Below are positions 1 through 64,000 of a stretch of DNA of 64,000 nt, piece after piece. The DNA lies in contig NZ_JAVIWQ010000002.1 in NCBI RefSeq assembly GCF_034313965.1, positions 1,054,001 to 1,118,000 on the forward strand. Reading direction: 5' to 3'. Both the position numbers and the translations under genes were made by a program. This stretch comes from Herbaspirillum sp. RTI4. Its GTDB lineage: Bacteria > Pseudomonadota > Gammaproteobacteria > Burkholderiales > Burkholderiaceae_D. The stretch's first letter is position 1; every line of letters begins with the position of its first letter. The notes under the pieces are model-generated. The model saw nothing but the letters and a program-made list of their open reading frames with translations. It was not told the DNA's origin and did not search any database.

Positions 1-1637
1 AAGTGGGAAAAGACACCGAGTTCATGGCCAAGCATGCCATTTTGAAGGAACGATCTATCCGCGATCTGCTGGCTCAGATTGAGGTCAATGGCGGCCGCAT
101 CGTTGCCGGCGCAAGAAATGCTGATCCGGTTCAGCAGAAATTATTCAAGGATCAGGTTGTCGCCACGATTGAGCGCAATAACATTCTGGTAAAAAAGATC
201 GAGGCGTCGCTGACGAGCGAGACGGAAAAGACGATGTGGGCGCAGATTCTCGCCGACCGGAAATTGGTCCTTGCGTCAAATGGCGCGGTGGTGAAAGAAA
301 AGACCGACGGCAATCATGAAGAGGCGCTTAAAGTGCTGGGTGAGCGGCTTGAGCCGCAGCTGAAAACATATATCGACGATATTAAAAAACTCGTGACACA
401 CGAAAGCGACCTGATTGACGGACTGGCTGCGCATGTTGAGAGCATCAATCGTTTCAGCACCATCCTGATTGGCTTGTTGACCGGAGCGGGTATCGTCTTC
501 GGCGCCGCTTTCGCTTATTGGATCACACGTTCGATCACGCAGCCTTTCGCTGCGGCGGTCAAGGCGGCGCGCCTCGTGGCAGCGGGCGATCTCAGCCACA
601 ATATCGAGGTTCGCTCGACCGATGAGACCGGTCAGTTGATGCAGGCGCTCAAGGATATGAACGAAAGTTTGCACCGGGTAATCAGCGAGGTGCGGGTCGG
701 TATTGATACGGTCGATACGGCTTCGGCTGAGATTGCGTCCGGCAATCTGGACTTGTCGAGTCGCACCGAACAGCAGGCAGGTACGCTAGAAGAAACTGCG
801 TCTGCGATGGAAGAGCTCACGTCGACCGTGACGCAAAATGCCGATAATTCCTTGCAGGCAACGAAGCTGGCTGTCAGTGCGTCCGAGGTGGCGGTCGAAG
901 GCGGCCTGGTGGTGCGTCAGGTGATTGACACCATGCTGTCGATCGATGAGTCGTCGAGGAAAATCGTCGACATTATTAGTGTCATTGACGGCATTGCCTT
1001 TCAAACCAATATTCTTGCGCTCAATGCGGCCGTGGAAGCGGCGCGTGCCGGCGAACAGGGACGCGGATTTGCCGTGGTGGCCAGTGAGGTTCGCAATCTG
1101 GCGCAGCGGTCTGCCTCTGCTGCAAAAGAAATTAAAACGCTGATCGGCAAATCGGTTGAGAAAGTAAATATCGGTAGTGAGCTGGTGGAGCAGGCTGGCG
1201 TCACGATCGATGCCGTCGTGCAAAGTGTCAAACGGGTTGCAGATATTGTCAGTGAAATTTCGGCAGCGAGTCAGGAACAGCGTATCGGCATCGAGCAAGT
1301 CAATCAGGCCATTAACCAGATGGACGAAGCGACACAACAAAATTCAGCGCTGGTGGAGCAAGCCGCTGCGGCCTCACAGTCCCTGCGCGAGCAAGCGGGC
1401 AATCTTGCCCAGGTTGTCAATGCATTCAAACTGGATGACGCCGCATCGCGTCAACAGTCTGTGCCGGTGGCGAAACAAGCCGCGCCTGTTCGTTCAAGCG
1501 TTCGTCCAGCCACCCGTAAAACCGTCAACGTGACGCCGCCTGTGGCGCGGTTGAAAGAGACGGCTCCCTCGCGGACCCCTCAGTCGGCTATCGCACCATC
1601 AAAACAAGACGACAGTGATAGCTGGGAGCAGTTTTAA
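1..1637 (+). CDS. Methyl-accepting chemotaxis protein (5' end outside window)
   Basis: This is an inner-membrane chemoreceptor that would signal through CheA/CheW to the flagellar motor. The open frame runs in from the window edge, so the first transmembrane helix and roughly 30-40 codons are missing. Numbering from the GTG at position 3, residues 1-150 form a helical periplasmic ligand domain of the four-helix-bundle type. A membrane helix lies at about 151-173, a HAMP domain at about 175-228, and then the long cytoplasmic coiled coil. The highly conserved hairpin tip is present ([20 protein letters not shown], about 333-352). After a flexible Pro/Ala/Lys linker the protein ends in WEQF, which resembles the NWETF-type C-terminal tether for CheR/CheB. 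The ligand cannot be told from sequence. No chemotaxis genes adjoin it here, so it looks like a stand-alone receptor gene. Confidence 0.95.
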
Positions 1638-1782
1638 TGGGAGTGACGACGGATTAAATGACTGACTGTGTTGAAAGCTGAGTTGAGAGCTGAGTTGCGC
1701 GACTGATTTTGTCGACTGGATTGATCGGCCCGTTGCCGGGAGGTGGTGTTCCTCATGTGCTGATTAAAGACGGTGCTTCTTG

Positions 1783-1814
<32 letters not shown>

Positions 1815-1929
1815 CCTTGACTTTGCTCCGCTCGCCATACTTCCTCTGCGTTTCCTGAGGTATTCTTGAAATTCGTGAGCCAATGGTGATCGAATAGACT
1901 GAGAAAACCCCCAGATACGGAGCCCAGCT

Positions 1930-2346
1930 ATGAACGTTCAAGAAGTAATGACCAGGAAAATTGTTACCGTTGAGCTCGATGACAAGCTGTCGGCGGTGCA
2001 GGAAATTTTTGAAAATCTGCACTTCCACCATGTTCTTGCTGTCGAGGAACGCGTGCTCATTGGCATTGTTTCCGATCGCGATTTGCTGAAGGCCCTGAGT
2101 CCCTACATAGGGACGCCGACCGAGAGTTACCGCGATCTGGCGAGTCTCAACAAGCGGGTGCATCAGATCATGTCGCGACGCCCGATTGTGCTGCGGGAAG
2201 ACGCGACGGTAGAGGATGCAATCGGTTTATTTATCGCACATAAAATCTCATGTATTCCCGTTGTCGACGGTGACAACATACCGGTCGGAATTCTTAGCTG
2301 GCGCGATATCCTGCGCAACCTTGGCAAGAATCAACAGGAAAAATAG
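1930..2346 (+). CDS. Tandem CBS-domain protein
   Basis: The 138-residue soluble protein is almost nothing but a Bateman module. The first CBS motif covers about residues 1-60 (MNVQEVMTRKIVTVELDD, then a GIVSDRDLL strand-helix) and the second about 75-133 (VHQIMSRRPIVLREDATVEDA, then VGILSWRDILR). CBS pairs usually bind adenosine nucleotides such as AMP, ATP or SAM and act as regulatory sensors. No catalytic or DNA-binding domain is attached, so its partner is unknown. The ATG follows an AGCCCAGCT stretch with only a weak ribosome site. The gene stands alone between the chemoreceptor and the secreted protein gene and may have its own promoter. Confidence 0.9.
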   Translation: MNVQEVMTRKIVTVELDDKLSAVQEIFENLHFHHVLAVEERVLIGIVSDRDLLKALSPYIGTPTESYRDLASLNKRVHQIMSRRPIVLREDATVEDAIGLFIAHKISCIPVVDGDNIPVGILSWRDILRNLGKNQQEK

Positions 2347-2530
2347 TCAATGCGGCCGCTTGCACCCCGACTGATGGATGCTGCCCGCGGCATTGGAAAT
2401 GATGGATAATGACGCGGTTAATTATTGCCGGATAGAAACCGGCGACGTTAATGCGCACCGTTTTCTGATTCCCGTTTGCAGCGGAGGGGCGTAGGGGCTT
2501 TTGCGGGAATTGGGCGCCGATGTGGTCAGT

Positions 2531-2572
2531 CGTGAGAGGTCAAGCGTGAGAGGTCAAGCGTGAGAGGTCAAG
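2531..2572. repeat. Three tandem 14-bp repeats
   Basis: The unit cgtgagaggtcaag occurs three times head to tail, with a truncated fourth unit (cgtgag) following. The repeats lie 60-100 bp upstream of the secreted-protein gene that starts at 2632, within a 285-bp gap that otherwise shows no gene. Confidence 0.9.
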
Positions 2573-2631
2573 CGTGAGTCAGTCAGAACAGGGCTCCACA
2601 ACCGAGCATCACAAAAAAAAATTAAAAGGGC

Positions 2632-3066
2632 ATGATGAAAAATAAAATCATTGTTGGATTTCTGTTTTGTTGTGCTTCCCACGCGCAGGCCGTGGTCTTG
2701 ATTACCCCTGGTGAGGCAACATTGCCGGCAGCGAGCGGCATTGTTCAAACGCGCGGCATTACCCGTGGGCCGGGCATACAGCTGGTTTCCCCGGTTGCGG
2801 GTGAAAATATCAAATCGCCGTTCAATCTCAAAATTAATTTTGAAGAGCGCGGCGGTGTCAAAATCGATCCTGCCAGCGTCAAAATAACTTATATGAAATC
2901 ACCCGCAGTCGATTTGACATCGCGGCTGGGAGCGGGCGTTTCCTCCGGCGGGATTGTATTAAACAATGCAGAAGTGCCGCCCGGAGAGCATCAGCTCAAC
3001 GTCAAGGTCAAGGATGCGGATGGGCGGGAATCGCATACCGTGATCGCGATCAAGGTGAGTCCATGA
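2632..3066 (+). CDS. Unknown exported protein, Ig-like fold likely
   Basis: This 144-residue protein starts with a short signal peptide (MMKNKIIVGFLFCCASHAQA, probable cleavage after AQA), so it is periplasmic or secreted. The mature part is rich in beta-strand patterns. It begins with a segment like those before bacterial Ig-like repeats (GIQLVSPVAGENIKSP) and ends in a strand pair (GEHQLNVKVKDADGRES, then VIAIKVSP) typical of cadherin or Ig-like folds. I do not recognise a named family. The start is preceded by an AAAAGGG ribosome site. The next gene begins one base after this stop, so the two are almost certainly co-transcribed. Confidence 0.7.
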   Translation: MMKNKIIVGFLFCCASHAQAVVLITPGEATLPAASGIVQTRGITRGPGIQLVSPVAGENIKSPFNLKINFEERGGVKIDPASVKITYMKSPAVDLTSRLGAGVSSGGIVLNNAEVPPGEHQLNVKVKDADGRESHTVIAIKVSP

Positions 3067-3067
3067 T

Positions 3068-3898
3068 ATGAACTGCCCCTACTGCGTGTCCGTGATTCCG
3101 GATGAAGCCCTGGCCTGTTCTTATTGCACCAAAGATTTATACCTGTTCAAGCCTTTGCTGCAAAAAATCGCCAATCTGGAAGAGGTACTTGCCAGTAAGC
3201 AGGAGTTGAGCGAGCTGCGGGAAAAAATGGCGCTGCTGGAATTACAGCTGATACAAAATGCGGAAGCCGCGTTGGCGGCGCCGGCTTTCCTGTTCGCCAA
3301 TGCAGAGCCGGTCTCCCCGTTTGCGAGAGTAAGTGCGTACTTGCTGCGGCATGTTTCCATGTTGCTGCGTTACTTTGTTTTGCCCTGCCTGATGCTGTTG
3401 CTGGCGCATTATCTGATCAGTATTCTGTACGACCTGCATGTGGTGTATTTGCGTATCGTATCGCTGCTGATACCGGTGCCGTTCGGATTGCTGGTTCTGC
3501 GTCATCGGCATGCCTCTTTCCGCAACTGGGCATTGCTGAGCGCCTGTATGGCCCTGTTGACGGTGTGGGCGATGAGTTTTGATGTCAGTCTGGTGGACCA
3601 TACTGCGGTGTTGCCGCAGTCAACTCTGGAATGGAAAGAGTTTGCGGAATATGCGTTCAGCATCTGGATCAGTTTTGTGACCGGGATGATTGTTAGCTCT
3701 GTGCTGGCTTCACGCGAAAATATCGCCACTAATAGTCGGAGCTATAGACTGGCCGAGCTATTAAAAAGCGCCGATATGAAGCCGGAGGCGATTCAGAAAA
3801 GAGCCGAACGCCTGCAGGGAATAGGCGGCGCTCTGGTGTCGATCGGGACATCTGGGATGGCAATTTATTCCGGCTTAAAGAGCGTTTTTAGTAATTGA
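3068..3898 (+). CDS. Unknown zinc-ribbon membrane protein
   Basis: The 276-residue protein opens with a rubredoxin-like zinc-ribbon knuckle pair (CPYC at 3-6 and CSYC at 17-20). A coiled-coil segment follows (about 33-60, LEEVLASKQELSELREKM). About four hydrophobic membrane segments lie between 95 and 220 (for example FVLPCLMLLLAHYLIS). The C-terminal tail (about 225-276) is soluble and helical with a glycine-rich end. The layout, a small metal knuckle on the cytoplasmic face of a multi-pass membrane protein, is seen in many uncharacterised bacterial proteins and does not itself give a function. It is coupled to the exported protein gene immediately upstream, so a joint envelope function is plausible. 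Confidence 0.65.
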   Translation: MNCPYCVSVIPDEALACSYCTKDLYLFKPLLQKIANLEEVLASKQELSELREKMALLELQLIQNAEAALAAPAFLFANAEPVSPFARVSAYLLRHVSMLLRYFVLPCLMLLLAHYLISILYDLHVVYLRIVSLLIPVPFGLLVLRHRHASFRNWALLSACMALLTVWAMSFDVSLVDHTAVLPQSTLEWKEFAEYAFSIWISFVTGMIVSSVLASRENIATNSRSYRLAELLKSADMKPEAIQKRAERLQGIGGALVSIGTSGMAIYSGLKSVFSN

Positions 3899-3902
3899 AT
3901 TT

Positions 3903-4607
3903 TCAGCGTGCGGGAAGGTAGTTAGCCGGATCGACTGCCTTGCCCTGCCGCCGGATTTCAAAATACAGTTTGACTCCGTTGCTGTCGGAGTCTCCCATTT
4001 CAGCGATTTTCTGCCCCTTGCTGACTGTCTGACCTTCCTTGGCAGTAACAGCGCTATTGTGAGCGTAGACGGAAAGAAAACCGCCGCTGTGTTTGACGAT
4101 GATCAGATTTCCGTAGCCGCGAATCCCATTGCCGACATAACTGACTTTGCCATCGCTGGCAGCCAGTACTGGCTGGCCGCTCGTGCCAGCGATCTCTATT
4201 CCCTTTTTACGCGGCCCGAATACAGCAACTTGTTTACCCTCGGTTGGCCACGTCCATGTGCCTGGCGGCGGCCCGTCATCGGACTGTGGTTCCGCCGCAC
4301 TGGCTTCCGTGCGGGGTTTGTTGCTGCGCGTGGCGCTCGCCGTTTGTGGCGCTACCTGCAATACCTGGCCGATTTCAATGTCGTCGTTATCTTTTAATTT
4401 GTTCCAGCGAGCGATGTTACGAACGGACTGACGGAATTTGCGGCCGACTGCCGATAAGGTGTCGCCCTTCTGCACCGTGTAATAACCGGGCTGGCCGGCG
4501 AATTGCTGCAGATTGGAACTCGACGGCGTGCTGCACGCTGCCAGCATTGTCAGCAGCAGGACGCACAAGAACCAACGCAGGTGGCGCTGCAATGCAGGAA
4601 TGGACAT
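3903..4607 (-). CDS. NlpD-like LysM/LytM lipoprotein
   Basis: This 234-residue envelope protein has a lipoprotein signal (LLTMLAACS, lipobox Cys at about 25), a LysM peptidoglycan-binding motif (about 42-86, YYTVQKGDTLSAVGRKF) and a C-terminal LytM/M23 domain (about 125-230). The catalytic zinc ligands look lost. Where active enzymes have HxGxD this protein has KKGIEIA, and the usual HLHFE is replaced by VKLYFEIR. The same kind of loss is known in E. coli NlpD, which does not cut peptidoglycan but activates the amidase AmiC, so the same role is inferred. It is not next to rpoS, where NlpD is normally encoded, so it could be a paralogue. It converges with the zinc-ribbon gene with a gap of only 4 bp. 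Confidence 0.85.
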   Translation of the reverse strand: MSIPALQRHLRWFLCVLLLTMLAACSTPSSSNLQQFAGQPGYYTVQKGDTLSAVGRKFRQSVRNIARWNKLKDNDDIEIGQVLQVAPQTASATRSNKPRTEASAAEPQSDDGPPPGTWTWPTEGKQVAVFGPRKKGIEIAGTSGQPVLAASDGKVSYVGNGIRGYGNLIIVKHSGGFLSVYAHNSAVTAKEGQTVSKGQKIAEMGDSDSNGVKLYFEIRRQGKAVDPANYLPAR

Positions 4608-4869
4608 GGGAGTTTCCGGTGGCGCGTCAAAGCGCAGTGCGCACTATTCTAGAGTAGTTTGGATGAGATCATGCCGCCGGGGGAGTCGTTTGCAGGGGAG
4701 TGGCAATGCGACTCGTTGATTGAGTGGTCGTGCGTTGCACGCAGTGCGCCCTGTCCCGCGCCTGCTCACCAGTCCGCATTCGATCCGCAAACTGCCTTCA
4801 AAACGCTGTTTTACTAGGGTCTGTTGACGTGTGGTTTGGGAATGCGAACGCGCGGTAGGCGTTGACTAC

Positions 4870-6456
4870 CTACGCATCCTTTTTCTCGGACTTGGCCCGG
4901 TTTTTTTGGCAGAAGGCGATGAAGTCAGCCGCCGGCATGGCTTTGGCAAACAGCCAGCCCTGACCATAGTCGACATTGCGGGCGAGCAGATAGTCGGCCT
5001 GGGATTGCGTTTCTACGCCTTCAGCGACGATGCTCAGTTTCAGGCTTTGCGCAATTTCAATGATGTGCGGTATGACCGTACTGTTTGCGGAATCGGTGCC
5101 TATCGTATCGACGAAAGATTTATCGATTTTCAACGCATCCAGCGGTAGATTGCTCAGATAAGACAGACTGGAATAGCCGGTGCCAAAGTCATCAATGGCG
5201 ACCAGATGCCCTGCTTCACGGGCGCGTTGCAAGGTGACGCTGGCGGCGCTGACTTCCAGAAAGCCGCGCTCGGTGGCTTCCAGCCAGATTTGCCGTCTGT
5301 CGATGCCGGTGTTGCGCAAGGCATTTTCGATCACCTGGAGGACGCGCCCGGTCTTGATGTCCTGCGGACTCATGTTGATGGCGATGTGAACGGATTTGTC
5401 GGCAATGAACAGCTCGCGCAGATCCGCGACCACCGCCGCGACGATCTGATCGGTAATCGGCAATATCAGACCGCTTTCTTCTGCCAGCGGAATGAACAGG
5501 TCGGGCCGTACCATGCTGCCGTCACGACGACGCCACCTCACCAGCGCTTCGCCGCCGATGCAGACGCCGGTTCTGAGATCGATCAGCGGCTGGTAATGGA
5601 CGATAAATTCTTTTCTGGCAACGGCAACTTTGAGTTCGCCCAACGGCGACAGGCGGCGTCGTACCATTTGGTAAGCAAGTCCAACGATGAGTAGCGATAG
5701 CAGCACTCCCACGGGTAACAAATAAATTTGCTGACGCCGCAGTTTTTCCATGACATGCGCACGTGGTTCGGTGACCAGGGCGATGAGTTTATCTTCGTGC
5801 GAGAGCGCGATAAGGCGCGACTCATCCATGCTTAATGCGGTCGAATTTTTTTCATTGGGAGCGCGGATCAAGTCTTGCAGCAGCTTGAGGTCGGGCTGGT
5901 TCATGGTCCCCAGTATCTGGCCCTGCTCGGTCGCGAGCGCCAGTCGTATTGCTGGAGAGGCGATGATGTCGGTAAAAAACTGGGGATTGATCAGCGCGTT
6001 GTAGGATTTGTAATGCATGATCATCATCGGCAGACTGCCTTTGATCATGGGTGTGATATTCAGGCTGACCTGCATCCCGTCCGATGTGGTGAAGTCAGGT
6101 TTCGATTGTCCGATGATGCGATCATTCATGCCCCAGGACGTACAAACCAGCAAGCCATTTTCGAAGTAGCCGATTTCCACGATGCTATGGGTGTTGACGG
6201 TAGCAACGCGCATTTGCGTGATGTGATCCGGTGAGCAGGGGTCGCCCTGCCATTCGTCGAATGCACGCAGCGTTCCGGAAGCCACTGCAAACGATTGTCG
6301 GGTGCGTTGCAGTACCTGATGTCCCAATTCCTGCAGTTCTGCCTGTTCTCCGTCCAGAGTGCGGATCCAGGATAGATAAAAAGTGGCTGCTAGCGGCAGC
6401 GGCGCACACAGTAGTGTTATGACAATGGCAAACAGGATGACACGCTTCTTATCCAA
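4870..6456 (-). CDS. Membrane EAL-domain c-di-GMP phosphodiesterase with CSS sensor
   Basis: The 528-residue protein has an N-terminal membrane helix (about 7-29), a periplasmic sensor, a second helix (about 245-265, LLPVGVLLSLLIVGLAYQM) and a cytoplasmic EAL domain (about 280-520). The periplasmic part carries the paired cysteine motifs of the CSS-motif family (DPCSPDH and LVCTSWG), whose disulfide state controls activity in related enzymes. The EAL domain looks catalytically intact: EALVRW, the NMSPQ asparagine, the LEATE glutamate, IDDFGTGYSS, the KIDKSF lysine and the AEGVE glutamate are all present. It should hydrolyse c-di-GMP to pGpG in response to an envelope signal. It stands alone, divergent from ponA. 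Confidence 0.93.
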   Translation of the reverse strand: MDKKRVILFAIVITLLCAPLPLAATFYLSWIRTLDGEQAELQELGHQVLQRTRQSFAVASGTLRAFDEWQGDPCSPDHITQMRVATVNTHSIVEIGYFENGLLVCTSWGMNDRIIGQSKPDFTTSDGMQVSLNITPMIKGSLPMMIMHYKSYNALINPQFFTDIIASPAIRLALATEQGQILGTMNQPDLKLLQDLIRAPNEKNSTALSMDESRLIALSHEDKLIALVTEPRAHVMEKLRRQQIYLLPVGVLLSLLIVGLAYQMVRRRLSPLGELKVAVARKEFIVHYQPLIDLRTGVCIGGEALVRWRRRDGSMVRPDLFIPLAEESGLILPITDQIVAAVVADLRELFIADKSVHIAINMSPQDIKTGRVLQVIENALRNTGIDRRQIWLEATERGFLEVSAASVTLQRAREAGHLVAIDDFGTGYSSLSYLSNLPLDALKIDKSFVDTIGTDSANSTVIPHIIEIAQSLKLSIVAEGVETQSQADYLLARNVDYGQGWLFAKAMPAADFIAFCQKNRAKSEKKDA

Positions 6457-7019
6457 CTTTCCCCCCTCGCATTTTTATCTTTGGATACGGGTATTGTTGA
6501 TATCGCTGGCATGGTTGAAATCCGGCAATGAAGGTGCCTGATCGGATGCCGTTGAATTGCACTGGAATGCACGTAAATAGTGTAGTGGAATATAGCGTTT
6601 CAGGGACAAGTAATCAGCATGATTTGGCCTGCCAGAGCGGATTTAATCGTTTTACTTGATATGAGGGTTGGCAAAGAAATAAGAAATCATTCCATGCGGA
6701 AATGAACTTCGCCGGAGGGCAATATCAGGGCATTTTTGGAAAAGGTAAAAGTAGTACCTTCCAGCATTCCGGTGGCAGTCGGCAATGCCTATCGTCATGG
6801 TTGTATGAAGGGATGGCAGTCAAAAAAATATTGTCGATCCCATTCGATAGTGATGGCGCGACCCGCGTTCGTCAGGGCGCACGCTCGTTTTGAGGCATTG
6901 TGCCGTTAGTGTCGTTGGCGTGGAATTGTGTAATGAAGCGATGAGGCATGGTGCCAGAGACCTTGATAAGTAGTGAGCCGTTATAATGGGGCGATTGTCC
7001 TTTTGATTCCCTTCCCCGC
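6457..7019. other. 563-bp gap between EAL gene and ponA
   Basis: I see no convincing gene here. In many betaproteobacteria pilMNOPQ lies divergent from ponA, but no trace of pilM is visible. A short minus-strand open stretch at about 6687-6785 (ending FSKNALILPSGEVHFRME) looks protein-like and could be a gene relic, but I recognise no family. The right end must hold the ponA promoter. Confidence 0.5.
6982..6987 (+). promoter_or_regulatory. Candidate -10 element for ponA
   Basis: A perfect TATAAT lies 32 bp before the chosen ponA start. The hexamer at the proper -35 distance (GACCTT) is poor; a TTGATA nearby is only 13 bp away. If used, transcription would begin about 25 bases before the start codon. 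Confidence 0.35.
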
Positions 7020-9464
7020 ATGGCTGCTCCGCTTCCCCCTACTCCCACCGACAAGAAATCCCCGGAAAACATCCCGTCAGCAGGCCGCAAGACGGGCATT
7101 GCGTCGGAGAGAAATGCCGCGACTAAGCCATCTCGCTGGCGGCGTCTGCCCTTGGTGTTGCGCATGCTGATCGCTAGTGTCGGCGTGTTTGTGGCCTTGA
7201 TTGCGATGGCCGCTCTCGGTATTTTCTTTATCGTAACGCTGGCCTACCCCAAGCTGCCGGAAATTGACTCCCTGACCGACTATCGTCCCAAAGTTCCGCT
7301 GCGTATTTTTTCCGCAGATGGCGTCTTGATTGGTGAATTCGGTGAAGAGCGTCGCAGCCTGATGCGGATCAATGAAATTCCCTTGATTATGAAGCGCGCT
7401 GTTCTGGCCATTGAGGATGATCGGTTTTACGAACATGGCGGGGTCGATTATCAAGGCATCGTTCGCGCAACTCTGGCCAATCTGCACGGCGGCGGCGGCG
7501 GCGCGAGCACCATTACCCAGCAGGTAGCCCGCAATTTCTTTTTAACCAGCAATGAGCCAACCTTTGTGCAGCGCGCTTCGCGCAAATTTCTTTATGAAAT
7601 TCCATTGGCCTGGAAAATAGAACGCAGTCTGAGCAAGGATCAGATCCTTGAGGTTTACATGAACCAGATTTATCTGGGACAGCGGGCCTATGGCTTTGCC
7701 TCGGCAGCGCAGATTTATTTCGGCAAGAATCTGAAAGACATCACGATCGCGGAGGCCGCCATGCTGGCTGGTTTGCCGAAAGCGCCGTCCGCTTACAATC
7801 CGGTGGTCAATCCCAAACGCGCCTACGCGCGCCAGCAATATATTTTGCAGCGTATGAATCAGCTCGGTTACATCACCAATGCGCAATATGACACTGCGCA
7901 GAAGGAAGAGCTGGATATCAAAACCGACAACACCGTGTTTGGCGTTCACGCCGAATACGTGGCGGAAATGGCGCGTCAATTGGTCTATGCGCAATTCAAG
8001 GATGAAACTTATACACGCGGTCTGAATGTGTTTACCACCATCACCAAGACCGATCAGGATGCGGCCTATCTCGCGCTGCGGCGCGGCGTGATGGATTATG
8101 AAAAGCGTCATGGCTATCGCGGTCCGGAAGCCTACATGGAAATTCCCGAGGGATCGAAGGACGATATCGAAGAAGCGTTCGATGTTGAGCTGGCCGATCA
8201 CCCTGCCAACGACGATATTTTTGCTGCCGTGGTGACGGCGGCGAGTCCCAAGCAAATTGATGCAGTGCTGGCGACGGGCGAAGAAATCAAAATCGTCGGG
8301 CCGGGACTCAGTTTTGCCACTAATTTATTGAGTGACAAAGCGCCGCCGCAACGCAAGGTCAAGCGCGGTGCGATCATCCGTGTGATTCAGGATGGCAAGG
8401 ACTGGAGCGTGACGCAATTGCCCGATGTGGAATCGGCGCTGGTGTCCACCAGCCCGCAAGATGGTGCGATCCGCGCGTTAGTCGGTGGCTTCGATTTCAA
8501 TCGCAACAAGTTCAACCACGTCACTCAGGCCTGGCGGCAGCCGGGTTCGTCGTTTAAACCTTTCATTTATTCCTCGTCACTGGAGAAGGGCTTGTCGCCG
8601 GCCACCATTATTAATGATGCGCCGCTGACGTTCACTCAGACCGGCGGTCAGGTCTGGCAACCGAAGAATTACGGCAGCAAGTTCGAGGGGCCGATATCGA
8701 TGCGGCGCGCCTTGCAGAAGTCAATCAATATGGTGTCGATACGCATCCTCGACCGGGTCGGCGTCAAGTATGCGCAGAATTACATTACCCGCTTTGGTTT
8801 CGATGCAGAAAGACATCCACCTTATCTGACCATGGCTTTAGGCGCAGGCGCTGTGACGCCCCTGCAAATGGCGACGGCCTTTTCCGTTTTTGCTAACGGC
8901 GGTTACAAGGTCAACCCCTATCTGATTTCTAAGATTACCGATGTCAACAACAAGCTGGTGAGTTTCGCCAGACCGGTACAGGCCGGTGACGAGGCCAATC
9001 GGGTGATTGATGTTCGTAACGCCTTCATCATGGACAGTATGCTGCGTGACGTCGTTCGGCATGGCACCGGTTTCAAGGCGATGTCGCTCAAGCGTACTGA
9101 TCTGGCGGGCAAGACCGGCACCACGAATGATTCGCTCGATGCCTGGTTTGCCGGTTACCAACCCGGACTGGTGGGCATTGCCTGGATGGGATACGACCAG
9201 CCGAAAAGTCTGGGCGGCAGGGAAACCGGCGGCGGTCTGGCATTGCCGATCTGGATCAATTACATGCAAACCGCACTCAAGAATGTGCCGAACGTGGATC
9301 GCACCGTACCGGCAGGCATCATTGAAAGCGGCGGCGACTATTACTACAGCGAATTCTCGCCCGGCAATGCTGCCGTGCGTGACCTCGGCTTGGGTGGTGC
9401 GGATGGAAGTGCTGCCCCCACCGAAGAAAAAACAAGTAACGCAGTCAAAAACGAACTCTTCTGA
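7020..9464 (+). CDS. mrcA: Penicillin-binding protein 1A, bifunctional
   Basis: This class A penicillin-binding protein polymerises glycan strands and cross-links peptides in the periplasm. After a basic cytoplasmic tail and one membrane helix (about 49-77) comes the GT51 glycosyltransferase domain, with EDDRFYEHGG, GASTITQQVARN and the ERSLSKDQILEVYMNQIYLG helix region. An OB-like region follows (about 330-480), then the transpeptidase with SSFK (serine nucleophile), SIN and KTGT motifs in order. The 814-residue length is usual. No clear Shine-Dalgarno site precedes the ATG, so the start is uncertain; the next methionine in frame is at residue 49, at the beginning of the membrane helix. A repeat element begins immediately after the stop codon. 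Confidence 0.95.
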   Translation: MAAPLPPTPTDKKSPENIPSAGRKTGIASERNAATKPSRWRRLPLVLRMLIASVGVFVALIAMAALGIFFIVTLAYPKLPEIDSLTDYRPKVPLRIFSADGVLIGEFGEERRSLMRINEIPLIMKRAVLAIEDDRFYEHGGVDYQGIVRATLANLHGGGGGASTITQQVARNFFLTSNEPTFVQRASRKFLYEIPLAWKIERSLSKDQILEVYMNQIYLGQRAYGFASAAQIYFGKNLKDITIAEAAMLAGLPKAPSAYNPVVNPKRAYARQQYILQRMNQLGYITNAQYDTAQKEELDIKTDNTVFGVHAEYVAEMARQLVYAQFKDETYTRGLNVFTTITKTDQDAAYLALRRGVMDYEKRHGYRGPEAYMEIPEGSKDDIEEAFDVELADHPANDDIFAAVVTAASPKQIDAVLATGEEIKIVGPGLSFATNLLSDKAPPQRKVKRGAIIRVIQDGKDWSVTQLPDVESALVSTSPQDGAIRALVGGFDFNRNKFNHVTQAWRQPGSSFKPFIYSSSLEKGLSPATIINDAPLTFTQTGGQVWQPKNYGSKFEGPISMRRALQKSINMVSIRILDRVGVKYAQNYITRFGFDAERHPPYLTMALGAGAVTPLQMATAFSVFANGGYKVNPYLISKITDVNNKLVSFARPVQAGDEANRVIDVRNAFIMDSMLRDVVRHGTGFKAMSLKRTDLAGKTGTTNDSLDAWFAGYQPGLVGIAWMGYDQPKSLGGRETGGGLALPIWINYMQTALKNVPNVDRTVPAGIIESGGDYYYSEFSPGNAAVRDLGLGGADGSAAPTEEKTSNAVKNELF

Positions 9465-9585
9465 AGAACCGCTGATTAAGCTACTGCGCGGCGCAATCTC
9501 AGGGCTGCGATGCTCGTCGTACTCGAGTACGACTGCGCTTCTTACCCTGACCTTGCGTCGCTCGCTACGCTTACTCAGCGGTTCT
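9465..9585. mobile_element. MITE-like element at the ponA stop codon
   Basis: The 121-bp segment is bounded by imperfect terminal inverted repeats. The left end reads AGAACCGCTGATTAAGCTA, and the right end, read on the other strand, is AGAACCGCTGAGTAAGCGTA. In the middle is a perfect 18-bp palindrome (gtcgtactcgagtacgac, 9516-9533). It codes for nothing. Size, terminal repeats and the central hairpin fit a non-autonomous miniature element. Its left end abuts the ponA TGA. I see no clear target duplication, so transposition is inferred rather than shown. Confidence 0.65.
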
Positions 9586-9713
9586 GGTGCTGCCGGAGAA
9601 AAACAGGTGTTGACTAGATCTCAGCTTGTAAATGCGGATCGCATTCAGGTATTGCCATGTTCGCAGGGCTGCAAGAATTCAAATCGTCACCGTACTCAAA
9701 TACGACTGCGCTT

Positions 9714-10380
9714 CTTACCCTGACCTTGCGTCGCTCGCTACGCTTACTCAGCGGTTCCGGTGTTGCCTGAGAAAAGCGGCTGTACACAGTTGTTCAGGTC
9801 GGGATACTGATCGTCTCAGACACAACCATGCTCTTCTCCGCTTGGTAAAGCCCAGCCGTCCTTAAAGTAGGGCTGGGCTTCTTACCCTGACCTTGCGTCG
9901 CTCGCTATGCTTACTCAGCGGTTCCGGTGCGGCCTGAGAAAAGCGGCTGTACACAGTTGTTCAGGCCGGGATACTGATCGTCTCAGACACAACCATGCTC
10001 TTCTCCGCTTGGTAAAGCCCAGCCGTCCTTAAAGTAGGGCTGGGCTTCTTACCTTGGCCTTGCGTCGCTCGCTACGCTTACTCAGCGGTTCCGGTGCGGC
10101 CTGAGAAAAGCGGCTGTACACAGTTGTTCAGGTCGGGATACTGATCGTCTCAGACACAACCATGCTCTTCTCCGCTTGGTAAAGCCCAGCCGTCCTTAAA
10201 GTAGGGCTGGGCTTCTTACCCTGACCTTGCGTCGCTCGCTACGCTTACTCAGCGGTTCTGGTGCGGCCTGAGAAAAGCGGCGGTACACAGTTGTTCAGGT
10301 CGGATACTGATCGTCTCAGACACAGCCATGCTCTTCTCCGCTTGGTAAAGCCCAGCCGTCCTTAAAGTAGGGCTGGGCTT
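9714..10380. repeat. Four near-identical 167-bp tandem repeats with hairpins
   Basis: Four head-to-tail units start at 9714, 9881, 10048 and 10215 (167, 167, 167 and 166 bp). They differ by only a few substitutions and one single-base deletion. Each unit starts with the right half of the upstream MITE-like element (cttaccctgaccttgcgtcg onwards). The rest is unit-specific: nested arms AAGCGG/CCGCTT and GTTGT/ACAAC, then a strong hairpin AAGCCCAGCC/GGCTGGGCTT followed by TTCTTA. A divergent relative of the unit fills 9541-9713 and a decayed end follows at 10381-10435. No start codon with a ribosome site is conserved, so the array looks non-coding. It might be a multi-copy small RNA or a purely structural repeat; I find no good promoter inside the unit. 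Confidence 0.85.
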
Positions 10381-10484
10381 CTTACCCTGACCTTGCGTCG
10401 CTCGCTATGCTTACTTGCTCTTACTTAGAGGTTCTGGCGCCGCTGGGACATCAGCGGCAGCGGGTGCCGGCTACATATCCTGCC

Positions 10485-10537
10485 GTTCGTCCTGAGTAGC
10501 CCGGAGGGCGTATCGAAGGATCCGGCGGCACGCCGGG
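10485..10537. repeat. REP-like palindromic intergenic repeat
   Basis: The stretch contains an imperfect hairpin TCCTGAGTAGCCC/GGGCGTATCGAAGGA, followed by a second hairpin CCGGCG-gca-CGCCGG. The TCCTGAG...TCGAAGGA pattern is a very common dispersed intergenic palindrome in proteobacteria. It lies just downstream of queC on the minus strand and could help end that transcript. Confidence 0.6.
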
Positions 10538-10591
10538 CGGTTCAAGGTGCTGCCATGTTCCTCCTGAGTGCACAGCGGATTCCGTGATTTT

Positions 10592-11320
10592 TTAAGCAGG
10601 GTTTCCGGCGGCAAACTGTTGGTAACCGTTGGCGCGCAAGGCGCAGGCGGGACATTCGCCGCAGCCATATCCCCAGTCATGCAAGGTCCCGCGCTCGCCA
10701 AGGTAGCAGGTGTGGGTGTCGGCGCGGATCAAGTCGATTAAGGCATCGCCGCCTAGTGTGCGTGCGAGTTCCCAACTGGCGGCTTTGTCTATCCACATGA
10801 GTGGAGTTTCCAGTCTCAGGCGGGTGGCCATGCCCAGATTGAGTGCCACTTGCAGTGCCTTGATCGTATCGTCGCGGCAATCGGGATAGCCTGAAAAATC
10901 CGTTTCGCACATGCCACCTACGAGGACATCGAGTCCGCGCCGGTAGGCAACCGTGGCCGCTACCGTCAGGAATAGCAGGTTGCGACCCGGGACGAAGGTG
11001 TTCGGCAAGCCGTTTTCCTGCATCGTGATGGCGACGTTGCTGGTCATGGCGGTGTCTGAAATGGCGGCGATCAGCGATAGGTCGATCAGGTGATCGGCAT
11101 CTAAACGTGCCGCCCAGTCCGGGTTCATGGCGCGCATTTTTTCCAGGATGGTAGGGCGTACCGTTAATTCGACGGCATGGCGCTGGCCGTAGTCGAAACC
11201 GATGGTTTCTACCCGGGGATAGCGCTCAAGAGCCCAGGCCAGGCAGGTGGTCGAATCCTGACCGCCGCTAAAGAGGACCAGTGCGCCTTGCGGCGCGGCG
11301 GCATTGTGCTTGCTTGTCAT
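10592..11320 (-). CDS. queC: 7-cyano-7-deazaguanine synthase QueC
   Basis: QueC converts 7-carboxy-7-deazaguanine to preQ0 with ATP and ammonia, a step in queuosine tRNA modification. The 242-residue protein has the PP-loop SGGQDS near residue 18 and the C-terminal zinc-binding cysteines (TCYLG, then GCGECPAC). It has the family's normal length. It is the last gene of a minus-strand run: the DUF3108 gene upstream ends 4 bp before its ATG, so the genes are co-transcribed. No other queuosine genes and no preQ1 riboswitch are visible nearby. Confidence 0.96.
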
Positions 11321-11324
11321 GATG

Positions 11325-12083
11325 TCACCGTGAAATTTTGGAAATGGTTTGCAGTGATTGTTCTATGTAGTCGCCGTCGGGATCGGTAAATCGCAGTTTT
11401 ACCGGGTACCAGTCATGCCCCGGTGCCAGCCACACATCGAGTTTTTGGTCCTGATCGTCCGGTGGCGGTGCGCGGAACAGGTGTACCGTTTCGATGCGGC
11501 CCAGCGCGGTGTCGATTTTTTCGCGGCCAATTACTTTGAAGGCCCATGCCTCGGCATCTCGTTGACCGGCAACGAAGAACTGCCATTCAGAACCGGGCTT
11601 GAAGCGATTAGCGGCTGCGCGGGCAATGCCAATCAGTTGCCAGATGACGCTGGCGCGATCCTGTTCGCCGCCTATCAGAGGAAAGCTGGCGCTGCTTTGC
11701 GTGAATCCTATGGTGCGGGTGCTGCGATTGAAGGTGGTGGTGCTGGCATCTTTACGGAAACGTTTTTCGTCGAAACTGGCGGGGGCCAGACCGTAGTTGT
11801 CGATCATGCCTTTGCTGCTGGTATCGAGGATTTTGCCCAGCATGGCGGCGCGGATTTCAGTTTGCACGCTGAAGGTATTGGCCTGATGCTGCCATTTCAC
11901 GACCGCATCGCCATTGAGCGTCAAACCGCTTTGCTGCGCCGTGATGGCATAGCCGAGTTCTGCCGGTGGCGGCAGGTTGATGCTGCGTTTTGTCGCGGGA
12001 TGCGGGTCGGTCGCGGCGCTGGCCGGGATTGTTGCCAGTAGCGCGCAGCAGAGTGCGCCTAATAGGAGGTGTTTTCTGATCAT
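11325..12083 (-). CDS. DUF3108 periplasmic protein
   Basis: The protein has about 252 residues if it starts at the second in-frame ATG ([13 protein letters not shown]), which gives a clean signal peptide ending in ASA; a longer start 27 bp upstream is possible. The rest matches the DUF3108 family, whose role is unknown. Typical stretches are the YAI...[10 protein letters not shown] beginning, [13 protein letters not shown] in the middle and [17 protein letters not shown] near the end. It lies 51 bp after a second, longer DUF3108 gene and directly before queC. The two DUF3108 proteins share the central and C-terminal motifs, so they are probably an old tandem duplication. Confidence 0.85.
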
Positions 12084-12134
12084 CGTGTTTCTTCTTCCTG
12101 GTGTATGCATGTAAGAGAGGATGCCGGAGGGGCA

Positions 12135-13178
12135 TCAGGATTGGATGCGGGATAGGGCCATATCCACGTAATCGCCGTTCGTTTCGGTGTAGCGTATTTT
12201 GACTGGATACCATTGGCGTTGCGGCGCCAGCCAGATGTCGATGCGCTTGTCGTAGGTGCCGCCCGGCAGTCGCACCAAGTGCCAGACGGTGAGATCTGCT
12301 CCGTCCAGTCGCATGGTTTCTTCGCCCAGCGTTTCAATGTGCCAAACGTCGCCGTCCCGTACGCCTGCAACGAAAAAATCAAACTGCGCGCCCGGTGCGA
12401 AGCGGCTGCTGTCGCCGTGCCCAAGACTAGCTAATTGCCAGAGGATACTGGCGCGATCCTGTTCGCCTCCAGTGAGAGGGTGTTCGGGATCGGCGCCGGA
12501 GAAACTGATGACGTTGCGGTCGCGGCGGAATACGGTTTCGGTAGGCGGTTTTCCACGCCGTTTTTCGGAATAGAGTTCCGGTGCCAGTCCGGCCGTGTTG
12601 ACGACGCCTTCGCTACTGAAATTGAGCAGGGTAAAAAAAAGAATGCTGGCTTGACCCTGGATCGAATACCGTTTGCCGTCGGTGTTCCAGCGTATGGCAG
12701 CGCCGCTGTAATAAGTTTGTCCCTCGCGCAAGGCCTGAACATCATAAAACAGTTCTGCCGACGGCGGAGGAGAGGCCGGTTGTTGTGCATCGACAGTGGC
12801 GTCCGGCGCTGTCGGAGCCGGTGCTGCTTCTGCGCCGTTGTTCGCGCCATTGGCTGTGCCAGTGGCGTTGTCGCTGCCTTCTATTGCTGGCGCTGGAGAG
12901 GGGGGCGGCAGGGCCCGTGGTGTGGCTTTGGCGCGTGCCTGCGGCGCTGGGGTGGGCGGCTTCGGGCGCGGCGGTGGACTCAATGGTGGTGGGGGGAGCA
13001 ATTCGACCTTGATTTCGCTAGGCAGGGAAATGGCCGGAGCGGGTTCTTGCAGCTGGCGGTTGCCCCAGCGTAGCAGTTGCAGATGCAGCAGCACGCTCAG
13101 CATGAGTATGGCCAGCGCGCTGGCGCGTCTTGGCCATTGACTTGGGCGCATCGGGTGGGAGGAGGGTCCTTTACTCAT
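12135..13178 (-). CDS. DUF3108 protein with TonB-like N-terminus
   Basis: This 347-residue protein has a single N-terminal membrane helix (about 17-33) with no cleavage site. A proline-rich periplasmic spacer follows (about 48-92, ELLPPPPLSPPPRPKPPTP), like that of TonB. The C-terminal DUF3108 domain (about 140-347) contains [13 protein letters not shown] and DIWLAPQRQWYPVKIRY. The design suggests a membrane-anchored protein reaching across the periplasm. The biochemical role of DUF3108 is not known to me. It is the first gene of the three-gene minus-strand run that ends with queC, and it is divergent from the binding-protein gene at 13299 across 120 bp. Confidence 0.85.
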   Translation of the reverse strand: MSKGPSSHPMRPSQWPRRASALAILMLSVLLHLQLLRWGNRQLQEPAPAISLPSEIKVELLPPPPLSPPPRPKPPTPAPQARAKATPRALPPPSPAPAIEGSDNATGTANGANNGAEAAPAPTAPDATVDAQQPASPPPSAELFYDVQALREGQTYYSGAAIRWNTDGKRYSIQGQASILFFTLLNFSSEGVVNTAGLAPELYSEKRRGKPPTETVFRRDRNVISFSGADPEHPLTGGEQDRASILWQLASLGHGDSSRFAPGAQFDFFVAGVRDGDVWHIETLGEETMRLDGADLTVWHLVRLPGGTYDKRIDIWLAPQRQWYPVKIRYTETNGDYVDMALSRIQS

Positions 13179-13298
13179 CCCCGGAGTGTAAACCTATCTA
13201 TAGGAACGAGCCCGGCAAACCACGTACAATGCGTGGCCCTCGACGCGGCAGGATTGCTCTGCGTTACGGGTTGACCGCCATGTGAAAGGACGAACCCC

Positions 13299-14597
13299 AT
13301 GTCAGGATTTTCTTTGTCTCGGTATGCCGGGGCAGTATTGCTAATGTGCGGGAGTTTGCTGGGGAGCGCGACAGTGCGCGCGGCCAGCCCTCTCGCACCG
13401 ATTGAAATCGGCATGATAGAGGGCCTTTCCGGCCCGTTTGCCAATGCCGGCGACGCCGTGGTGCGCAACGTCCGCTTTGCCATTGAGAAGGTGAATGCGC
13501 GTGGCGGAGTCAAACTGCCGGATGGCAGACATCCCTTGGCGCTGGTGCTGTTCGATAACCAGCTGGCGGTTGAAGAAAGCCTGATGCAGCTGCGGCGCTT
13601 GAACGAGCGGCATATCCCCTTTGTCATCGAGGGCAATAGCTCGGCGGTTGCTGCGGCCCTGATCGATGCGGTGGGTAAGAATAATCAGCGTAATCCGCAA
13701 CAACGGATGCTATTTTTGAATTACTCGGCAGTCGATCCGGCGCTGACGAATGAAAAATGCAGTTTCTGGCATTTTCGTTTTGATGCCAATGCGGACATGC
13801 GCATGCAGGCGTTGACCGAGGTGATCAAGGGCGATACGCACGCCAAACGGGTGTATCTGATAGGGCAGGATTACAGTTTCGGGCAGCAGGTGGCGCGGGC
13901 GGCGCGTGCGCAACTGGCCGCTAAACGACCCGATATTCAGATCGTCGGCGAAGAATTGCATCCCATCGGGAAGATCAAGGATTTTGCGCCATATATCGCC
14001 AAAATCAGAAACAGTGGTGCTGACACGGTCATTACCGGCAACTGGGGTAATGATCTGACCTTGCTGGTCAAGGCGGCCAGTGCCGCCGGTTTTCGCGCCA
14101 AATTTTATACGTTCTACGGCAACGGGCTGGGTGCGCCGGCGGCCATTGGTGACGCCGGTGTTGGCAGCGTGCGGGCAGTGGCCGAGTGGCATCCGAATGC
14201 CGGCGATGGCACGCCGGATTCGCCCAGCGACCAGTTTTACCGCCAATTCCGCCAGCGTTACCCCAAGGCAGCCGACGATTATGTGCACATGCGCATGTAT
14301 GTGATGATCGATATGTTGGCGGCGGCAATCGAAAAGGCGCAGAGTACCGAAGCGCTGGCGGTTGCCAAAGCGCTGGAAGGGGCGCATTATCAAAACGCTT
14401 TTCATGCAGCAACGATGCGGGCGGAAGACCATCAATTAATACAACCGCTTTATGTGTCGATCATGCAGAAACTGTCGGACGGTGGGATCCGTTTCGATAA
14501 CGAGGGTAGCGGCTACGGGTTCAAGACGGAACTTTACCTGTCGGCGGCGCAAACTGCCTTGCCTGCCACTTGCCGCATGCAGCGCCCGGTCCGATAG
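13299..14597 (+). CDS. ABC substrate-binding protein, branched-chain amino acid type
   Basis: The 432-residue protein has a signal peptide (cleavage probably after VRA, about residue 28) and the two-lobed Peripla_BP_6/LivJ-like fold. It opens with PIEIGMIEGLSGPFANAGD and later has KRVYLIGQDYSFGQ and GADTVITGNWGNDL. Such proteins bind amino acids, amides or aromatic acids and hand them to a Liv-type ABC importer. No permease or ATPase genes lie nearby, so it is an orphan that must work with a transporter elsewhere or act as a sensor. The ATG is preceded by a GAAAGGACGA ribosome site. Confidence 0.88.
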   Translation: MSGFSLSRYAGAVLLMCGSLLGSATVRAASPLAPIEIGMIEGLSGPFANAGDAVVRNVRFAIEKVNARGGVKLPDGRHPLALVLFDNQLAVEESLMQLRRLNERHIPFVIEGNSSAVAAALIDAVGKNNQRNPQQRMLFLNYSAVDPALTNEKCSFWHFRFDANADMRMQALTEVIKGDTHAKRVYLIGQDYSFGQQVARAARAQLAAKRPDIQIVGEELHPIGKIKDFAPYIAKIRNSGADTVITGNWGNDLTLLVKAASAAGFRAKFYTFYGNGLGAPAAIGDAGVGSVRAVAEWHPNAGDGTPDSPSDQFYRQFRQRYPKAADDYVHMRMYVMIDMLAAAIEKAQSTEALAVAKALEGAHYQNAFHAATMRAEDHQLIQPLYVSIMQKLSDGGIRFDNEGSGYGFKTELYLSAAQTALPATCRMQRPVR

Positions 14598-14677
14598 AGG
14601 CTCATAGAAATAAAGACAGAAGACAGCGCCTTAAGCACGACTGGCGTATTGCCCATTTGCCACACTAGGAGATCAAC

Positions 14678-15331
14678 ATGTTCAAGCCTGACCAGATGCC
14701 CGGCACCGGATCAATGGCCGATTCCTTTGAGTTCATTAAAAAAATGTGGGGCGGCTCCAGTATGCCGGGTGCCACCGTACCGAATTTGTCGGTCGAGGAG
14801 CTTAATAAGAAAATCACCGATCTGAAGGCGGTCGAGTCCTGGCTTGAGCTGAATATGAACATGTTACGCGGCACCATACAGACGCTGGAGGTGCAAAGCG
14901 CGACGATCGCCACGTTGCAGTCGATGGGGTCCATGTTTGGCGCGCACGCGGCGGCGGCATCGCCTGCGACTCCGCCAACAGCCTCGGGCTTCGGTTTTCC
15001 TGCCTGGCCTCCTGCACCAGCGGCTGGCGCATCCGCCAAGCCATCCGCCGCTGCGCCGCCGGTCCCCGAGCCGGCCCCTGCTGCTGCCCCGGAACCGGTA
15101 GCAGATACCGAGGCATCCGCCGCGCCACTAGCCAATCCGAACGCATGGTGGAATCTGTTGCAAGACCAGTTCAAGCAAGCGGTAGGTAATGCATTGCAGC
15201 CACAGGCTGAGGCACCAGTCGCTGCCAAGGCAAAAAAACCGGCCGCGCCGCGTGCTGCCCCGAAGAAAGCAGCGCCGCGCGCGACCAAGCCCGCCAGTGC
15301 GGTTGTTAAGCCAAAAGTCAGGCGCACTTAA
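14678..15331 (+). CDS. phaM: PhaM-like polyhydroxyalkanoate granule regulator
   Basis: The 217-residue protein matches PhaM, which in Ralstonia binds PHA granules, activates PHA synthase and tethers granules to DNA. The N-terminal region carries the family signature (FEFIKKMWG, then LSVEELNKKITDLKAVESWLELN). An Ala/Pro-rich linker follows (about 85-150), then a conserved NAWWNLLQDQFKQAV segment. The tail is strongly basic and Lys/Ala/Pro-rich (about 180-217), suited to nucleoid binding. An AGGAG site sits 7 bp before the ATG. No PHA biosynthesis genes are adjacent. Confidence 0.85.
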   Translation: MFKPDQMPGTGSMADSFEFIKKMWGGSSMPGATVPNLSVEELNKKITDLKAVESWLELNMNMLRGTIQTLEVQSATIATLQSMGSMFGAHAAAASPATPPTASGFGFPAWPPAPAAGASAKPSAAAPPVPEPAPAAAPEPVADTEASAAPLANPNAWWNLLQDQFKQAVGNALQPQAEAPVAAKAKKPAAPRAAPKKAAPRATKPASAVVKPKVRRT

Positions 15332-15487
15332 AGCAGGATAGGGTCTTGATACTGCTAGTTGGCGACGTATTGAGGGCTCAGTGCTATATATACTGAGTGT
15401 CATATAGGCGAAATGATTTCGGTTTATTATGAGCATCTAGAATTATTGGTAAAATCTAATCGTTTATTCACAATTGCAGGGGCGTCA

Positions 15488-16366
15488 ATGCTGTACCCAG
15501 AACTGTTTAAATCGCTTGAACAAGTACGATGGAACATGGAAACGGACATCCCGTGGGATAAGTTCGACCCTACGCTGCTGACCGATGAGCAGGCGCAAAC
15601 CATTCGTATGAACGCTATTACTGAATGGTCGGCCTTGCCGGCAACGGAAATGTTTTTGCGCGATAACCGGGATGACAGTGATTTCAGTGCGTTCATGTCG
15701 GTCTGGTTTTTCGAAGAGCAAAAGCATTCTCTGGTGCTGATGGAATATCTGCGCCGCTTCCGTCCTGAACTCGTGCCGACCGAAGAAGAATTGCACAATG
15801 TGCGCTTTGAATTCGATCCTGCGCCGCAGCTGGAAACACTGATGATGCATTTCTGCGGCGAGATCCGTCTGAATCACTGGTACCGCTGTGCTTCGGAATG
15901 GCATTCAGAGCCCGTGATCAAGCAGATTTACAAAATTATCAGCCAGGACGAAGCCCGTCACGGCGGTGCTTACTTGCGCTATATGAAAAAAGCACTGGGT
16001 GAAGTCGGTGACACTGCACGGGCTGCCTTTGCCAAAATCGGTGTATTGATGGCGTCGGCGCGGCGTACTGAAAAACCTTTGCATCCTACGAACCTGCACG
16101 TCAATCAGGCGCTGTTTCCGAACGACACGGTTCAAAGCCGTTTGCCTGATCCAGAGTGGCTGGAACACTGGCTTGATACGCAAATCAAATTCGACGGCGT
16201 GTGGGAAAAGAAAGTGGTCGACCGTATTTTGCACAACATGTCCTTGCTGTTTGAGCGCACGTTTACTACGGTGCAGGAGCTCAACCGTTTCCGCAAGGAA
16301 GTGGTGGGTCGCATGGCGGAGGTTGCCGCGTCCTCGGCAGAGCCAGTGGTCCCGGCGGCGATTTAA
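15488..16366 (+). CDS. Ferritin-like di-iron protein, acyl-ACP desaturase-related
   Basis: About 292 residues are read from the ATG at 15488, which has an AGGGG site 8 bp upstream; a longer in-frame start at 15413 lacks one. The helical protein carries paired di-iron carboxylate motifs, EEQKH near residue 80 and DEARH near residue 160. Further acidic residues lie in ITEWSALPATE and HFCGEIRLNHWYR. These fit the ferritin-like superfamily that includes type 2 acyl-ACP desaturases and related oxygenases. The exact substrate is not visible. A strong terminator follows. Confidence 0.75.
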   Translation: MLYPELFKSLEQVRWNMETDIPWDKFDPTLLTDEQAQTIRMNAITEWSALPATEMFLRDNRDDSDFSAFMSVWFFEEQKHSLVLMEYLRRFRPELVPTEEELHNVRFEFDPAPQLETLMMHFCGEIRLNHWYRCASEWHSEPVIKQIYKIISQDEARHGGAYLRYMKKALGEVGDTARAAFAKIGVLMASARRTEKPLHPTNLHVNQALFPNDTVQSRLPDPEWLEHWLDTQIKFDGVWEKKVVDRILHNMSLLFERTFTTVQELNRFRKEVVGRMAEVAASSAEPVVPAAI

Positions 16367-16437
16367 GTCCGTACAAATCAGCTGTGCCGGATGTCTTTTG
16401 ACCGATGGCGTGGCTTACTGCTCTTATCAAAACCAAG

Positions 16438-16462
16438 GCCGCAATGATTTGCGGCTTTTTTT
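16438..16462 (+). terminator. Intrinsic terminator just before rfaE2
   Basis: The hairpin GCCGC-aatgattt-GCGGC is followed by seven T. It ends the transcript from the ferritin-like gene. The T-run stops only 13 bp before the rfaE2 start codon, so read-through or a promoter inside this short space must supply rfaE2. Confidence 0.8.
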
Positions 16463-16475
16463 ATCGGACTCCAGA

Positions 16476-16955
16476 ATGGCTGATTTCGAAGCAAAAATTT
16501 GTACGCGGGCGGAACTGCAGGCACGTATCGCAGCTTTGCCGCAGCCGGTTGTTCTGACCAATGGCGTATTCGACATCCTTCATCGCGGTCACGTCAGTTA
16601 TCTGGCGCAGGCGCGTGCGCAAGGCGCTGCGCTGGTCGTGGCAGTCAATACCAATGCGTCGGTGCAGCGACTGGGTAAGGGGGCGGACCGTCCGCTCAAT
16701 AATTGCGAAGATCGGATGGCGGTGGTGGCGGCGCTGGAGTCAGTCAGTCTGGTCGTGCCTTTTGAAGAAGACACTGCGCTGGAAGTGGTGGAGCAGGCGC
16801 GACCAGCAATCTACGTTAAAGGCGGCGATTACGACATGGCGACGATTCCCGAGGGGCAGGCTGTGACTGCATATGGCGGTCGCGCGATTGCCATTGCTTT
16901 CGAGCATGATCGCTCGACCAGCCAATTGCTGGCAAAGGTCAGACAAACAAGCTAA
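16476..16955 (+). CDS. rfaE2: D-glycero-beta-D-manno-heptose 1-phosphate adenylyltransferase
   Basis: The enzyme transfers AMP from ATP to heptose 1-phosphate, giving ADP-heptose for the LPS inner core. The 159-residue protein is the stand-alone nucleotidyltransferase domain. It has the GVFDILHRGHVSYL signature with the HxGH motif, an RMAVVAALESV segment (the family's usual RxxVLAAL) and the STSQLLAKV end in place of the usual STT. The kinase half (RfaE1) is not fused and must be encoded elsewhere. The ATG has no strong Shine-Dalgarno site and lies directly after a terminator hairpin, an unusual setting. It converges with the copper chaperone gene. Confidence 0.93.
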   Translation: MADFEAKICTRAELQARIAALPQPVVLTNGVFDILHRGHVSYLAQARAQGAALVVAVNTNASVQRLGKGADRPLNNCEDRMAVVAALESVSLVVPFEEDTALEVVEQARPAIYVKGGDYDMATIPEGQAVTAYGGRAIAIAFEHDRSTSQLLAKVRQTS

Positions 16956-17135
16956 AAATTTTTGACCAACTACAGTGAGTTAGCTGCGCTCAGTGCGTAA
17001 ATCTCGGCTGTATTTTAGTGCGGTGAGGGCGCAGTCCTGAGAGTGCTTTGCACGCGAGATTTATCAGAGGTTCTGTGGTTTTTTGCGAGTCCAATTCGCG
17101 CCGTATTGGCGTATTGGTCTGTAGATTGCGCTGTT

Positions 17136-17165
17136 CCGGTGACGTGTAAGAAATACGGTCACCGG
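17136..17165. other. Hairpin between rfaE2 and the copper chaperone gene
   Basis: An 8-bp inverted repeat (CCGGTGAC/GTCACCGG) with a 14-base loop lies in the 231-bp convergent gap. There is no T-run on either strand, so it is at best a weak terminator. A second inverted repeat (AAATCTCG near 17000, CGAGATTT near 17055) also lies in this gap. Confidence 0.4.
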
Positions 17166-17186
17166 ATTGCCTGCATAACTGAATGT

Positions 17187-17669
17187 TTAATGCTTTGACA
17201 TGTCCATGGTGTGGGTGCCGGCTTTCATTTCTTCCACCTGAACAGATACTTCCAACTTGCCTGCTTTTTCGAACGTCAATGTCAGCGGAATTTTATCTCC
17301 CGCTTTCAGCTGCTGTTTCAATCCGATCATCATGATGTGATAGCCATTGCCCGGGCGCATGGTAATTTTTTCTGACGGTTTGATGTCGATCACGCCGACT
17401 TCACGCATTTTCATCACATCGCCTTCCATCGACATCGTATGAATTTCCGTTGACCGTGCCGCCGGCGATGCAACTGCAATCAGTTTGTCGCCGGACTTCC
17501 CTTGATTGGAAATTTCCAGATAGGCCCCTCCTGCAGGTTGACCGGGTGCGGTAGCGCGCGCGTAAGGATGATCAATGCGCAGGTCACCTAGCTGGTATTC
17601 GTGGGCGAGGGCGACGTTAGAAAAACTGGCGGCAACGATCACGCCAAACAGCAAAGTACTAATCTTCAT
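17187..17669 (-). CDS. PCu(A)C periplasmic copper chaperone
   Basis: The 160-residue protein delivers Cu(I) to the CuA site or SCO proteins of cytochrome oxidase in related bacteria. It has a signal peptide ending in ALA, followed by the PCu(A)C fold. The copper ligand motif is present: HTM, then a methionine, then the distal HIM (EIHTMSMEGDVMKM and YHIMMIGL). The His/Met tail (HTMDMSKH) adds possible ligands. The gene has an AAGGA ribosome site but its upstream DNA is interrupted 22 bp away by an ISL3 element, so its original promoter or operon link is broken. It probably supports the aa3 oxidase encoded about 9 kb away. Confidence 0.93.
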   Translation of the reverse strand: MKISTLLFGVIVAASFSNVALAHEYQLGDLRIDHPYARATAPGQPAGGAYLEISNQGKSGDKLIAVASPAARSTEIHTMSMEGDVMKMREVGVIDIKPSEKITMRPGNGYHIMMIGLKQQLKAGDKIPLTLTFEKAGKLEVSVQVEEMKAGTHTMDMSKH

Positions 17670-17691
17670 GAAAATTCCTTGTTAGATAATT

Positions 17692-19011
17692 GGTTCAACA
17701 GACTTTCCTGTGGGTCACTGATGCCGGATAAAGATCAAGGCCACCACAATGGAAGTAAATGGCGATCTTGAAGTTGTCACGATTTCGGAAGCCACAGGCG
17801 CGTTTTTGTACAGTTGCAATCTTCGAATTCAATCCTTCTGCGACGGCATTGGTAATGCGATGATTAAAATAGGTCAAGATGTTGGGCAAGTGCCGGGCAA
17901 CCAGTTTGGCCTTTTCAATCATGGGCGGCAGGCGGCTGTGCGTGGCCCAGAAATACCAGCGCTTCCAGAACCGTTTGGCCCAGCCGAGGCTTTGGTAAGC
18001 CCACATCCCCCGCAACGATTCCTTCAGCGCCCAGGCGCGGGCCGTTTTCAAGTTGCCGTGCTTGATCTGATCAAATCTGGCGCGTGCAGCTGCAGGCATG
18101 TTCTCGGCGCTGTAGAGCCACAGGTACTTGCTGCGCTTGAGTGTTTCGTCGCCCTGTTGCAGCAGTGTTTTGTGTTCCTCCTTGCGCACGCGATCGACAC
18201 CGTTGCCGACATGCTGCATGATGTGGAAGCGATCAAATACCATCTTCTCCTGCGCCTGCGGAACGTGCGCTTTGCAGCCGCTGATGTACGCCGGCCACAT
18301 GTCCAGGCTGATCGCCTCGATCCCAGCAAGTTGCTCCCTGCTATAGGCGGCAAAGTACGCCGCCAGGCTTTCCTGGGTACGACCTTCCCCGACATACTCC
18401 ACCGTCGCTGCTTGCCGGTCGCACACCAGCGTCATGTACTGATGGCCTTTCGCAATCGCCTTCTCGTCGATACCAATCTGTCTTGGCACGGCGGCGCCTT
18501 TGGCCGCACGCCCGCGCAATACCGCGCGTTCCATCAGGTGCCACGCTTGATCCCAGCTAATGCGCAGGATCTGCGCTGCGCGTTTGACGTTGGCGGCCTG
18601 CAGCAACTCGATGGCCAACACTTCAAACAGATGCGTGAACCGACTGCCTTGCTCCGCCCACGGCAACCCAACTTGGCGCACACCGTGTTCGGGACACGAA
18701 ATCCGCGGTGGCCGGGCATGCAAGTACGTCAGAAATTGGCAACTGTCCAGATGCCGCCAAACACGCTCCGCCAAATGGTCATAGACCGTGCACGACGCCG
18801 CGCAGTCAGGACACGCAAACCGGGTACCGGCAGGGTGCGCGACGTGCACGTCAACATGCAGCTTCGCCATGTCCAGATCAACTCGCTCCACCGTCCACGG
18901 TTCATTCAAACCCAACAAATTCTGGTACAGCTCCTTGCCTTCCATTGCGCTACTCCCTGGCTAAACCTGCGCCATAGCGTACCCCTTACCCACAGAAATG
19001 TCCGAAGAACC
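17692..19011. mobile_element. Complete ISL3-family insertion sequence
   Basis: The 1320-bp element carries one transposase gene. Its ends are imperfect inverted repeats: GGTTCAACAGACTTTCCTGT on the left and GGTTCTTCGGACATTTCTGT read inward from the right. Identical 8-bp direct repeats AGATAATT flank it (17684-17691 and 19012-19019). An 8-bp target duplication is the ISL3 hallmark. The perfect duplication and intact gene point to a recent insertion. It lies between the copper chaperone gene and the decayed ORF that preceded it. Confidence 0.95.
17695..18945 (-). CDS. ISL3-family transposase
   Basis: The 416-residue protein is a full-length ISL3 transposase. The N-terminal zinc-finger region (CPDCAASC near residue 45, then a second CPEHG) is followed by a helix-turn-helix (about 115-140, AAQILRISWDQAWHLMERA). 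The catalytic DDE domain follows, with IGIDEKAIAKGHQYMTLV for the first acidic residue, SLDMWPAY for the second and an ITNAVAEGLNSKIATVQ stretch holding the glutamate. The stop codon lies 3 bp inside the element's end. No frameshift or stop is seen, so the element should be active. A long open frame on the opposite strand is a codon shadow. Confidence 0.96.
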   Translation of the reverse strand: MEGKELYQNLLGLNEPWTVERVDLDMAKLHVDVHVAHPAGTRFACPDCAASCTVYDHLAERVWRHLDSCQFLTYLHARPPRISCPEHGVRQVGLPWAEQGSRFTHLFEVLAIELLQAANVKRAAQILRISWDQAWHLMERAVLRGRAAKGAAVPRQIGIDEKAIAKGHQYMTLVCDRQAATVEYVGEGRTQESLAAYFAAYSREQLAGIEAISLDMWPAYISGCKAHVPQAQEKMVFDRFHIMQHVGNGVDRVRKEEHKTLLQQGDETLKRSKYLWLYSAENMPAAARARFDQIKHGNLKTARAWALKESLRGMWAYQSLGWAKRFWKRWYFWATHSRLPPMIEKAKLVARHLPNILTYFNHRITNAVAEGLNSKIATVQKRACGFRNRDNFKIAIYFHCGGLDLYPASVTHRKVC

Positions 19012-19392
19012 AGATAATTTATGTTTCAGCAGGTTTTTGGTACGCTCCATGTTTCCCGTCGTCACAGGAGGGGCGCGAGCTTGTGCGATGCCGGTGGGCG
19101 TGTAAGCTGCGGAAAGTGCTCTCGTCACCGGCAAGTGTAAATGGCCGGTAAGTCGGTAGTGTCGCACAGTGGTTAATACGGGGGCGCCGAATGCGGGAGC
19201 ATATTCGTGACAGCAGTGCGTGCACGTGCCATGCGGGACTGATGGATGAAAAGGCACCTGGGAGGAGAGAACACTGCAGATACGCATCATCGGCAGGCCG
19301 GATGACGCTTAGGCTGCCCGCAGCCACTCACCGTTCAATAGCAGGCTGAAAAAGCAAAGCCAGATGAAAAACTTGCGAAGGCGGATCGTCAT
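19012..19392 (-). pseudogene. Decayed small exported-protein gene, DUF2946-like, cut by ISL3
   Basis: A frame starting at 19392 encodes a signal peptide (MTIRLRKFFIWLCFFSLLL) and then meets an in-frame TAA at its codon 28. The same frame continues open with a cysteine/histidine cluster (GTCTHCCHEYAP) to the IS. If the IS and one target copy are removed, the frame ends in a TGA that overlaps the copper chaperone ATG (ATGA). This suggests a formerly coupled gene. The start and the Cys/His pattern recall DUF2946 proteins, which often precede PCu(A)C genes, but the match is by eye only. Another frame is open to a stop at 19019, so frame choice is not certain. Confidence 0.45.
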
Positions 19393-19472
19393 AGATGAAG
19401 AATTATAACAAGAGAGTGGACGACCAAATTATCTCCGTGATGTTCGTTTGACTAGCTCTCACAGCCGTTTCG

Positions 19473-19501
19473 TTGATTGTTGTCATGCCTTCGGCTAGAC
19501 T
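19473..19501 (+). promoter_or_regulatory. Sigma-70-type promoter for the ABC importer operon
   Basis: TTGATT (19473-19478) and TAGACT (19496-19501) are 17 bp apart, 39 bp before the first binding-protein ATG. A second TTGACT at about 19448 lacks a good -10. No operator is obvious. Confidence 0.5.
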
Positions 19502-19539
19502 TCGTTTTTTAGGCTTCATGTACTATTTAAGGAGACATC

Positions 19540-20517
19540 ATGCTCGGCAAACAAAAAAGAATTTTTAATTCGATGTTCGGCGCATTGGTATTGGGCGCCG
19601 TTTTTTCTACAACAGCCATCGCTGCGGAGAAGTCGGTGGCAATTACGGCAATCGTCGAGCATCCGGCACTGGATGCGGCGCGTGATGGTGTTCGCGACGA
19701 ATTGAAGGATGCTGGTTTCGAAATTGAAAAAAATCTCAAATGGGATTATCAAAGCGCACAAGGTAACACTGGAACAGCCGCACAGATTGCCCGCAAATTT
19801 GTCGGCAACCGTCCAGACGCTATTGTCGCGATCGGGACTCCCTCGGCGCAAGCGGTCGTTGCCGCAACTAAATCGATACCGGTAGTATTCCTCGCTATTA
19901 CTGACCCCGTAGCTGCGCAGTTGGTCAATAGCTGGCAGCCTTCCCATACCAATGTCACCGGCGTTTCCGATGTGTTGGAGTTGCCAAAGCAGATCAATCT
20001 GATCAAGAGCATTGTGCCCGGTGCCAAGCGCGTCGGCATCGTATATAACCCCGGCGAAGCCAATTCGGTAGCGGTTGTGACGCAACTTAAGGAATTGCTT
20101 GGTAAATCCGGCATGACTCTGGTCGGTGCGGCTGCTCCTCGGACAATTGATGTCGGTCAGGCCGCCAAGAGCTTAGTGGGCAGAGTGGATGTCATTTATG
20201 CCAATACGGACAACAATGTCGTGTCCGCGTTTGAATCTCTGGCCAAGGTTTGTAATGATGCCAAAATACCATTGATTGCTTCCGATACCAGCAGTGTCAA
20301 GCGTGGTGCGATTGCCGCACTGGGAATCAATTATTATGATCTTGGAAGGCAGGCAGGCAAGGAAGTCGCACGTATTTTAAAGGGTGAAAATCCGGGTGAC
20401 ATCGCCCCTGCCGCCAGTAATACGCTGGAATTATTCATCAACACTGCCGCTGCGCAGAAGCAAGGGGTTACATTGTCGCCTGAGCTAATTAAGTCGGCAA
20501 AAACTGTCATCAAGTAG
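19540..20517 (+). CDS. TrpX-type ABC substrate-binding protein, copy 1
   Basis: The 325-residue exported protein belongs to the ABC_sub_bind (PF04392) family, which includes the tryptophan/tyrosine-binding TrpX. The signal peptide ends in AIAAE near residue 29. The family pattern is clear: VAITAIVEHPALDAARDGV, GNTGTAAQIARKFVGNRPDAIVAI, and then KRVGIVYNPGEANSV. An AAGGAGA site precedes the ATG. It is the first of four genes in one direction (two binding proteins, permease, ATPase). The second binding protein is similar along its whole length, so this is a tandem duplication. An aromatic amino acid is the likely ligand by family only. Confidence 0.88.
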   Translation: MLGKQKRIFNSMFGALVLGAVFSTTAIAAEKSVAITAIVEHPALDAARDGVRDELKDAGFEIEKNLKWDYQSAQGNTGTAAQIARKFVGNRPDAIVAIGTPSAQAVVAATKSIPVVFLAITDPVAAQLVNSWQPSHTNVTGVSDVLELPKQINLIKSIVPGAKRVGIVYNPGEANSVAVVTQLKELLGKSGMTLVGAAAPRTIDVGQAAKSLVGRVDVIYANTDNNVVSAFESLAKVCNDAKIPLIASDTSSVKRGAIAALGINYYDLGRQAGKEVARILKGENPGDIAPAASNTLELFINTAAAQKQGVTLSPELIKSAKTVIK

Positions 20518-20546
20518 TATCGTCAGTTATTCGCAGAAAAAATAAA

Positions 20547-20571
20547 AGGCCTCGCCATCGAAGCGAGGCCT
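20547..20571. other. Stem-loop between the two binding-protein genes
   Basis: A 9-bp perfect stem AGGCCTCGC/GCGAGGCCT with a 7-base loop lies 30 bp after the first stop and 18 bp before the second start. There is no T-run on the plus strand. It may act as an mRNA-stabilising or partial termination structure that sets the ratio of the first binding protein to the rest. Confidence 0.55.
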
Positions 20572-20589
20572 ATCCAACTGGGAGAGAAA

Positions 20590-21564
20590 ATGTTTGTAGT
20601 AAAACCTCCGGCACGCATCATTGCCGGCGCGCTGGCATTGACAATGATCTGTAGCATGCCGGTACAGGCTTCTGATAAAAAAGTGCTAATCACCGCTATC
20701 GTCGATCACCCTGCGCTCGACGCGATACGAGACGGTACCAGCGATGAATTGAAGGCAGAGGGTTTCGAGGCAGGGAAAAATTTGAAATGGGAATATCAGA
20801 ATGCTCAGGGAAATCCGGGAACGGCGGCTCAGATTGCCCGTAAATTCGTTGGTGAAAATCCAGATGTGATTGTGGCGATCGCCACGCCTTCGGCCCAGCC
20901 ATTAGTGGCTGCGACGAAAACCATTCCTATCGTTTTTTCTGGTATTGCTGATCCGATTGCAGCACAGTTGGTCAAAAATTGGGCTCCATCAGGGACCAAT
21001 GTCACCGGCATGTCGCACATGATGGATTTGACAAGGCAAATTGAAATCATCAAAAAAGTACTGCCACACGTCAAGCGCATCGGGATTGTTTACAATCCTG
21101 GCGAAGTTAATTCGGTTGTCGTTGTCAAAAATATCAAATTGCTTTTGGAAAAAGAGGGCATCACGCTAGTCGAGGCGGCAGCCCCACGGTCGGTGGATGT
21201 ATCGTCTGCCGCCAGGAGTCTGGTCGGGAAGGTTGACCTGATTTACAGTACGACCGACAACAATGTCGTTGCAACGTATGAGGCATTGGTCAAAGTGTGC
21301 AACGACGCCAAAATCCCTTTGGTGGCATCGGATACGGACAGCGTCAGACGTGGTGCGATTGCCGCGCTGGGTGTTAATTTCTATGATCTGGGTCGTCAGA
21401 CGGGCAAAATGGTCGGCCGTATCCTGCGCGGAGAGAAGCCGGGCGATATTGCACCGGCGAAGAGCGATAATCTGGACCTGTTCGTCAATACTGCTGCAGC
21501 TCACAAACAGGGTCTCACGCTGAGTCCTGCATTCATCAAGTCGGCCACTACAGTCATCAACTGA
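20590..21564 (+). CDS. TrpX-type ABC substrate-binding protein, copy 2
   Basis: The 324-residue exported protein has a signal peptide ending in VQA (about 27). It is closely similar to the protein encoded just upstream across its whole length: ITAIVDHPALDAIRDGT, GNPGTAAQIARKFVGENPDVIVAI, RIGIVYNPGEVNSV. It belongs to the ABC_sub_bind family. A GGGAGAG site lies before the ATG. The two copies differ mainly at the signal peptide and at scattered positions such as the KSIPVVFLAITDP versus KTIPIVFSGIADP segment, so they may differ in ligand preference. Confidence 0.88.
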   Translation: MFVVKPPARIIAGALALTMICSMPVQASDKKVLITAIVDHPALDAIRDGTSDELKAEGFEAGKNLKWEYQNAQGNPGTAAQIARKFVGENPDVIVAIATPSAQPLVAATKTIPIVFSGIADPIAAQLVKNWAPSGTNVTGMSHMMDLTRQIEIIKKVLPHVKRIGIVYNPGEVNSVVVVKNIKLLLEKEGITLVEAAAPRSVDVSSAARSLVGKVDLIYSTTDNNVVATYEALVKVCNDAKIPLVASDTDSVRRGAIAALGVNFYDLGRQTGKMVGRILRGEKPGDIAPAKSDNLDLFVNTAAAHKQGLTLSPAFIKSATTVIN

Positions 21565-21685
21565 TCCCGCTTTGCGGAAAATCGTTTAACCCCGGCTGCG
21601 CGGCTATTTATCAATTATGTGCGGCTTATAGCAAAGGCATTGGCGTGATCCGCGGATGCTGTATGTTTTTTGAGAAAGTTTATTT

Positions 21686-22582
21686 ATGTCGTTGTACACG
21701 TTATGGGGCGCGCTGGAGATAGGATTGATTTTCAGCCTGGTAGCGCTTGGTGTATTGATTTCTTTCCGCATCCTGAATTTCCCCGATCTGACTGTCGATG
21801 GCAGTTTTCCATTGGGCGGCGCAGTGGCCGCAACCATGATCTCGGCTGGGTTCAATCCGTTTCTGGCGACTGGGGTTGCCATACTGGCCGGGGCCGCCGC
21901 TGGCCTGACCACGGCCTGGCTCAATGTGCGGCTCAAAATCATGGATCTGCTGGCGAGTATTTTGATGATGATCGCCCTGTATTCGATTAATTTGCGTGTG
22001 ATGGGGCGGCCCAATGTTCCGCTCATCAATGAGCCAACTATTTTCACTTTATTGCAGCCGGACTGGTTGCCTGATTACGTACTGCGCCCATTGTTGCTGT
22101 TGGTACTGGTCGTTATCGTTAAGTTGTTGGTGGATTGGTTCTTCTCCTCAGAAACCGGCCTTGCGATGCGCGCCACCGGTGCGAATGCCCGTATGGCGCG
22201 GGCGCAAGGGGTCGCTACAGGACGTGCCACTTTGGCCGGCATGGCACTGGCCAATGCGCTGGTTGCCCTGTCGGGCGCGATGTTTGCGCAAACCCAGGGC
22301 GGCGCTGATATTTCGATGGGGATTGGAACCATTGTCATCGGATTAGCCGCCGTCATCATCGGCGAGACGATATTGCCTGCGCGCCGCATGGTGTGGACCA
22401 CGCTGGCGGTGATCTTGGGTGCAATCCTCTATCGCTTCTTTATTGCGCTGGCGCTCAACAGTGATTTCATCGGTTTGCAGGCGCAAGACCTCAACCTGGT
22501 TACAGCGGTGCTGGTGATGCTGGCGCTGGTGTTGCCGATGGGTCGACGCAAAATGCTCATGCGCAAAAACGGAGGCAACTGA
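21686..22582 (+). CDS. ABC importer permease (TrpY-type)
   Basis: The 298-residue polytopic inner-membrane protein has about eight hydrophobic segments. It is related to the branched-chain amino acid permease family BPD_transp_2 that pairs with ABC_sub_bind binding proteins. Its start region GALEIGLIFSLVALGVLISFR and the FPDLTVDGSFPLGGA stretch are typical of this permease group. The EETGLAMRATGANARMAR-like loop (SSETGLAMRATGANARMARA) is the probable contact site for the ATPase. The ATPase gene starts one base after this stop. Only one permease is encoded, so the channel is probably a homodimer. Confidence 0.9.
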   Translation: MSLYTLWGALEIGLIFSLVALGVLISFRILNFPDLTVDGSFPLGGAVAATMISAGFNPFLATGVAILAGAAAGLTTAWLNVRLKIMDLLASILMMIALYSINLRVMGRPNVPLINEPTIFTLLQPDWLPDYVLRPLLLLVLVVIVKLLVDWFFSSETGLAMRATGANARMARAQGVATGRATLAGMALANALVALSGAMFAQTQGGADISMGIGTIVIGLAAVIIGETILPARRMVWTTLAVILGAILYRFFIALALNSDFIGLQAQDLNLVTAVLVMLALVLPMGRRKMLMRKNGGN

Positions 22583-22583
22583 T

Positions 22584-23378
22584 ATGTTGAAAGCACAGGG
22601 ACTGCACATCACCTTCAATGCAGGAACACCAATTGAGAACAAGGCCTTGCGTGGTCTTGATCTGGAAATTCCTACCGGACAGTTCGTTTCTGTCATCGGT
22701 TCTAACGGCGCAGGAAAATCTACTTTCCTCAATGCGATTTCAGGCGATCTTCTGGTAGACGAGGGCAGTATCGATATCGATGGTGTCAGCGTCACGCGGA
22801 AACATGCCTGGCAACGCGCGGGTATGGTGGCGCGCGTATTTCAGGATCCGATGGCGGGGACTTGTGAAGCGCTCACGATCGAAGAAAATATGGCGCTGGC
22901 CATGGCGCGGGGAAAACGACGCGGCTTGGGTTTTGCTATCAAGCGGCCTATGCGGGAGTTGTTTCGCGACAGGTTGGCCGTGCTTAACCTGGGTCTGGAA
23001 AACCGATTGACCGACCGCATCGGTCTTCTGTCGGGTGGACAACGACAGGCAGTGAGTTTGTTGATGGCCTCGTTACAGCCCTCCCGTATTTTGTTACTGG
23101 ACGAGCATACGGCAGCGCTTGATCCAAAAACTGCCGCTTTTGTGCTTGAGTTGACTGACAAAATCGTTGCGGAAAATAAGCTGACCACGATGATGGTGAC
23201 GCACAGCATGAGGCAGGCGCTTGATTACGGTACGCGTACCGTGATGCTGCATCAAGGCAAAGTGGTATTGGACGTTGCTGGGCCTGAGCGTGCCGGTCTC
23301 GATGTTCCTGACTTATTGCGCATGTTCGAGCAGACTCGTGGTGAAGCGCTGGCCGATGACGCCTTGTTGCTTGGCTGA
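22584..23378 (+). CDS. ABC importer ATPase (TrpZ-type)
   Basis: The 264-residue cytoplasmic ATPase drives the importer encoded upstream. Walker A (GSNGAGKST) lies near residue 38, the Q-loop follows at FQDPMAG, the signature is LLSGGQRQAVSL and Walker B is ILLLDEHTAALDP. The H-loop is in MVTHSMRQAL. All ATP-binding elements are present. It is the last gene of the run; trmL converges from the other side 44 bp away with no strong terminator in between. Confidence 0.94.
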   Translation: MLKAQGLHITFNAGTPIENKALRGLDLEIPTGQFVSVIGSNGAGKSTFLNAISGDLLVDEGSIDIDGVSVTRKHAWQRAGMVARVFQDPMAGTCEALTIEENMALAMARGKRRGLGFAIKRPMRELFRDRLAVLNLGLENRLTDRIGLLSGGQRQAVSLLMASLQPSRILLLDEHTAALDPKTAAFVLELTDKIVAENKLTTMMVTHSMRQALDYGTRTVMLHQGKVVLDVAGPERAGLDVPDLLRMFEQTRGEALADDALLLG

Positions 23379-23422
23379 GATTTCTGTTTTTTTATTCTGC
23401 CGCCGGGGTCTGGTACTTTATT

Positions 23423-23905
23423 TCAGGCGCCACCGGCAAAACCATTTTGACGCCAGGCCTCATAAACGACTACTGCAACGGTATTGGAGAGATTGAGGCT
23501 GCGGTTGTCCGGGCGCATTGGCAAACGGATGCGTCGGTCGGGGGCAAATGATTCTCGTAGCGCGGGATCGAGTCCCCGGGTTTCGGAGCCAAATACAAAG
23601 ACGTCGCCTGGCAGAAAGACCGAATCGGCAAATGAGGCCGACCCGTGGGTCGTCAATGCAAACATGCGTTGAGGCTGAAAATCCACATTCCCTTGCATAC
23701 TTTCCATGAATGCCTGCCAGTGCGGATGGACGCGCATGGTCGCGTAATCGTGGTAATCCAATCCTGCGCGGCGCATTTTGGCGTCGTCCAGCGGAAAGCC
23801 GAGCGGCTCTATCAGATGCAGCTGCGCACCGGTATTGGCGCAAAGGCGGATGATGTTGCCGGTGTTCGGTGGTATTTCTGGTTCTACAAGTACGACGTGA
23901 AACAC
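23423..23905 (-). CDS. trmL: tRNA (cytidine(34)-2'-O)-methyltransferase
   Basis: TrmL methylates the wobble ribose in certain leucine tRNAs using SAM. The 160-residue protein has the SPOUT trefoil-knot pattern: HVVLVEPEIPPNTGNIIRLCANTG at the start, FVFGSETRGLDPAL in the middle and the knot end IRLPMRPDNRSLNLSNTVAVVVYEA. The start is taken as the GTG at 23905, which has an AGGAG site and begins at the usual family N-terminus; an upstream ATG at 23959 would add 18 unmatched residues. It lies 72 bp downstream of comF on the same strand and may share its transcript. Confidence 0.93.
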   Translation of the reverse strand: MFHVVLVEPEIPPNTGNIIRLCANTGAQLHLIEPLGFPLDDAKMRRAGLDYHDYATMRVHPHWQAFMESMQGNVDFQPQRMFALTTHGSASFADSVFLPGDVFVFGSETRGLDPALRESFAPDRRIRLPMRPDNRSLNLSNTVAVVVYEAWRQNGFAGGA

Positions 23906-23977
23906 GGGTAGCTCCTGATACGGGTGAGTGGGATGGCGAAAGGTTTCGCTGATCAACATGAAATCAATTACGCCTCT

Positions 23978-24751
23978 TCAGGCCGTTCGGGCCACGATGA
24001 AGTTGGTAATGCGCACGGCACCATTCTGTTTGAGCGTGGATGCTAACTCATTGAGGGTGGCGCCGGTGGTCATGACATCGTCGACTATACCGATGTGTTG
24101 GCCACGTAATTCGATTCCCGTTTGCACCGTCGGCAGGAATACGGCCTGCAAATTACGTTGCCGCGCCCGCAAAGTGAGACGGGTCTGTGCTTGAGTCTCG
24201 TATTGTCTGGCGACCAGTTGCGGCGCGAGCGGCAAATTCATCAAGGCCGCTAGCGGACGAGCAATTTCAAGTGCCTGATTGTAGCCGCGTTCCTGCAGGC
24301 GGCGCGCGCCTAATGGTACGGCGATCAACAGCGATGGCCGCGATGATGGCGGCAGGTAGGAAGGCGATTCCACGTTTTGCGTAGCGTCTGAGAGCAATTG
24401 TGCAAAAAGTGGCGCGAACGCAAGCTGCCCTCCAAATTTCAATCCGAGCAACAGGTGATCCAAGGGCGCAGCGTAAGTACTGAGCGCGATGGTGGCATCG
24501 AAAGCGGGTGTTTTTGAGAGACAGGCTCCGCAGCGACTTGACGTTTCGGTAAGTGCTAAAGGCAACGCGCATTGTTTGCAGCGGAGTACATGCGGCCCCA
24601 TACACTGAAGCTGGCAACCGGTACAAAGAGCAGCGGCTGCTTCGCGTCCGCACAAGGCGCAGCTGGCTGGCAGCAAATATTTCATCAGGCGAGCCACGGT
24701 GTGTGACACTGGTGCGAGGCGCTGGAGTAGATGGTGGGTACGAGAAGGCAT
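23978..24751 (-). CDS. comF: ComF-family phosphoribosyltransferase-like protein
   Basis: The 257-residue protein belongs to the ComF/GntX family, linked to DNA uptake in competent bacteria. The N-terminal zinc finger has paired cysteines (CALCGREAAAALCTGC, then CKQCA and CGAC). The C-terminal phosphoribosyltransferase fold has the PRPP-loop motif IGIVDDVMTTGATL. RRLQERGYNQALEIARPLA is also typical. It is divergent from bioC across 114 bp, a common order in betaproteobacteria. Confidence 0.93.
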   Translation of the reverse strand: MPSRTHHLLQRLAPVSHTVARLMKYLLPASCALCGREAAAALCTGCQLQCMGPHVLRCKQCALPLALTETSSRCGACLSKTPAFDATIALSTYAAPLDHLLLGLKFGGQLAFAPLFAQLLSDATQNVESPSYLPPSSRPSLLIAVPLGARRLQERGYNQALEIARPLAALMNLPLAPQLVARQYETQAQTRLTLRARQRNLQAVFLPTVQTGIELRGQHIGIVDDVMTTGATLNELASTLKQNGAVRITNFIVARTA

Positions 24752-24865
24752 TAGCAGTAAAAATGTGAATTGTTCGGTGAATTACCCCCACAAGCACGCC
24801 AGCCGCCTTGCGGTGGGAAATCAACTACACTACGCCGATTATCTCATTGGAATCGCCACGGCTCT

Positions 24866-25807
24866 ATGTCTGTTATCCCTCCTTTTTCCGATGTCAAATT
24901 AAGTGCGCCGATTGATCTGTCGCTGGTCCGCCAATTGTTTTCGAATACTGAGCGTGTCGCCGGATCGGACTTTTTACGGCGTGAAATTGCTTCCCGTATG
25001 CAGGAGCGGCTCGCGCTGATCAACATCGAGCCGCAGCAAGTGCTGGATGCTGGCTGTGGCGAAGGTGCCGATTTGCTTGTCTTGCAACAGCGATTTCCGG
25101 CGGCTCAAGTCATCGGATTGGATGGCGCATCGGCGATGCTGGCAGTGGCGCTCGAACGTCGCAGACAGGCATGGTCTTCTTTGCATCGCTGGCTCTCCGC
25201 CTGGCTCCCGGCAGGCCGACGCGCCGATCAGGCCAGCGGACAATTATTATGTGGCGATTTTGCGCAATTACCGTTTGGCACGAATGCGCTTGACTTGGTG
25301 TGGTCGAATCTCGCCCTGCACTGGCATCCGCAGCCGGATCGACTGTTTGCTGAATGGCGGCGGGTGCTGCGGGTCGGTGGTGTCGTCATGTTTTCCTGTT
25401 TTGGGCCAGACACTTTTCGCGAGATCCGTCAGGCCTTCGAGGCGGTTGACGATGCTCCGCATGTCTTGCCATTTGTCGATATGCACGATTTTGGCGATAT
25501 GTTGGTTACGGCCGGTTTCTCAACTCCGGTCATGGATATGGAAATGATTACGGTGACGTACGATTCTGCGCAGCAGTTACTGCGCGATGCGCGCGCCTGG
25601 GGTGGTAATCCGCTTGAAACCCGGCAGCGCGGCTTGCTTGGACGGGCCGCTAAAGAGCGACTGATTCAGGCGCTTGAAAGTCAGCGGCGTCCTGACGGCA
25701 AGCTGGGCCTGAGTTTTGAGGTGGTGTACGGACATGCATTTCGGCCGGAGGCCAAGAAAATCGCCAGCGGGGAGTCGATCATTCGCTTTGATTCCCCTAA
25801 AAAATAA
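24866..25807 (+). CDS. bioC: Malonyl-ACP O-methyltransferase, BioC-like
   Basis: BioC methylates malonyl-ACP to start pimelate synthesis for biotin. The class I SAM-binding motif is VLDAGCGEGADLLVL (about 55-70 from the chosen start), followed by VIGLDGASAML and a NLALHWHPQPDRLFAEWRRVLR stretch that is typical of BioC. A longer frame begins at 24770, but the ATG at 24866 gives the family's usual N-terminus (MSVIPPFSDVKL). The insert LHRWLSAWLPAGRRADQ between the first motifs makes it slightly longer than E. coli BioC. No other biotin genes are adjacent, so the assignment as BioC rather than a related methyltransferase is likely but not certain. Confidence 0.82.
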   Translation: MSVIPPFSDVKLSAPIDLSLVRQLFSNTERVAGSDFLRREIASRMQERLALINIEPQQVLDAGCGEGADLLVLQQRFPAAQVIGLDGASAMLAVALERRRQAWSSLHRWLSAWLPAGRRADQASGQLLCGDFAQLPFGTNALDLVWSNLALHWHPQPDRLFAEWRRVLRVGGVVMFSCFGPDTFREIRQAFEAVDDAPHVLPFVDMHDFGDMLVTAGFSTPVMDMEMITVTYDSAQQLLRDARAWGGNPLETRQRGLLGRAAKERLIQALESQRRPDGKLGLSFEVVYGHAFRPEAKKIASGESIIRFDSPKK

Positions 25808-26261
25808 ATTGTAAATGTACGAAAATAAGCAGGGGAGCAAGTAAGAGGTCAGCGGTGTTAGTTTGGGATGAGAGGATCTCTTTGCATGCACGCTATGGGA
25901 ACCACGAAACATTTCGATACAAAATCAGGTTGCACCGTATAATTCAAGGGTTTTAGCTTCTGCGAACGCGTTCGGGGCAGATGTTTATAGTATTAGTGCC
26001 AGCTTGATGCATGCAGGTATTAAGCGATTGCCCGTCATGTTGTTCCCGACCATTGCTGATCTCGATTTTCGGAGGGCAGATAGGCTTGGGTATAGCGAGT
26101 GGAGCGTTTGGTAGGGCCGTAAAGGCAGTCGGGAGTCGCGGTTTTTTGCGTGAACCTAAGTAGGAAGAAAGTAGTCGTGTCGTCGAAAGAAGGATGACGG
26201 CAGCAACTTTTTTCTTGAGTAAAATTTAATAATTATTATATCCGAGGCATTTGTGGAAATC
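25808..26261. other. 454-bp leader region of the cox operon
   Basis: I find no gene. The region must hold the cox promoter. A perfect TATAAT is present at 25938-25943, but without a good -35. An AT-rich block follows at 26221-26240, shortly before the coxB start. No FNR/ANR-type site is obvious. Confidence 0.4.
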
Positions 26262-27422
26262 ATGAAAAATGCGACGCGCCTTCAATCGTTGATGCTTGGT
26301 GCATCGCTTCTGGCGGCTTCCATGCCATCGCAGGCGGTGGTTGACAGCAAGGGTGGGCCGGCAGTACTCCAGATGAATTTTCAACCGCCTGTGACGCAAA
26401 TTGCAGAGCAGATTTATTCGCTGCACACGCTGATGCTGATCATCTGCCTGGTGATTTTCTTTGCCGTGTTTGGCGTGATGTTTTACTCGATTCTCAAACA
26501 TCGTAAGTCGCTCGGTCATAAGTCGGCCAGCTTTCATGAGAGTACGGCAGTCGAGATTGCCTGGACCATCATCCCCTTCATTATCGTCATCGGCATGGCC
26601 TTGCCTGCCACCAAGACAGTTGTGGCGATGAAGGATACTTCCAACGCCGATCTGACTATCAAGGCTACCGGTATGCAGTGGAAGTGGGGTTACGATTACC
26701 TCAATGGTGAAGGTGCCGGCATTTCCTTTTTGTCCAATCTGGCTACGCCACATGAACAAATCGTCGATTCCACCAAAGTCAAAAACGACAATTACCTGAT
26801 CGAAGTCGATAATCCGGTCGTTGTACCCGTCAACAAGAAGGTACGTATCATCACGACCGCTAACGATGTGATCCATTCCTGGACCATACCGGCTTTCGGC
26901 GTCAAGCAAGATGCGATTCCTGGTTTTGTCCGGGATACCTGGTTCAAGGCAGAAAAGATCGGTACCTACCGCGGTCAGTGCGTCGAATTGTGCGGCAAGG
27001 ATCATGCCTTCATGCCTATCGTCGTCAATGTCGTCAGCGAAGCGGATTACAAAATCTGGTCCGACGGCAAGCTCAAGGAAATGGCCGCGAAGGCGGAAGA
27101 CCCTAACAAGGTCTGGACTATCGATGAGCTGAAGACGCGCGGCGAAAAAGTATTCACTGCCAATTGCGCCGTCTGCCATCAGGCAAACGGCAAGGGTGTG
27201 CCCGGCGCGTTCCCGGCACTGGATGCCGATCCTATCGTCAATGGCCCTCGTGCAGCGCAAATCAACCTGTTGTTGAATGGTAAAAATGCGATGCCTGCCT
27301 GGAAGTCGGTTCTGTCCGATACTGAAATCGCCGCCGTGATTACCTATACACGCAATAGCTGGTCCAACAAGGCCCAGGAAAACATAGTTCAACCAGCGGA
27401 AGTACTGGCTGCGCGCAAGTAA
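26262..27422 (+). CDS. coxB: Cytochrome c oxidase subunit II with fused cytochrome c
   Basis: Subunit II takes electrons from cytochrome c through its CuA centre. The 386-residue protein has a signal peptide (MKNATRLQSLMLGASLLAAS), two membrane helices (about 50-72 and 95-115) and a periplasmic cupredoxin domain with the CuA ligands GQCVELCGKDHAFM. A C-terminal cytochrome c domain has the heme motif CAVCH. This fused form marks a caa3-type oxidase. A GTG 9 bp upstream is an alternative start with a GAGG site. coxA follows after 18 bp. Confidence 0.97.
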   Translation: MKNATRLQSLMLGASLLAASMPSQAVVDSKGGPAVLQMNFQPPVTQIAEQIYSLHTLMLIICLVIFFAVFGVMFYSILKHRKSLGHKSASFHESTAVEIAWTIIPFIIVIGMALPATKTVVAMKDTSNADLTIKATGMQWKWGYDYLNGEGAGISFLSNLATPHEQIVDSTKVKNDNYLIEVDNPVVVPVNKKVRIITTANDVIHSWTIPAFGVKQDAIPGFVRDTWFKAEKIGTYRGQCVELCGKDHAFMPIVVNVVSEADYKIWSDGKLKEMAAKAEDPNKVWTIDELKTRGEKVFTANCAVCHQANGKGVPGAFPALDADPIVNGPRAAQINLLLNGKNAMPAWKSVLSDTEIAAVITYTRNSWSNKAQENIVQPAEVLAARK

Positions 27423-27440
27423 CTGAATCGGGAGATTGAA

Positions 27441-29054
27441 ATGAGTATAACCACCGTCGATCACGCACACGATCCCGCACATAAGCACGACCACGGCGAT
27501 GATCATGCACATGATCATCCGCACGGCTGGCGTCGTTGGCTGTTTGCCACCAATCACAAGGATATCGGTAGCCTTTACCTGTGGTTTTCGTTCACGATGT
27601 TGTTGTCAGGCGGCGTACTGGCCCTGTTGATTCGTGCCGAGCTGTTCCAGCCCGGACTGCAGTTCTTCAAGCCGGAGTTCTTTAATCAGCTGACCACGAT
27701 GCACGGTCTGATCATGGTGTTTGGCGCGATCATGCCGGCGTTCGTGGGTTTCGCCAACTGGATGATCCCATTGCAAATCGGTGCCTCCGATATGGCATTT
27801 GCGCGGATGAACAACTTTTCATTCTGGTTGCTCCCGCCGGCGGCACTGCTGCTGGCAACATCGTTCCTGGTGCCGGGCGGCGCAACTGCTGCCGGCTGGA
27901 CCTTGTATGCGCCGCTGTCGACGCAAATGGGGCCAGGGATGGATATGGCAATTTTCGCCATCCACATCATGGGCGCATCGTCGATCATGGGCTCGATCAA
28001 TATCATCGTCACGGTGCTCAATATGCGCGCGCCCGGCATGACACTGATGAAGATGCCGATGTTTTGCTGGACCTGGTTGATTACGGCCTACCTGCTGATT
28101 GCCGTGATGCCGGTTCTGGCAGGCGCGATTACGATGACCCTTACCGATCGCCATTTCGGCACGTCCTTCTTTAATGCTGCCGGTGGCGGCGATCCGGTGA
28201 TGTACCAGCATATTTTCTGGTTCTTCGGTCACCCTGAGGTGTACATCATGATTCTGCCGGCGTTTGGTATCGTCTCGCAGATCATTCCGGCGTTCGCCCG
28301 CAAGCAACTGTTCGGCTATGCATCGATGGTGTATGCGACGGCATCGATTGCCATTCTGTCGTTCATCGTCTGGGCTCACCACATGTTCACCACCGGCATG
28401 CCGGTGACTGCGCAACTGTTCTTCATGTACGCCACGATGCTCATTGCGGTACCTACCGGTGTCAAGATTTTCAACTGGATTGCGACGATGTGGCGCGGCT
28501 CGATGACATTTGAAACGCCGATGCTGTTTTCGATCGGATTCATCTTCGTCTTCACCATGGGTGGTTTTACCGGTCTGATTCTGGCGGTCACGCCTATCGA
28601 CATTCAAATGCAGGATACCTACTACGTGGTGGCGCATTTCCACTATGTGCTGGTCGCCGGTTCGCTGTTCGCGCTGTTTGCCGGGTTCTACTACTGGAGT
28701 CCTAAGTGGACTGGCTTCATGTACAACGAGACCCGCGGCAAGATTCATTTCTGGAATTCGCTGATCTGGTTCAACATCACCTTCTTCCCTATGCATTTCC
28801 TGGGGTTGGCCGGTATGCCGCGCCGCTATGCCGACTATCCGGCGCAGTTCACCGATTTCAATATGTTGGCATCGGTTGGCGCGCTCGGTTTTGGTCTGAC
28901 CCAGGTGTACTTCCTGTTCTGGGTCGTGATTCCAGCAATCAAGGGTGGCCAGAAGGCTGCAGATAAGCCTTGGGAAGGCGCCGAAGGTTTGGAGTGGACT
29001 GTGCCTAGCCCTGCACCTTTCCATACTTTCGAAATTCCACCCGTCGTTAAATAA
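27441..29054 (+). CDS. coxA: Cytochrome c oxidase subunit I
   Basis: Subunit I carries heme a, heme a3 and CuB and pumps protons. The 537-residue protein has the expected twelve membrane helices. The CuB/His-Tyr motif is FFGHPEVYIMILPAFG; the other CuB histidines are in VWAHHMFTTG and the heme ligands in YVVAHFHYVL. The K-channel lysine lies in PTGVKIFNW. Unusually, the cytoplasmic N-terminus (residues 8-30) is crowded with histidine and aspartate (HAHDPAHKHDHGDDHAHDH), a possible metal-binding tail. Confidence 0.98.
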   Translation: MSITTVDHAHDPAHKHDHGDDHAHDHPHGWRRWLFATNHKDIGSLYLWFSFTMLLSGGVLALLIRAELFQPGLQFFKPEFFNQLTTMHGLIMVFGAIMPAFVGFANWMIPLQIGASDMAFARMNNFSFWLLPPAALLLATSFLVPGGATAAGWTLYAPLSTQMGPGMDMAIFAIHIMGASSIMGSINIIVTVLNMRAPGMTLMKMPMFCWTWLITAYLLIAVMPVLAGAITMTLTDRHFGTSFFNAAGGGDPVMYQHIFWFFGHPEVYIMILPAFGIVSQIIPAFARKQLFGYASMVYATASIAILSFIVWAHHMFTTGMPVTAQLFFMYATMLIAVPTGVKIFNWIATMWRGSMTFETPMLFSIGFIFVFTMGGFTGLILAVTPIDIQMQDTYYVVAHFHYVLVAGSLFALFAGFYYWSPKWTGFMYNETRGKIHFWNSLIWFNITFFPMHFLGLAGMPRRYADYPAQFTDFNMLASVGALGFGLTQVYFLFWVVIPAIKGGQKAADKPWEGAEGLEWTVPSPAPFHTFEIPPVVK

Positions 29055-29083
29055 GGATGGCAGGCGAAAGCCTGCTGCTATCT

Positions 29084-29191
29084 ATGACTGATAAGTTGAA
29101 ATCGAAAAATTTACGCACTGCATTGATGGTGGGTGGTTTGGCGCTCTTTTTCTTCGTTGCCATCTTTTTTAAAAGACTGTGGTTTAGTTAA
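29084..29191 (+). CDS. Cytochrome oxidase small assembly protein
   Basis: A 35-residue frame between coxA and ctaG begins MTDKLKSKNLRTALMVGG, then has one membrane helix (LALFFFVAIFF) and ends KRLWFS. The cytoplasmic basic start, single helix and position between coxA and ctaG match the short assembly protein often found at this place in betaproteobacteria. Its stop TAA overlaps the ctaG ATG by one base, so translation is probably coupled. Confidence 0.8.
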   Translation: MTDKLKSKNLRTALMVGGLALFFFVAIFFKRLWFS

Positions 29192-29772
29192 TGCCTGCTG
29201 ATGACAATAAGCAGTCTGATGAGGTGGTGCAGACAAGATTATTGAACCGGCAGGTGTTCACCAAGCTGGTGCTGATTGCTGTGCTGATGTTCGGCTTTGG
29301 TTATGCCTTGGTGCCTGTGTATAAAAGAATCTGCGAATTGACCGGTGTGAATTTTCTGACGCCGAAAGATGAAACAGTGAAGGCACCGGTCAATACGCAA
29401 ATCGATAAAAATCGGATCGTAACGGTGGAGTTTGATGCCAATTCGCGCGGTCCATGGCGTTTTCGTCCGACGGTCAATAGCTTGCAGGTGCACCCTGGTG
29501 AAATGACTCAGGTGGTCTACGAAGTGGTTAATACACAGGCGCGCAAGATGGATGCGCAAGCGATACCAAGCTATGCGCCGCAGCAGGCAATGGCGTTTTT
29601 CAAAAAAGTCGAATGTTTTTGTTTTACCCAGCAAACGCTGGGGCCAAATCAGGCCAAGCAGATGCCGGTCGTGTTTTTTATCGATCCGGCTTTGCCGAAA
29701 GATATAAAGACCATCACCTTGTCGTACACGTTTTTTGAAGTCGGTGGAGTGTCGGGGTCGGGCAAGACTTAA
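29191..29772 (+). CDS. ctaG: Cytochrome c oxidase assembly protein CtaG/Cox11
   Basis: CtaG delivers copper to the CuB site of subunit I. The 193-residue protein has one N-terminal membrane helix (about 26-44) and a periplasmic Ig-like domain. The copper-binding motif is ECFCFTQQTL (CxC form), and RFRPTVNSLQVHPGE and the YKRICELTGVN start are typical. Its ATG overlaps the stop of the small assembly protein. A 112-bp gap to coxC holds only a 17-codon frame (29800-29853) that I do not consider a gene; the DUF2970 gene often found here is absent. Confidence 0.95.
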   Translation: MPADDNKQSDEVVQTRLLNRQVFTKLVLIAVLMFGFGYALVPVYKRICELTGVNFLTPKDETVKAPVNTQIDKNRIVTVEFDANSRGPWRFRPTVNSLQVHPGEMTQVVYEVVNTQARKMDAQAIPSYAPQQAMAFFKKVECFCFTQQTLGPNQAKQMPVVFFIDPALPKDIKTITLSYTFFEVGGVSGSGKT

Positions 29773-29884
29773 ATCATCGCTGATTCCGCAGAGCGGCAGA
29801 TGAGCGATCCCCGAAGTGATGCCTCCGTGGACAGTTTGCGTGATGGCCAATGAAGTTATTTGATTAGGTATTGGGAGAGATGCA

Positions 29885-30745
29885 ATGAGTGCTCAAAACA
29901 TGAAGGCGCCGCATTATTTTGTGCCGGGTCCATCCGGATGGCCGCTATTCGCAGGCGTGTCGCTGCTGGTAATGATGATTGGCGCATCGGCTTGGGTGAA
30001 TGGCGAATCTTGGGCGCCATTTGTCAATATCGTCGGTTTGCTTGGATTTTTGGTGGTGCTGTACAAATGGTTCGGCCAGGCCATCGGCGAATCCGAATCC
30101 GGTCTGTACAGCAAGCAGATTGACTTGTCGTTCCGGTGGAGCATGAGCTGGTTCATCTTTTCCGAAGTCATGTTTTTTGCTGCATTTTTTGGCGCACTGT
30201 TTTACGCCCGCAGCGTTTCCATGCCTTGGCTCGCAGATCTGGATCATAAAGTCCTGTGGCCGGATTTCACCGCCCATTGGGGCAACCTGGGCCCGGCTAA
30301 TCTGGTAGAACCGTTCCGCACCATGGGGCCGTTTCCTATCCCCACGATCAACACCGCTCTGCTGCTGACCTCCGGCGTGACGCTGACCTTATCTCACCAC
30401 GCCTTGCGCGCCGGGCACCGGACGCAAACCTCAGTTTGGTTGTTTCTGACGATTCTGCTGGGGGCGACGTTCATGTGTTTCCAGGCGTTCGAATACACCG
30501 AGGCCTATCAGGAATTCAACCTCAAGCTGACATCCGGCATTTACGGTTCCACCTTCTTTTTGCTGACCGGGTTCCATGGTTTCCATGTCACTATCGGAGC
30601 GATCATGTTGTCGGTGGTGTTATACCGCCATCTGAAGGGACACTTTACCCCTGATAGTCATTTTGCGTTCGAAGGTGCGGCATGGTACTGGCACTTTGTT
30701 GACGTGGTCTGGCTGGGCTTGTATGTGGTGGTGTACTGGTTGTAA
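29885..30745 (+). CDS. coxC: Cytochrome c oxidase subunit III
   Basis: Subunit III stabilises the oxidase core. The 286-residue polytopic protein has seven predicted helices. Family motifs include RWSMSWFIFSEVMFFAAFFGALF, the conserved FQAFEYTEAY glutamate region, TGFHGFHVTIGA and the HFVDVVWLGLY C-terminus. A GGGAGAG site lies before the ATG. It is the last cox gene before a terminator. In related genomes the cluster usually continues with DUF2909 and surf1, which here lie about 11.7 kb further on. Confidence 0.97.
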   Translation: MSAQNMKAPHYFVPGPSGWPLFAGVSLLVMMIGASAWVNGESWAPFVNIVGLLGFLVVLYKWFGQAIGESESGLYSKQIDLSFRWSMSWFIFSEVMFFAAFFGALFYARSVSMPWLADLDHKVLWPDFTAHWGNLGPANLVEPFRTMGPFPIPTINTALLLTSGVTLTLSHHALRAGHRTQTSVWLFLTILLGATFMCFQAFEYTEAYQEFNLKLTSGIYGSTFFLLTGFHGFHVTIGAIMLSVVLYRHLKGHFTPDSHFAFEGAAWYWHFVDVVWLGLYVVVYWL

Positions 30746-30826
30746 GGCGATTTAATGTCAGTGGTTGCCTACCGCACTTAAGGCAGTACATTCACAAAGT
30801 AAAAAAACTGCACACAAAGTGATCTG

Positions 30827-30863
30827 AACCCCGAAAGTTGAACATCAACTTTCGGGGTTTTTT
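30827..30863 (+). terminator. Intrinsic terminator after coxC
   Basis: A 13-bp perfect stem CCCCGAAAGTTGA/TCAACTTTCGGGG is followed by TTTTTT. It ends the coxBAGC transcript 82 bp after the coxC stop and marks the end of the conserved part of the locus. Confidence 0.93.
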
Positions 30864-30864
30864 A

Positions 30865-31146
30865 TTGAAGAAATGCACGGCTCAATTCAAGCCGGCAGTT
30901 GTTTTGCAATATCTGGGCGGCGAGATCGGTCTTAAAGCGCTGGCTCGAGAGCACGAGTTGGGCGATTCGTTGATCAAGCGATCGGTCAACCTGTACAAAG
31001 CGGATGGTGATGCTGGATTGGAAAAGAAATTCATACGCTTTGGCAAAACGCAAAAATTAGAGATTCTCTGGTACCTGTGGGCTATGGAGCTCTTTTGTGA
31101 GCAGGCCGCCTGTATGTTCAACATTCGCAGCCCCATATTGTTCTAA
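30865..31146 (+). pseudogene. IS3/IS150-type orfA fragment
   Basis: The frame resembles the N-terminal helix-turn-helix protein (InsJ-like orfA) of IS150-group IS3 elements. It has AQFKPAVVLQYLGGEIGLKALAREHELGDSLIKRSV, then GLEKKF, KLEILWYLW and QAACMFNIRSP. It stops right after the conserved FNIRSP segment, and no orfB or second inverted end follows. It therefore looks like a dead remnant. The cox terminator overlaps its 5' edge. It is one of two transposase remnants that bracket the rRNA operon. Confidence 0.65.
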
Positions 31147-31395
31147 CAATACCCTTGTCGCGTAGTCGGTGACTTTGCTCCAAGAAAGGATCGCGGCGCT
31201 CGGAAGATTCAATTGCACTAAAGTAGTCAGCGCACGATGGCGGTGTTGAGTTATTTATTTATGAGTTTGCCTCCGTGCTATAGTGCGGCCTCTTTTCGCT
31301 GGCGGCAGTGGGTTGGCAAAGGAAGTGGCGAAACAGGTAAGTTGTTTTAATAGTGGGACGAAAGCAGCCGATTCGCCAAATAGTTTAAAAAGGTA

Positions 31396-31424
31396 TTGAC
31401 TGAAGTCTAAGGATGTCGCATAAT
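31396..31424 (+). promoter_or_regulatory. rRNA operon promoter
   Basis: TTGACT (31396-31401) and CATAAT (31419-31424) are exactly 17 bp apart, about 380 bp before 16S. Another -10-like TATAGT at 31279-31284, set in gtgctatagtgcgg, may be a second upstream promoter. The 31147-31395 stretch shows no gene. Confidence 0.75.
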
Positions 31425-31607
31425 CTCGCTTCTGTGTTGTTGAGCAGGAAGAAAAAAGAAAAAATGTAGTTGAAAAACAAAATTTAGCGATGACACAAAA
31501 CGATGTGATTGCGGCATAAGCGGAAGTTCAGGGATGAATGAAAGCGATGCGAAGTAGCAGAGTATGTTGGGCGGCGAAGTGTGCGGCTTGGGTGCGATGA
31601 GACTGAA

Positions 31608-31643
31608 AGTTCTTTAAAAATTAACTGTCGATAAGTGTGGGCG
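31608..31643 (+). promoter_or_regulatory. rrn boxA and 16S processing stem, left arm
   Basis: The boxA-like AGTTCTTTAAAAA (31609-31620) should load the Nus antitermination complex. It is followed by gtcgataagtgtgggcg (31627-31643), which pairs almost perfectly with cgtccacacttatcgac (33355-33371) past the 16S end. This forms the RNase III processing stem of pre-16S. A second boxA (cgttctttaacaat, about 33727-33740) precedes 23S. Confidence 0.75.
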
Positions 31644-31800
31644 TTTGATGGAACTGTGGCGATATTTCTTCGGAAGTGTCGCAAACTTTATACATTAAAT
31701 GTTCACAAGAAATATAGGTAAGATCGAAAGAAATTATCTGTCAGTATTTTGAGTGAGCGATACCCGAGAGGGTAGGCAGCAATGCCACAAAACAGAGATT

Positions 31801-33334
<1,534 letters not shown>

Positions 33335-33460
33335 GAGTGCACGGGGAAGTCAAGCGTCCACACTTATCGACAAGTTAATGAAGAAAAGAACAGTTATTTG
33401 GCTGCGCGACTGGGGCGCGATGTAAAGCGCGAGAGTTGGCCGCTGTGTACTGATCCAAGC

Positions 33461-33537
33461 GGGTCTGTAGCTCAGCTGGTTAGAGCACCGTGTTGATAAC
33501 GCGGGGGTCGTTGGTTCGAGCCCAACCAGACCCACCA
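33461..33537 (+). tRNA. tRNA-Ile (GAT)
   Basis: The 77-base cloverleaf starts gggtctgtagctcagctggt and ends with an encoded CCA. The anticodon GAT is at 33495-33497, the T-loop reads ggttcgagcccaacc, and the 7-bp acceptor stem gggtctg/cagaccc is perfect. It lies in the 16S-23S spacer as usual. Confidence 0.97.
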
Positions 33538-33577
33538 AGGTACAAGATTATCAAGCGAAGTTTGATAAGAAGTAAAT

Positions 33578-33653
33578 GGGGGTTTAGCTCAGCTGGGAGA
33601 GCACCTGCTTTGCAAGCAGGGGGTCGTCGGTTCGATCCCGTCAACCTCCACCA
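33578..33653 (+). tRNA. tRNA-Ala (TGC)
   Basis: The 76-base cloverleaf starts gggggtttagctcagctggg and ends with an encoded CCA. The anticodon TGC is at 33611-33613 in cttTGCaag, and the T-loop is ggttcgatcccgtc. It lies 40 bp after tRNA-Ile. A hairpin (atcaaacctaa/ttaggtttgat, about 33659-33705) follows and is probably a processing structure. Confidence 0.97.
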
Positions 33654-33961
33654 AGAAATATCAAACCTAAGTCGAACGCGAAGAGCGTGCGGATTTAGGT
33701 TTGATCTTTTAGATCACTAGCTGTTTCGTTCTTTAACAATCTGGAAGAAGTAAAGATTTATCAATTTAAGCGGATTCACGCAAGTGGAGAAGTGGAGATT
33801 GATGGGTGTGATTGTATCAAATCAAAAAAGTATTATTTGAAGTGATCTTTAAGTTTTAGAAGACCGCTTTGGAAATACGGCAAACGCTAAACTCATAGAA
33901 ATACCCTTGTAACCACTTTTTGTCTGCGAATGAACGGTAGTACAGCAGATGAGAAGCTAAA

Positions 33962-36847
<2,886 letters not shown>

Positions 36848-36992
36848 CTTAGCTGGTTATATTCGATGAGATTTGTGTTTGCCTTGGTCGGTACAACACA
36901 CCCGGCGTCTCTGCCCAGAGATGCCAACTTTACTTCTTCCCAGATTGCGCTTTGTGCTGCTCCCGTTGGAGAGCACCGAGTGTTACAAGTTA

Positions 36993-37107
36993 TGCCTGAT
37001 GACTATAGCAAGTTGGTACCACCCCTTCCCATCCCGAACAGGACCGTGAAACGACTTCGCGCCAATGATAGTGCTGCAACCAGTGTGAAAGTAGGTCATC
37101 GTCAGGC
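36993..37107 (+). rRNA. rrf: 5S ribosomal RNA
   Basis: The 115-base gene starts tgcctgatgactatagcaag and ends catcgtcaggct. The two ends pair (TGCCTGA/TCAGGC). The central cttcccatcccgaacaggac and the aagtaggtcatc strand are typical. The 145-bp spacer after 23S shows no other gene. Confidence 0.95.
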
Positions 37108-37119
37108 TTTGTTTTAAAT

Positions 37120-37154
37120 AAAAGGGCCCTAGCTTAACCGCTACGGCCCTTTTT
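37120..37154 (+). terminator. rRNA operon terminator
   Basis: The hairpin AAAGGGCC-c-TAGC/GCTA-c-GGCCCTTT with a 6-base loop is followed by TTT. It lies 13 bp after 5S and closes the rRNA operon. Confidence 0.88.
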
Positions 37155-37191
37155 CTATTTCAACTCAATAATCTTCAGCGTAGCGGCTTTG

Positions 37192-37294
37192 TGACCTGCC
37201 CCCAAGAATTAGCGACAGCGCGCAGTAGAATCGTAAGCGTCGAGCTGACCTGCCCCAAACATGAGCATCAAGTCTGAGTATGACCTGCTCCCCG
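37192..37294. repeat. Three copies of an IS-end-like motif
   Basis: The motif tgacctgccccc, or one-base variants, occurs at 37192, 37246 and 37281, all in the same direction. It resembles the terminal inverted repeats of IS3-family (IS407-like) elements, the type whose transposase remnant follows. Three ends in about 100 bp suggest several insertions or nested deletions at one site. Confidence 0.55.
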
Positions 37295-37340
37295 AGATTA
37301 GTACGGCAATAATGTAGAGTTTGCCCCTAAGGAGGCAAGC

Positions 37341-37834
37341 ATGAAGAATCGATTCACGGAAGAACAGATCATTGGCGTATTAAAAGAAGCGGAAACTGGT
37401 GTAAAAGTGGCGTAGCTTTGCCGGAAACACGGTATTAGCGACGCCACCTATTACAACTGGAAAGCGAAATTCGGCGGGATGGCGGTATCCGAAGCACAAC
37501 GACTCAAGGTTCTTGAAGCAGAGAGCGCCAAGTTGAAACGCTTGTTGGCAGAATCAATGCCCGACAATGCCGCGCTCAAGGACCTTGTTTCGCGAAAATG
37601 GTAAGCCCACAGGAAAGACGGGAAGCGGTCGCCGTTCTTCAAACCGAATGGCAACTGTCTGAACGTCGGGCCCGTGGGCTGATCAACATGTCCACTTCCG
37701 TCTTGCGCTACCAACGCCGAACGGAGGGCAATCAGATCCTGCGTGAGCGCATCACCGACATCGCGGGTCAGCGTCGGCGCTTTGGTTATCGACGCATCCA
37801 CATCTTGCTGCAGCGGGAAGCATGGGCTAGCAAT
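37341..37834 (+). pseudogene. Broken IS3-family transposase (orfA with stop, orfB truncated)
   Basis: orfA (37341-37604, AAGGAGG site) reads MKNRFTEEQIIGVLKEAETG, typical of IS3 elements of the IS407/IS51 kind. Its codon 25 is TAG where the family has a glutamate (KVAELCRKHGISD becomes KVA-stop-LCRKHGISD), a single GAG-to-TAG change. orfB starts inside the orfA end (37598) and reads MVSPQERREAVAVLQ up to FGYRRIHILLQREAWASN. It is then cut about 12 bp before the stop codon of the convergent hydrolase. The DDE catalytic core and right end are missing, so the element is dead. Confidence 0.9.
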
Positions 37835-37846
37835 GTGAAACTGACC

Positions 37847-39073
37847 TTACCCTCCCCAGATACGCTCAAGCGCTTTAAGCAGATGCGGCCGGAACAGGTC
37901 AGGATGTTCGCACATAGGAAAGTGTCCGAGACCCTCCATAATCTCCAATGTTGAACCAGTGATCACGGATTGTAATTTTTGACCATCTTCCGGCGTGGCT
38001 GAATAGTCATAGGTGCCACTCAATAAAGTCACGGGCGTTTTTGTCGTGTCGATTTGCGGGCCGATGACTGCGCCGTCAAACTCATCGCTGTAAAAGGCCA
38101 GATCGCCGCCATAGACACCCGGCGCGCCTTGCGAATAGATCCATGCCGCACGTCGACGGTTGGCTTCCGGGCTCTCAGGACTCATTAATCCGCGCACGAA
38201 ACTGGCGTTATGCATTGCACCATGTATTTCCGCATGATGCTGGAAAGGATTGCGGCGCCCGGTTGAACGGAACGGCGGTTCGACGGCCACAATCCCGGCA
38301 ACCAGATCCGGTCGCTTGGCCGCAAGCATCATCGTCATTGCAGCGCCCATCGAACCACCGACGATAATCGCCTTCGTTTTAATCACTTGTTCCAGCATCG
38401 CCACGCACCACGATAAATAGCGGGTGCTGGTAAGGGTATAAGTCGCACCATTCCAGCATAGCGGGGGCAAGGACTTGCCATGAAATGGCATGTCAACAGC
38501 CCACATCGAATACGATTGCGCCATTTCAATGTCTGCCATCTGGCCGAGAAATTGCCGTGAATCCGCACCCGCAGTATGCAGAAACAAGACCGGTATTCCC
38601 TGGCCTGCGTGTTCCACGTACAAATCAAATTCTGACTCTTCTGTGCGCACGGTACGATAACCGGCAACGATCTGTTCGATATTCCTGGCGGGTGTCGGAT
38701 GTGAGCGAACCGGCGAATCAACGAGACGCTCGATCAGGCGTTCCAACGCCGGCCGGCATCGCGCCACCCAGAGCGGATCACCACTGATTTCAAATTCATT
38801 GTTGACGAGTTGCAAGGCCGTGAAAGAGTGAAAAGTCGGCGGTGGCGGAGATTGCAAAAGTATTTCCCACGCGCCTTCGGATGCTTTGACTGACACTCGA
38901 ATGTCATCAACTTCCTGTTGGATCGTGGCACATTGATCTTCAAATTTGATATTCAATGAGCGATCACCAACGGTTAATCTGACGGCAGCCGTCAAGCCTG
39001 CCGTCAGTCTCGGAAACTCCTGGTCGTTGAGAATATGCCCGACCCGGGTGAACAGCCGCTCTGCAGTAGTCAT
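37847..39073 (-). CDS. Alpha/beta hydrolase with N-terminal extension
   Basis: The 408-residue protein has an N-terminal domain of about 125 residues with an alternating strand/helix pattern like small sterol-carrier or substrate-binding folds. A classical alpha/beta hydrolase domain follows. The oxyanion region is VLFLHTAGADSRQF, the nucleophile elbow GGSMGAAM (serine) and the catalytic histidine GHFPMCEHP; the acid is probably the aspartate in SGTYDYSATPED. It should cut an ester, thioester or C-C bond. It is the last gene of the GntR-led operon, and its stop lies 12 bp from a transposase remnant. Confidence 0.85.
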   Translation of the reverse strand: MTTAERLFTRVGHILNDQEFPRLTAGLTAAVRLTVGDRSLNIKFEDQCATIQQEVDDIRVSVKASEGAWEILLQSPPPPTFHSFTALQLVNNEFEISGDPLWVARCRPALERLIERLVDSPVRSHPTPARNIEQIVAGYRTVRTEESEFDLYVEHAGQGIPVLFLHTAGADSRQFLGQMADIEMAQSYSMWAVDMPFHGKSLPPLCWNGATYTLTSTRYLSWCVAMLEQVIKTKAIIVGGSMGAAMTMMLAAKRPDLVAGIVAVEPPFRSTGRRNPFQHHAEIHGAMHNASFVRGLMSPESPEANRRRAAWIYSQGAPGVYGGDLAFYSDEFDGAVIGPQIDTTKTPVTLLSGTYDYSATPEDGQKLQSVITGSTLEIMEGLGHFPMCEHPDLFRPHLLKALERIWGG

Positions 39074-39124
39074 GAGATGGAGTAATTAAATGTGAGAGTG
39101 TTCGATTGCCAACGGACCAAAGGC

Positions 39125-39976
39125 TCAGGCCATTGATGCAGAAAGCGGCGGCAGATGCAGACTAACAATCTCATCGCCCGCATCGTCGAATGTCGGGTAG
39201 GAGGTCAATACCAGTGGGTCGTGACCGGGGATCAAGTGATCGGGACTGTCTGCCAGCTGTTGCAGCTTCACGTAACCATCAAGCATGTCGCCGACATGCA
39301 GCACGATGGGGAACGGCGATTCATTATGGATGTTGTCGTAAAAATGGCTGGCGTCGGAAGCCAGTACGACCCAGCCACGCGCCGTATGCACGCGCACTGC
39401 CTGGAGACCTTTGGTATGTCCGCCGACATGAATCAGTTGAATTCCCGGTGCGAATTCGGCGTCTCCGGAATAAAATTTCACCCGCTTTTCATAGACGCCG
39501 CGCACCACGTCCACCACGTCGTCGACGGCATAAGCGTGTCGGAGAAGATCGTATTGCATGTACCTGCCAGTGGCGTACTGTAGTTCCGCTTCCTGCAAAT
39601 GCATGAGGGCATTCGGCAACAGTTTGATGTTGCCCGCATGGTCGTAATGCAAATGCGTCAGGATGACGTCGCTGACCTGCTCCGGCGTAATTCCCAAGCC
39701 GGACAGAGCGGCGATCGGACAGCGCAGAAAGTGACGCTTTCGTTCTTTCGCGGCAGCTTCATTGAAACCCGTATCGACAACGATGACCCGATCAGCATCC
39801 CGGTTGGTATCCTGGTTGGTATCTCGGTTTGCATCCCGTATGACCCACACAAAATAGTCCATCGGCATAGGCCCTTCATGCGGATCGTAGACCATGAAAT
39901 TCTCCGCGCGCTTGCGCGCCACGGTGGCATATCGGATGGCATACACCTCGTACTGCGGGAGTGCTTCGGTATTCAT
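39125..39976 (-). CDS. Metallo-beta-lactamase-fold hydrolase, AHL-lactonase-like
   Basis: The protein has about 283 residues from the ATG at 39976; a longer frame would overlap the upstream gene. It carries the HLHYDHAGN metal motif, further ligand histidines in HVGGHTKG and HLIPGHDP, and an aspartate in VVLASDASHFYDN. This pattern fits the N-acyl-homoserine-lactonase-like group, but many members act on other lactones or thioesters. Near residue 48 it has a repetitive insert RDANRDTNQDTNRDADR, encoded by 12-bp DNA repeats. It lies between the dehydrogenase and the hydrolase, so lactone or ester opening within the same pathway is more likely than quorum quenching. Confidence 0.85.
   Translation of the reverse strand: MNTEALPQYEVYAIRYATVARKRAENFMVYDPHEGPMPMDYFVWVIRDANRDTNQDTNRDADRVIVVDTGFNEAAAKERKRHFLRCPIAALSGLGITPEQVSDVILTHLHYDHAGNIKLLPNALMHLQEAELQYATGRYMQYDLLRHAYAVDDVVDVVRGVYEKRVKFYSGDAEFAPGIQLIHVGGHTKGLQAVRVHTARGWVVLASDASHFYDNIHNESPFPIVLHVGDMLDGYVKLQQLADSPDHLIPGHDPLVLTSYPTFDDAGDEIVSLHLPPLSASMA
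39788..39838. repeat. In-frame 12-bp repeats inside the MBL-fold gene
   Basis: On the plus strand the units read cggttggtatcc, tggttggtatct and cggtttgcatcc, with a related unit at each edge. On the coding strand they encode the repeated four-residue pattern RD(A/T)N. Multiples of three keep the frame, so copy number can change without loss of the protein. Confidence 0.75.
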
Positions 39977-40002
39977 CTGAAGTCGTTTCAGGGTAGTGGC
40001 AA

Positions 40003-40890
40003 TTAGCCGCGGGCGTCTGCCAGCAGGCGGTACATTTCGGTGTGATCGGCGGTACGATCCAGCGACTGCGCGGCATCTTTCCAAATCTTGAGACATTCAT
40101 TACCCAAATTCATCGGGTAGTTCAGCTCCTGACCGAGTTTCATCGCCACGCCCAAATCCTTGGTCATAAGCTGCAGAGAAAAACCAGAACCGAAGGTGCC
40201 GCTCAACATGAATTGCTTTACTTTGCCCTCAGTCGTATTGTTGCGCCCGGTGGAAGTATTGAGGACATCCGTCATGATTGCCGGGTCAAGACCAAACATC
40301 TGACCGACATGCAAGGCTTCTACCGCGGCGATCAGGCCCGCTGCCGAGACATAATTGTTTAAGGCTTTCATCGCATGGCCCGCACCGGCGTCGCCGACAT
40401 GGAACAGGGTTTTTCCCAGACATTGCAAGACTTCAGTACACGCCGCGTAGGTAGCGGCAGCACCGCCGACCATGATTGCCAGACTGCCATCGACCGCTTT
40501 TTTGACTCCCCCGGAAACAGGCGCATCAATATAGGCCTGACCCATTGCGGCCAGCGTCGCGGATAACTGCCGCGAGCGCATCGGCTCGGAGGAGCTCATA
40601 TCGATGAAGGTCGTCGCTACCGGTAGACGGTAGGCGAGGCCATCCTTGTTCTTGCCCAGAATGACCGACTCCACGATCTCGGAGTTAGGGAGCATGGTGA
40701 TGACGATATCGACCGGCGTCAGTTTATCTGTCCCCGTATCCAATACCTGTGCCTGATATTCATCGGCAAACTGTTTAGCTTTGAGCGGGTCGGCGTCCGA
40801 TACCTGGAGGGCATATCCGGCCTTGGCAAGCAAGGCCGCCATGGGATAACCCATCATCCCCAGGCCGATAAAGCAAATGGATTTATTCAT
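40003..40890 (-). CDS. NAD(P)-dependent beta-hydroxyacid dehydrogenase
   Basis: The 295-residue enzyme belongs to the 3-hydroxyisobutyrate / tartronate semialdehyde reductase family. The Rossmann motif is FIGLGMMGYPMA at the N-terminus. The family substrate signature is DAPVSGGVKKAVDGSLAIM, and the catalytic lysine is in KALNNYVSAAG. The ATG at 40890 is preferred over the one 3 bp upstream because AGAGGA then lies at a better distance. It oxidises or reduces a beta-hydroxy acid; the true substrate is unknown. It sits 11 bp after the carboxymuconolactone-decarboxylase-like gene. Confidence 0.9.
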   Translation of the reverse strand: MNKSICFIGLGMMGYPMAALLAKAGYALQVSDADPLKAKQFADEYQAQVLDTGTDKLTPVDIVITMLPNSEIVESVILGKNKDGLAYRLPVATTFIDMSSSEPMRSRQLSATLAAMGQAYIDAPVSGGVKKAVDGSLAIMVGGAAATYAACTEVLQCLGKTLFHVGDAGAGHAMKALNNYVSAAGLIAAVEALHVGQMFGLDPAIMTDVLNTSTGRNNTTEGKVKQFMLSGTFGSGFSLQLMTKDLGVAMKLGQELNYPMNLGNECLKIWKDAAQSLDRTADHTEMYRLLADARG

Positions 40891-40901
40891 CATGATCCTC
40901 T

Positions 40902-41279
40902 TCAGATACCCATTTCCTTGAATACTTCCTTGGCGATTTTGAAGCTGTCGATCGCAGCAGGAACGCCGCAATAAATGGCAGCCTGCAGAAATACTTCCTG
41001 AATATCTTCTTTGGAGAGGCCGTTATTGATAGCGCCGCGCACATGCAGTTTGACTTCGTGCGGACGATTCAAGGCAGTGAGCATGGCGAGGTTCAGGAAA
41101 CTGCGGGTACGACGGTCGAGGCCCGGACGATTCCAGATGTCGCCCCAGCAATACTGTGTGACCAGCTCTTGCATAGGAAGATTGAAGTCGTCGGCATTTT
41201 TGATCGATGCATCAACGTACTCTGCGCCAAGTACTTCACGACGGGTCTGGAGGCCAATATCAAACAGTTCCTGATTCAT
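40902..41279 (-). CDS. Carboxymuconolactone decarboxylase family protein
   Basis: The 125-residue protein matches the small CMD/AhpD-like family. It contains TQYCWGDIWNRPGLDRRTRSFLNLAMLTAL, then HVRGAINNGLSKEDIQEVFLQAAIYCGVPAA, close to PcaC of the protocatechuate pathway. The ATG at 41279 has a TAAGGAGC site. No other beta-ketoadipate genes are present, so it need not act on 4-carboxymuconolactone. It is the first metabolic gene after gntR, 10 bp downstream of it. Confidence 0.88.
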   Translation of the reverse strand: MNQELFDIGLQTRREVLGAEYVDASIKNADDFNLPMQELVTQYCWGDIWNRPGLDRRTRSFLNLAMLTALNRPHEVKLHVRGAINNGLSKEDIQEVFLQAAIYCGVPAAIDSFKIAKEVFKEMGI

Positions 41280-41289
41280 GTAGTGCTCC

Positions 41290-41988
41290 TTATGAGGGGG
41301 TTGGTAGTGCCAGTGGTTGTTCTTGGGACAGTACGTCCAATGCGGCTTTTTCAGCGTTTTGAATGTGCAGAACAGCGGCTTTTCCTGCTGCATCAGCGTT
41401 TCTTGCCTTGATATGGGCATAGAGCTGATCGATTTCCTTCAGGCTTTCCGGCAGCCTGTCGGGGCTGGAGAACGAAGTGGCGCGCAGCAGATTGATCCGC
41501 GACAGCAAACTCAGCAGCATCTCTTTAATGAGCGCGTTACCGCAGCCATTCAAAATGACATCATAAAAATCAGCCTTGGCGGCAAGTAGCCGTTTGCGAT
41601 CACCGCTGGCGGCTTCGTCCTTGAGTGTTTGCACGACGTCGCCAAGACGTGCAACCGCTTCGTCAGAGGCCAATTTGGCGAATCCGGAGACCGCATAGCT
41701 TTCAAACAGCGCCCGGATCGCGTAAAGGTCGCGTGCCTCTGCGAGCGAAATCGACGACACCATCGGACCACGGTGCAGCACCATGGTGATGAGTTTTTCC
41801 GCTTCCAGCTTGCGCAGCGCTTCTCTTAAAGACGGGCGGCTCACATCCAGCAATTCGCATAACTCACGTTCACTCAACTTCTCGCCCGGCTTGAAGCGGC
41901 CATTCATGATCGCTTCACGCAGGTAGTTTTCTACCTGGCTGCGCAAGCTGTCGGGTTTTCGAAGTGGCGTGGGGGATTCGGTAATCAT
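41290..41988 (-). CDS. GntR-family regulator, FadR subfamily
   Basis: The 232-residue protein has an N-terminal winged helix-turn-helix (about 14-78, LSERELCELLDVSRPSLREALRKLEAEKLI) and a C-terminal all-helical FCD effector domain with the usual metal-binding aspartate/histidine positions (DFYDVIL, HIQNAEKAA). Such proteins usually repress catabolic operons until a carboxylic acid ligand binds. It leads the five-gene minus-strand operon and has a palindromic operator just upstream, so autoregulation of the whole operon is likely. Confidence 0.93.
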   Translation of the reverse strand: MITESPTPLRKPDSLRSQVENYLREAIMNGRFKPGEKLSERELCELLDVSRPSLREALRKLEAEKLITMVLHRGPMVSSISLAEARDLYAIRALFESYAVSGFAKLASDEAVARLGDVVQTLKDEAASGDRKRLLAAKADFYDVILNGCGNALIKEMLLSLLSRINLLRATSFSSPDRLPESLKEIDQLYAHIKARNADAAGKAAVLHIQNAEKAALDVLSQEQPLALPTPS

Positions 41989-42006
41989 AATAAACGCATT
42001 CTATAA

Positions 42007-42019
42007 ATTGTCAGACAAT
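42007..42019. promoter_or_regulatory. GntR/FadR-type operator
   Basis: The perfect palindrome ATTGTC-A-GACAAT lies 18 bp upstream of the gntR start. Its core TTGTCnGACAA fits the TnGTnnnACnA pattern of FadR-subfamily operators. It is partly repeated by the following ctgtcaat. It is the probable self-regulatory site of the operon. Confidence 0.7.
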
Positions 42020-42456
42020 CTGTCAATAAGATTGATATGTAAAAAGGTGATCCCTATTTTATGAGCTAAGCGCGTCGACTAAATAGACAAAATGGGAGCA
42101 GGGCATGGCGATTCTATGGCCAGACGCAAGTAGTCTGGCCAGGATTCTCTCGCTGGAATGTTTGCGCGAAACTGGCAAAGGTGGAATCTAGCGCACGCCC
42201 TAGTCCAGTCAGTTGACATTTATAAGCACGAGTGAGCATGCGTCGCCTTGAAACACAAAACGCCCGGTGCAGTGCATCGAGCGTTTCTGAGGCAATACTG
42301 TCAACCTATCAGGATTGGGTACCAACTGCTTCCTGGCGGCACCTGATAAGCGGGATGGGACCAACAGCAACGAGACGTTGCAGTTACAATGGGCTACGTT
42401 GATCAGTGGTCAGTTTACTGAGACAGGCTAAAAATTGACCGAAGATTTCCTATGAT
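42020..42456. other. 437-bp gap with hairpins between gntR and DUF2909
   Basis: I see no gene. One hairpin (TGGCCAGAC-gcaagta-GTCTGGCCA) lies at 42117-42141. Another with interrupted arms (AAACGC.CG.TGCA / TGCA.CG.GCGTTT) lies at 42258-42286. Read on the minus strand, the second is followed by TTGTGTTT, so it could end the DUF2909 transcript. A TTGACA near 42220 has no clear -10 partner. This gap contains one boundary of the block that splits the cox locus. Confidence 0.5.
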
Positions 42457-42660
42457 TTATCCGCGAATGCCCGTGGGTTGAATCCATCCGAATTTGTAGG
42501 CGATCAGTAGCAAGATAAACAGCAAAACAGAAAAGCCGACCCGCAAGGTCAATGCCTGCACAGTACGGTTACTTTTCCCCTTGTCGCGCATCAGAAAGAC
42601 GAGCGCGGAGGCGAGACTGCCGATGATGAGCAGGAAGGCAATGGCAACAATAATTTTCAT
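42457..42660 (-). CDS. DUF2909 twin-transmembrane protein
   Basis: The 67-residue protein has two membrane helices (about 3-23, IIVAIAFLLIIGSLASALVF, and about 43-58, FSVLLFILLLIAYKF) joined by a basic loop (MRDKGKSNRT). It ends WIQPTGIRG. This matches the DUF2909 family, which normally lies divergent from surf1 in betaproteobacterial cox loci. A longer frame upstream overlaps surf1 and is not believed. Its function is unknown; an oxidase assembly link is inferred from position. Confidence 0.85.
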   Translation of the reverse strand: MKIIVAIAFLLIIGSLASALVFLMRDKGKSNRTVQALTLRVGFSVLLFILLLIAYKFGWIQPTGIRG

Positions 42661-42745
42661 GGCAAAGGGCGGCCGTCGGCATCGATGTCCGGTATCGGCA
42701 GACCGCAACAAAATAAGTGAAATCCTATTGTATGCGAACGAAGTA

Positions 42746-43459
42746 ATGCAAATCAGGTTCCGTTTCCGCTGGGTCCCCTTTATTGCGACTGTCATGGTTG
42801 CCAGCCTTGGCGTATCGCTGGCCCAATGGCAGGCAAGGCGCGCCGAACAAAAGCAATCCATAGAAAGCAAACTGTCGCTGCGGCAGCACATAGCACCGGT
42901 GCGGCTGGCCCAGGCAAACCTGCCGCCAACCGAGCTGGAATACCGGCGCGTACTCTTGCGCGGTGCTTTTCTCCCGGCATGGACGATGTATCTGGATAAC
43001 CGCCCCTACAATGGCCAGGCTGGATTTTATGTGTTGACGCCATTCAAGCTGGAGGGTGTCGACCGTGTGGTGACCGTCGAGCGTGGTTGGGTGCCGCGCA
43101 ATCCGGTCGATCGCACCCGCTTGCCGACGACGACGCCAGTCAGCGGACAAGTGGAAATCGAGGGAACGGTCAGGAGCGATACCGGACATGTGATGCAGTT
43201 GGGCGCCGCGCCGCCATTGCAACCGGGTGCGATACTCCAAAATCTCGATGTGGATGCGCTGGCAAAAGCATCCGGCCTTCCTTTGTTGCCCTTGGTGGTG
43301 CAGCAGGCTGGCGATGCGGCCGATGGACTGGTGCGCGACTGGCCGGCGCCATCGTTGGGTATAGAACGTCACCGGGGCTACGAATTTCAATGGTATGCAC
43401 TGGCGGCGATGGCCATATTATTCTTTGTTGTGACGGGATTTCGACGTGGATCAAAATAA
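42746..43459 (+). CDS. SURF1-family oxidase assembly protein
   Basis: Surf1 helps place heme a in cytochrome oxidase subunit I. The 237-residue protein has the family shape: an N-terminal helix (about 9-27), a large periplasmic region and a C-terminal helix (about 213-232). Typical segments are LGVSLAQWQARRAEQK, YLDNRPYNGQAGFYVLTPF, VERGWVPRNPVDR and the HRGYEFQWYALA end. The ATG at 42746 is chosen because it begins just before the first helix. Its end overlaps the next gene by 14 bp. Confidence 0.93.
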   Translation: MQIRFRFRWVPFIATVMVASLGVSLAQWQARRAEQKQSIESKLSLRQHIAPVRLAQANLPPTELEYRRVLLRGAFLPAWTMYLDNRPYNGQAGFYVLTPFKLEGVDRVVTVERGWVPRNPVDRTRLPTTTPVSGQVEIEGTVRSDTGHVMQLGAAPPLQPGAILQNLDVDALAKASGLPLLPLVVQQAGDAADGLVRDWPAPSLGIERHRGYEFQWYALAAMAILFFVVTGFRRGSK

Positions 43460-44036
43460 ACAAAAAGGGCGCGGCCGCTGGTGGCTGTTGCTGATTCTGC
43501 TGGTGTGCGCAATGCCGATGATCGGTTCTTATCTCACTTACTATGTGATCAAACCCGAGGGACGGACTAACTACGGGACACTGATCGATCCACGCAACTA
43601 TCCTATTCCGGCGCTCGACAGCCACTTGTTGAGCGGCGCGCCCGCATCGCTCAATGACTACAAAGGCAAATGGATCATGTTGCAGGCCGATAGCGGCGAT
43701 TGCGGCGATAGTTGCCGTAACAAGTTACTGTCGTTGCGGCAACTTCGTCTGATGCAAGGCAAGGAAATGGAGCGCATTGAGCGCGTCTGGCTGATCACCG
43801 ACCAAGCTCCGCTCGATACCATGGTGATGCGTGAATATGACGGCACACGGATGTTGCGTGTCGATCCCGCTTTGCTCAAGGCCTGGCTGCCGACACTGCC
43901 TGAGACGACAGTACAGGACCATATTTACCTCATTGATCCGCGCGGCAATCTGATGATGCGTTTCCCCAAGGATGCCGACCCCAATCTCATCAAAAAAGAC
44001 CTGTCGAAACTGCTCAAAGCTTCCAGCATAGGATAA
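43446..44036 (+). CDS. Cox-cluster thioredoxin-like membrane protein
   Basis: The 196-residue protein starts at a GTG inside the surf1 end. One N-terminal helix (about 13-33) is followed by a periplasmic thioredoxin/SCO-like fold: LNDYKGKWIMLQADSGDCGDSCRNKLLSLRQLRL, then VWLITDQAPLD, DHIYLIDPRGNLMMRFP. Where SCO proteins have CxxxC this one has CGDSC, the same spacing. The usual histidine ligand of SCO may be the H in QDHIYLID. It is commonly found between surf1 and ctaA in this order and probably helps copper or thiol handling during oxidase assembly. Confidence 0.8.
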   Translation: MDQNKQKGRGRWWLLLILLVCAMPMIGSYLTYYVIKPEGRTNYGTLIDPRNYPIPALDSHLLSGAPASLNDYKGKWIMLQADSGDCGDSCRNKLLSLRQLRLMQGKEMERIERVWLITDQAPLDTMVMREYDGTRMLRVDPALLKAWLPTLPETTVQDHIYLIDPRGNLMMRFPKDADPNLIKKDLSKLLKASSIG

Positions 44037-44044
44037 GTGCATAT

Positions 44045-45199
44045 ATGTTGATTCAACTTGCCGTGATGGGCATGATTGCCGCTTTGCTGCCCCTGACAAT
44101 GGTCTGGATGGCGGCCGATTCCGGGAAATATCGAAAACTGGCCTCTGTCGCTTTGTTTTTGACCTTCGACCTGATTATGTTTGGCGCTTTCACCCGACTC
44201 ACCGATTCCGGGCTGGGTTGCCCCGACTGGCCCGGATGCTATGGCCACTCCAATCCTCTGCTGGCGCACGCTGCCATCAGCGCCGCTCAGGAGGCGATGC
44301 CAACAGGACCGGTTACTCTGGGCAAAGCGTGGATAGAAATGATCCACCGCTATCTGGCGATGGGTGTTGGGGTGTTGATTACGGCGTTGCTGCTGAGTGG
44401 CTGGTACCGCTGGCACAAGACGCGCAAAAGCGCGGCACGTTTTTCTCCGATATTCCCAACGGTGCTGTTTTTATGTGTTTGCTTGCAAGGCGCCTTCGGT
44501 GCCTGGACCGTGACGCTCAAGTTGCAGCCGGTCATCGTCACCACGCATCTGCTGCTGGGACTGGCACTGCTGGGATTACTGACATGGCTGGTAGCGCAGC
44601 AAAGCGCGCATCGTCAAGTGACTGCGGCGGGGCGTGCGCTGGCCGTGCCGGCCTTGATTGCCGGCATCGTGCTGGTGATGCAAATTGCGCTGGGAGGGTG
44701 GGTCAGTACCAATTACGCGACGCTGGCGTGCATGGACTTTCCTCTGTGCCAGGGCGCTTTGTTGCCGCAGATGGATTTTGAAAACGGATTTACCCTGTGG
44801 CGACATCTGGGAAAAACGGCCAATGGCGACTACCTGCCGTTTCCGGCACTGACTGCCATTCATTGGGTGCACCGGACGTTCGCATTCGTGGTCATTGCGG
44901 TCATCGTCTGGGTCGCCCGGGCCGCCTTGCGTGAACCCGGTTTGCGCAGGACCGGGCAAGGTTTATTGTTTGTCATTGCCCTACAACTGACGACCGGATT
45001 GGCAACGATTTTTCTCAGCTGGCCGCTGGCGATTGCCGTCTTGCATAACGGCGGGGCGGCGGCGCTGCTGCTGCTGCTGGTCATGCTAAACTACAAGGCC
45101 AGATATGCGCCGCTCGCCGTCGGTATTGCCCCTACCGTTTTTACAGAAGATGGCCTATCGGCCTCCGCCTCCGTCCGGTCCCGCCCGGAATCAACCTGA
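44045..45199 (+). CDS. ctaA: Heme A synthase (Cox15/CtaA)
   Basis: CtaA oxidises the methyl group of heme O to make heme A. The 384-residue protein has eight membrane helices in two similar halves. The family's conserved start of the catalytic half is [22 protein letters not shown]. Heme-ligand histidines lie in [34 protein letters not shown] and [11 protein letters not shown]. The cysteine pair [10 protein letters not shown] in the second half is also typical. Its stop overlaps the ctaB start by one base. Confidence 0.96.
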
Positions 45200-46095
45200 T
45201 GACCACTTTGACTGTCCCTGTTCCTAATCGTATTGCCCAATACTGGGCGCTGACCAAGCCGCGCGTGACGCAGCTGGCGGTATTTTGCGCCGTCATCGGT
45301 ATGTTCCTGGCAACGCCCGATTTACCGGGGTGGCGCACTGTCTTGTTTGCGACGGCAGGGATCTGGCTGCTTGCCGGCGCGGCCTTTGCCGTCAATTGTC
45401 TGGTCGAGCGGGAAATCGATTCGCGCATGGCGCGTACTGCGCGGCGGCCGATGGCGCTCGGTGAAATTACCGTCCACCAGACGCTGATATTTTCCAGCGT
45501 CATCGGCGGTTTGGGCATGTGGATACTGTATGCGCTGGTCAATCCCTTGACCATGTGGCTGACACTCGCCACTTTCGTTGGTTATGCCGTCATCTACACC
45601 ATCATCCTGAAGCCGGCGACGCCGCAGAATATCGTCATCGGTGGACTGTCCGGCGCTATGCCGCCTGCGCTCGGCTGGGCGGCGATTGCCAACGACGTGC
45701 CTATGCAGGCGTGGATTCTGGTACTCATTATCTTCATGTGGACGCCGCCGCATTTCTGGGCGCTGGCGATGTATCGGCGCGATGATTACGCCAAGTCCGG
45801 TTTGCCCATGCTGCCGATTACCCACGGCATGCAATTGACGCAGTTCCATATCTGGCTCTACACGATTGCGCTGGTGGCGACAACGATGCTGCCGTTTGCC
45901 GTCGGCATGAGTGGCTTGATTTACCTGGTGAGCGCCAGCGTGCTGGGTATCGTTTTTCTCTGGTATGCGTGGCAGATTTACCGTCACTATACGGATTTGA
46001 TTGCGCGCCGCACTTTCGCTTACTCCATCATTTATTTGTCTTTGCTGTTTGCGGCCTTGCTGGTCGATCACTACTTCTTATTTCGCCTACTATGA
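45199..46095 (+). CDS. ctaB: Protoheme IX farnesyltransferase (heme O synthase)
   Basis: The enzyme attaches farnesyl to heme B to give heme O, the substrate of CtaA. The 298-residue membrane protein belongs to the UbiA family: the motif [19 protein letters not shown] gives the NxxxD metal-binding pattern and the second aspartate motif is in the [10 protein letters not shown] loop. [15 protein letters not shown] and [12 protein letters not shown] are family landmarks. It starts on the ctaA stop and ends on the sco start (ATGA), so the three genes are translationally coupled. Confidence 0.97.
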
Positions 46096-46694
46096 TTAAA
46101 CGCTTTTCTATCTTTTCCCTGATGTTAGTTGCGCTGTTGGCTCTGGGTGCGTGCAGCCAAAAAGACGGTGAGGCCTCCGGCGCTAAGTTCAGTAATACCG
46201 ATGTCACCGGACTTGCTTATGCGCGTGATTTCGCCTTGACTGACCACACCGGTAAAGCGCGCACGCTGGCTGACTTCAAAGGCAAGGCTGTTCTGATTTT
46301 CTTCGGCTATACCCAGTGTCCAGACGTCTGCCCGACAACGATGGTCGAGCTGGCTAACGTGATGAAAGAACTTGGGCCGCAGGCGGATCGGATGCAGGTC
46401 TTATTCGTGACCATTGATCCGGAGCGCGATACGCAGGCCTTGCTGGCGCAATATGTGCCAGCGTTCGATCCGCGTTTCCTGGGGCTGCGCGGAGATATGA
46501 CCCAGACCGCTGCGGTAGCGAAGGAATTCAAGGTGTTTTATCAGAAAGTGCCAGGGAAAACGCCCGGAAGCTATACGATGGATCATACGGCTGGTAGTTA
46601 TGTCTTCGACACCCAAGGACACTTGCGCTTGTTTGTGCGTCATGGCGAGGGGACTGCTGCTCTGGTACATGACTTGAAATTGCTACTTTCCTGA
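46092..46694 (+). CDS. SCO1/SenC copper chaperone lipoprotein
   Basis: SCO proteins insert copper into the CuA site of CoxB. The 200-residue protein has a lipoprotein signal ([12 protein letters not shown]) and a thioredoxin-like fold. The copper ligands CPDVC ([14 protein letters not shown]) and the distal histidine ([14 protein letters not shown]) are present, and VTIDPERDT is typical. The ATG overlaps the ctaB stop. A strong palindromic terminator follows. Confidence 0.95.
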
Positions 46695-46737
46695 TTGCTT
46701 GGTGTGACAGGTTTTCAGCATGTGTATTTATGATGTT

Positions 46738-46773
46738 AAAAAAGCGCCGATCTGATCAGATCGGCGCTTTTTT
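46738..46773. terminator. Bidirectional terminator between sco and rpoH
   Basis: A 36-bp perfect palindrome with arms AAAAAAGCGCCGATCTGA and its complement forms a hairpin with A-rich and T-rich flanks on both strands. It serves the convergent sco and rpoH transcripts. Confidence 0.95.
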
Positions 46774-46827
46774 ATTGGGAGGGCCAGCCTCGATGGTGAT
46801 CGTGGCTAGGCTTTTCGACATTGCAGT

Positions 46828-47730
46828 TTAGGCATAAGCCTGCAATGCGCCCTTCATCTTCTTCAGTGCGACCACTTCAATTTGTCGTATGCGTTCGGCC
46901 GATACGCCGAATTCCTCTGCCAGCTCATGCAGCGTTGCTCCTGAGCCGTCATCGTTAGCCAGCCAGCGCGCCTCGACGATACGGCGTGAGCGGGCATCCA
47001 GCTTACCCAGGGCATCTTCGAGTCCTTCCGATTGAAGGCGGTCGTACTGCTTCGCCTCAAGGATTTTGGTCGGCTCAGTGGTATCCGATGAGAGATAGGC
47101 AATCGGCGCGAATTTATCGTCGTCGCCACTGTCGGTAGGGGCTTCCAGTGCGACATCCCGGCCCGACAGACGCATTTCCATTTCGATCACTTCTTCGGGC
47201 TTGACCTTGAGCATGCTTGCCAAGGCATCGACTTGCGCCGGTGTCATGGTTTCCAGGCCAGTCTTGTGGCTGCGCAAATTGAAAAACAGTTTGCGCTGCG
47301 CCTTGGTTGTGGCGACTTTAACCAAGCGCCAGTTCTTCAAAATATATTCGTGCATTTCCGCTTTGATCCAGTGCATGGCGTACGACACCAGCCGTACCCC
47401 CTGATTCGGATCGAAACGCTTGACGGCTTTCATCAGGCCGATATTGCCTTCCTGTATCAAATCGGCATGGGGCAAGCCGTAACCGAGATAACCGCGCGCG
47501 ATCGACACCACCAGGCGCAAATGCGAGAGCACTAATTTTTGTGCGGCGGCAAGGTCGTTTTGCTCACTGAGGCTGCGCGCAAGAGAGATTTCTTCTTCTT
47601 GCGTGAGCATGGGCAGGCGATTGACGGCAGAGATATAGGCATCAATATTGCCCAGGCTTCCTGTGAAGCCTAAGGCCAATGCATTATTTTCAATAGTAAC
47701 GGGCACTGTTTGTGCGGACGCTGCTTTCAT
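46828..47730 (-). CDS. rpoH: Heat-shock sigma factor RpoH (sigma-32)
   Basis: RpoH directs RNA polymerase to heat-shock promoters. The 300-residue protein has region 2 (HLRLVVSIARGYLGYGLPHADLIQEGNIGLMKAVKRFDP) and the RpoH box QRKLFFNLR, the hallmark that separates it from RpoD. Region 4 follows (LHELAEEFGVSAERIRQIE, helix-turn-helix). An AAAGGAG site precedes the ATG. A perfect CIRCE operator lies 91 bp upstream, so HrcA probably represses it. The leader between can fold so that the ribosome site is paired, which might add temperature control. Confidence 0.97.
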   Translation of the reverse strand: MKAASAQTVPVTIENNALALGFTGSLGNIDAYISAVNRLPMLTQEEEISLARSLSEQNDLAAAQKLVLSHLRLVVSIARGYLGYGLPHADLIQEGNIGLMKAVKRFDPNQGVRLVSYAMHWIKAEMHEYILKNWRLVKVATTKAQRKLFFNLRSHKTGLETMTPAQVDALASMLKVKPEEVIEMEMRLSGRDVALEAPTDSGDDDKFAPIAYLSSDTTEPTKILEAKQYDRLQSEGLEDALGKLDARSRRIVEARWLANDDGSGATLHELAEEFGVSAERIRQIEVVALKKMKGALQAYA

Positions 47731-47732
47731 AA

Positions 47733-47780
47733 TTCTCCTTTAAATTCATCCGCTTAGGGGGTATGCCGATCAGCGGAGAA
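47733..47780 (-). promoter_or_regulatory. rpoH leader with complement to its ribosome site
   Basis: On the transcript, TTCTCC (from 47780 down) is fully complementary to GGAGAA of the ribosome site (47738-47733). An alternative stem CCGCT/AGCGG shares the same bases. A further hairpin TTCCATT/AATGGAA lies just upstream (about 47787-47804). The pairings are seen in sequence; control of translation by temperature is only inferred. Confidence 0.35.
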
Positions 47781-47820
47781 AAAACAAATTCCATTGAAAT
47801 GGAAATGCTGTGCAAATATT

Positions 47821-47847
47821 TTAGCACTCGTACACGGCGAGTGCTAA
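47821..47847. promoter_or_regulatory. CIRCE operator upstream of rpoH
   Basis: TTAGCACTC, nine spacer bases and GAGTGCTAA match the CIRCE consensus without a mismatch. CIRCE binds the HrcA repressor. Read on the minus strand, the left arm overlaps a TTAGCA -35-like hexamer and the right arm runs into TAAAAT, a -10-like hexamer 17-18 bp away. Bound HrcA would therefore cover the promoter. Confidence 0.93.
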
Positions 47848-48164
47848 TCGGAATTTGCGAAGGGCGCGATAGGCGGACTATATCTTCGAGCGCTGCCAAC
47901 AAATATCAGAGGAAGCCAGTGCTCGGCGCAAGCTCAGGGTCGGTTGTCCGTTGTGCTCGAGTGGGGCGGCGTTCTTACTAAGCTTGCGCCACTAATTCAG
48001 AGGACCCTGGGAGGTGCAGACATGAATAATTGCCACAATTGACCACGGCGAGTGACAAAACAGAGCGTAAGAGTACATATTGCCACTCAAAGTTGCTTGT
48101 ATCGTCCTGATTTCTGTAACAAAGTGTGATTAGAGGGGTTTGTCGGGGTTTATCGCCCCATTTT

Positions 48165-49088
48165 CTACTGAAGACGGCGCAAATGCCGTCGCACTGACAG
48201 CATTGCACCTAGTAGCCCGAGCAAAGCGCTGACAGCCAACAGGCCAAGAGATGGCCACAGACTCAGCGGGGCCAGGCGGAATTCGGAGCCATACAAATAA
48301 GCAAACTCAGCAATCGTCTGATTCAGCGGCAGCAAACTCAGCGCCACGGCACCCAGCCCGAGGACGCCAGCGGCGAGTCCCAGCAGGGCGCCGGTATAGT
48401 AAAACGGTCTATGGATAAAGGCATCGGTGGCACCGAGCAGACGCGAGACTTCGATTTCTTCGTATTGCGTCAAAACTTGCATACGGATCGTATTGAAAAC
48501 CACGGCGACCACCGCCAGACTCAGCGTACCGCCCAGAAACAGCAGCAGCATCCGCAAAATCCGCAGCAGAGCCGCCAGCCGCTTGACCCATGCCGAATCG
48601 ATTTGTACGGAATCAATATGTGGCAAGGCTTGCAATTGATCGGCAATCAGATCGACGCGGGCGGCATCCATCGCATTACGCAAACCGGTCAGCCGCACCA
48701 CATAGCTATCCGGCAAGGGATTGCCGCCCAGCGTCGTCAGAACGCTACTGAGGCCGGTTTTTTTCTTGAGCGCGTCGAAGGCTTTTTCGCGCGGGATGAA
48801 TTCTGCGCTGCCGAGCATGTCGTTGTGTTGCAGCAGTTCGTCAATCTGCCCGGCCATCGCCAGCGCAGCGGAGCGGGGCGCATCCATCTTGAGAAACACG
48901 CTAAGCTCAGGTTCGACCGATAACTGTTCGGATACCGGACGGATATTTTCCAGCAAAGTCAGTCCGGCACAGGGCAAGGCCAGCGCAATCGCGACCACCA
49001 GTACGTTAAGGAAAAAATTACCCGGCGCGCGCGACAAGTGACCGAAGGCATCACTGAGCGCAAACGCATGTTGTCTCAGCCAATTCAT
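48165..49088 (-). CDS. ftsX: Cell division protein FtsX
   Basis: FtsX is the membrane partner of FtsE; together they couple septal ring assembly to peptidoglycan amidase activation. The 307-residue protein has a cytoplasmic start, four membrane helices (about 23-45, 180-205, 225-250 and 277-297) and a periplasmic loop between the first two (about 50-175). The conserved EEIEVSRLLGATDAFIHRPF segment marks the FtsX/MacB permease family. Its ATG overlaps the ftsE stop by 4 bp. The 434-bp gap to rpoH holds the rpoH control region and a weak GGGG/CCCC hairpin just after ftsX. Confidence 0.95.
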   Translation of the reverse strand: MNWLRQHAFALSDAFGHLSRAPGNFFLNVLVVAIALALPCAGLTLLENIRPVSEQLSVEPELSVFLKMDAPRSAALAMAGQIDELLQHNDMLGSAEFIPREKAFDALKKKTGLSSVLTTLGGNPLPDSYVVRLTGLRNAMDAARVDLIADQLQALPHIDSVQIDSAWVKRLAALLRILRMLLLFLGGTLSLAVVAVVFNTIRMQVLTQYEEIEVSRLLGATDAFIHRPFYYTGALLGLAAGVLGLGAVALSLLPLNQTIAEFAYLYGSEFRLAPLSLWPSLGLLAVSALLGLLGAMLSVRRHLRRLQ

Positions 49089-49768
49089 GGCGTCCCCTGC
49101 ACAGGCTGACCATGCCAGCCGTCAACGACCTGACCACGGTCCAGATAAACGATGCGCTCAGCCCCGGCCAGGGTGTACTCGTCATGCGTTGAAATCAGGC
49201 AAGTCACGCCGGCAACATGGAACGATTTAATCGCATCGAGGACTTTATCGGCATTTTCCCGATCCAGATTGGCCGTCGGCTCATCGGCCAGAATGATTTG
49301 CGGCCGGTTGACGATGGCGCGGGCAATGGCCGCACGTTGTTGCTCGCCGCCGGACAAGGTGAGCGGCGGTGCCAACGCCAGATCAAGCAAGCCGACCCGG
49401 TCGAGCGCAGCGCAAGCGCGTTTTTCGGCCTCACTGCGCGAAGCGCCGGTCACGATCAGCGGCAGCATCACATTATGCAAAATATCGCGATCAGGCAGCA
49501 GCCGTTGCTGCTGCAATATCAAACCCAGCTTGCGGCGCAGATAGGGCAGGCCGGAAGGTTTCAGTGCGTTGATGCTTTGGCCATTGACGGTTAACTGTCC
49601 GCTGCTAGGGCGCTCAATTGCCGCAATCATCTTGAGCAGAGTCGATTTCCCCGCCCCAGAGGGCCCGGCCAGAAACACCAGCTCGCCGCGGGCGATCGAC
49701 AGCGTGACGTCGCTCAGCGCAAACACGTCTGCGGCATAGCGTTTGGAGACGGCGGCAAATTCAATCAT
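49085..49768 (-). CDS. ftsE: Cell division ATP-binding protein FtsE
   Basis: FtsE is the ATPase of the FtsEX complex at the division site. The 227-residue protein has Walker A (GPSGAGKST) near residue 35, the Q-loop in LILQQQRLL, the signature LSGGEQQRAAIARA, Walker B (IILADEPTANLD) and the H-loop STHDEYT. It follows ftsY by 27 bp and overlaps ftsX, giving the standard ftsY-ftsE-ftsX order. Confidence 0.96.
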   Translation of the reverse strand: MIEFAAVSKRYAADVFALSDVTLSIARGELVFLAGPSGAGKSTLLKMIAAIERPSSGQLTVNGQSINALKPSGLPYLRRKLGLILQQQRLLPDRDILHNVMLPLIVTGASRSEAEKRACAALDRVGLLDLALAPPLTLSGGEQQRAAIARAIVNRPQIILADEPTANLDRENADKVLDAIKSFHVAGVTCLISTHDEYTLAGAERIVYLDRGQVVDGWHGQPVQGTP

Positions 49769-49795
49769 GGGGGATAGTCCTGATTTTCACCGGGT

Positions 49796-50821
49796 TCAAT
49801 TGAGCAGCGCATCGACAAAGTCGGCGGCATTGAACGGCTGTAAGTCTTCGATGGCTTCACCGACACCGATGAAATACAGCGGAATCGGCCGCGCCCGGGC
49901 AATCGCCGCCAGCACGCCGCCTTTTGCAGTGCCGTCGAGCTTGGTAATGATCAGTCCGGTCAGGCCGAGAGCGTCATCGAAAGCCTTGACCTGCGCCAGC
50001 GCGTTCTGACCGGTATTGCCATCGATCACGAGCAGAATTTCGTGCGGCGCGCCATCCAGTCCCTTGCCGATCACGCGTTTGATTTTTTTCAATTCTTCCA
50101 TCAGATGTAACTGGGTCGGCAAGCGACCGGCGGTATCGATCATCACCACATGCGTGCCGCGTGCCTGCGCCGAATGCACGGCATCGAAGGCCACCGCCGC
50201 CGGATCGCCCGATTCCTGGGCGATTACCGCGACATTGTTACGCTCGCCCCAGATGGTCAGCTGTTCGCGCGCAGCGGCGCGGAAGGTGTCGCCTGCGGCC
50301 AGCAGCACCGATTGCCCATGCGCCTGCAAATGCTTGGCCAGTTTGCCGATGGAGGTCGTCTTGCCCGCGCCATTGACGCCGGCAATCATCATGACCAACG
50401 GCCGGTGTTGTTCCAGCACCAGCGGTTTTTGCAGCGGCATCAATAATTCGAGCAACAGTGTGCGCAACGCCGTTTTGACCTGCTCTGGCTGCGTCAGTTT
50501 TTCATCACGCACCTTGACGCGCAATGCGGCCAGCAGATCGCCGGTCGCATCGATGCCTGCATCGGACACCAGCAAAGCCGATTCCAGTTCTTCAAACAGG
50601 GCATCGTCAATCCGGGTGCCGGTAAACAGCGTGGTCAGATTGCCGGAAGTTTTCGCCAGACCGGATTTGAGGCGGGTCACCCATGAACGTTTTTGCTCGG
50701 GCGTCACGACATCGGGTGCAGGGGCAGAGGTCGGCGCGGGAATGGGCTCAGACGTGGTTACGGCTAGATCCGGGTTGGAGGGGGTGTCAACAGGGGGTTT
50801 TTTCTTGAAAAAACTAAACAT
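49796..50821 (-). CDS. ftsY: Signal recognition particle receptor FtsY
   Basis: FtsY docks ribosomes carrying SRP-bound membrane proteins at the inner membrane. The 341-residue protein has a short acidic/Pro-rich A region (about 1-45), an N domain and a G domain. GTPase motifs are the P-loop GVNGAGKTTSIGKL, the DTAGRLPTQ switch and TKLDGTAKGG. The A region is short compared with E. coli, as is common in betaproteobacteria. It heads the ftsYEX operon. Confidence 0.97.
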   Translation of the reverse strand: MFSFFKKKPPVDTPSNPDLAVTTSEPIPAPTSAPAPDVVTPEQKRSWVTRLKSGLAKTSGNLTTLFTGTRIDDALFEELESALLVSDAGIDATGDLLAALRVKVRDEKLTQPEQVKTALRTLLLELLMPLQKPLVLEQHRPLVMMIAGVNGAGKTTSIGKLAKHLQAHGQSVLLAAGDTFRAAAREQLTIWGERNNVAVIAQESGDPAAVAFDAVHSAQARGTHVVMIDTAGRLPTQLHLMEELKKIKRVIGKGLDGAPHEILLVIDGNTGQNALAQVKAFDDALGLTGLIITKLDGTAKGGVLAAIARARPIPLYFIGVGEAIEDLQPFNAADFVDALLN

Positions 50822-51128
50822 CGGCGATAGTGTGAAATAAACCGGTTAGCAATCGGGCCCCGGCAAACGCAGGCCGGTGCAATGAGCAGGTACAATCCCG
50901 TGCAACCAAGACCCGCCACGCAGAACGATGACATGGCAGCTGTCGAGGTGGCAGAGGCAGCAGAGGCGGCCGAACTTGCATTCGATGTGGTGATCATGCC
51001 GTCGCCGGCAATAACAGGCGAGCCAGTCAACGAAGCAGTCGATCACAGCGCCGGTTTCCCGTAGGGCCGCGCACAGCAAACAGCAGTGCGCAGTGTAAAG
51101 TAGCGCAATCCCGCATTCTATCAGAGCC
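50822..51128. other. 307-bp divergent gap between ftsY and the M16 gene
   Basis: No gene is credible; short frames here lack ribosome sites and family likeness. The region must hold promoters for both directions. A tacaat -10-like site lies near 50892 on the plus strand and taaagt near 51095 before the M16 gene. Confidence 0.4.
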
Positions 51129-52505
51129 ATGCCCATGAAATTGAACATCCTCCGCAGTATCTTGAGTGCCTGTTTGCTCGCTCCGCTAATGGCCGCACAT
51201 GCCGCGCCGACACATGAATTCATGTTGTCGAACGGCATGAAAGTGATTGTGCTGGAAGACCACCGCACACCTGCCGTCACCCAGATGCTCTGGTACAAGG
51301 TCGGAGCAATTGACGAAGTCAACGGCCGCACCGGTCTGTCGCATGCGCTGGAACACATGATGTTCAAGGCCACCAAACGGCATCCGACCGGCGATTTCAG
51401 CCGCCTGGTCGCTCGCATGGGCGGCAGTCAGAACGCTTTCACCAGCAAGGACGCCACGGTTTACTTTCAGCGGGTCGATCAATCCAAGCTGGCGTCCGTC
51501 ATGGCGCTGGAAGCCGACCGCATGAGCAACTTGCAATTCAATCAACACGAATTTGCCAGTGAAATCCGGGTTGTGATGGAAGAGCGGCGCTGGCGCACCG
51601 ACGATCAGCCGCAAGGCATGGCGATCGAAGCGCTGCAGGCCGCCGCGTTCACCGCCCATCCTTATCACCACCCGGTCATCGGCTGGATGGATGATCTGGA
51701 GCACTTGACGCTGAGCGACGTGCAAACCTGGTACCGCAGCTGGTATGCGCCGAACAATGCCACGCTGGTGATCGCCGGCGACGTCAATGCGGAACAAGTA
51801 CGGGTGCTGGCCCAGCGCTATTTCGGCGCGATTGCCGCTAAAAAATTACCTGTGCGCAAACCGCAGAATGAGCCTGAGCAGCGCGGCATCCGGCGCACCA
51901 CGGTCAAGGCCTCGGCGGAAAATCCCTTCGTGATTCTGGCCTTCAAAGCGCCGGTGCTGCGCGATGTCGAAAAAGACGATGACGTCTTCGCGCTTTCCGT
52001 CTTGTCGGCAGTGCTGGACGGCTACGACAATGCGCGCCTGAAAGCCCGCTTAGTGCGTGGCGACAAGATCGCCAACAGCGCCGGCAGCGGTTACGATGAA
52101 TACACCGCACGCGGACCGGCACTGTTCGTGCTGGAAGGCGCACCGGTCGCCGGTGTCAGCACCAGTCAGCTCGAAACCGCACTGCGCGCCGAAGTCACAC
52201 GTATCGCCACGCAAGGCGTAGAACCGGCGGAATTGCAGCGCATCAAGACCCAATTGATCGCCTCCCGCATCTACGGCAGGGACTCGGTATTTGCCCGGGC
52301 GATGGAAATCGGCGGGCTGGAATCGGCCGGTATTTCCTACCGCCAGCTTGACCGCATCATCGAACGCATCCGCGACGTCACAGCGCAACAGGTGCAAGCG
52401 GCGGCGCAAAAATATTTCGGCGACGACGGGTTGACGGTCGTGACCCTGCAACCATTACCGCTGAACGGACGGCAAGCACCGCCTCCGCCAGCGCTGCTGC
52501 ATTAA
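51129..52505 (+). CDS. M16-family zinc peptidase, catalytic member
   Basis: The 458-residue exported protein has a signal peptide ending in AHA (about 27) and two M16 domains. The inverted zinc motif HxxEH is present (SHALEHMMFKATK, about residue 70-76), with the distal glutamate expected in the EIRVVMEERRWR region. It should act as a periplasmic protease. A partner lacking the zinc motif is encoded 0.8 kb downstream, as is usual for such pairs. The start codon may instead be the ATG 6 bp later. Confidence 0.92.
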   Translation: MPMKLNILRSILSACLLAPLMAAHAAPTHEFMLSNGMKVIVLEDHRTPAVTQMLWYKVGAIDEVNGRTGLSHALEHMMFKATKRHPTGDFSRLVARMGGSQNAFTSKDATVYFQRVDQSKLASVMALEADRMSNLQFNQHEFASEIRVVMEERRWRTDDQPQGMAIEALQAAAFTAHPYHHPVIGWMDDLEHLTLSDVQTWYRSWYAPNNATLVIAGDVNAEQVRVLAQRYFGAIAAKKLPVRKPQNEPEQRGIRRTTVKASAENPFVILAFKAPVLRDVEKDDDVFALSVLSAVLDGYDNARLKARLVRGDKIANSAGSGYDEYTARGPALFVLEGAPVAGVSTSQLETALRAEVTRIATQGVEPAELQRIKTQLIASRIYGRDSVFARAMEIGGLESAGISYRQLDRIIERIRDVTAQQVQAAAQKYFGDDGLTVVTLQPLPLNGRQAPPPPALLH

Positions 52506-52540
52506 TCGCACCTTGCCACTCTTATCCTAACGGAGGACGT

Positions 52541-53194
52541 ATGCCTGTGATCATCGTAGCCAACCCCAAGGGCGGTGTCGGAAAAAGCACGCTGGCGACC
52601 AATCTGGCCGGTTATTACGCCGCTTGCGGCCACGCGGTTCTGCTGGGCGACATCGACCGCCAGCAATCGGCGCTTGCCTGGCTCAATCTCAGGCCCGCCG
52701 AGGCACCGCCTATCGTCACCTGGGATATCCGTTCCGACCATATTGCCCGGCCGCCCAAAGGCACCAGCCATGTCGTGCTGGATACCCCCGCTGGCTTGCG
52801 CGGCCATCGTCTCAATGAAGTGCTGAAAATGGCGCACAAGATCATCGTTCCCTTGCAGCCGTCGATTTTCGATATCTTTGCCACGCAGGAATTTCTGCAA
52901 CGGCTGGCCGACGAAAAAGCCGTGCGCAACGGCGATATCGACGTCGGCATTGTCGGCATGCGGGTCGATGCCCGCACCCGTTCCGCCGAGCAACTGCAAC
53001 GCTTTATCGAAAAACTGAACCTGCCGCTGATCGGCACGCTGCGCAACACGCAAAATTACGTGCAACTGGCCGCACACGGCCTGAGCCTGTGGGATCTGGC
53101 CCCCGGCCGCGTGCAGCGCGACCTCGACCAGTGGTCGTCCATCCTCGACTGGGTCGAAAGCCCTGCGATACGCCTTCAGGAACCGCAGGCTTGA
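52541..53194 (+). CDS. ParA/MinD-type ATPase
   Basis: The 217-residue protein has the deviant Walker A KGGVGKST (residues 10-17), the GDIDRQQSA switch aspartate region and a Walker B-like HVVLDTPAGLRG. It is a short ParA of the kind used to position chromosomes, plasmids or large protein assemblies. No ParB gene or parS-like repeats are visible. A TAACGGAGG site precedes the ATG. It lies between the two M16 genes, which suggests one transcript. Its cargo is unknown. Confidence 0.88.
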   Translation: MPVIIVANPKGGVGKSTLATNLAGYYAACGHAVLLGDIDRQQSALAWLNLRPAEAPPIVTWDIRSDHIARPPKGTSHVVLDTPAGLRGHRLNEVLKMAHKIIVPLQPSIFDIFATQEFLQRLADEKAVRNGDIDVGIVGMRVDARTRSAEQLQRFIEKLNLPLIGTLRNTQNYVQLAAHGLSLWDLAPGRVQRDLDQWSSILDWVESPAIRLQEPQA

Positions 53195-53290
53195 ATGCAC
53201 CACGCGCGTTTGCCACTTCGCCCCCTTCGGCCCCTTTGCCCCTTTGCCCCTTCGGATTCACTGATTCTCTTTCTCTTCTTCACTGTTGCT

Positions 53291-54643
53291 ATGAAAAAAT
53301 TGCTGGCCTCGTTGCCTCTGCTGTTGTCCCTCTCCTTGCTTGGTCTGGCCTCCAAGGCCCAAGCCGCACCACAAATCCAGTCCTGGACGCTGGCAAACGG
53401 CGTGCGTGTGCTGCTGGTTGAAAACCATGCGATACCGATGCTCGACATGCGGGTCGATTTCGATGCCGGCGCACGGCGCGATACGCCCGGCAAGTCGGGT
53501 CTGGCCAGTCTGACGCTGGGCTTGCTGTCGAGCGGCGTAGCCGCGACTAAGGACGGAATCGATGCCAACGGTGCCGCCCAGCCAGCCTTGTCCGAAGCGC
53601 AGATTCTCGACGGTTTCGCCGATATTGCCGCCCAGCCGCAGAGCAGTCTCGACAGCGATCGCGCCGATATTGGCCTGCGCACCCTGTCTGCCGCCACGGA
53701 ACGCGATGCCGCTGTCACCCTGCTGGCGCGGATGCTGGCGCAATCGAGTTTGCCTATCGCGCTGTTCGAACGTGACCGCACGCTCCAGATCGCCGCCGTG
53801 CGCGAAGCGCAGACCCGGCCGGCATATATCGCTGCGCAGGCCTTCATGGCGCGTCTCTACGGCACGCATCCCTATGGACAGTCACCGTCAGTGGCCTCGC
53901 TGGAAGCGATCAGCCATGCCGATGTGCAGACCTTTTACCGGTCGCATTACGTCGCCCGCAATGCCGTCGTGTCTCTGGTCGGAGATGTGACGAAAGCGCA
54001 GGCAGACGCCATCGCGCAACAACTGACGCGCAATCTGCCGCAAGGGGACGCCTTGCCGGCCATGCCGGAGGTTCCGCCTGCTGCGGCGAGTGAGCAGCAG
54101 ATCCCGCATCCTGCATCGCAGGCGCATATCCTGATCGGCGCACCGGCGCTGGTGCGCGGCGACCCGGATTTTTTTGCGCTGCTGGTCGGCAACCATATCC
54201 TCGGCGGCGGCGGGCTGGTTTCGCGGCTGTCGGAAGAAGTGCGGGAAAAACGCGCGCTCACTTATGGCATCAGCAGTGGTTTTAGTGGGATGAAGCAGGC
54301 CGGACCGTTCCAGATCAAGGTGCAGACCAAGAAGGAGCAGACCGCGCAGGCGCTGCAAGTGACCCGCGATACGCTGGCGAAATTCTTGCGCGATGGCCCC
54401 AGCGAAGCCGAAATGCAAGCGGCCAAGGACAATCTGATCGGCGGTTTTCCGCTCAACATCGACACCAACGGCAAGTTATTGCAATTGGTCACGCTCATCG
54501 GCTATTACGGACTGCCGCTCGATTACGCCGACACCTGGACCGCCAACGTGGCCCGCGTCACGCGCGCCGATGTCCTGCAAGCCTTCCGTCGCAAGCTGGA
54601 TGCGGGACGCATGAGCACCGTCGTCGTCGGAGGAACTTTATGA
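53291..54643 (+). CDS. M16-family protein, non-catalytic partner
   Basis: The 450-residue exported protein has a signal peptide ending in AQA (about 25). The fold is M16, but the HxxEH zinc motif is missing: the aligned segment reads KSGLASLTLGLLSSG. It keeps the second-domain landmark GGGGLVSRLSEEVREKRALTYGISS, with the R/Y residues that contact substrate. It is therefore likely the regulatory subunit of the upstream M16 protease. The ATG at 53291 is chosen since the 96 bp before it is a C-rich repeat (cccctttg units) without codon character. Its stop overlaps the rsmD ATG by 4 bp. Confidence 0.9.
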   Translation: MKKLLASLPLLLSLSLLGLASKAQAAPQIQSWTLANGVRVLLVENHAIPMLDMRVDFDAGARRDTPGKSGLASLTLGLLSSGVAATKDGIDANGAAQPALSEAQILDGFADIAAQPQSSLDSDRADIGLRTLSAATERDAAVTLLARMLAQSSLPIALFERDRTLQIAAVREAQTRPAYIAAQAFMARLYGTHPYGQSPSVASLEAISHADVQTFYRSHYVARNAVVSLVGDVTKAQADAIAQQLTRNLPQGDALPAMPEVPPAAASEQQIPHPASQAHILIGAPALVRGDPDFFALLVGNHILGGGGLVSRLSEEVREKRALTYGISSGFSGMKQAGPFQIKVQTKKEQTAQALQVTRDTLAKFLRDGPSEAEMQAAKDNLIGGFPLNIDTNGKLLQLVTLIGYYGLPLDYADTWTANVARVTRADVLQAFRRKLDAGRMSTVVVGGTL

Positions 54644-55281
54644 AGCAGGCGAGCAAAAAAGCGCCTAAGCAGGTGCCGCAGCATCAGGCAGTGCAATCGC
54701 ATCAGGTGCGCATTATCGGCGGGCAGTGGAAGCGCACGCCGCTCATGGTATCGGCCGCCGCCGGTCTGCGGCCTACGCCCGACCGGGTGCGGGAAACCGT
54801 ATTCAACTGGCTAGGCCATCTGCTCGACGGCAACTGGAGCGGTCTGCAATGTCTTGACCTGTTCGCCGGATCGGGTGCGCTTGGTTTTGAGGCCGCCAGT
54901 CGCGGCGCAGCGCAGGTCACGCTGGTGGAAAACAGTACGCCAGCGCTACAGCAGCTCGACGCGGCAAAAACCCGACTCAATGCGCAGCAGGTCGGCATTG
55001 TGCGCAGCGATGCGCTGGTGCTGGCAACCGCGCTGGCGCAGCGTCAGCCGGGTAGTTTTGATCTGGTCTTCGTCGATCCGCCCTACCACCAGGGATGGCT
55101 GGAAAAGATCATGCCGCAATGCGCTCAATTGCTCGCGCCGGGTGGGCTGGCGTATGTGGAAGCAGAGGAATCGCTGGAAGGCGTGGACGCACCAGAATGG
55201 ACGGCGCAATGGGAAATATTGCGCGCCGACCGTGCCGGTTTGGTTTTTTATCATTTGCTGCGTTGCAAAAGCGCCGCTTGA
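54640..55281 (+). CDS. rsmD: 16S rRNA (guanine(966)-N2)-methyltransferase
   Basis: RsmD methylates G966 of 16S rRNA. The 213-residue protein has the family N-terminal RIIGGQWKRTPL and the GLRPTPDRVRETVFNWL stretch. The SAM site is CLDLFAGSGALGFEAASRGA, and the catalytic motif is VFVDPPYH (DPPY). A basic/Gln-rich N-terminal tail of about 20 residues is extra. It overlaps the M16 partner gene and is followed by coaD after 107 bp. Confidence 0.95.
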   Translation: MKQASKKAPKQVPQHQAVQSHQVRIIGGQWKRTPLMVSAAAGLRPTPDRVRETVFNWLGHLLDGNWSGLQCLDLFAGSGALGFEAASRGAAQVTLVENSTPALQQLDAAKTRLNAQQVGIVRSDALVLATALAQRQPGSFDLVFVDPPYHQGWLEKIMPQCAQLLAPGGLAYVEAEESLEGVDAPEWTAQWEILRADRAGLVFYHLLRCKSAA

Positions 55282-55388
55282 ATTAAGGCATAATGGCCTC
55301 CCGGCAGTGTTGTTGCCGATGACATATATAAACACAAGACAGCGGTCAGGCCGCTAGTCTCTGGGACATTGAGGGAGAGGAACGCCAC

Positions 55389-55898
55389 ATGGTCATAGCT
55401 GTTTATCCTGGAACATTCGATCCATTGACACGAGGTCATGAAGATCTGGTACGTCGCGCATCTGGCTTGTTCAGCGAGCTGGTGGTCGGCGTGGCTGACA
55501 GCAAAAACAAAAAACCGTTTTTTTCGCTGGAAGAGCGGCTGTCGATTGCCAATGAAGTGCTGGGTCACTATCCCAATGTCCGGGTCGAGAGTTTTTCCGG
55601 CTTGCTCAAGGATTTCGTGCGGCAAAACAATGCCCGCGTGATCGTGCGCGGCTTGCGCGCTGTGTCGGACTTCGAATATGAATTCCAGATGGCGGGCATG
55701 AATCGCTACCTGCTGCCGGATGTCGAAACCTTGTTCCTGACACCCTCCGACCAGTACCAATTCATCTCCGGCACCATCGTGCGTGAAATCGCCCTGTTTG
55801 GCGGCGACGTATCGAAATTCGTTTTTCCTTCGGTCGAACAATGGCTGAAGAAAAAAATGGATGCCAACGCCGCCCTGGAAGCCACCGCCGCAAAATGA
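55389..55898 (+). CDS. coaD: Phosphopantetheine adenylyltransferase
   Basis: CoaD makes dephospho-CoA from phosphopantetheine and ATP, the fourth step of CoA synthesis. The 169-residue protein has the nucleotidyltransferase HxGH motif in [15 protein letters not shown] and the [10 protein letters not shown] end motif. [17 protein letters not shown] is also diagnostic. A GGGAGAGG site precedes the ATG. Confidence 0.97.
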
Positions 55899-55935
55899 TA
55901 CTCATGCTGCCACTCTGCCTCTTGCCGGAGCCTGC

Positions 55936-56196
55936 ATGGCTCTGCTGATCACCGACGACTGCATCAATTGCGATGTGTGCGAGCCGGAGTGCCCGAACGC
56001 GGCCATTTACATGGGGCCGCTGATTTATGAAATCGACCCCCACAAATGTACCGAGTGCGTAGGGCATTTTGATGAGCCGCAATGCCAGCAAGTCTGCCCG
56101 GTCAGTTGCATCCCCTTCGATCCCGCCTGGCGCGAAAGCAAAGAGCAATTGCAGGAAAAATACGAGGCTTTGCAAGTCGCGGCCGGTTTGAAATAA
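55936..56196 (+). CDS. YfhL-like 2[4Fe-4S] ferredoxin
   Basis: The 86-residue protein has two cluster-binding motifs, CINCDVCEPECP and CTECVGHFDEPQCQQVCPVSC. The longer spacing in the second is typical of the Alvin/YfhL ferredoxin group. It carries electrons to unknown partners. The start at 55936 matches the family N-terminus MALLITDDC; a longer frame from 55861 overlaps coaD. It follows coaD by 37 bp. Confidence 0.94.
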   Translation: MALLITDDCINCDVCEPECPNAAIYMGPLIYEIDPHKCTECVGHFDEPQCQQVCPVSCIPFDPAWRESKEQLQEKYEALQVAAGLK

Positions 56197-56398
56197 GGAC
56201 TCAGGCGGGCGCATCCTGACCGCTGCTCAGATCTGACCCGTCGTCCGAAAAGTGCCTGCAAGTCATTCGCCCATGTCGGCGCAAAAGCTGAGTTCTTCCG
56301 CTGGAACATCTGCTTAGCGGGTCAGTACTTCCGCCGTTTTTGTTTCCACGTTCCCTTCCGCTTTTTCTTCCATTTGCTCTTCTTATTTCAGGAATTCC

Positions 56399-57292
56399 AT
56401 GCTGTCGTTCTCTTCTTCCGCTGCGGGCGCTCTGCTGCTTAATGCCCTGATATGGGGGTTGTCCTGGATAGGCTTCAAATCGCTACAAGTGCAAGGCATG
56501 CATCCCCTGTGGGCGACCGCCTTCATTTTTACCTGTTGCACGGCAGTTATGGTTTTGGCGCGGCCGGGCGCATGGCGCGAGATGTGGCGTCATCCCGAAC
56601 TGCTCTATGTCGCGCTGGCCACCGGCCTGACCAATGTTTGCTTCAATATCGCCATGGCCTTCGGCGACGTGGTGCGGGTGGTGCTGCTGTTTTATCTGAT
56701 GCCGGTGTGGGCGGTGTTGCTGGCGCGACTGATCTTGAACGAGGCCATCACGCCGCGCGCGCTGGCGCGCATTGCACTCGGTCTGGGTGGCGCAATGATC
56801 GTGCTATACCGGCCTGAGCTGGGTTTGCCGCTGCCACGCTCGGGCGCGGATTGGGTCGCCATTCTGGGCGGCCTGTCGTTCGCCTTCACCAATGTCATGT
56901 TGCGGCGCTTGCGTGGAGTGCCGGACGGCGCGCGCGCCATCGCCATGTTCGGCGGCGCAGCGCTGCTGGCGGGTGTGCTGGCAGGCGTACTGCTGATGCT
57001 GGGATGGGTAGTGAGCTTGCCGGCCCACTTCGATGCGCACATCGTCTCGACGCTGGCGCTGTGGACTGTGCTGCTGCTGATTTCCAATATGTGCCTGCAA
57101 TACGGCGCGGCCCGCTTGCCGGTCAACATCATCGCCGTCATCATGCTGAGCGAAATTCTGGTGTCGGCCTTGTCTTCCTGGTGGATGGGGGCGACGCACC
57201 TGGGCTGGCAGGATATGGTGGGCGGGCTGCTGATTGTGGCTGCGCCCTGGGTCGTGCGCGACTTGCCGACTGGCAAAACGCTGCCATCGTAA
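56399..57292 (+). CDS. EamA/DMT-superfamily transporter
   Basis: The 297-residue inner-membrane protein has about ten helices in two EamA repeats. ALIWGLSWIGFKSLQ at the start and YLMPVWAVLLARLILNEAITP at the end of the first repeat are typical. The substrate cannot be predicted; relatives move metabolites or amino acids out of the cell. It follows the ferredoxin after 200 bp of non-coding DNA and converges with the GGDEF gene with only 1 bp between their stops. Confidence 0.9.
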   Translation: MLSFSSSAAGALLLNALIWGLSWIGFKSLQVQGMHPLWATAFIFTCCTAVMVLARPGAWREMWRHPELLYVALATGLTNVCFNIAMAFGDVVRVVLLFYLMPVWAVLLARLILNEAITPRALARIALGLGGAMIVLYRPELGLPLPRSGADWVAILGGLSFAFTNVMLRRLRGVPDGARAIAMFGGAALLAGVLAGVLLMLGWVVSLPAHFDAHIVSTLALWTVLLLISNMCLQYGAARLPVNIIAVIMLSEILVSALSSWWMGATHLGWQDMVGGLLIVAAPWVVRDLPTGKTLPS

Positions 57293-57293
57293 T

Positions 57294-58448
57294 TTACGAG
57301 GACGCTGTCCCGGCTGGCGCAGACGGATGGTTATCGTGTAATCCCTCAGCAGCGATAAGGCGATTGCGGCCGGTATGCTTGGCGCGGTACAGGGCCTGAT
57401 CGGCCCGCGCCAGAAGCTGTTGCTTGAGTGCCTCGGCGCTGACGCTGCGGTCGGGTGCAATGACTGCCGCCGCGCCGCCTGAAATAGTGACGCTGACCGG
57501 CGCAAAGCCGCTGATTTCCATATTGCGGGACGCAATACTGAGACGGATGCGCTCGCCGATACGCATGGCATCGGCCATCGTGGCCTGATTCAGCAGCACC
57601 ACAAATTCTTCTCCACCGAAACGGGCAAAGGAATCGCTGAGGCGCAATTCCTTTTTGATCCGGTTGGCCACTTCGCACAAGACCTGATCGCCGCTGTGAT
57701 GGCCGAACTGGTCATTGATGCGCTTGAAGTGATCGATATCCATAAACAGGCACGCCAGCCCCGATCGTTCCCGCTGCGCGCGCGCCAGTTCTTCCTGCAG
57801 GCGTTGTTCGATGTAGCGACGGTTGCTGATGCCGGTGAGCGGATCGGTCAGACCGATATGCTTGAGGCGCTCGCTGTTGATCACATTTTCCAGACAGATA
57901 GCGACAATGGACGCCAGCCGCTCAATGAAGTCGGTTGCCAGATGGCTGGCAAAGCGGGTTTCATGCGCGCTGCCCAGCGCCAGATAACCGATTAACTTGT
58001 GTTGTCGTGACAACGGCAGAATTGCCACGCTGGCGGGGACATAGAGGGGAAACATGGGGCGATGCCGCTGACTATCGTAGGTCCCGAGTTCCGGGCCGGA
58101 CTTGTCGTCCGGCAAGGGTGCTTGCCGGAACAGCAGATGGGGAAATTCCCTGAGACCGATTTTCAGGTCGTCCAGGATATGACGGATATCGTAATCGGCG
58201 TCGATCAGGGTCAGCGTCACGGCTTCCAGTTGGAAGGTGTGCGGCATGGTTTGGGAAATCGCTTCGATCAGTTCGCGAAAACTGCCGGAACCGATCAGAC
58301 TCAGATCGAATGCCTGATGCTTGTGCATGATTTGCTGGTTGGTATGGGCCAGCTTCAGCAATTCCTGCATTTCGGCATGCAGACGATGGTTCTCGTCGAG
58401 CAAGTCCTCATTCATCGCCGACAGATCCGCGGCGTGCGATGGTTCCAT
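57294..58448 (-). CDS. Diguanylate cyclase with DUF484/GAF-like sensor
   Basis: The 384-residue cytoplasmic protein has a helical start (about 12-50), a GAF-like DUF484 domain (about 45-215) and a GGDEF domain (about 220-370). The active-site motif RFGGEEF is intact and the inhibitory I-site RLSD lies five residues before it, so feedback by c-di-GMP is expected. DPLTGISNRRYIEQRL and MDIDHFKRINDQFGHHSGD are standard. With the EAL enzyme at 4.9-6.5 kb it forms part of the c-di-GMP network, though the two genes are far apart. Confidence 0.93.
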   Translation of the reverse strand: MEPSHAADLSAMNEDLLDENHRLHAEMQELLKLAHTNQQIMHKHQAFDLSLIGSGSFRELIEAISQTMPHTFQLEAVTLTLIDADYDIRHILDDLKIGLREFPHLLFRQAPLPDDKSGPELGTYDSQRHRPMFPLYVPASVAILPLSRQHKLIGYLALGSAHETRFASHLATDFIERLASIVAICLENVINSERLKHIGLTDPLTGISNRRYIEQRLQEELARAQRERSGLACLFMDIDHFKRINDQFGHHSGDQVLCEVANRIKKELRLSDSFARFGGEEFVVLLNQATMADAMRIGERIRLSIASRNMEISGFAPVSVTISGGAAAVIAPDRSVSAEALKQQLLARADQALYRAKHTGRNRLIAAEGLHDNHPSAPAGTASS

Positions 58449-58557
58449 GTCTGTCCCGGTCTGAAAGCCGACTGTTTGATCGATCTGCGCCGCAGCTTGC
58501 GTCGCCCCTGTCCTAACTGTCCGAAGTTTGCCACACGAGTAGTACCGCAGTATTACA

Positions 58558-58594
58558 GACGGCTCAGGGAATGTGTTTCCTGAGCCGTCTTTTC
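58558..58594. terminator. Terminator hairpin after the methyltransferase gene
   Basis: An 11-bp stem GACGGCTCAGG/CCTGAGCCGTC with a 10-base loop is followed on the plus strand by TTTTC. It lies 41 bp past the methyltransferase stop. On the minus strand, the direction of that gene, the T-run is weak, so termination there may be partial. Confidence 0.6.
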
Positions 58595-58634
58595 AATCGA
58601 AGCTGGCAGATGGCAGCGTGATTTAAAGCAGAAT

Positions 58635-59510
58635 TTACAGCGCGCTGAAAAAACGGGTCGACATGCTCTCCAGTCCCACGCTGCGCAACACTTCCTGCAA
58701 GCGTTCGGCTGGCCGTTGTCGCGGCAAATCCTTGTAACGGGCAATGATCAGCTCGTTTTTCATCGAATGCTCCCAGCCCACCAGTTCCGTTACGCTGACC
58801 TGATACCCGTGCGCTTCCAGTTGCAGGCAGCGCAAGACATTGGTCAGCTGGCTGCCAAATTCGCGGGTATGCAGCGGATGCCGCCACAGTTCAGTGAGCG
58901 AAGACTGCTGCAAGGCCTTGCCCTTGTTCAGATTCAAGGCTTTGGCCACTTCGGCCTGACAGCAAGGCACCAGCACCATGAATTTGGCCTGTTTTTGCAG
59001 GGCAAAGTGGATGGCGTCATCGGTCGCCGTATCGCAGGCATGCAAGGCGGTCACGATATCGATGTGCGCCGGCAACAAGTCCGACGTGGTCGATTGCGCT
59101 ACCGACAAATTAAGAAATTCCATGCCCGGAAACCCGAGCCGGGTCGCCAGTTGTCGCGATTGCTGCACCAGCTCTTCGCGCGTTTCTATGCCGAAAATGC
59201 GTGAGCCGCTATCGAGCGTTTTGAAAAACAGGTCGTACAGGATGAAGCCCAGATAAGACTTGCCCGCACCGTGGTCGACCAGCTGCACGTCGGGATGATC
59301 GAGGCGAATCTCTTGCAGCAGCGGCTCGATGAACTGATAGAGGTGGTACACCTGCTTGAGCTTGCGACGGCTGTCCTGATTGAGCTTGCCGTCGCGCGTC
59401 AGGATGTGCAATTCCTTGAGTAATTCCAGCGACTGACCGGGGCGGATTTCGGGCGGCAGCACCGCCGCTTCCGGCACCTTGGTTTTGGTTTTGTTTGTAC
59501 TTTTAGACAT
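58635..59510 (-). CDS. SAM-dependent methyltransferase, Methyltransf_32-like
   Basis: The 291-residue protein has a class I SAM site [20 protein letters not shown] (about 75-94), then [14 protein letters not shown]. The active-site-like segment [12 protein letters not shown] and the [18 protein letters not shown] stretch ([15 protein letters not shown]) match the Methyltransf_32 (PF13679) family, some of whose eukaryotic relatives are GSTCD proteins. Its substrate, probably RNA or a protein, is unknown. Its start overlaps the ychF end by 8 bp, so it is translated with ychF. Confidence 0.82.
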
Positions 59511-60594
59511 TGAACAGGAAATTCATCACATCGCCATTTTTGACGATGTATTCCTTGCCTTCAGAACGCATCTTGCCGGCTTCTTTCGCACCCGCTTCGC
59601 CCTTGAAATGGATGAAATCTTCGTAAGCAATGGTCTGGGCGCGGATAAAGCCGCGTTCAAAGTCGGTGTGGATCACACCGGCAGCTTGCGGGCCGGTCGC
59701 GCCCACGTGGACGGTCCAGGCGCGCACTTCCTTGACGCCAGCGGTGAAGTAGGTTTGCAGGCCCAGCAGTGTGTAGGCAGCGCGGATCAGGCGATCCAGC
59801 CCCGGCTCTTCCAGACCCATGTCGGCCAGGAAAGCGCCCTTGTCGGCGTCGTCCAGATCGGCAATTTCGGCTTCCATTGCCGCGCAGATGGCGACGACCG
59901 GCGCATTTTGCGCTTTGGCGTAGGCGGTCAGCTGATCGAGCAGGGGATTGTTTTCAAAACCATCGTCGGCCACATTGCCGACAAACATCGCGGGCTTGGC
60001 GGTAATCAGGTAGAGCGGTTTAATCAGTTCCATCTCTTCGGCATCCAGACCGGCGGCGCGCACCGGTTTGGCATCGTTGAGGAAAGGCATGATGCGTTCC
60101 ATGATGGCCAGCAGCTTGACGGCATCCTTGTCGCCGGCGCGTGCTTTTTTGCTTTCGCGATGGATGGCTTTTTCCAGCGCGGCCAGATCGGCCAATGCCA
60201 GTTCGGTCTGAATCACGGCGATATCGTCCAGCGGATCGATGCGGCCGGAAACGTGAATCACGTTCGGATCTTCAAAGCAACGCACCACGTTGACGATAGC
60301 GTCGGTTTCGCGGATATGCGCCAGAAACTGGTTGCCCAGTCCTTCGCCCTTGGAAGCACCGGCCACCAGCCCGGCGATATCGACGAATTCCACCGTGGCG
60401 CGCTGGATACGCTCTGGCTTGACGATCTCGGCCAGCGCGGTCAGCCGCGGATCTGGCACCTCGACGATGCCGTTGTTCGGCTCAATGGTGCAGAAGGGAT
60501 AGTTTTCGGCAGGGATGCCGGCCTTGGTTAGTGCATTGAAAAGGGTGGACTTACCAACGTTGGGCAAGCCGACAATGCCGCATTTGAGACTCAT
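59503..60594 (-). CDS. ychF: Redox-regulated ATPase YchF
   Basis: YchF (OLA1 family) is a ribosome-associated P-loop NTPase that prefers ATP. The 363-residue length is standard. The P-loop is [10 protein letters not shown]2/G3 lie in [10 protein letters not shown] and [21 protein letters not shown], and the altered G4 motif is in the NVADDG region (NKxD absent, which explains ATP preference). The C-terminal TGS-like domain ends with the usual [10 protein letters not shown]. Confidence 0.98.
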
Positions 60595-60848
60595 GAGAAA
60601 TTTTCCGGATCGAGAGGTTATTTGTTAGTTGTGCTGCGAATTGTGCTGCGCTTGCCGGGTATTTCCTGCGCTGTTGGCCTCTGGGGAGAGGCGCTCAGAC
60701 CGGCAGGTGGCATGCCAAGCCGCAATTGTAACCGTTCGCTTGCCGGGATAAGGCCAAAAGGGTGGGGGAGGCGTTGTGGCTGTCCGACTTCGCCCTAAGC
60801 TATATCACTTGATTCAGGCCTGCCTGCCCCACGTAAACGCGGCACTTG

Positions 60849-61559
60849 TCAGAGGTAAATGACCTCGACGATCGCACTGCCCTTGAGTTCAATATCGGCG
60901 TTGCTGGGGACGTTGCCCCCTTTTTCGATGGACGCAGCCAACTCCATTGGGAAGACGAAGCGCGTGCCGCTTATCAGCACGGTATTGTTCGAGGGGGCGA
61001 TCAGGTGGCCAGAGGAGGTGTCCACATAGGGCCTGCTAGTGAGGGAATCTCTTGCCGGGCCCGTCATGAGGTGGGAACTGGTAAGGGTGCCGGTGGCATC
61101 GGTGACCGACACTTTGTTCATGCGAATCGCCAGGGCCGCGATGGGTTGTCCACTCGTGGAGCCTAGTGAAAAAAACTTGATCGGGGCAAGATTTATGGCG
61201 AGTGCGCCTGAACCAGGCTGCTTGAATTGAAAATTCATCCCACGGTTGGGCTTGCTCGACGCAGGCCGGTTGTCCGTTATTTTGAGCGCCACCAGCGTCG
61301 GGCTGTCGCACTGAACCGTGGCGGAAAAGGGTTTGGCATCCACTCCGACGGAGGCCGATGGGCTGAGTTGGCCACGCAAAATTTCACCGAAATCGACAAG
61401 ACCATCATTTTGCAGCTCAATCTGGCAAACGGTCGCTTTGAGTGCTCCCGTCATTTTCCACGGCGCCGTCATGGCGGCGTGCGTCGCGGTAGCCACCATC
61501 CCCAGGAGGGCGCTTGCCAGACACTGCATTATTATTGATTTCGCAGAAGCTGTTTTCAT
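60849..61559 (-). CDS. DUF1120 fimbrial-subunit-like protein, type A
   Basis: The 236-residue exported protein has a signal peptide ending in THA (about 28). The mature part matches DUF1120, a family of fimbrial-adhesin-like proteins. Two cysteines (ATVCQIEL and ATVQCDSP) are placed like the pilin disulfide. The C-terminus ends in an alternating hydrophobic strand with a penultimate tyrosine (AIVEVIYL), the kind of strand that chaperone-usher chaperones grip. It is most like the partial gene at the window's end. A 254-bp gap to ychF shows no gene. Confidence 0.8.
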   Translation of the reverse strand: MKTASAKSIIMQCLASALLGMVATATHAAMTAPWKMTGALKATVCQIELQNDGLVDFGEILRGQLSPSASVGVDAKPFSATVQCDSPTLVALKITDNRPASSKPNRGMNFQFKQPGSGALAINLAPIKFFSLGSTSGQPIAALAIRMNKVSVTDATGTLTSSHLMTGPARDSLTSRPYVDTSSGHLIAPSNNTVLISGTRFVFPMELAASIEKGGNVPSNADIELKGSAIVEVIYL

Positions 61560-61691
61560 GGCGGGTCACGTAGGGTGAGTCGTGTGTGCTGCGGAGCAAA
61601 TTCAGGGGGCGGCGCGTTGGTAAAAGGACGGTCGCCCCCACTGTTCTGAACTTGCCCTCGCACTTACTTCGCTTACTTTATTGAAAAGACT

Positions 61692-62405
61692 TTACAGATA
61701 GTGGATTTCCATCGTGGTCCTGCCTTCCAGTTCGACGTCGTCCGTACCGGCAAGCAGGGCACCCTCGTTGAGAGTGGTTAGCACCTTGATAGGGAAGCTG
61801 AATTCTTTCCCTGCTGCGTTGCTCCAGGACGTACCGCCGCCTGTGGTCGTCGTTATATAAGGTTTACGGCTATCGAAAAACTTTTCGTTGAGATATCCAC
61901 AGGCGCTTGCGCATGCTGCAACAGTGTCAGTCACATCGAGATAGGCATCGACCGAGGTGCCATCATTTTTGGTGACCGTCGGCTTCTCGAACTGCAAAGC
62001 ATAGGCACCAATGGAGACGTTAGGGGCGAAGCGGCCCAGACCGAGTAAAGATTCTGATGGCAGTGTAATTAAAGTGGAGCCCATGACTTGGGTGGGCAAT
62101 GGGGTGTCCGGTTTCATGTCCGTGCCCGGGTTGTCATCGGTCACCTTGACCCAGATAAGAGTGTCCATATTGCAGCTGACTTCCAGCGTAATGGCTTTCT
62201 CGCTCAGATAATTAGCCTCACCCGGATTCAGGCTGCCGCGCGGAATAACGCCGTAATCAACCTCGCTGACGATATTCGCATCACACGCGGGCATCGTGAT
62301 CTTGGCGCTCAGATTGAGAGCGGAGCTGGCAGGGGTTGCTGCGCCAGCGTACCCGGCGAGACCCAGCAGAAAAGCGAATCCGCCGAGTTTTTGAATGTTG
62401 TTCAT
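61692..62405 (-). CDS. DUF1120 fimbrial-subunit-like protein, type B copy 1
   Basis: The 237-residue exported protein starts MNNIQKLGGFAFLLGLAGYA and is cut after GAA or AAT. The DUF1120 pattern continues with MPACDANIVSEVDYGVIPRGSL, then ITLEVSCNMDTLIWVKVTDDN. The end is RTTMEIHYL with a penultimate tyrosine. Four further cysteine-region residues (ACASACGY) lie near 165. It is close to the next gene upstream (62799-63515) from the signal peptide to the end. The downstream flank is also alike (ctgaacttgcc at 61647 and 62762), so gene and flank were duplicated together. Confidence 0.82.
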   Translation of the reverse strand: MNNIQKLGGFAFLLGLAGYAGAATPASSALNLSAKITMPACDANIVSEVDYGVIPRGSLNPGEANYLSEKAITLEVSCNMDTLIWVKVTDDNPGTDMKPDTPLPTQVMGSTLITLPSESLLGLGRFAPNVSIGAYALQFEKPTVTKNDGTSVDAYLDVTDTVAACASACGYLNEKFFDSRKPYITTTTGGGTSWSNAAGKEFSFPIKVLTTLNEGALLAGTDDVELEGRTTMEIHYL

Positions 62406-62460
62406 GGTGCTGAATTCCTTGAGTGAAGAATTGGGTAACTTACGGACAAAGCCGCTGGCG

Positions 62461-62645
62461 TTGTTGCATTGCCTTGCCGTGCTAGAGCACTGTCTGCGGC
62501 AATGCGCCTAGCCAGTGGCGTTGTTGCATTGCCTTGCCGTGCTAGAGCACTGTCTGCGGCAATGCGCCTAGCCAGTGGCGTTGTTGCATTGCCTTGCCTT
62601 GCCGTGCTAGAGCACTGTCTGCGGCAATGCGCCTGGCCAGTGGCT
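62461..62645. repeat. Three 60-bp tandem hairpin repeats between DUF1120 genes
   Basis: Two exact 60-bp units (62461-62520, 62521-62580) are followed by a 65-bp unit with a five-base insertion (cttgc) and a few changes. Each unit can fold into a long hairpin: outer arms GCATTGCC/GGCAATGC and an inner GTGCT-ag-AGCAC. The array sits in the 393-bp gap between the two type B genes, 56-240 bp upstream of the start of the downstream copy. No gene is visible in the gap. Confidence 0.93.
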
Positions 62646-62798
62646 TTGTGCGTAAGTCCTAAAACCGTAACCGGCCCTATTCATTTCGGAGGCTATGTTT
62701 TCATGGATGGCCGCGCAGGGTGCGAGAGGTTGTCGCACTGAGTACGGTCGCCTCCGCTGCGCTGAACTTGCCAACGCGCCCACTTTTCAGAAACTGCC

Positions 62799-63515
62799 TT
62801 ACAAAAAGTAGATTTCCATCGTGGCTTTACCTGCCAGATCGATGTTCGTGGTGCCGGTAAGAAGCGAGCCTTTGTTGAGTGTGGTGGCAACCTTGATGGG
62901 GAAGGTGAATTCTTTCCCTGCGGGGTGGCGCCAGGAACCACTTTCGTTGACGGTCGCCGATACATAAGGCGAGCTGCTTCTGACAACCTCTTTCGCGGTT
63001 CCACAGCTACTCGTGCACTCTCGGGGACGGTCAGATAAAGCAATAAGGGCGGTAGTACTCACGGCAGTATTGTTGATGACCGTTGCCTCGTTGAATTGCA
63101 AAGCATAGGCTCCGACGGAGACGCCATCGGCGAACTTGCCCAGGCCCAAAAAAGCTTCTGGCGGCTGATCCGGGTGAGCGCCGACATCGAATTCCATTCC
63201 CAGGTAGCCACCCGGCTTCATGTCCGCCCCGGTATTGTCGTCAGTCACCTTGACCCACAGCATGGTATCCATATCGCAGCTAATTTGTAGCGCGATAGAT
63301 TTTGGTGGCAGGAAAGTAAACTCTGTGGGGTTCAACGAGCCGCGTGAGATGCTGCCGTGGTCGACCGTGCCGGAGATGGTTGCGTTGCACGCGGGGGCTT
63401 TGATTTTGGCGCTCAGAGTGAGTGCTGCGGTAGCCGGCGCAGGCGTTGCTGCGCAGGCGTAACCGGCGAGGCCCAGCAGAAAAGCGAATCCGCTGATTTT
63501 TTGTATGTTGTTCAT
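62799..63515 (-). CDS. DUF1120 fimbrial-subunit-like protein, type B copy 2
   Basis: The 238-residue exported protein starts MNNIQKISGFAFLLGLAGYA, nearly the same as its downstream copy; a longer in-frame start at 63560 is not supported. AAGGA lies before the ATG. Mature landmarks are APACNATISGTVDHGSISRGSL, IALQISCDMDTMLWVKVTDDN and the end KATMEIYFL. Here the last residues are Y-F-L rather than H-Y-L. A cysteine pair (ECTSSCG) matches the copy's ACASACG. Confidence 0.82.
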   Translation of the reverse strand: MNNIQKISGFAFLLGLAGYACAATPAPATAALTLSAKIKAPACNATISGTVDHGSISRGSLNPTEFTFLPPKSIALQISCDMDTMLWVKVTDDNTGADMKPGGYLGMEFDVGAHPDQPPEAFLGLGKFADGVSVGAYALQFNEATVINNTAVSTTALIALSDRPRECTSSCGTAKEVVRSSSPYVSATVNESGSWRHPAGKEFTFPIKVATTLNKGSLLTGTTNIDLAGKATMEIYFL

Positions 63516-63559
63516 GGTGTTGAATTCCTTTAATGAAAAAATGATCCGCGCAAGAGTCA

Positions 63560-64000
63560 TCAGAGATAGACGACGGAGACCGTGGCATCGCCTTTGAGCA
63601 CAATTTCGGCGGCGGAAGGGATGTGATAGGTGGACATGACGGAGGCCGCGATTTCAAGAGGAAAAACGAAATCTCTGCCAGAGCTGGGCACGTTGATGCC
63701 GGCGGCGTAAGGAGCCACCAGTTCGGACGGTTTCACATGCGTAAAGTTGGCATAAGTCGCGCCATTCATGGCGGCGTAGTCGCTTCCCATCCTTACCCCT
63801 GCGATCTCCACGGTGTCGACTTTAATCTTTTCTACGCGTATCGCAAAAGAGGCTAAACCCACGGGAGTGGTCTCGTCAGTGCTGAAGCTGAAGTAATGAG
63901 TAGTCTGCAGGTTAGTTTCGTCAGGACCATTGCCGCCAGGCTGGAATTTGAACTTCATTGCAGCGGTAGGTCGGCTTGCTGCCCGGTTGTCTTCTACCTT
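63560..64000 (-). CDS. DUF1120 fimbrial-subunit-like protein, type A (start outside window)
   Basis: Only the C-terminal 146 codons are present. The frame is open to the window edge, reading KVEDNRAASRPTAAMKFKF, which aligns with KITDNRPASSKPNRGMNFQF of the type A gene at 60849. It ends ATVSVVYL, again with a penultimate tyrosine. It lies 44 bp before the type B copy and probably leads or continues one transcript. The fimbrial chaperone and usher genes expected with such subunits, if any, would be beyond the window. Confidence 0.78.
   Translation of the reverse strand, partial: KVEDNRAASRPTAAMKFKFQPGGNGPDETNLQTTHYFSFSTDETTPVGLASFAIRVEKIKVDTVEIAGVRMGSDYAAMNGATYANFTHVKPSELVAPYAAGINVPSSGRDFVFPLEIAASVMSTYHIPSAAEIVLKGDATVSVVYL

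Follow-up and report, generated by a model that had tools for sequence, protein, structure and literature searches.

The window that we analysed, a stretch of 64,000 nt, corresponds to positions 1054001-1118000 of contig C2 in a 3.99-Mb genome. In this window ponA is followed by the convergent gene queC, and the gap between them measures 1127 bp. By synteny, queC lies much nearer to ponA in several relatives, and in genome G026 the end of queC is within ~20 nt of the ponA stop codon. We infer that this gap, which is tight in several relatives, has been filled here by a 121-nt element that we designate E, a tandem array with a 167-bp period and a second interspersed repeat. The features of the locus, in window coordinates and with the evidence for each in parentheses, are as follows.

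7020..9464, plus strand: ponA, penicillin-binding protein 1A (ORF; Pfam Transgly, Transpeptidase, PCB_OB)
9462-9464, plus strand: ponA stop codon, TGA
9465..9585, plus strand: element E, full 121-nt copy with constant inner loops and covarying stems P1-P4 (model score 139.9 bits; alignment, pair counts, fold)
9465..9481, plus strand: left arm of the E outer stem P1, abutting the ponA stop codon (inverted repeat)
9569..9585, plus strand: right arm of the E outer stem P1 (inverted repeat)
9586..9690, plus strand: first spacer, diverged from the array spacer (split of the locus)
9691..9760, plus strand: first truncated E copy, query positions 57-126 (blastn, chromosome 1063691-1063760; model 15.8 bits over 9635-9758)
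9706..10415, plus strand: 167-bp tandem array, consisting of the right half of E and a private spacer (TRF)
9802..9968, plus strand: array unit 1 (repeat-family comparison)
9969..10135, plus strand: array unit 2 (repeat-family comparison)
10136..10301, plus strand: array unit 3 (repeat-family comparison)
10302..10415, plus strand: array unit 4, partial (repeat-family comparison)
9848..9880, no strand assigned: unit hairpin AAGCCCAGCC...GGGCTGGGCTT, 33 nt, again at 10015, 10182 and 10348
10592..11320, minus strand: queC, convergent with ponA (Pfam; synteny)

The second interspersed repeat (CGTTCGTCCTGAGTAGCCCGG...GTATCGAAGGATCCGG) occupies positions 10484-10541, between the array and queC, and stretches that resemble it were also seen at loci L070 and L080 and behind ponA in L364. 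Elsewhere in the window, TRF reported a 60-bp tandem repeat at 62456-62649 (3.2 copies, 94% matches), and positions 47913-47988 resemble E weakly (73.8% across E positions 17-96). A simple consensus scan of positions 9300-10700 returned no promoter-like or terminator-like sites, including no intrinsic terminator (GC-rich hairpin and T run), which agrees with an earlier interpretation made from the letters alone (the sequence-only reading) in that it had found no convincing promoter inside the array unit.

Structure of element E and its probable folding strand

The 121-bp inverted-repeat element that the sequence-only reading had placed at the ponA stop is indeed present, at 9465-9585. The base directly after the ponA TGA is its first base, and its terminal arms of 17 nt are 94% complementary. 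An alignment of 27 E copies showed constant stretches, such as CTACTGCGC, GATGCTC, GCGCTTCT and TCGCTAC, and stems between them in which the sequence varies and the pairing is kept. Of the stem cells in this alignment, 92.9% were paired, compared with 30-38% when the partners were slid by 1-3 columns. Double changes occupied 175 cells, compared with 57 on average after shuffling, and 23 of 47 pairs were altered on both sides (shuffled mean 18.6), in shuffles that ignore the relatedness of the sequences; further pair types were not above chance (55 versus 51.5 in shuffled alignments; 61 of 500 shuffles). RNAalifold reported covariation at 21 of 44 pairs, and the fold z-score of E was -8.3, versus -3.4 for the array unit. 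Rfam 15 gave no match over its gathering score in window positions 9000-11000, and five E-bearing loci from other genomes were likewise without an Rfam match above gathering scores. E, and not the array, is the main find at this locus. A variant subfamily, with TTGCTC / TGCGCTACTC in the inner loop, was also seen in G175, a complete Janthinobacterium chromosome (loci L303, L305 and L307).

The helix of a working RNA, or of a single DNA strand, tolerates G.U (G.T) pairs better than A.C pairs, and the mismatches within the E stems can be read accordingly. For this tally, 110 of 164 distinct elements were used (the 49 with a length of 122 nt and the 5 with 120 nt were left out) and were thinned to 59 non-redundant copies; these elements had been chosen by a motif pattern, so the constancy of the loops in this set is partly built in, while the stem statistics are unaffected. 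Reading the sense strand, we counted 153 A.C versus 35 G.T cells, distributed as 54/25 in P1, 47/10 in P2, 37/0 in P3 and 15/0 in P4, and the A.C cells of the sense strand are G.T pairs on the antisense strand. This count omits four inner pairs. One of the four is an invariant T.G pair at E positions 21/100, which is present in 59 of 59 copies and corresponds to a sense-strand G.U; adding all four gives 154 A.C versus 97 G.T. The antisense strand also folded better in 58 of the 59 copies with RNA parameters and in 56 of the 59 with DNA parameters, and its mean fold energy was -69.0 kcal/mol, versus -58.6 kcal/mol for the sense strand (RNA parameters). Because of this mismatch pattern and these energies, the folding strand of E is most likely the antisense strand. 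The covariation of E is strong, but the mismatches that its stems tolerate favour the antisense strand, which counts against a 3'-UTR RNA read from the sense strand.

Distribution of E and its position at stop codons

BLAST searches with E gave 77 matches in its own genome (fragments and both strands counted). Within the genus, 33 of 34 genomes had a match; outside it, none of three genomes from other genera of the family did, and one of 24 genomes of other families had a weak one. A covariance model built from the 27-sequence alignment matched in at least 109 of 195 genomes and at least 32 of 44 genera of the family; these model counts are lower bounds, with at most 18 candidates scored per genome and, in another scan, 150 of 2001 candidates. 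Among the matches listed, the span of E was 119-123 nt, mostly 121. The complete chromosome G175 held 93 matches, representing 90 copies and 3 opposite-strand duplicates. In an exact-pattern scan, the matches listed included named genomes of Janthinobacterium, Massilia, Ralstonia, Undibacterium, Glaciimonas and Herbaspirillum, as well as Zoogloea, Thauera, Uliginosibacterium and others, and one gammaproteobacterium, Solimonas marina. Full-length copies in tandem, 2-5 nt apart, were observed as a set of three in an uncultured Burkholderiales genome (L247, 5522-5891) and as a pair in Solimonas marina (L182, 3045-3293). Spread by plasmids or phages was considered and set aside, as blastn found no match to two E copies in plasmids and none to one copy in phages; this is a weak test, because blastn detects close copies only.

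In its own genome, E lies in the orientation of the upstream gene at 20 of 23 copies, as judged by a gene caller, and 17 of the 23 start within ~13 nt of the stop codon of that gene. The downstream genes run in either direction (12 sense, 11 antisense). A similar arrangement was found in the named genomes, where the end of a sense ORF fell within -60..+20 of the left end of E at 63 of 76 copies, compared with 16% of 1520 random positions, and within -6..+4 at 49 of the 76; this set excludes second copies of tandems, copies cut by contig ends, unusual lengths and low scores. In G175, we examined 60 of the 61 best copies (the copy at 2,020,090 was left out), and a sense ORF ended within -80..+25 of the left end at 57 of them, versus 18.7% of 1250 random positions. 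The left end was within -6..+4 of an in-frame stop codon at 48 of the 60 copies, versus 1.8% of the 1250 random positions, and the abutting stop codons were TAA at 21 copies, TGA at 14 and TAG at 13. On the right side of E, an antisense ORF ended within -80..+25 at 43 of 60 copies and within -6..+4 at only 4 of 60; therefore, the sharp peak at stop codons belongs to the left end of E alone. The ORFs in these position counts are open frames of at least 100 codons, a few of which may be spurious. In many related bacteria, members of the E family thus mostly begin at the stop codon of a gene, and the family is likely mobile.

Orthologous sites in Janthinobacterium differ in whether E is present. 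At six loci, 30 such sites, taken from the 30 matches that came with the locus DNA, comprised 10 occupied by E and 20 empty. Locus B was represented by three sites with E and seven without, locus D by four with and five without, and at loci C and F the element was present in G175 and the sites were empty in five and three other genomes, respectively. These differences represent gain or loss of E, and at the occupied sites E starts at the stop codon. No target duplication was found, either as a consistent direct repeat over 60 copies or in the comparisons with empty sites. Behind ponA itself, the model (E-value ≤0.4) found no element in 29 other ponA loci, one of which extends only 50 nt past the stop, in a comparison covering 30 loci among 34 genomes with a ponA match. 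By eye, locus D sites that lack E (L327, L335, L351 and L343) were seen to carry other palindromes (GTCGGATTACGCGC...TAATCCGAC) directly behind the same stop codon, and stop codons may therefore be a general landing zone for palindromes.

Position and orientation of this kind could mean that E acts as an RNA on the sense strand, i.e., as a 3'-UTR element that stabilises mRNA, blocks Rho or terminates transcription, with the array multiplying this function for ponA. The sense orientation, the abutment on stop codons, the very stable fold and the covariation are all consistent with such an RNA, as is the invariant T.G pair, which would be a G.U pair in the transcript. However, mismatches and energies otherwise favour the antisense strand, and the tolerated mismatches therefore constitute evidence against a sense-strand RNA. 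The genes upstream of E are also diverse, with 110 upstream ORFs falling into 78 clusters, most E motifs are gone from the array units (see below), and the relatives examined lack E behind ponA. We consider a sense-strand 3'-UTR RNA unlikely. As a terminator in particular, E was rejected, since the consensus scan of 9300-10700 showed no terminator-like site and since the copy at locus F of one genome (G175) is flanked by flgF and flgG (identified by reading frames and NCBIfam FlgF and FlgG), a place where a strong terminator would be unwelcome.

Origin of the 167-bp array

TRF described the array as having a period of 167, 4.3 copies, 97% matches and a score of 1336, and repeat family D2 gave spacings of 167, 167 and 166. 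The sequence-only reading was accurate about its make-up: the units are near identical, as comparisons among the three complete ones gave 111, 112 and 113 identical positions out of 114; repeat comparison confirmed that each reuses the right half of E; and ~105 bp of each is array-only sequence, with window positions 9930-10034 matching four places, all in this array. When the spacer was sought in the rest of the genome and in relatives, its matches stayed confined to this array, and it was thus present in one of 34 genomes of the genus and in none of the other 33 searched. The proposed hairpin in each unit occurs at four places, although the fold of the unit is far weaker than that of E, as judged by the z-scores given above. 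The idea of a MITE-like element with tandem expansion was right in outline, except that a first truncated copy (9691-9760) precedes the regular units.

The functions proposed for the array, as a set of small RNAs, a multi-hairpin 3' UTR or a protein-binding array, gained no support, the spacer being private and units 1-4 lacking four of five E motifs. Only TCGCTAYG, of the five motifs looked for, is kept throughout the units, and GCGCTTCT occurs once in the array region, in the first truncated copy. With filters off, the E model scored 139.9 bits at E, 15.8 at the first truncated copy and 8.7-10.3 at the array units, and the unit hairpins scored 9.7 bits on the other strand. A conserved RNA encoded by the array was rejected, since the spacer was found at one locus only among the 34 genomes of the genus.

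The array is of an ordinary kind. In its own genome, ten loci show a full E followed by one to seven left-truncated copies in the reading direction of E, each locus with its own spacer, and seven of the ten are TRF arrays with periods of 118-167 bp. By eye, the spacers at several array loci begin alike (CCGGTGCGGTGGG), and decayed second E copies lie behind several single copies; from these two observations, an ancestral unit consisting of E, a spacer and a second copy, E', is likely to stand behind the arrays. Given such a possible common ancestor, the ten loci with a shared layout are not independent events. In another species of the genus, a 70-bp array includes the right end of E, on the same side (L104, 1303-1523), and at L070 a two-copy 298-bp repeat begins just to the right of E. 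One repeat is off-pattern, at L080 (2696-3184), with two copies and a period of 243 bp, and contains only the left half of E and no full copy; in it, the left half of E is fused to the second interspersed repeat named above.

We also weighed whether the array might be a BIME-like protein-binding or supercoiling array that is kept by selection at this locus. Its regular spacing and near-identical units would suit this explanation, and passages in PMC3733652 describe REP clusters in which REPs are reiterated together with flanking DNA. The unit, however, is found at one locus only among the 34 genomes searched, and arrays elsewhere differ in spacer and range from 118 to 167 bp in period, as neutral amplification predicts. 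We regard selection for such an array as very unlikely. The 167-bp array is probably amplified debris, i.e., a by-product of E and not a working part.

Proposed mobility of E and comparison with known systems

We lean towards the hypothesis that E moves by copying itself to stop codons as folded, single-stranded antisense DNA and that the array is debris of subsequent amplification. E would be mobile as a folded single strand of antisense DNA on which a nuclease acts in trans, and it would land at stop codons in the sense orientation with its left end on the stop. Direct E copies would then recombine unequally, or replication would slip between them, and the array would grow; unequal exchange would amplify the spacer together with truncated E, and the resulting array would have no function. 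Stop codons would not be preferred if targets were chosen freely; selection or a transcription-linked step would be needed in addition.

The strand asymmetry of E is also compatible with an antisense RNA. In such an explanation, a bottom-strand RNA from E would work in cis or in trans, with the array encoding decoys of it. Its G.U-type pairs lie on the bottom strand, which also folds better, and the absence of a replichore bias fits RNA as well as DNA: in G175, 45 copies lay in one orientation with respect to replication and 45 in the other (with the origin assumed at base 1 and the terminus at half length), an even count that therefore lends no support to lagging-strand DNA. On the other hand, the consensus scan found no sigma-70-like promoter, most E motifs are missing from the array, and the genes downstream of E run in both directions (12 and 11 of 23), so read-through cannot supply an antisense RNA everywhere. 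We judge an antisense RNA distinctly unlikely, and we prefer single-stranded DNA because no promoter was found and because the downstream genes run either way.

In a search for a mobilising enzyme, Y1_Tnp was present in 180 of 195 genomes, and its family-wide co-occurrence with E is therefore uninformative. The E model had no match, at an E-value ≤10, in nine Y1_Tnp loci with 1.5-kb flanks, and a 100% complete genome with at least 18 E matches (G190) had no Y1_Tnp match; on these grounds, a RAYT was rejected as a linked partner of E. Similarly, a reverse transcriptase was rejected as partner, as RVT_1 was found in five of six genomes searched and was absent from the E-rich G104. A more specific version of the mobility hypothesis, which we offer tentatively and with some doubt, is that E would be the first known mobile hairpin family whose insertion reads the end of translation, through a predicted enzyme that recognises the constant inner loops of the antisense strand. 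E would then land in the sense orientation on stop codons of unrelated genes in Burkholderiales and some neighbours, and the arrays would be one-sided amplification scars.

E has counterparts of several kinds among known repeats. ERIC/IRU and other enterobacterial RU elements are MITE-like intergenic repeats with a unit of ~127 bp; compared by description only, E resembles them in being intergenic, MITE-like and of similar size, and we know of no abutment on stop codons with fixed orientation for ERIC. E also resembles the MITEs of insertion sequences, being short, noncoding and interspersed, with terminal inverted repeats. Unlike them, it lacks a target-site duplication, and its terminal arms vary within one genome yet stay complementary; to our knowledge, E has no parent element. 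Mycobacterial interspersed repetitive units are an interspersed element that gives rise to several VNTR-like arrays, as E does, whereas an E array lies to one side of a full copy and joins truncated E to a spacer of that array alone. Integron attC ends carry the core sites RYYYAAC / GTTRRRY, and these were not seen by eye at the ends of E copies.

E also resembles the REPs. In passages of PMC3733652, GTAG REPs and REPINs are palindromes of 20-40 bp, tagged at one end by an unpaired GTAG or CGTC, which form clusters that reiterate the REP and flanking DNA, and GTAG-type REPs are noted there and in parts of PMC2817692 to lie close to the 3' ends of ORFs and to be able to supply a TAG stop codon. 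As in these accounts, E is palindromic, occurs in many copies per genome, clusters at the 3' ends of ORFs and forms clusters with flanking DNA, and on its antisense strand both feet of the inner hairpin have a GTAG. E differs from the REPs so described in its size of 121 nt versus 20-40 and in its tag, with the GTAG being internal, doubled and inside a 17-bp outer stem. Its loops are constant over many genera, its orientation to genes is nearly fixed, and neither flanking by a RAYT nor linkage or informative co-occurrence with one was found, action in trans being possible.

Altogether, E is best read as a large REP-like mobile-hairpin family with an unusual tie to stop codons, uncatalogued as far as we searched; we found no published description of an E-like element in a literature consisting mostly of open-access papers. 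With 90 copies in one genome, it can serve as a marker family, one for which these searches turned up no catalogue entry, and, for annotators, arrays like the 167-bp one are explained as likely secondary products. The empty sites in close relatives make the copying agent of E, and the way in which it finds gene ends, open to testing. That REP-type repeats gather at gene ends is known, and E, whose length is near-fixed, whose loops are constant, whose stems covary and whose left end sits on the stop codon in a fixed orientation, is a sharp case for asking why.
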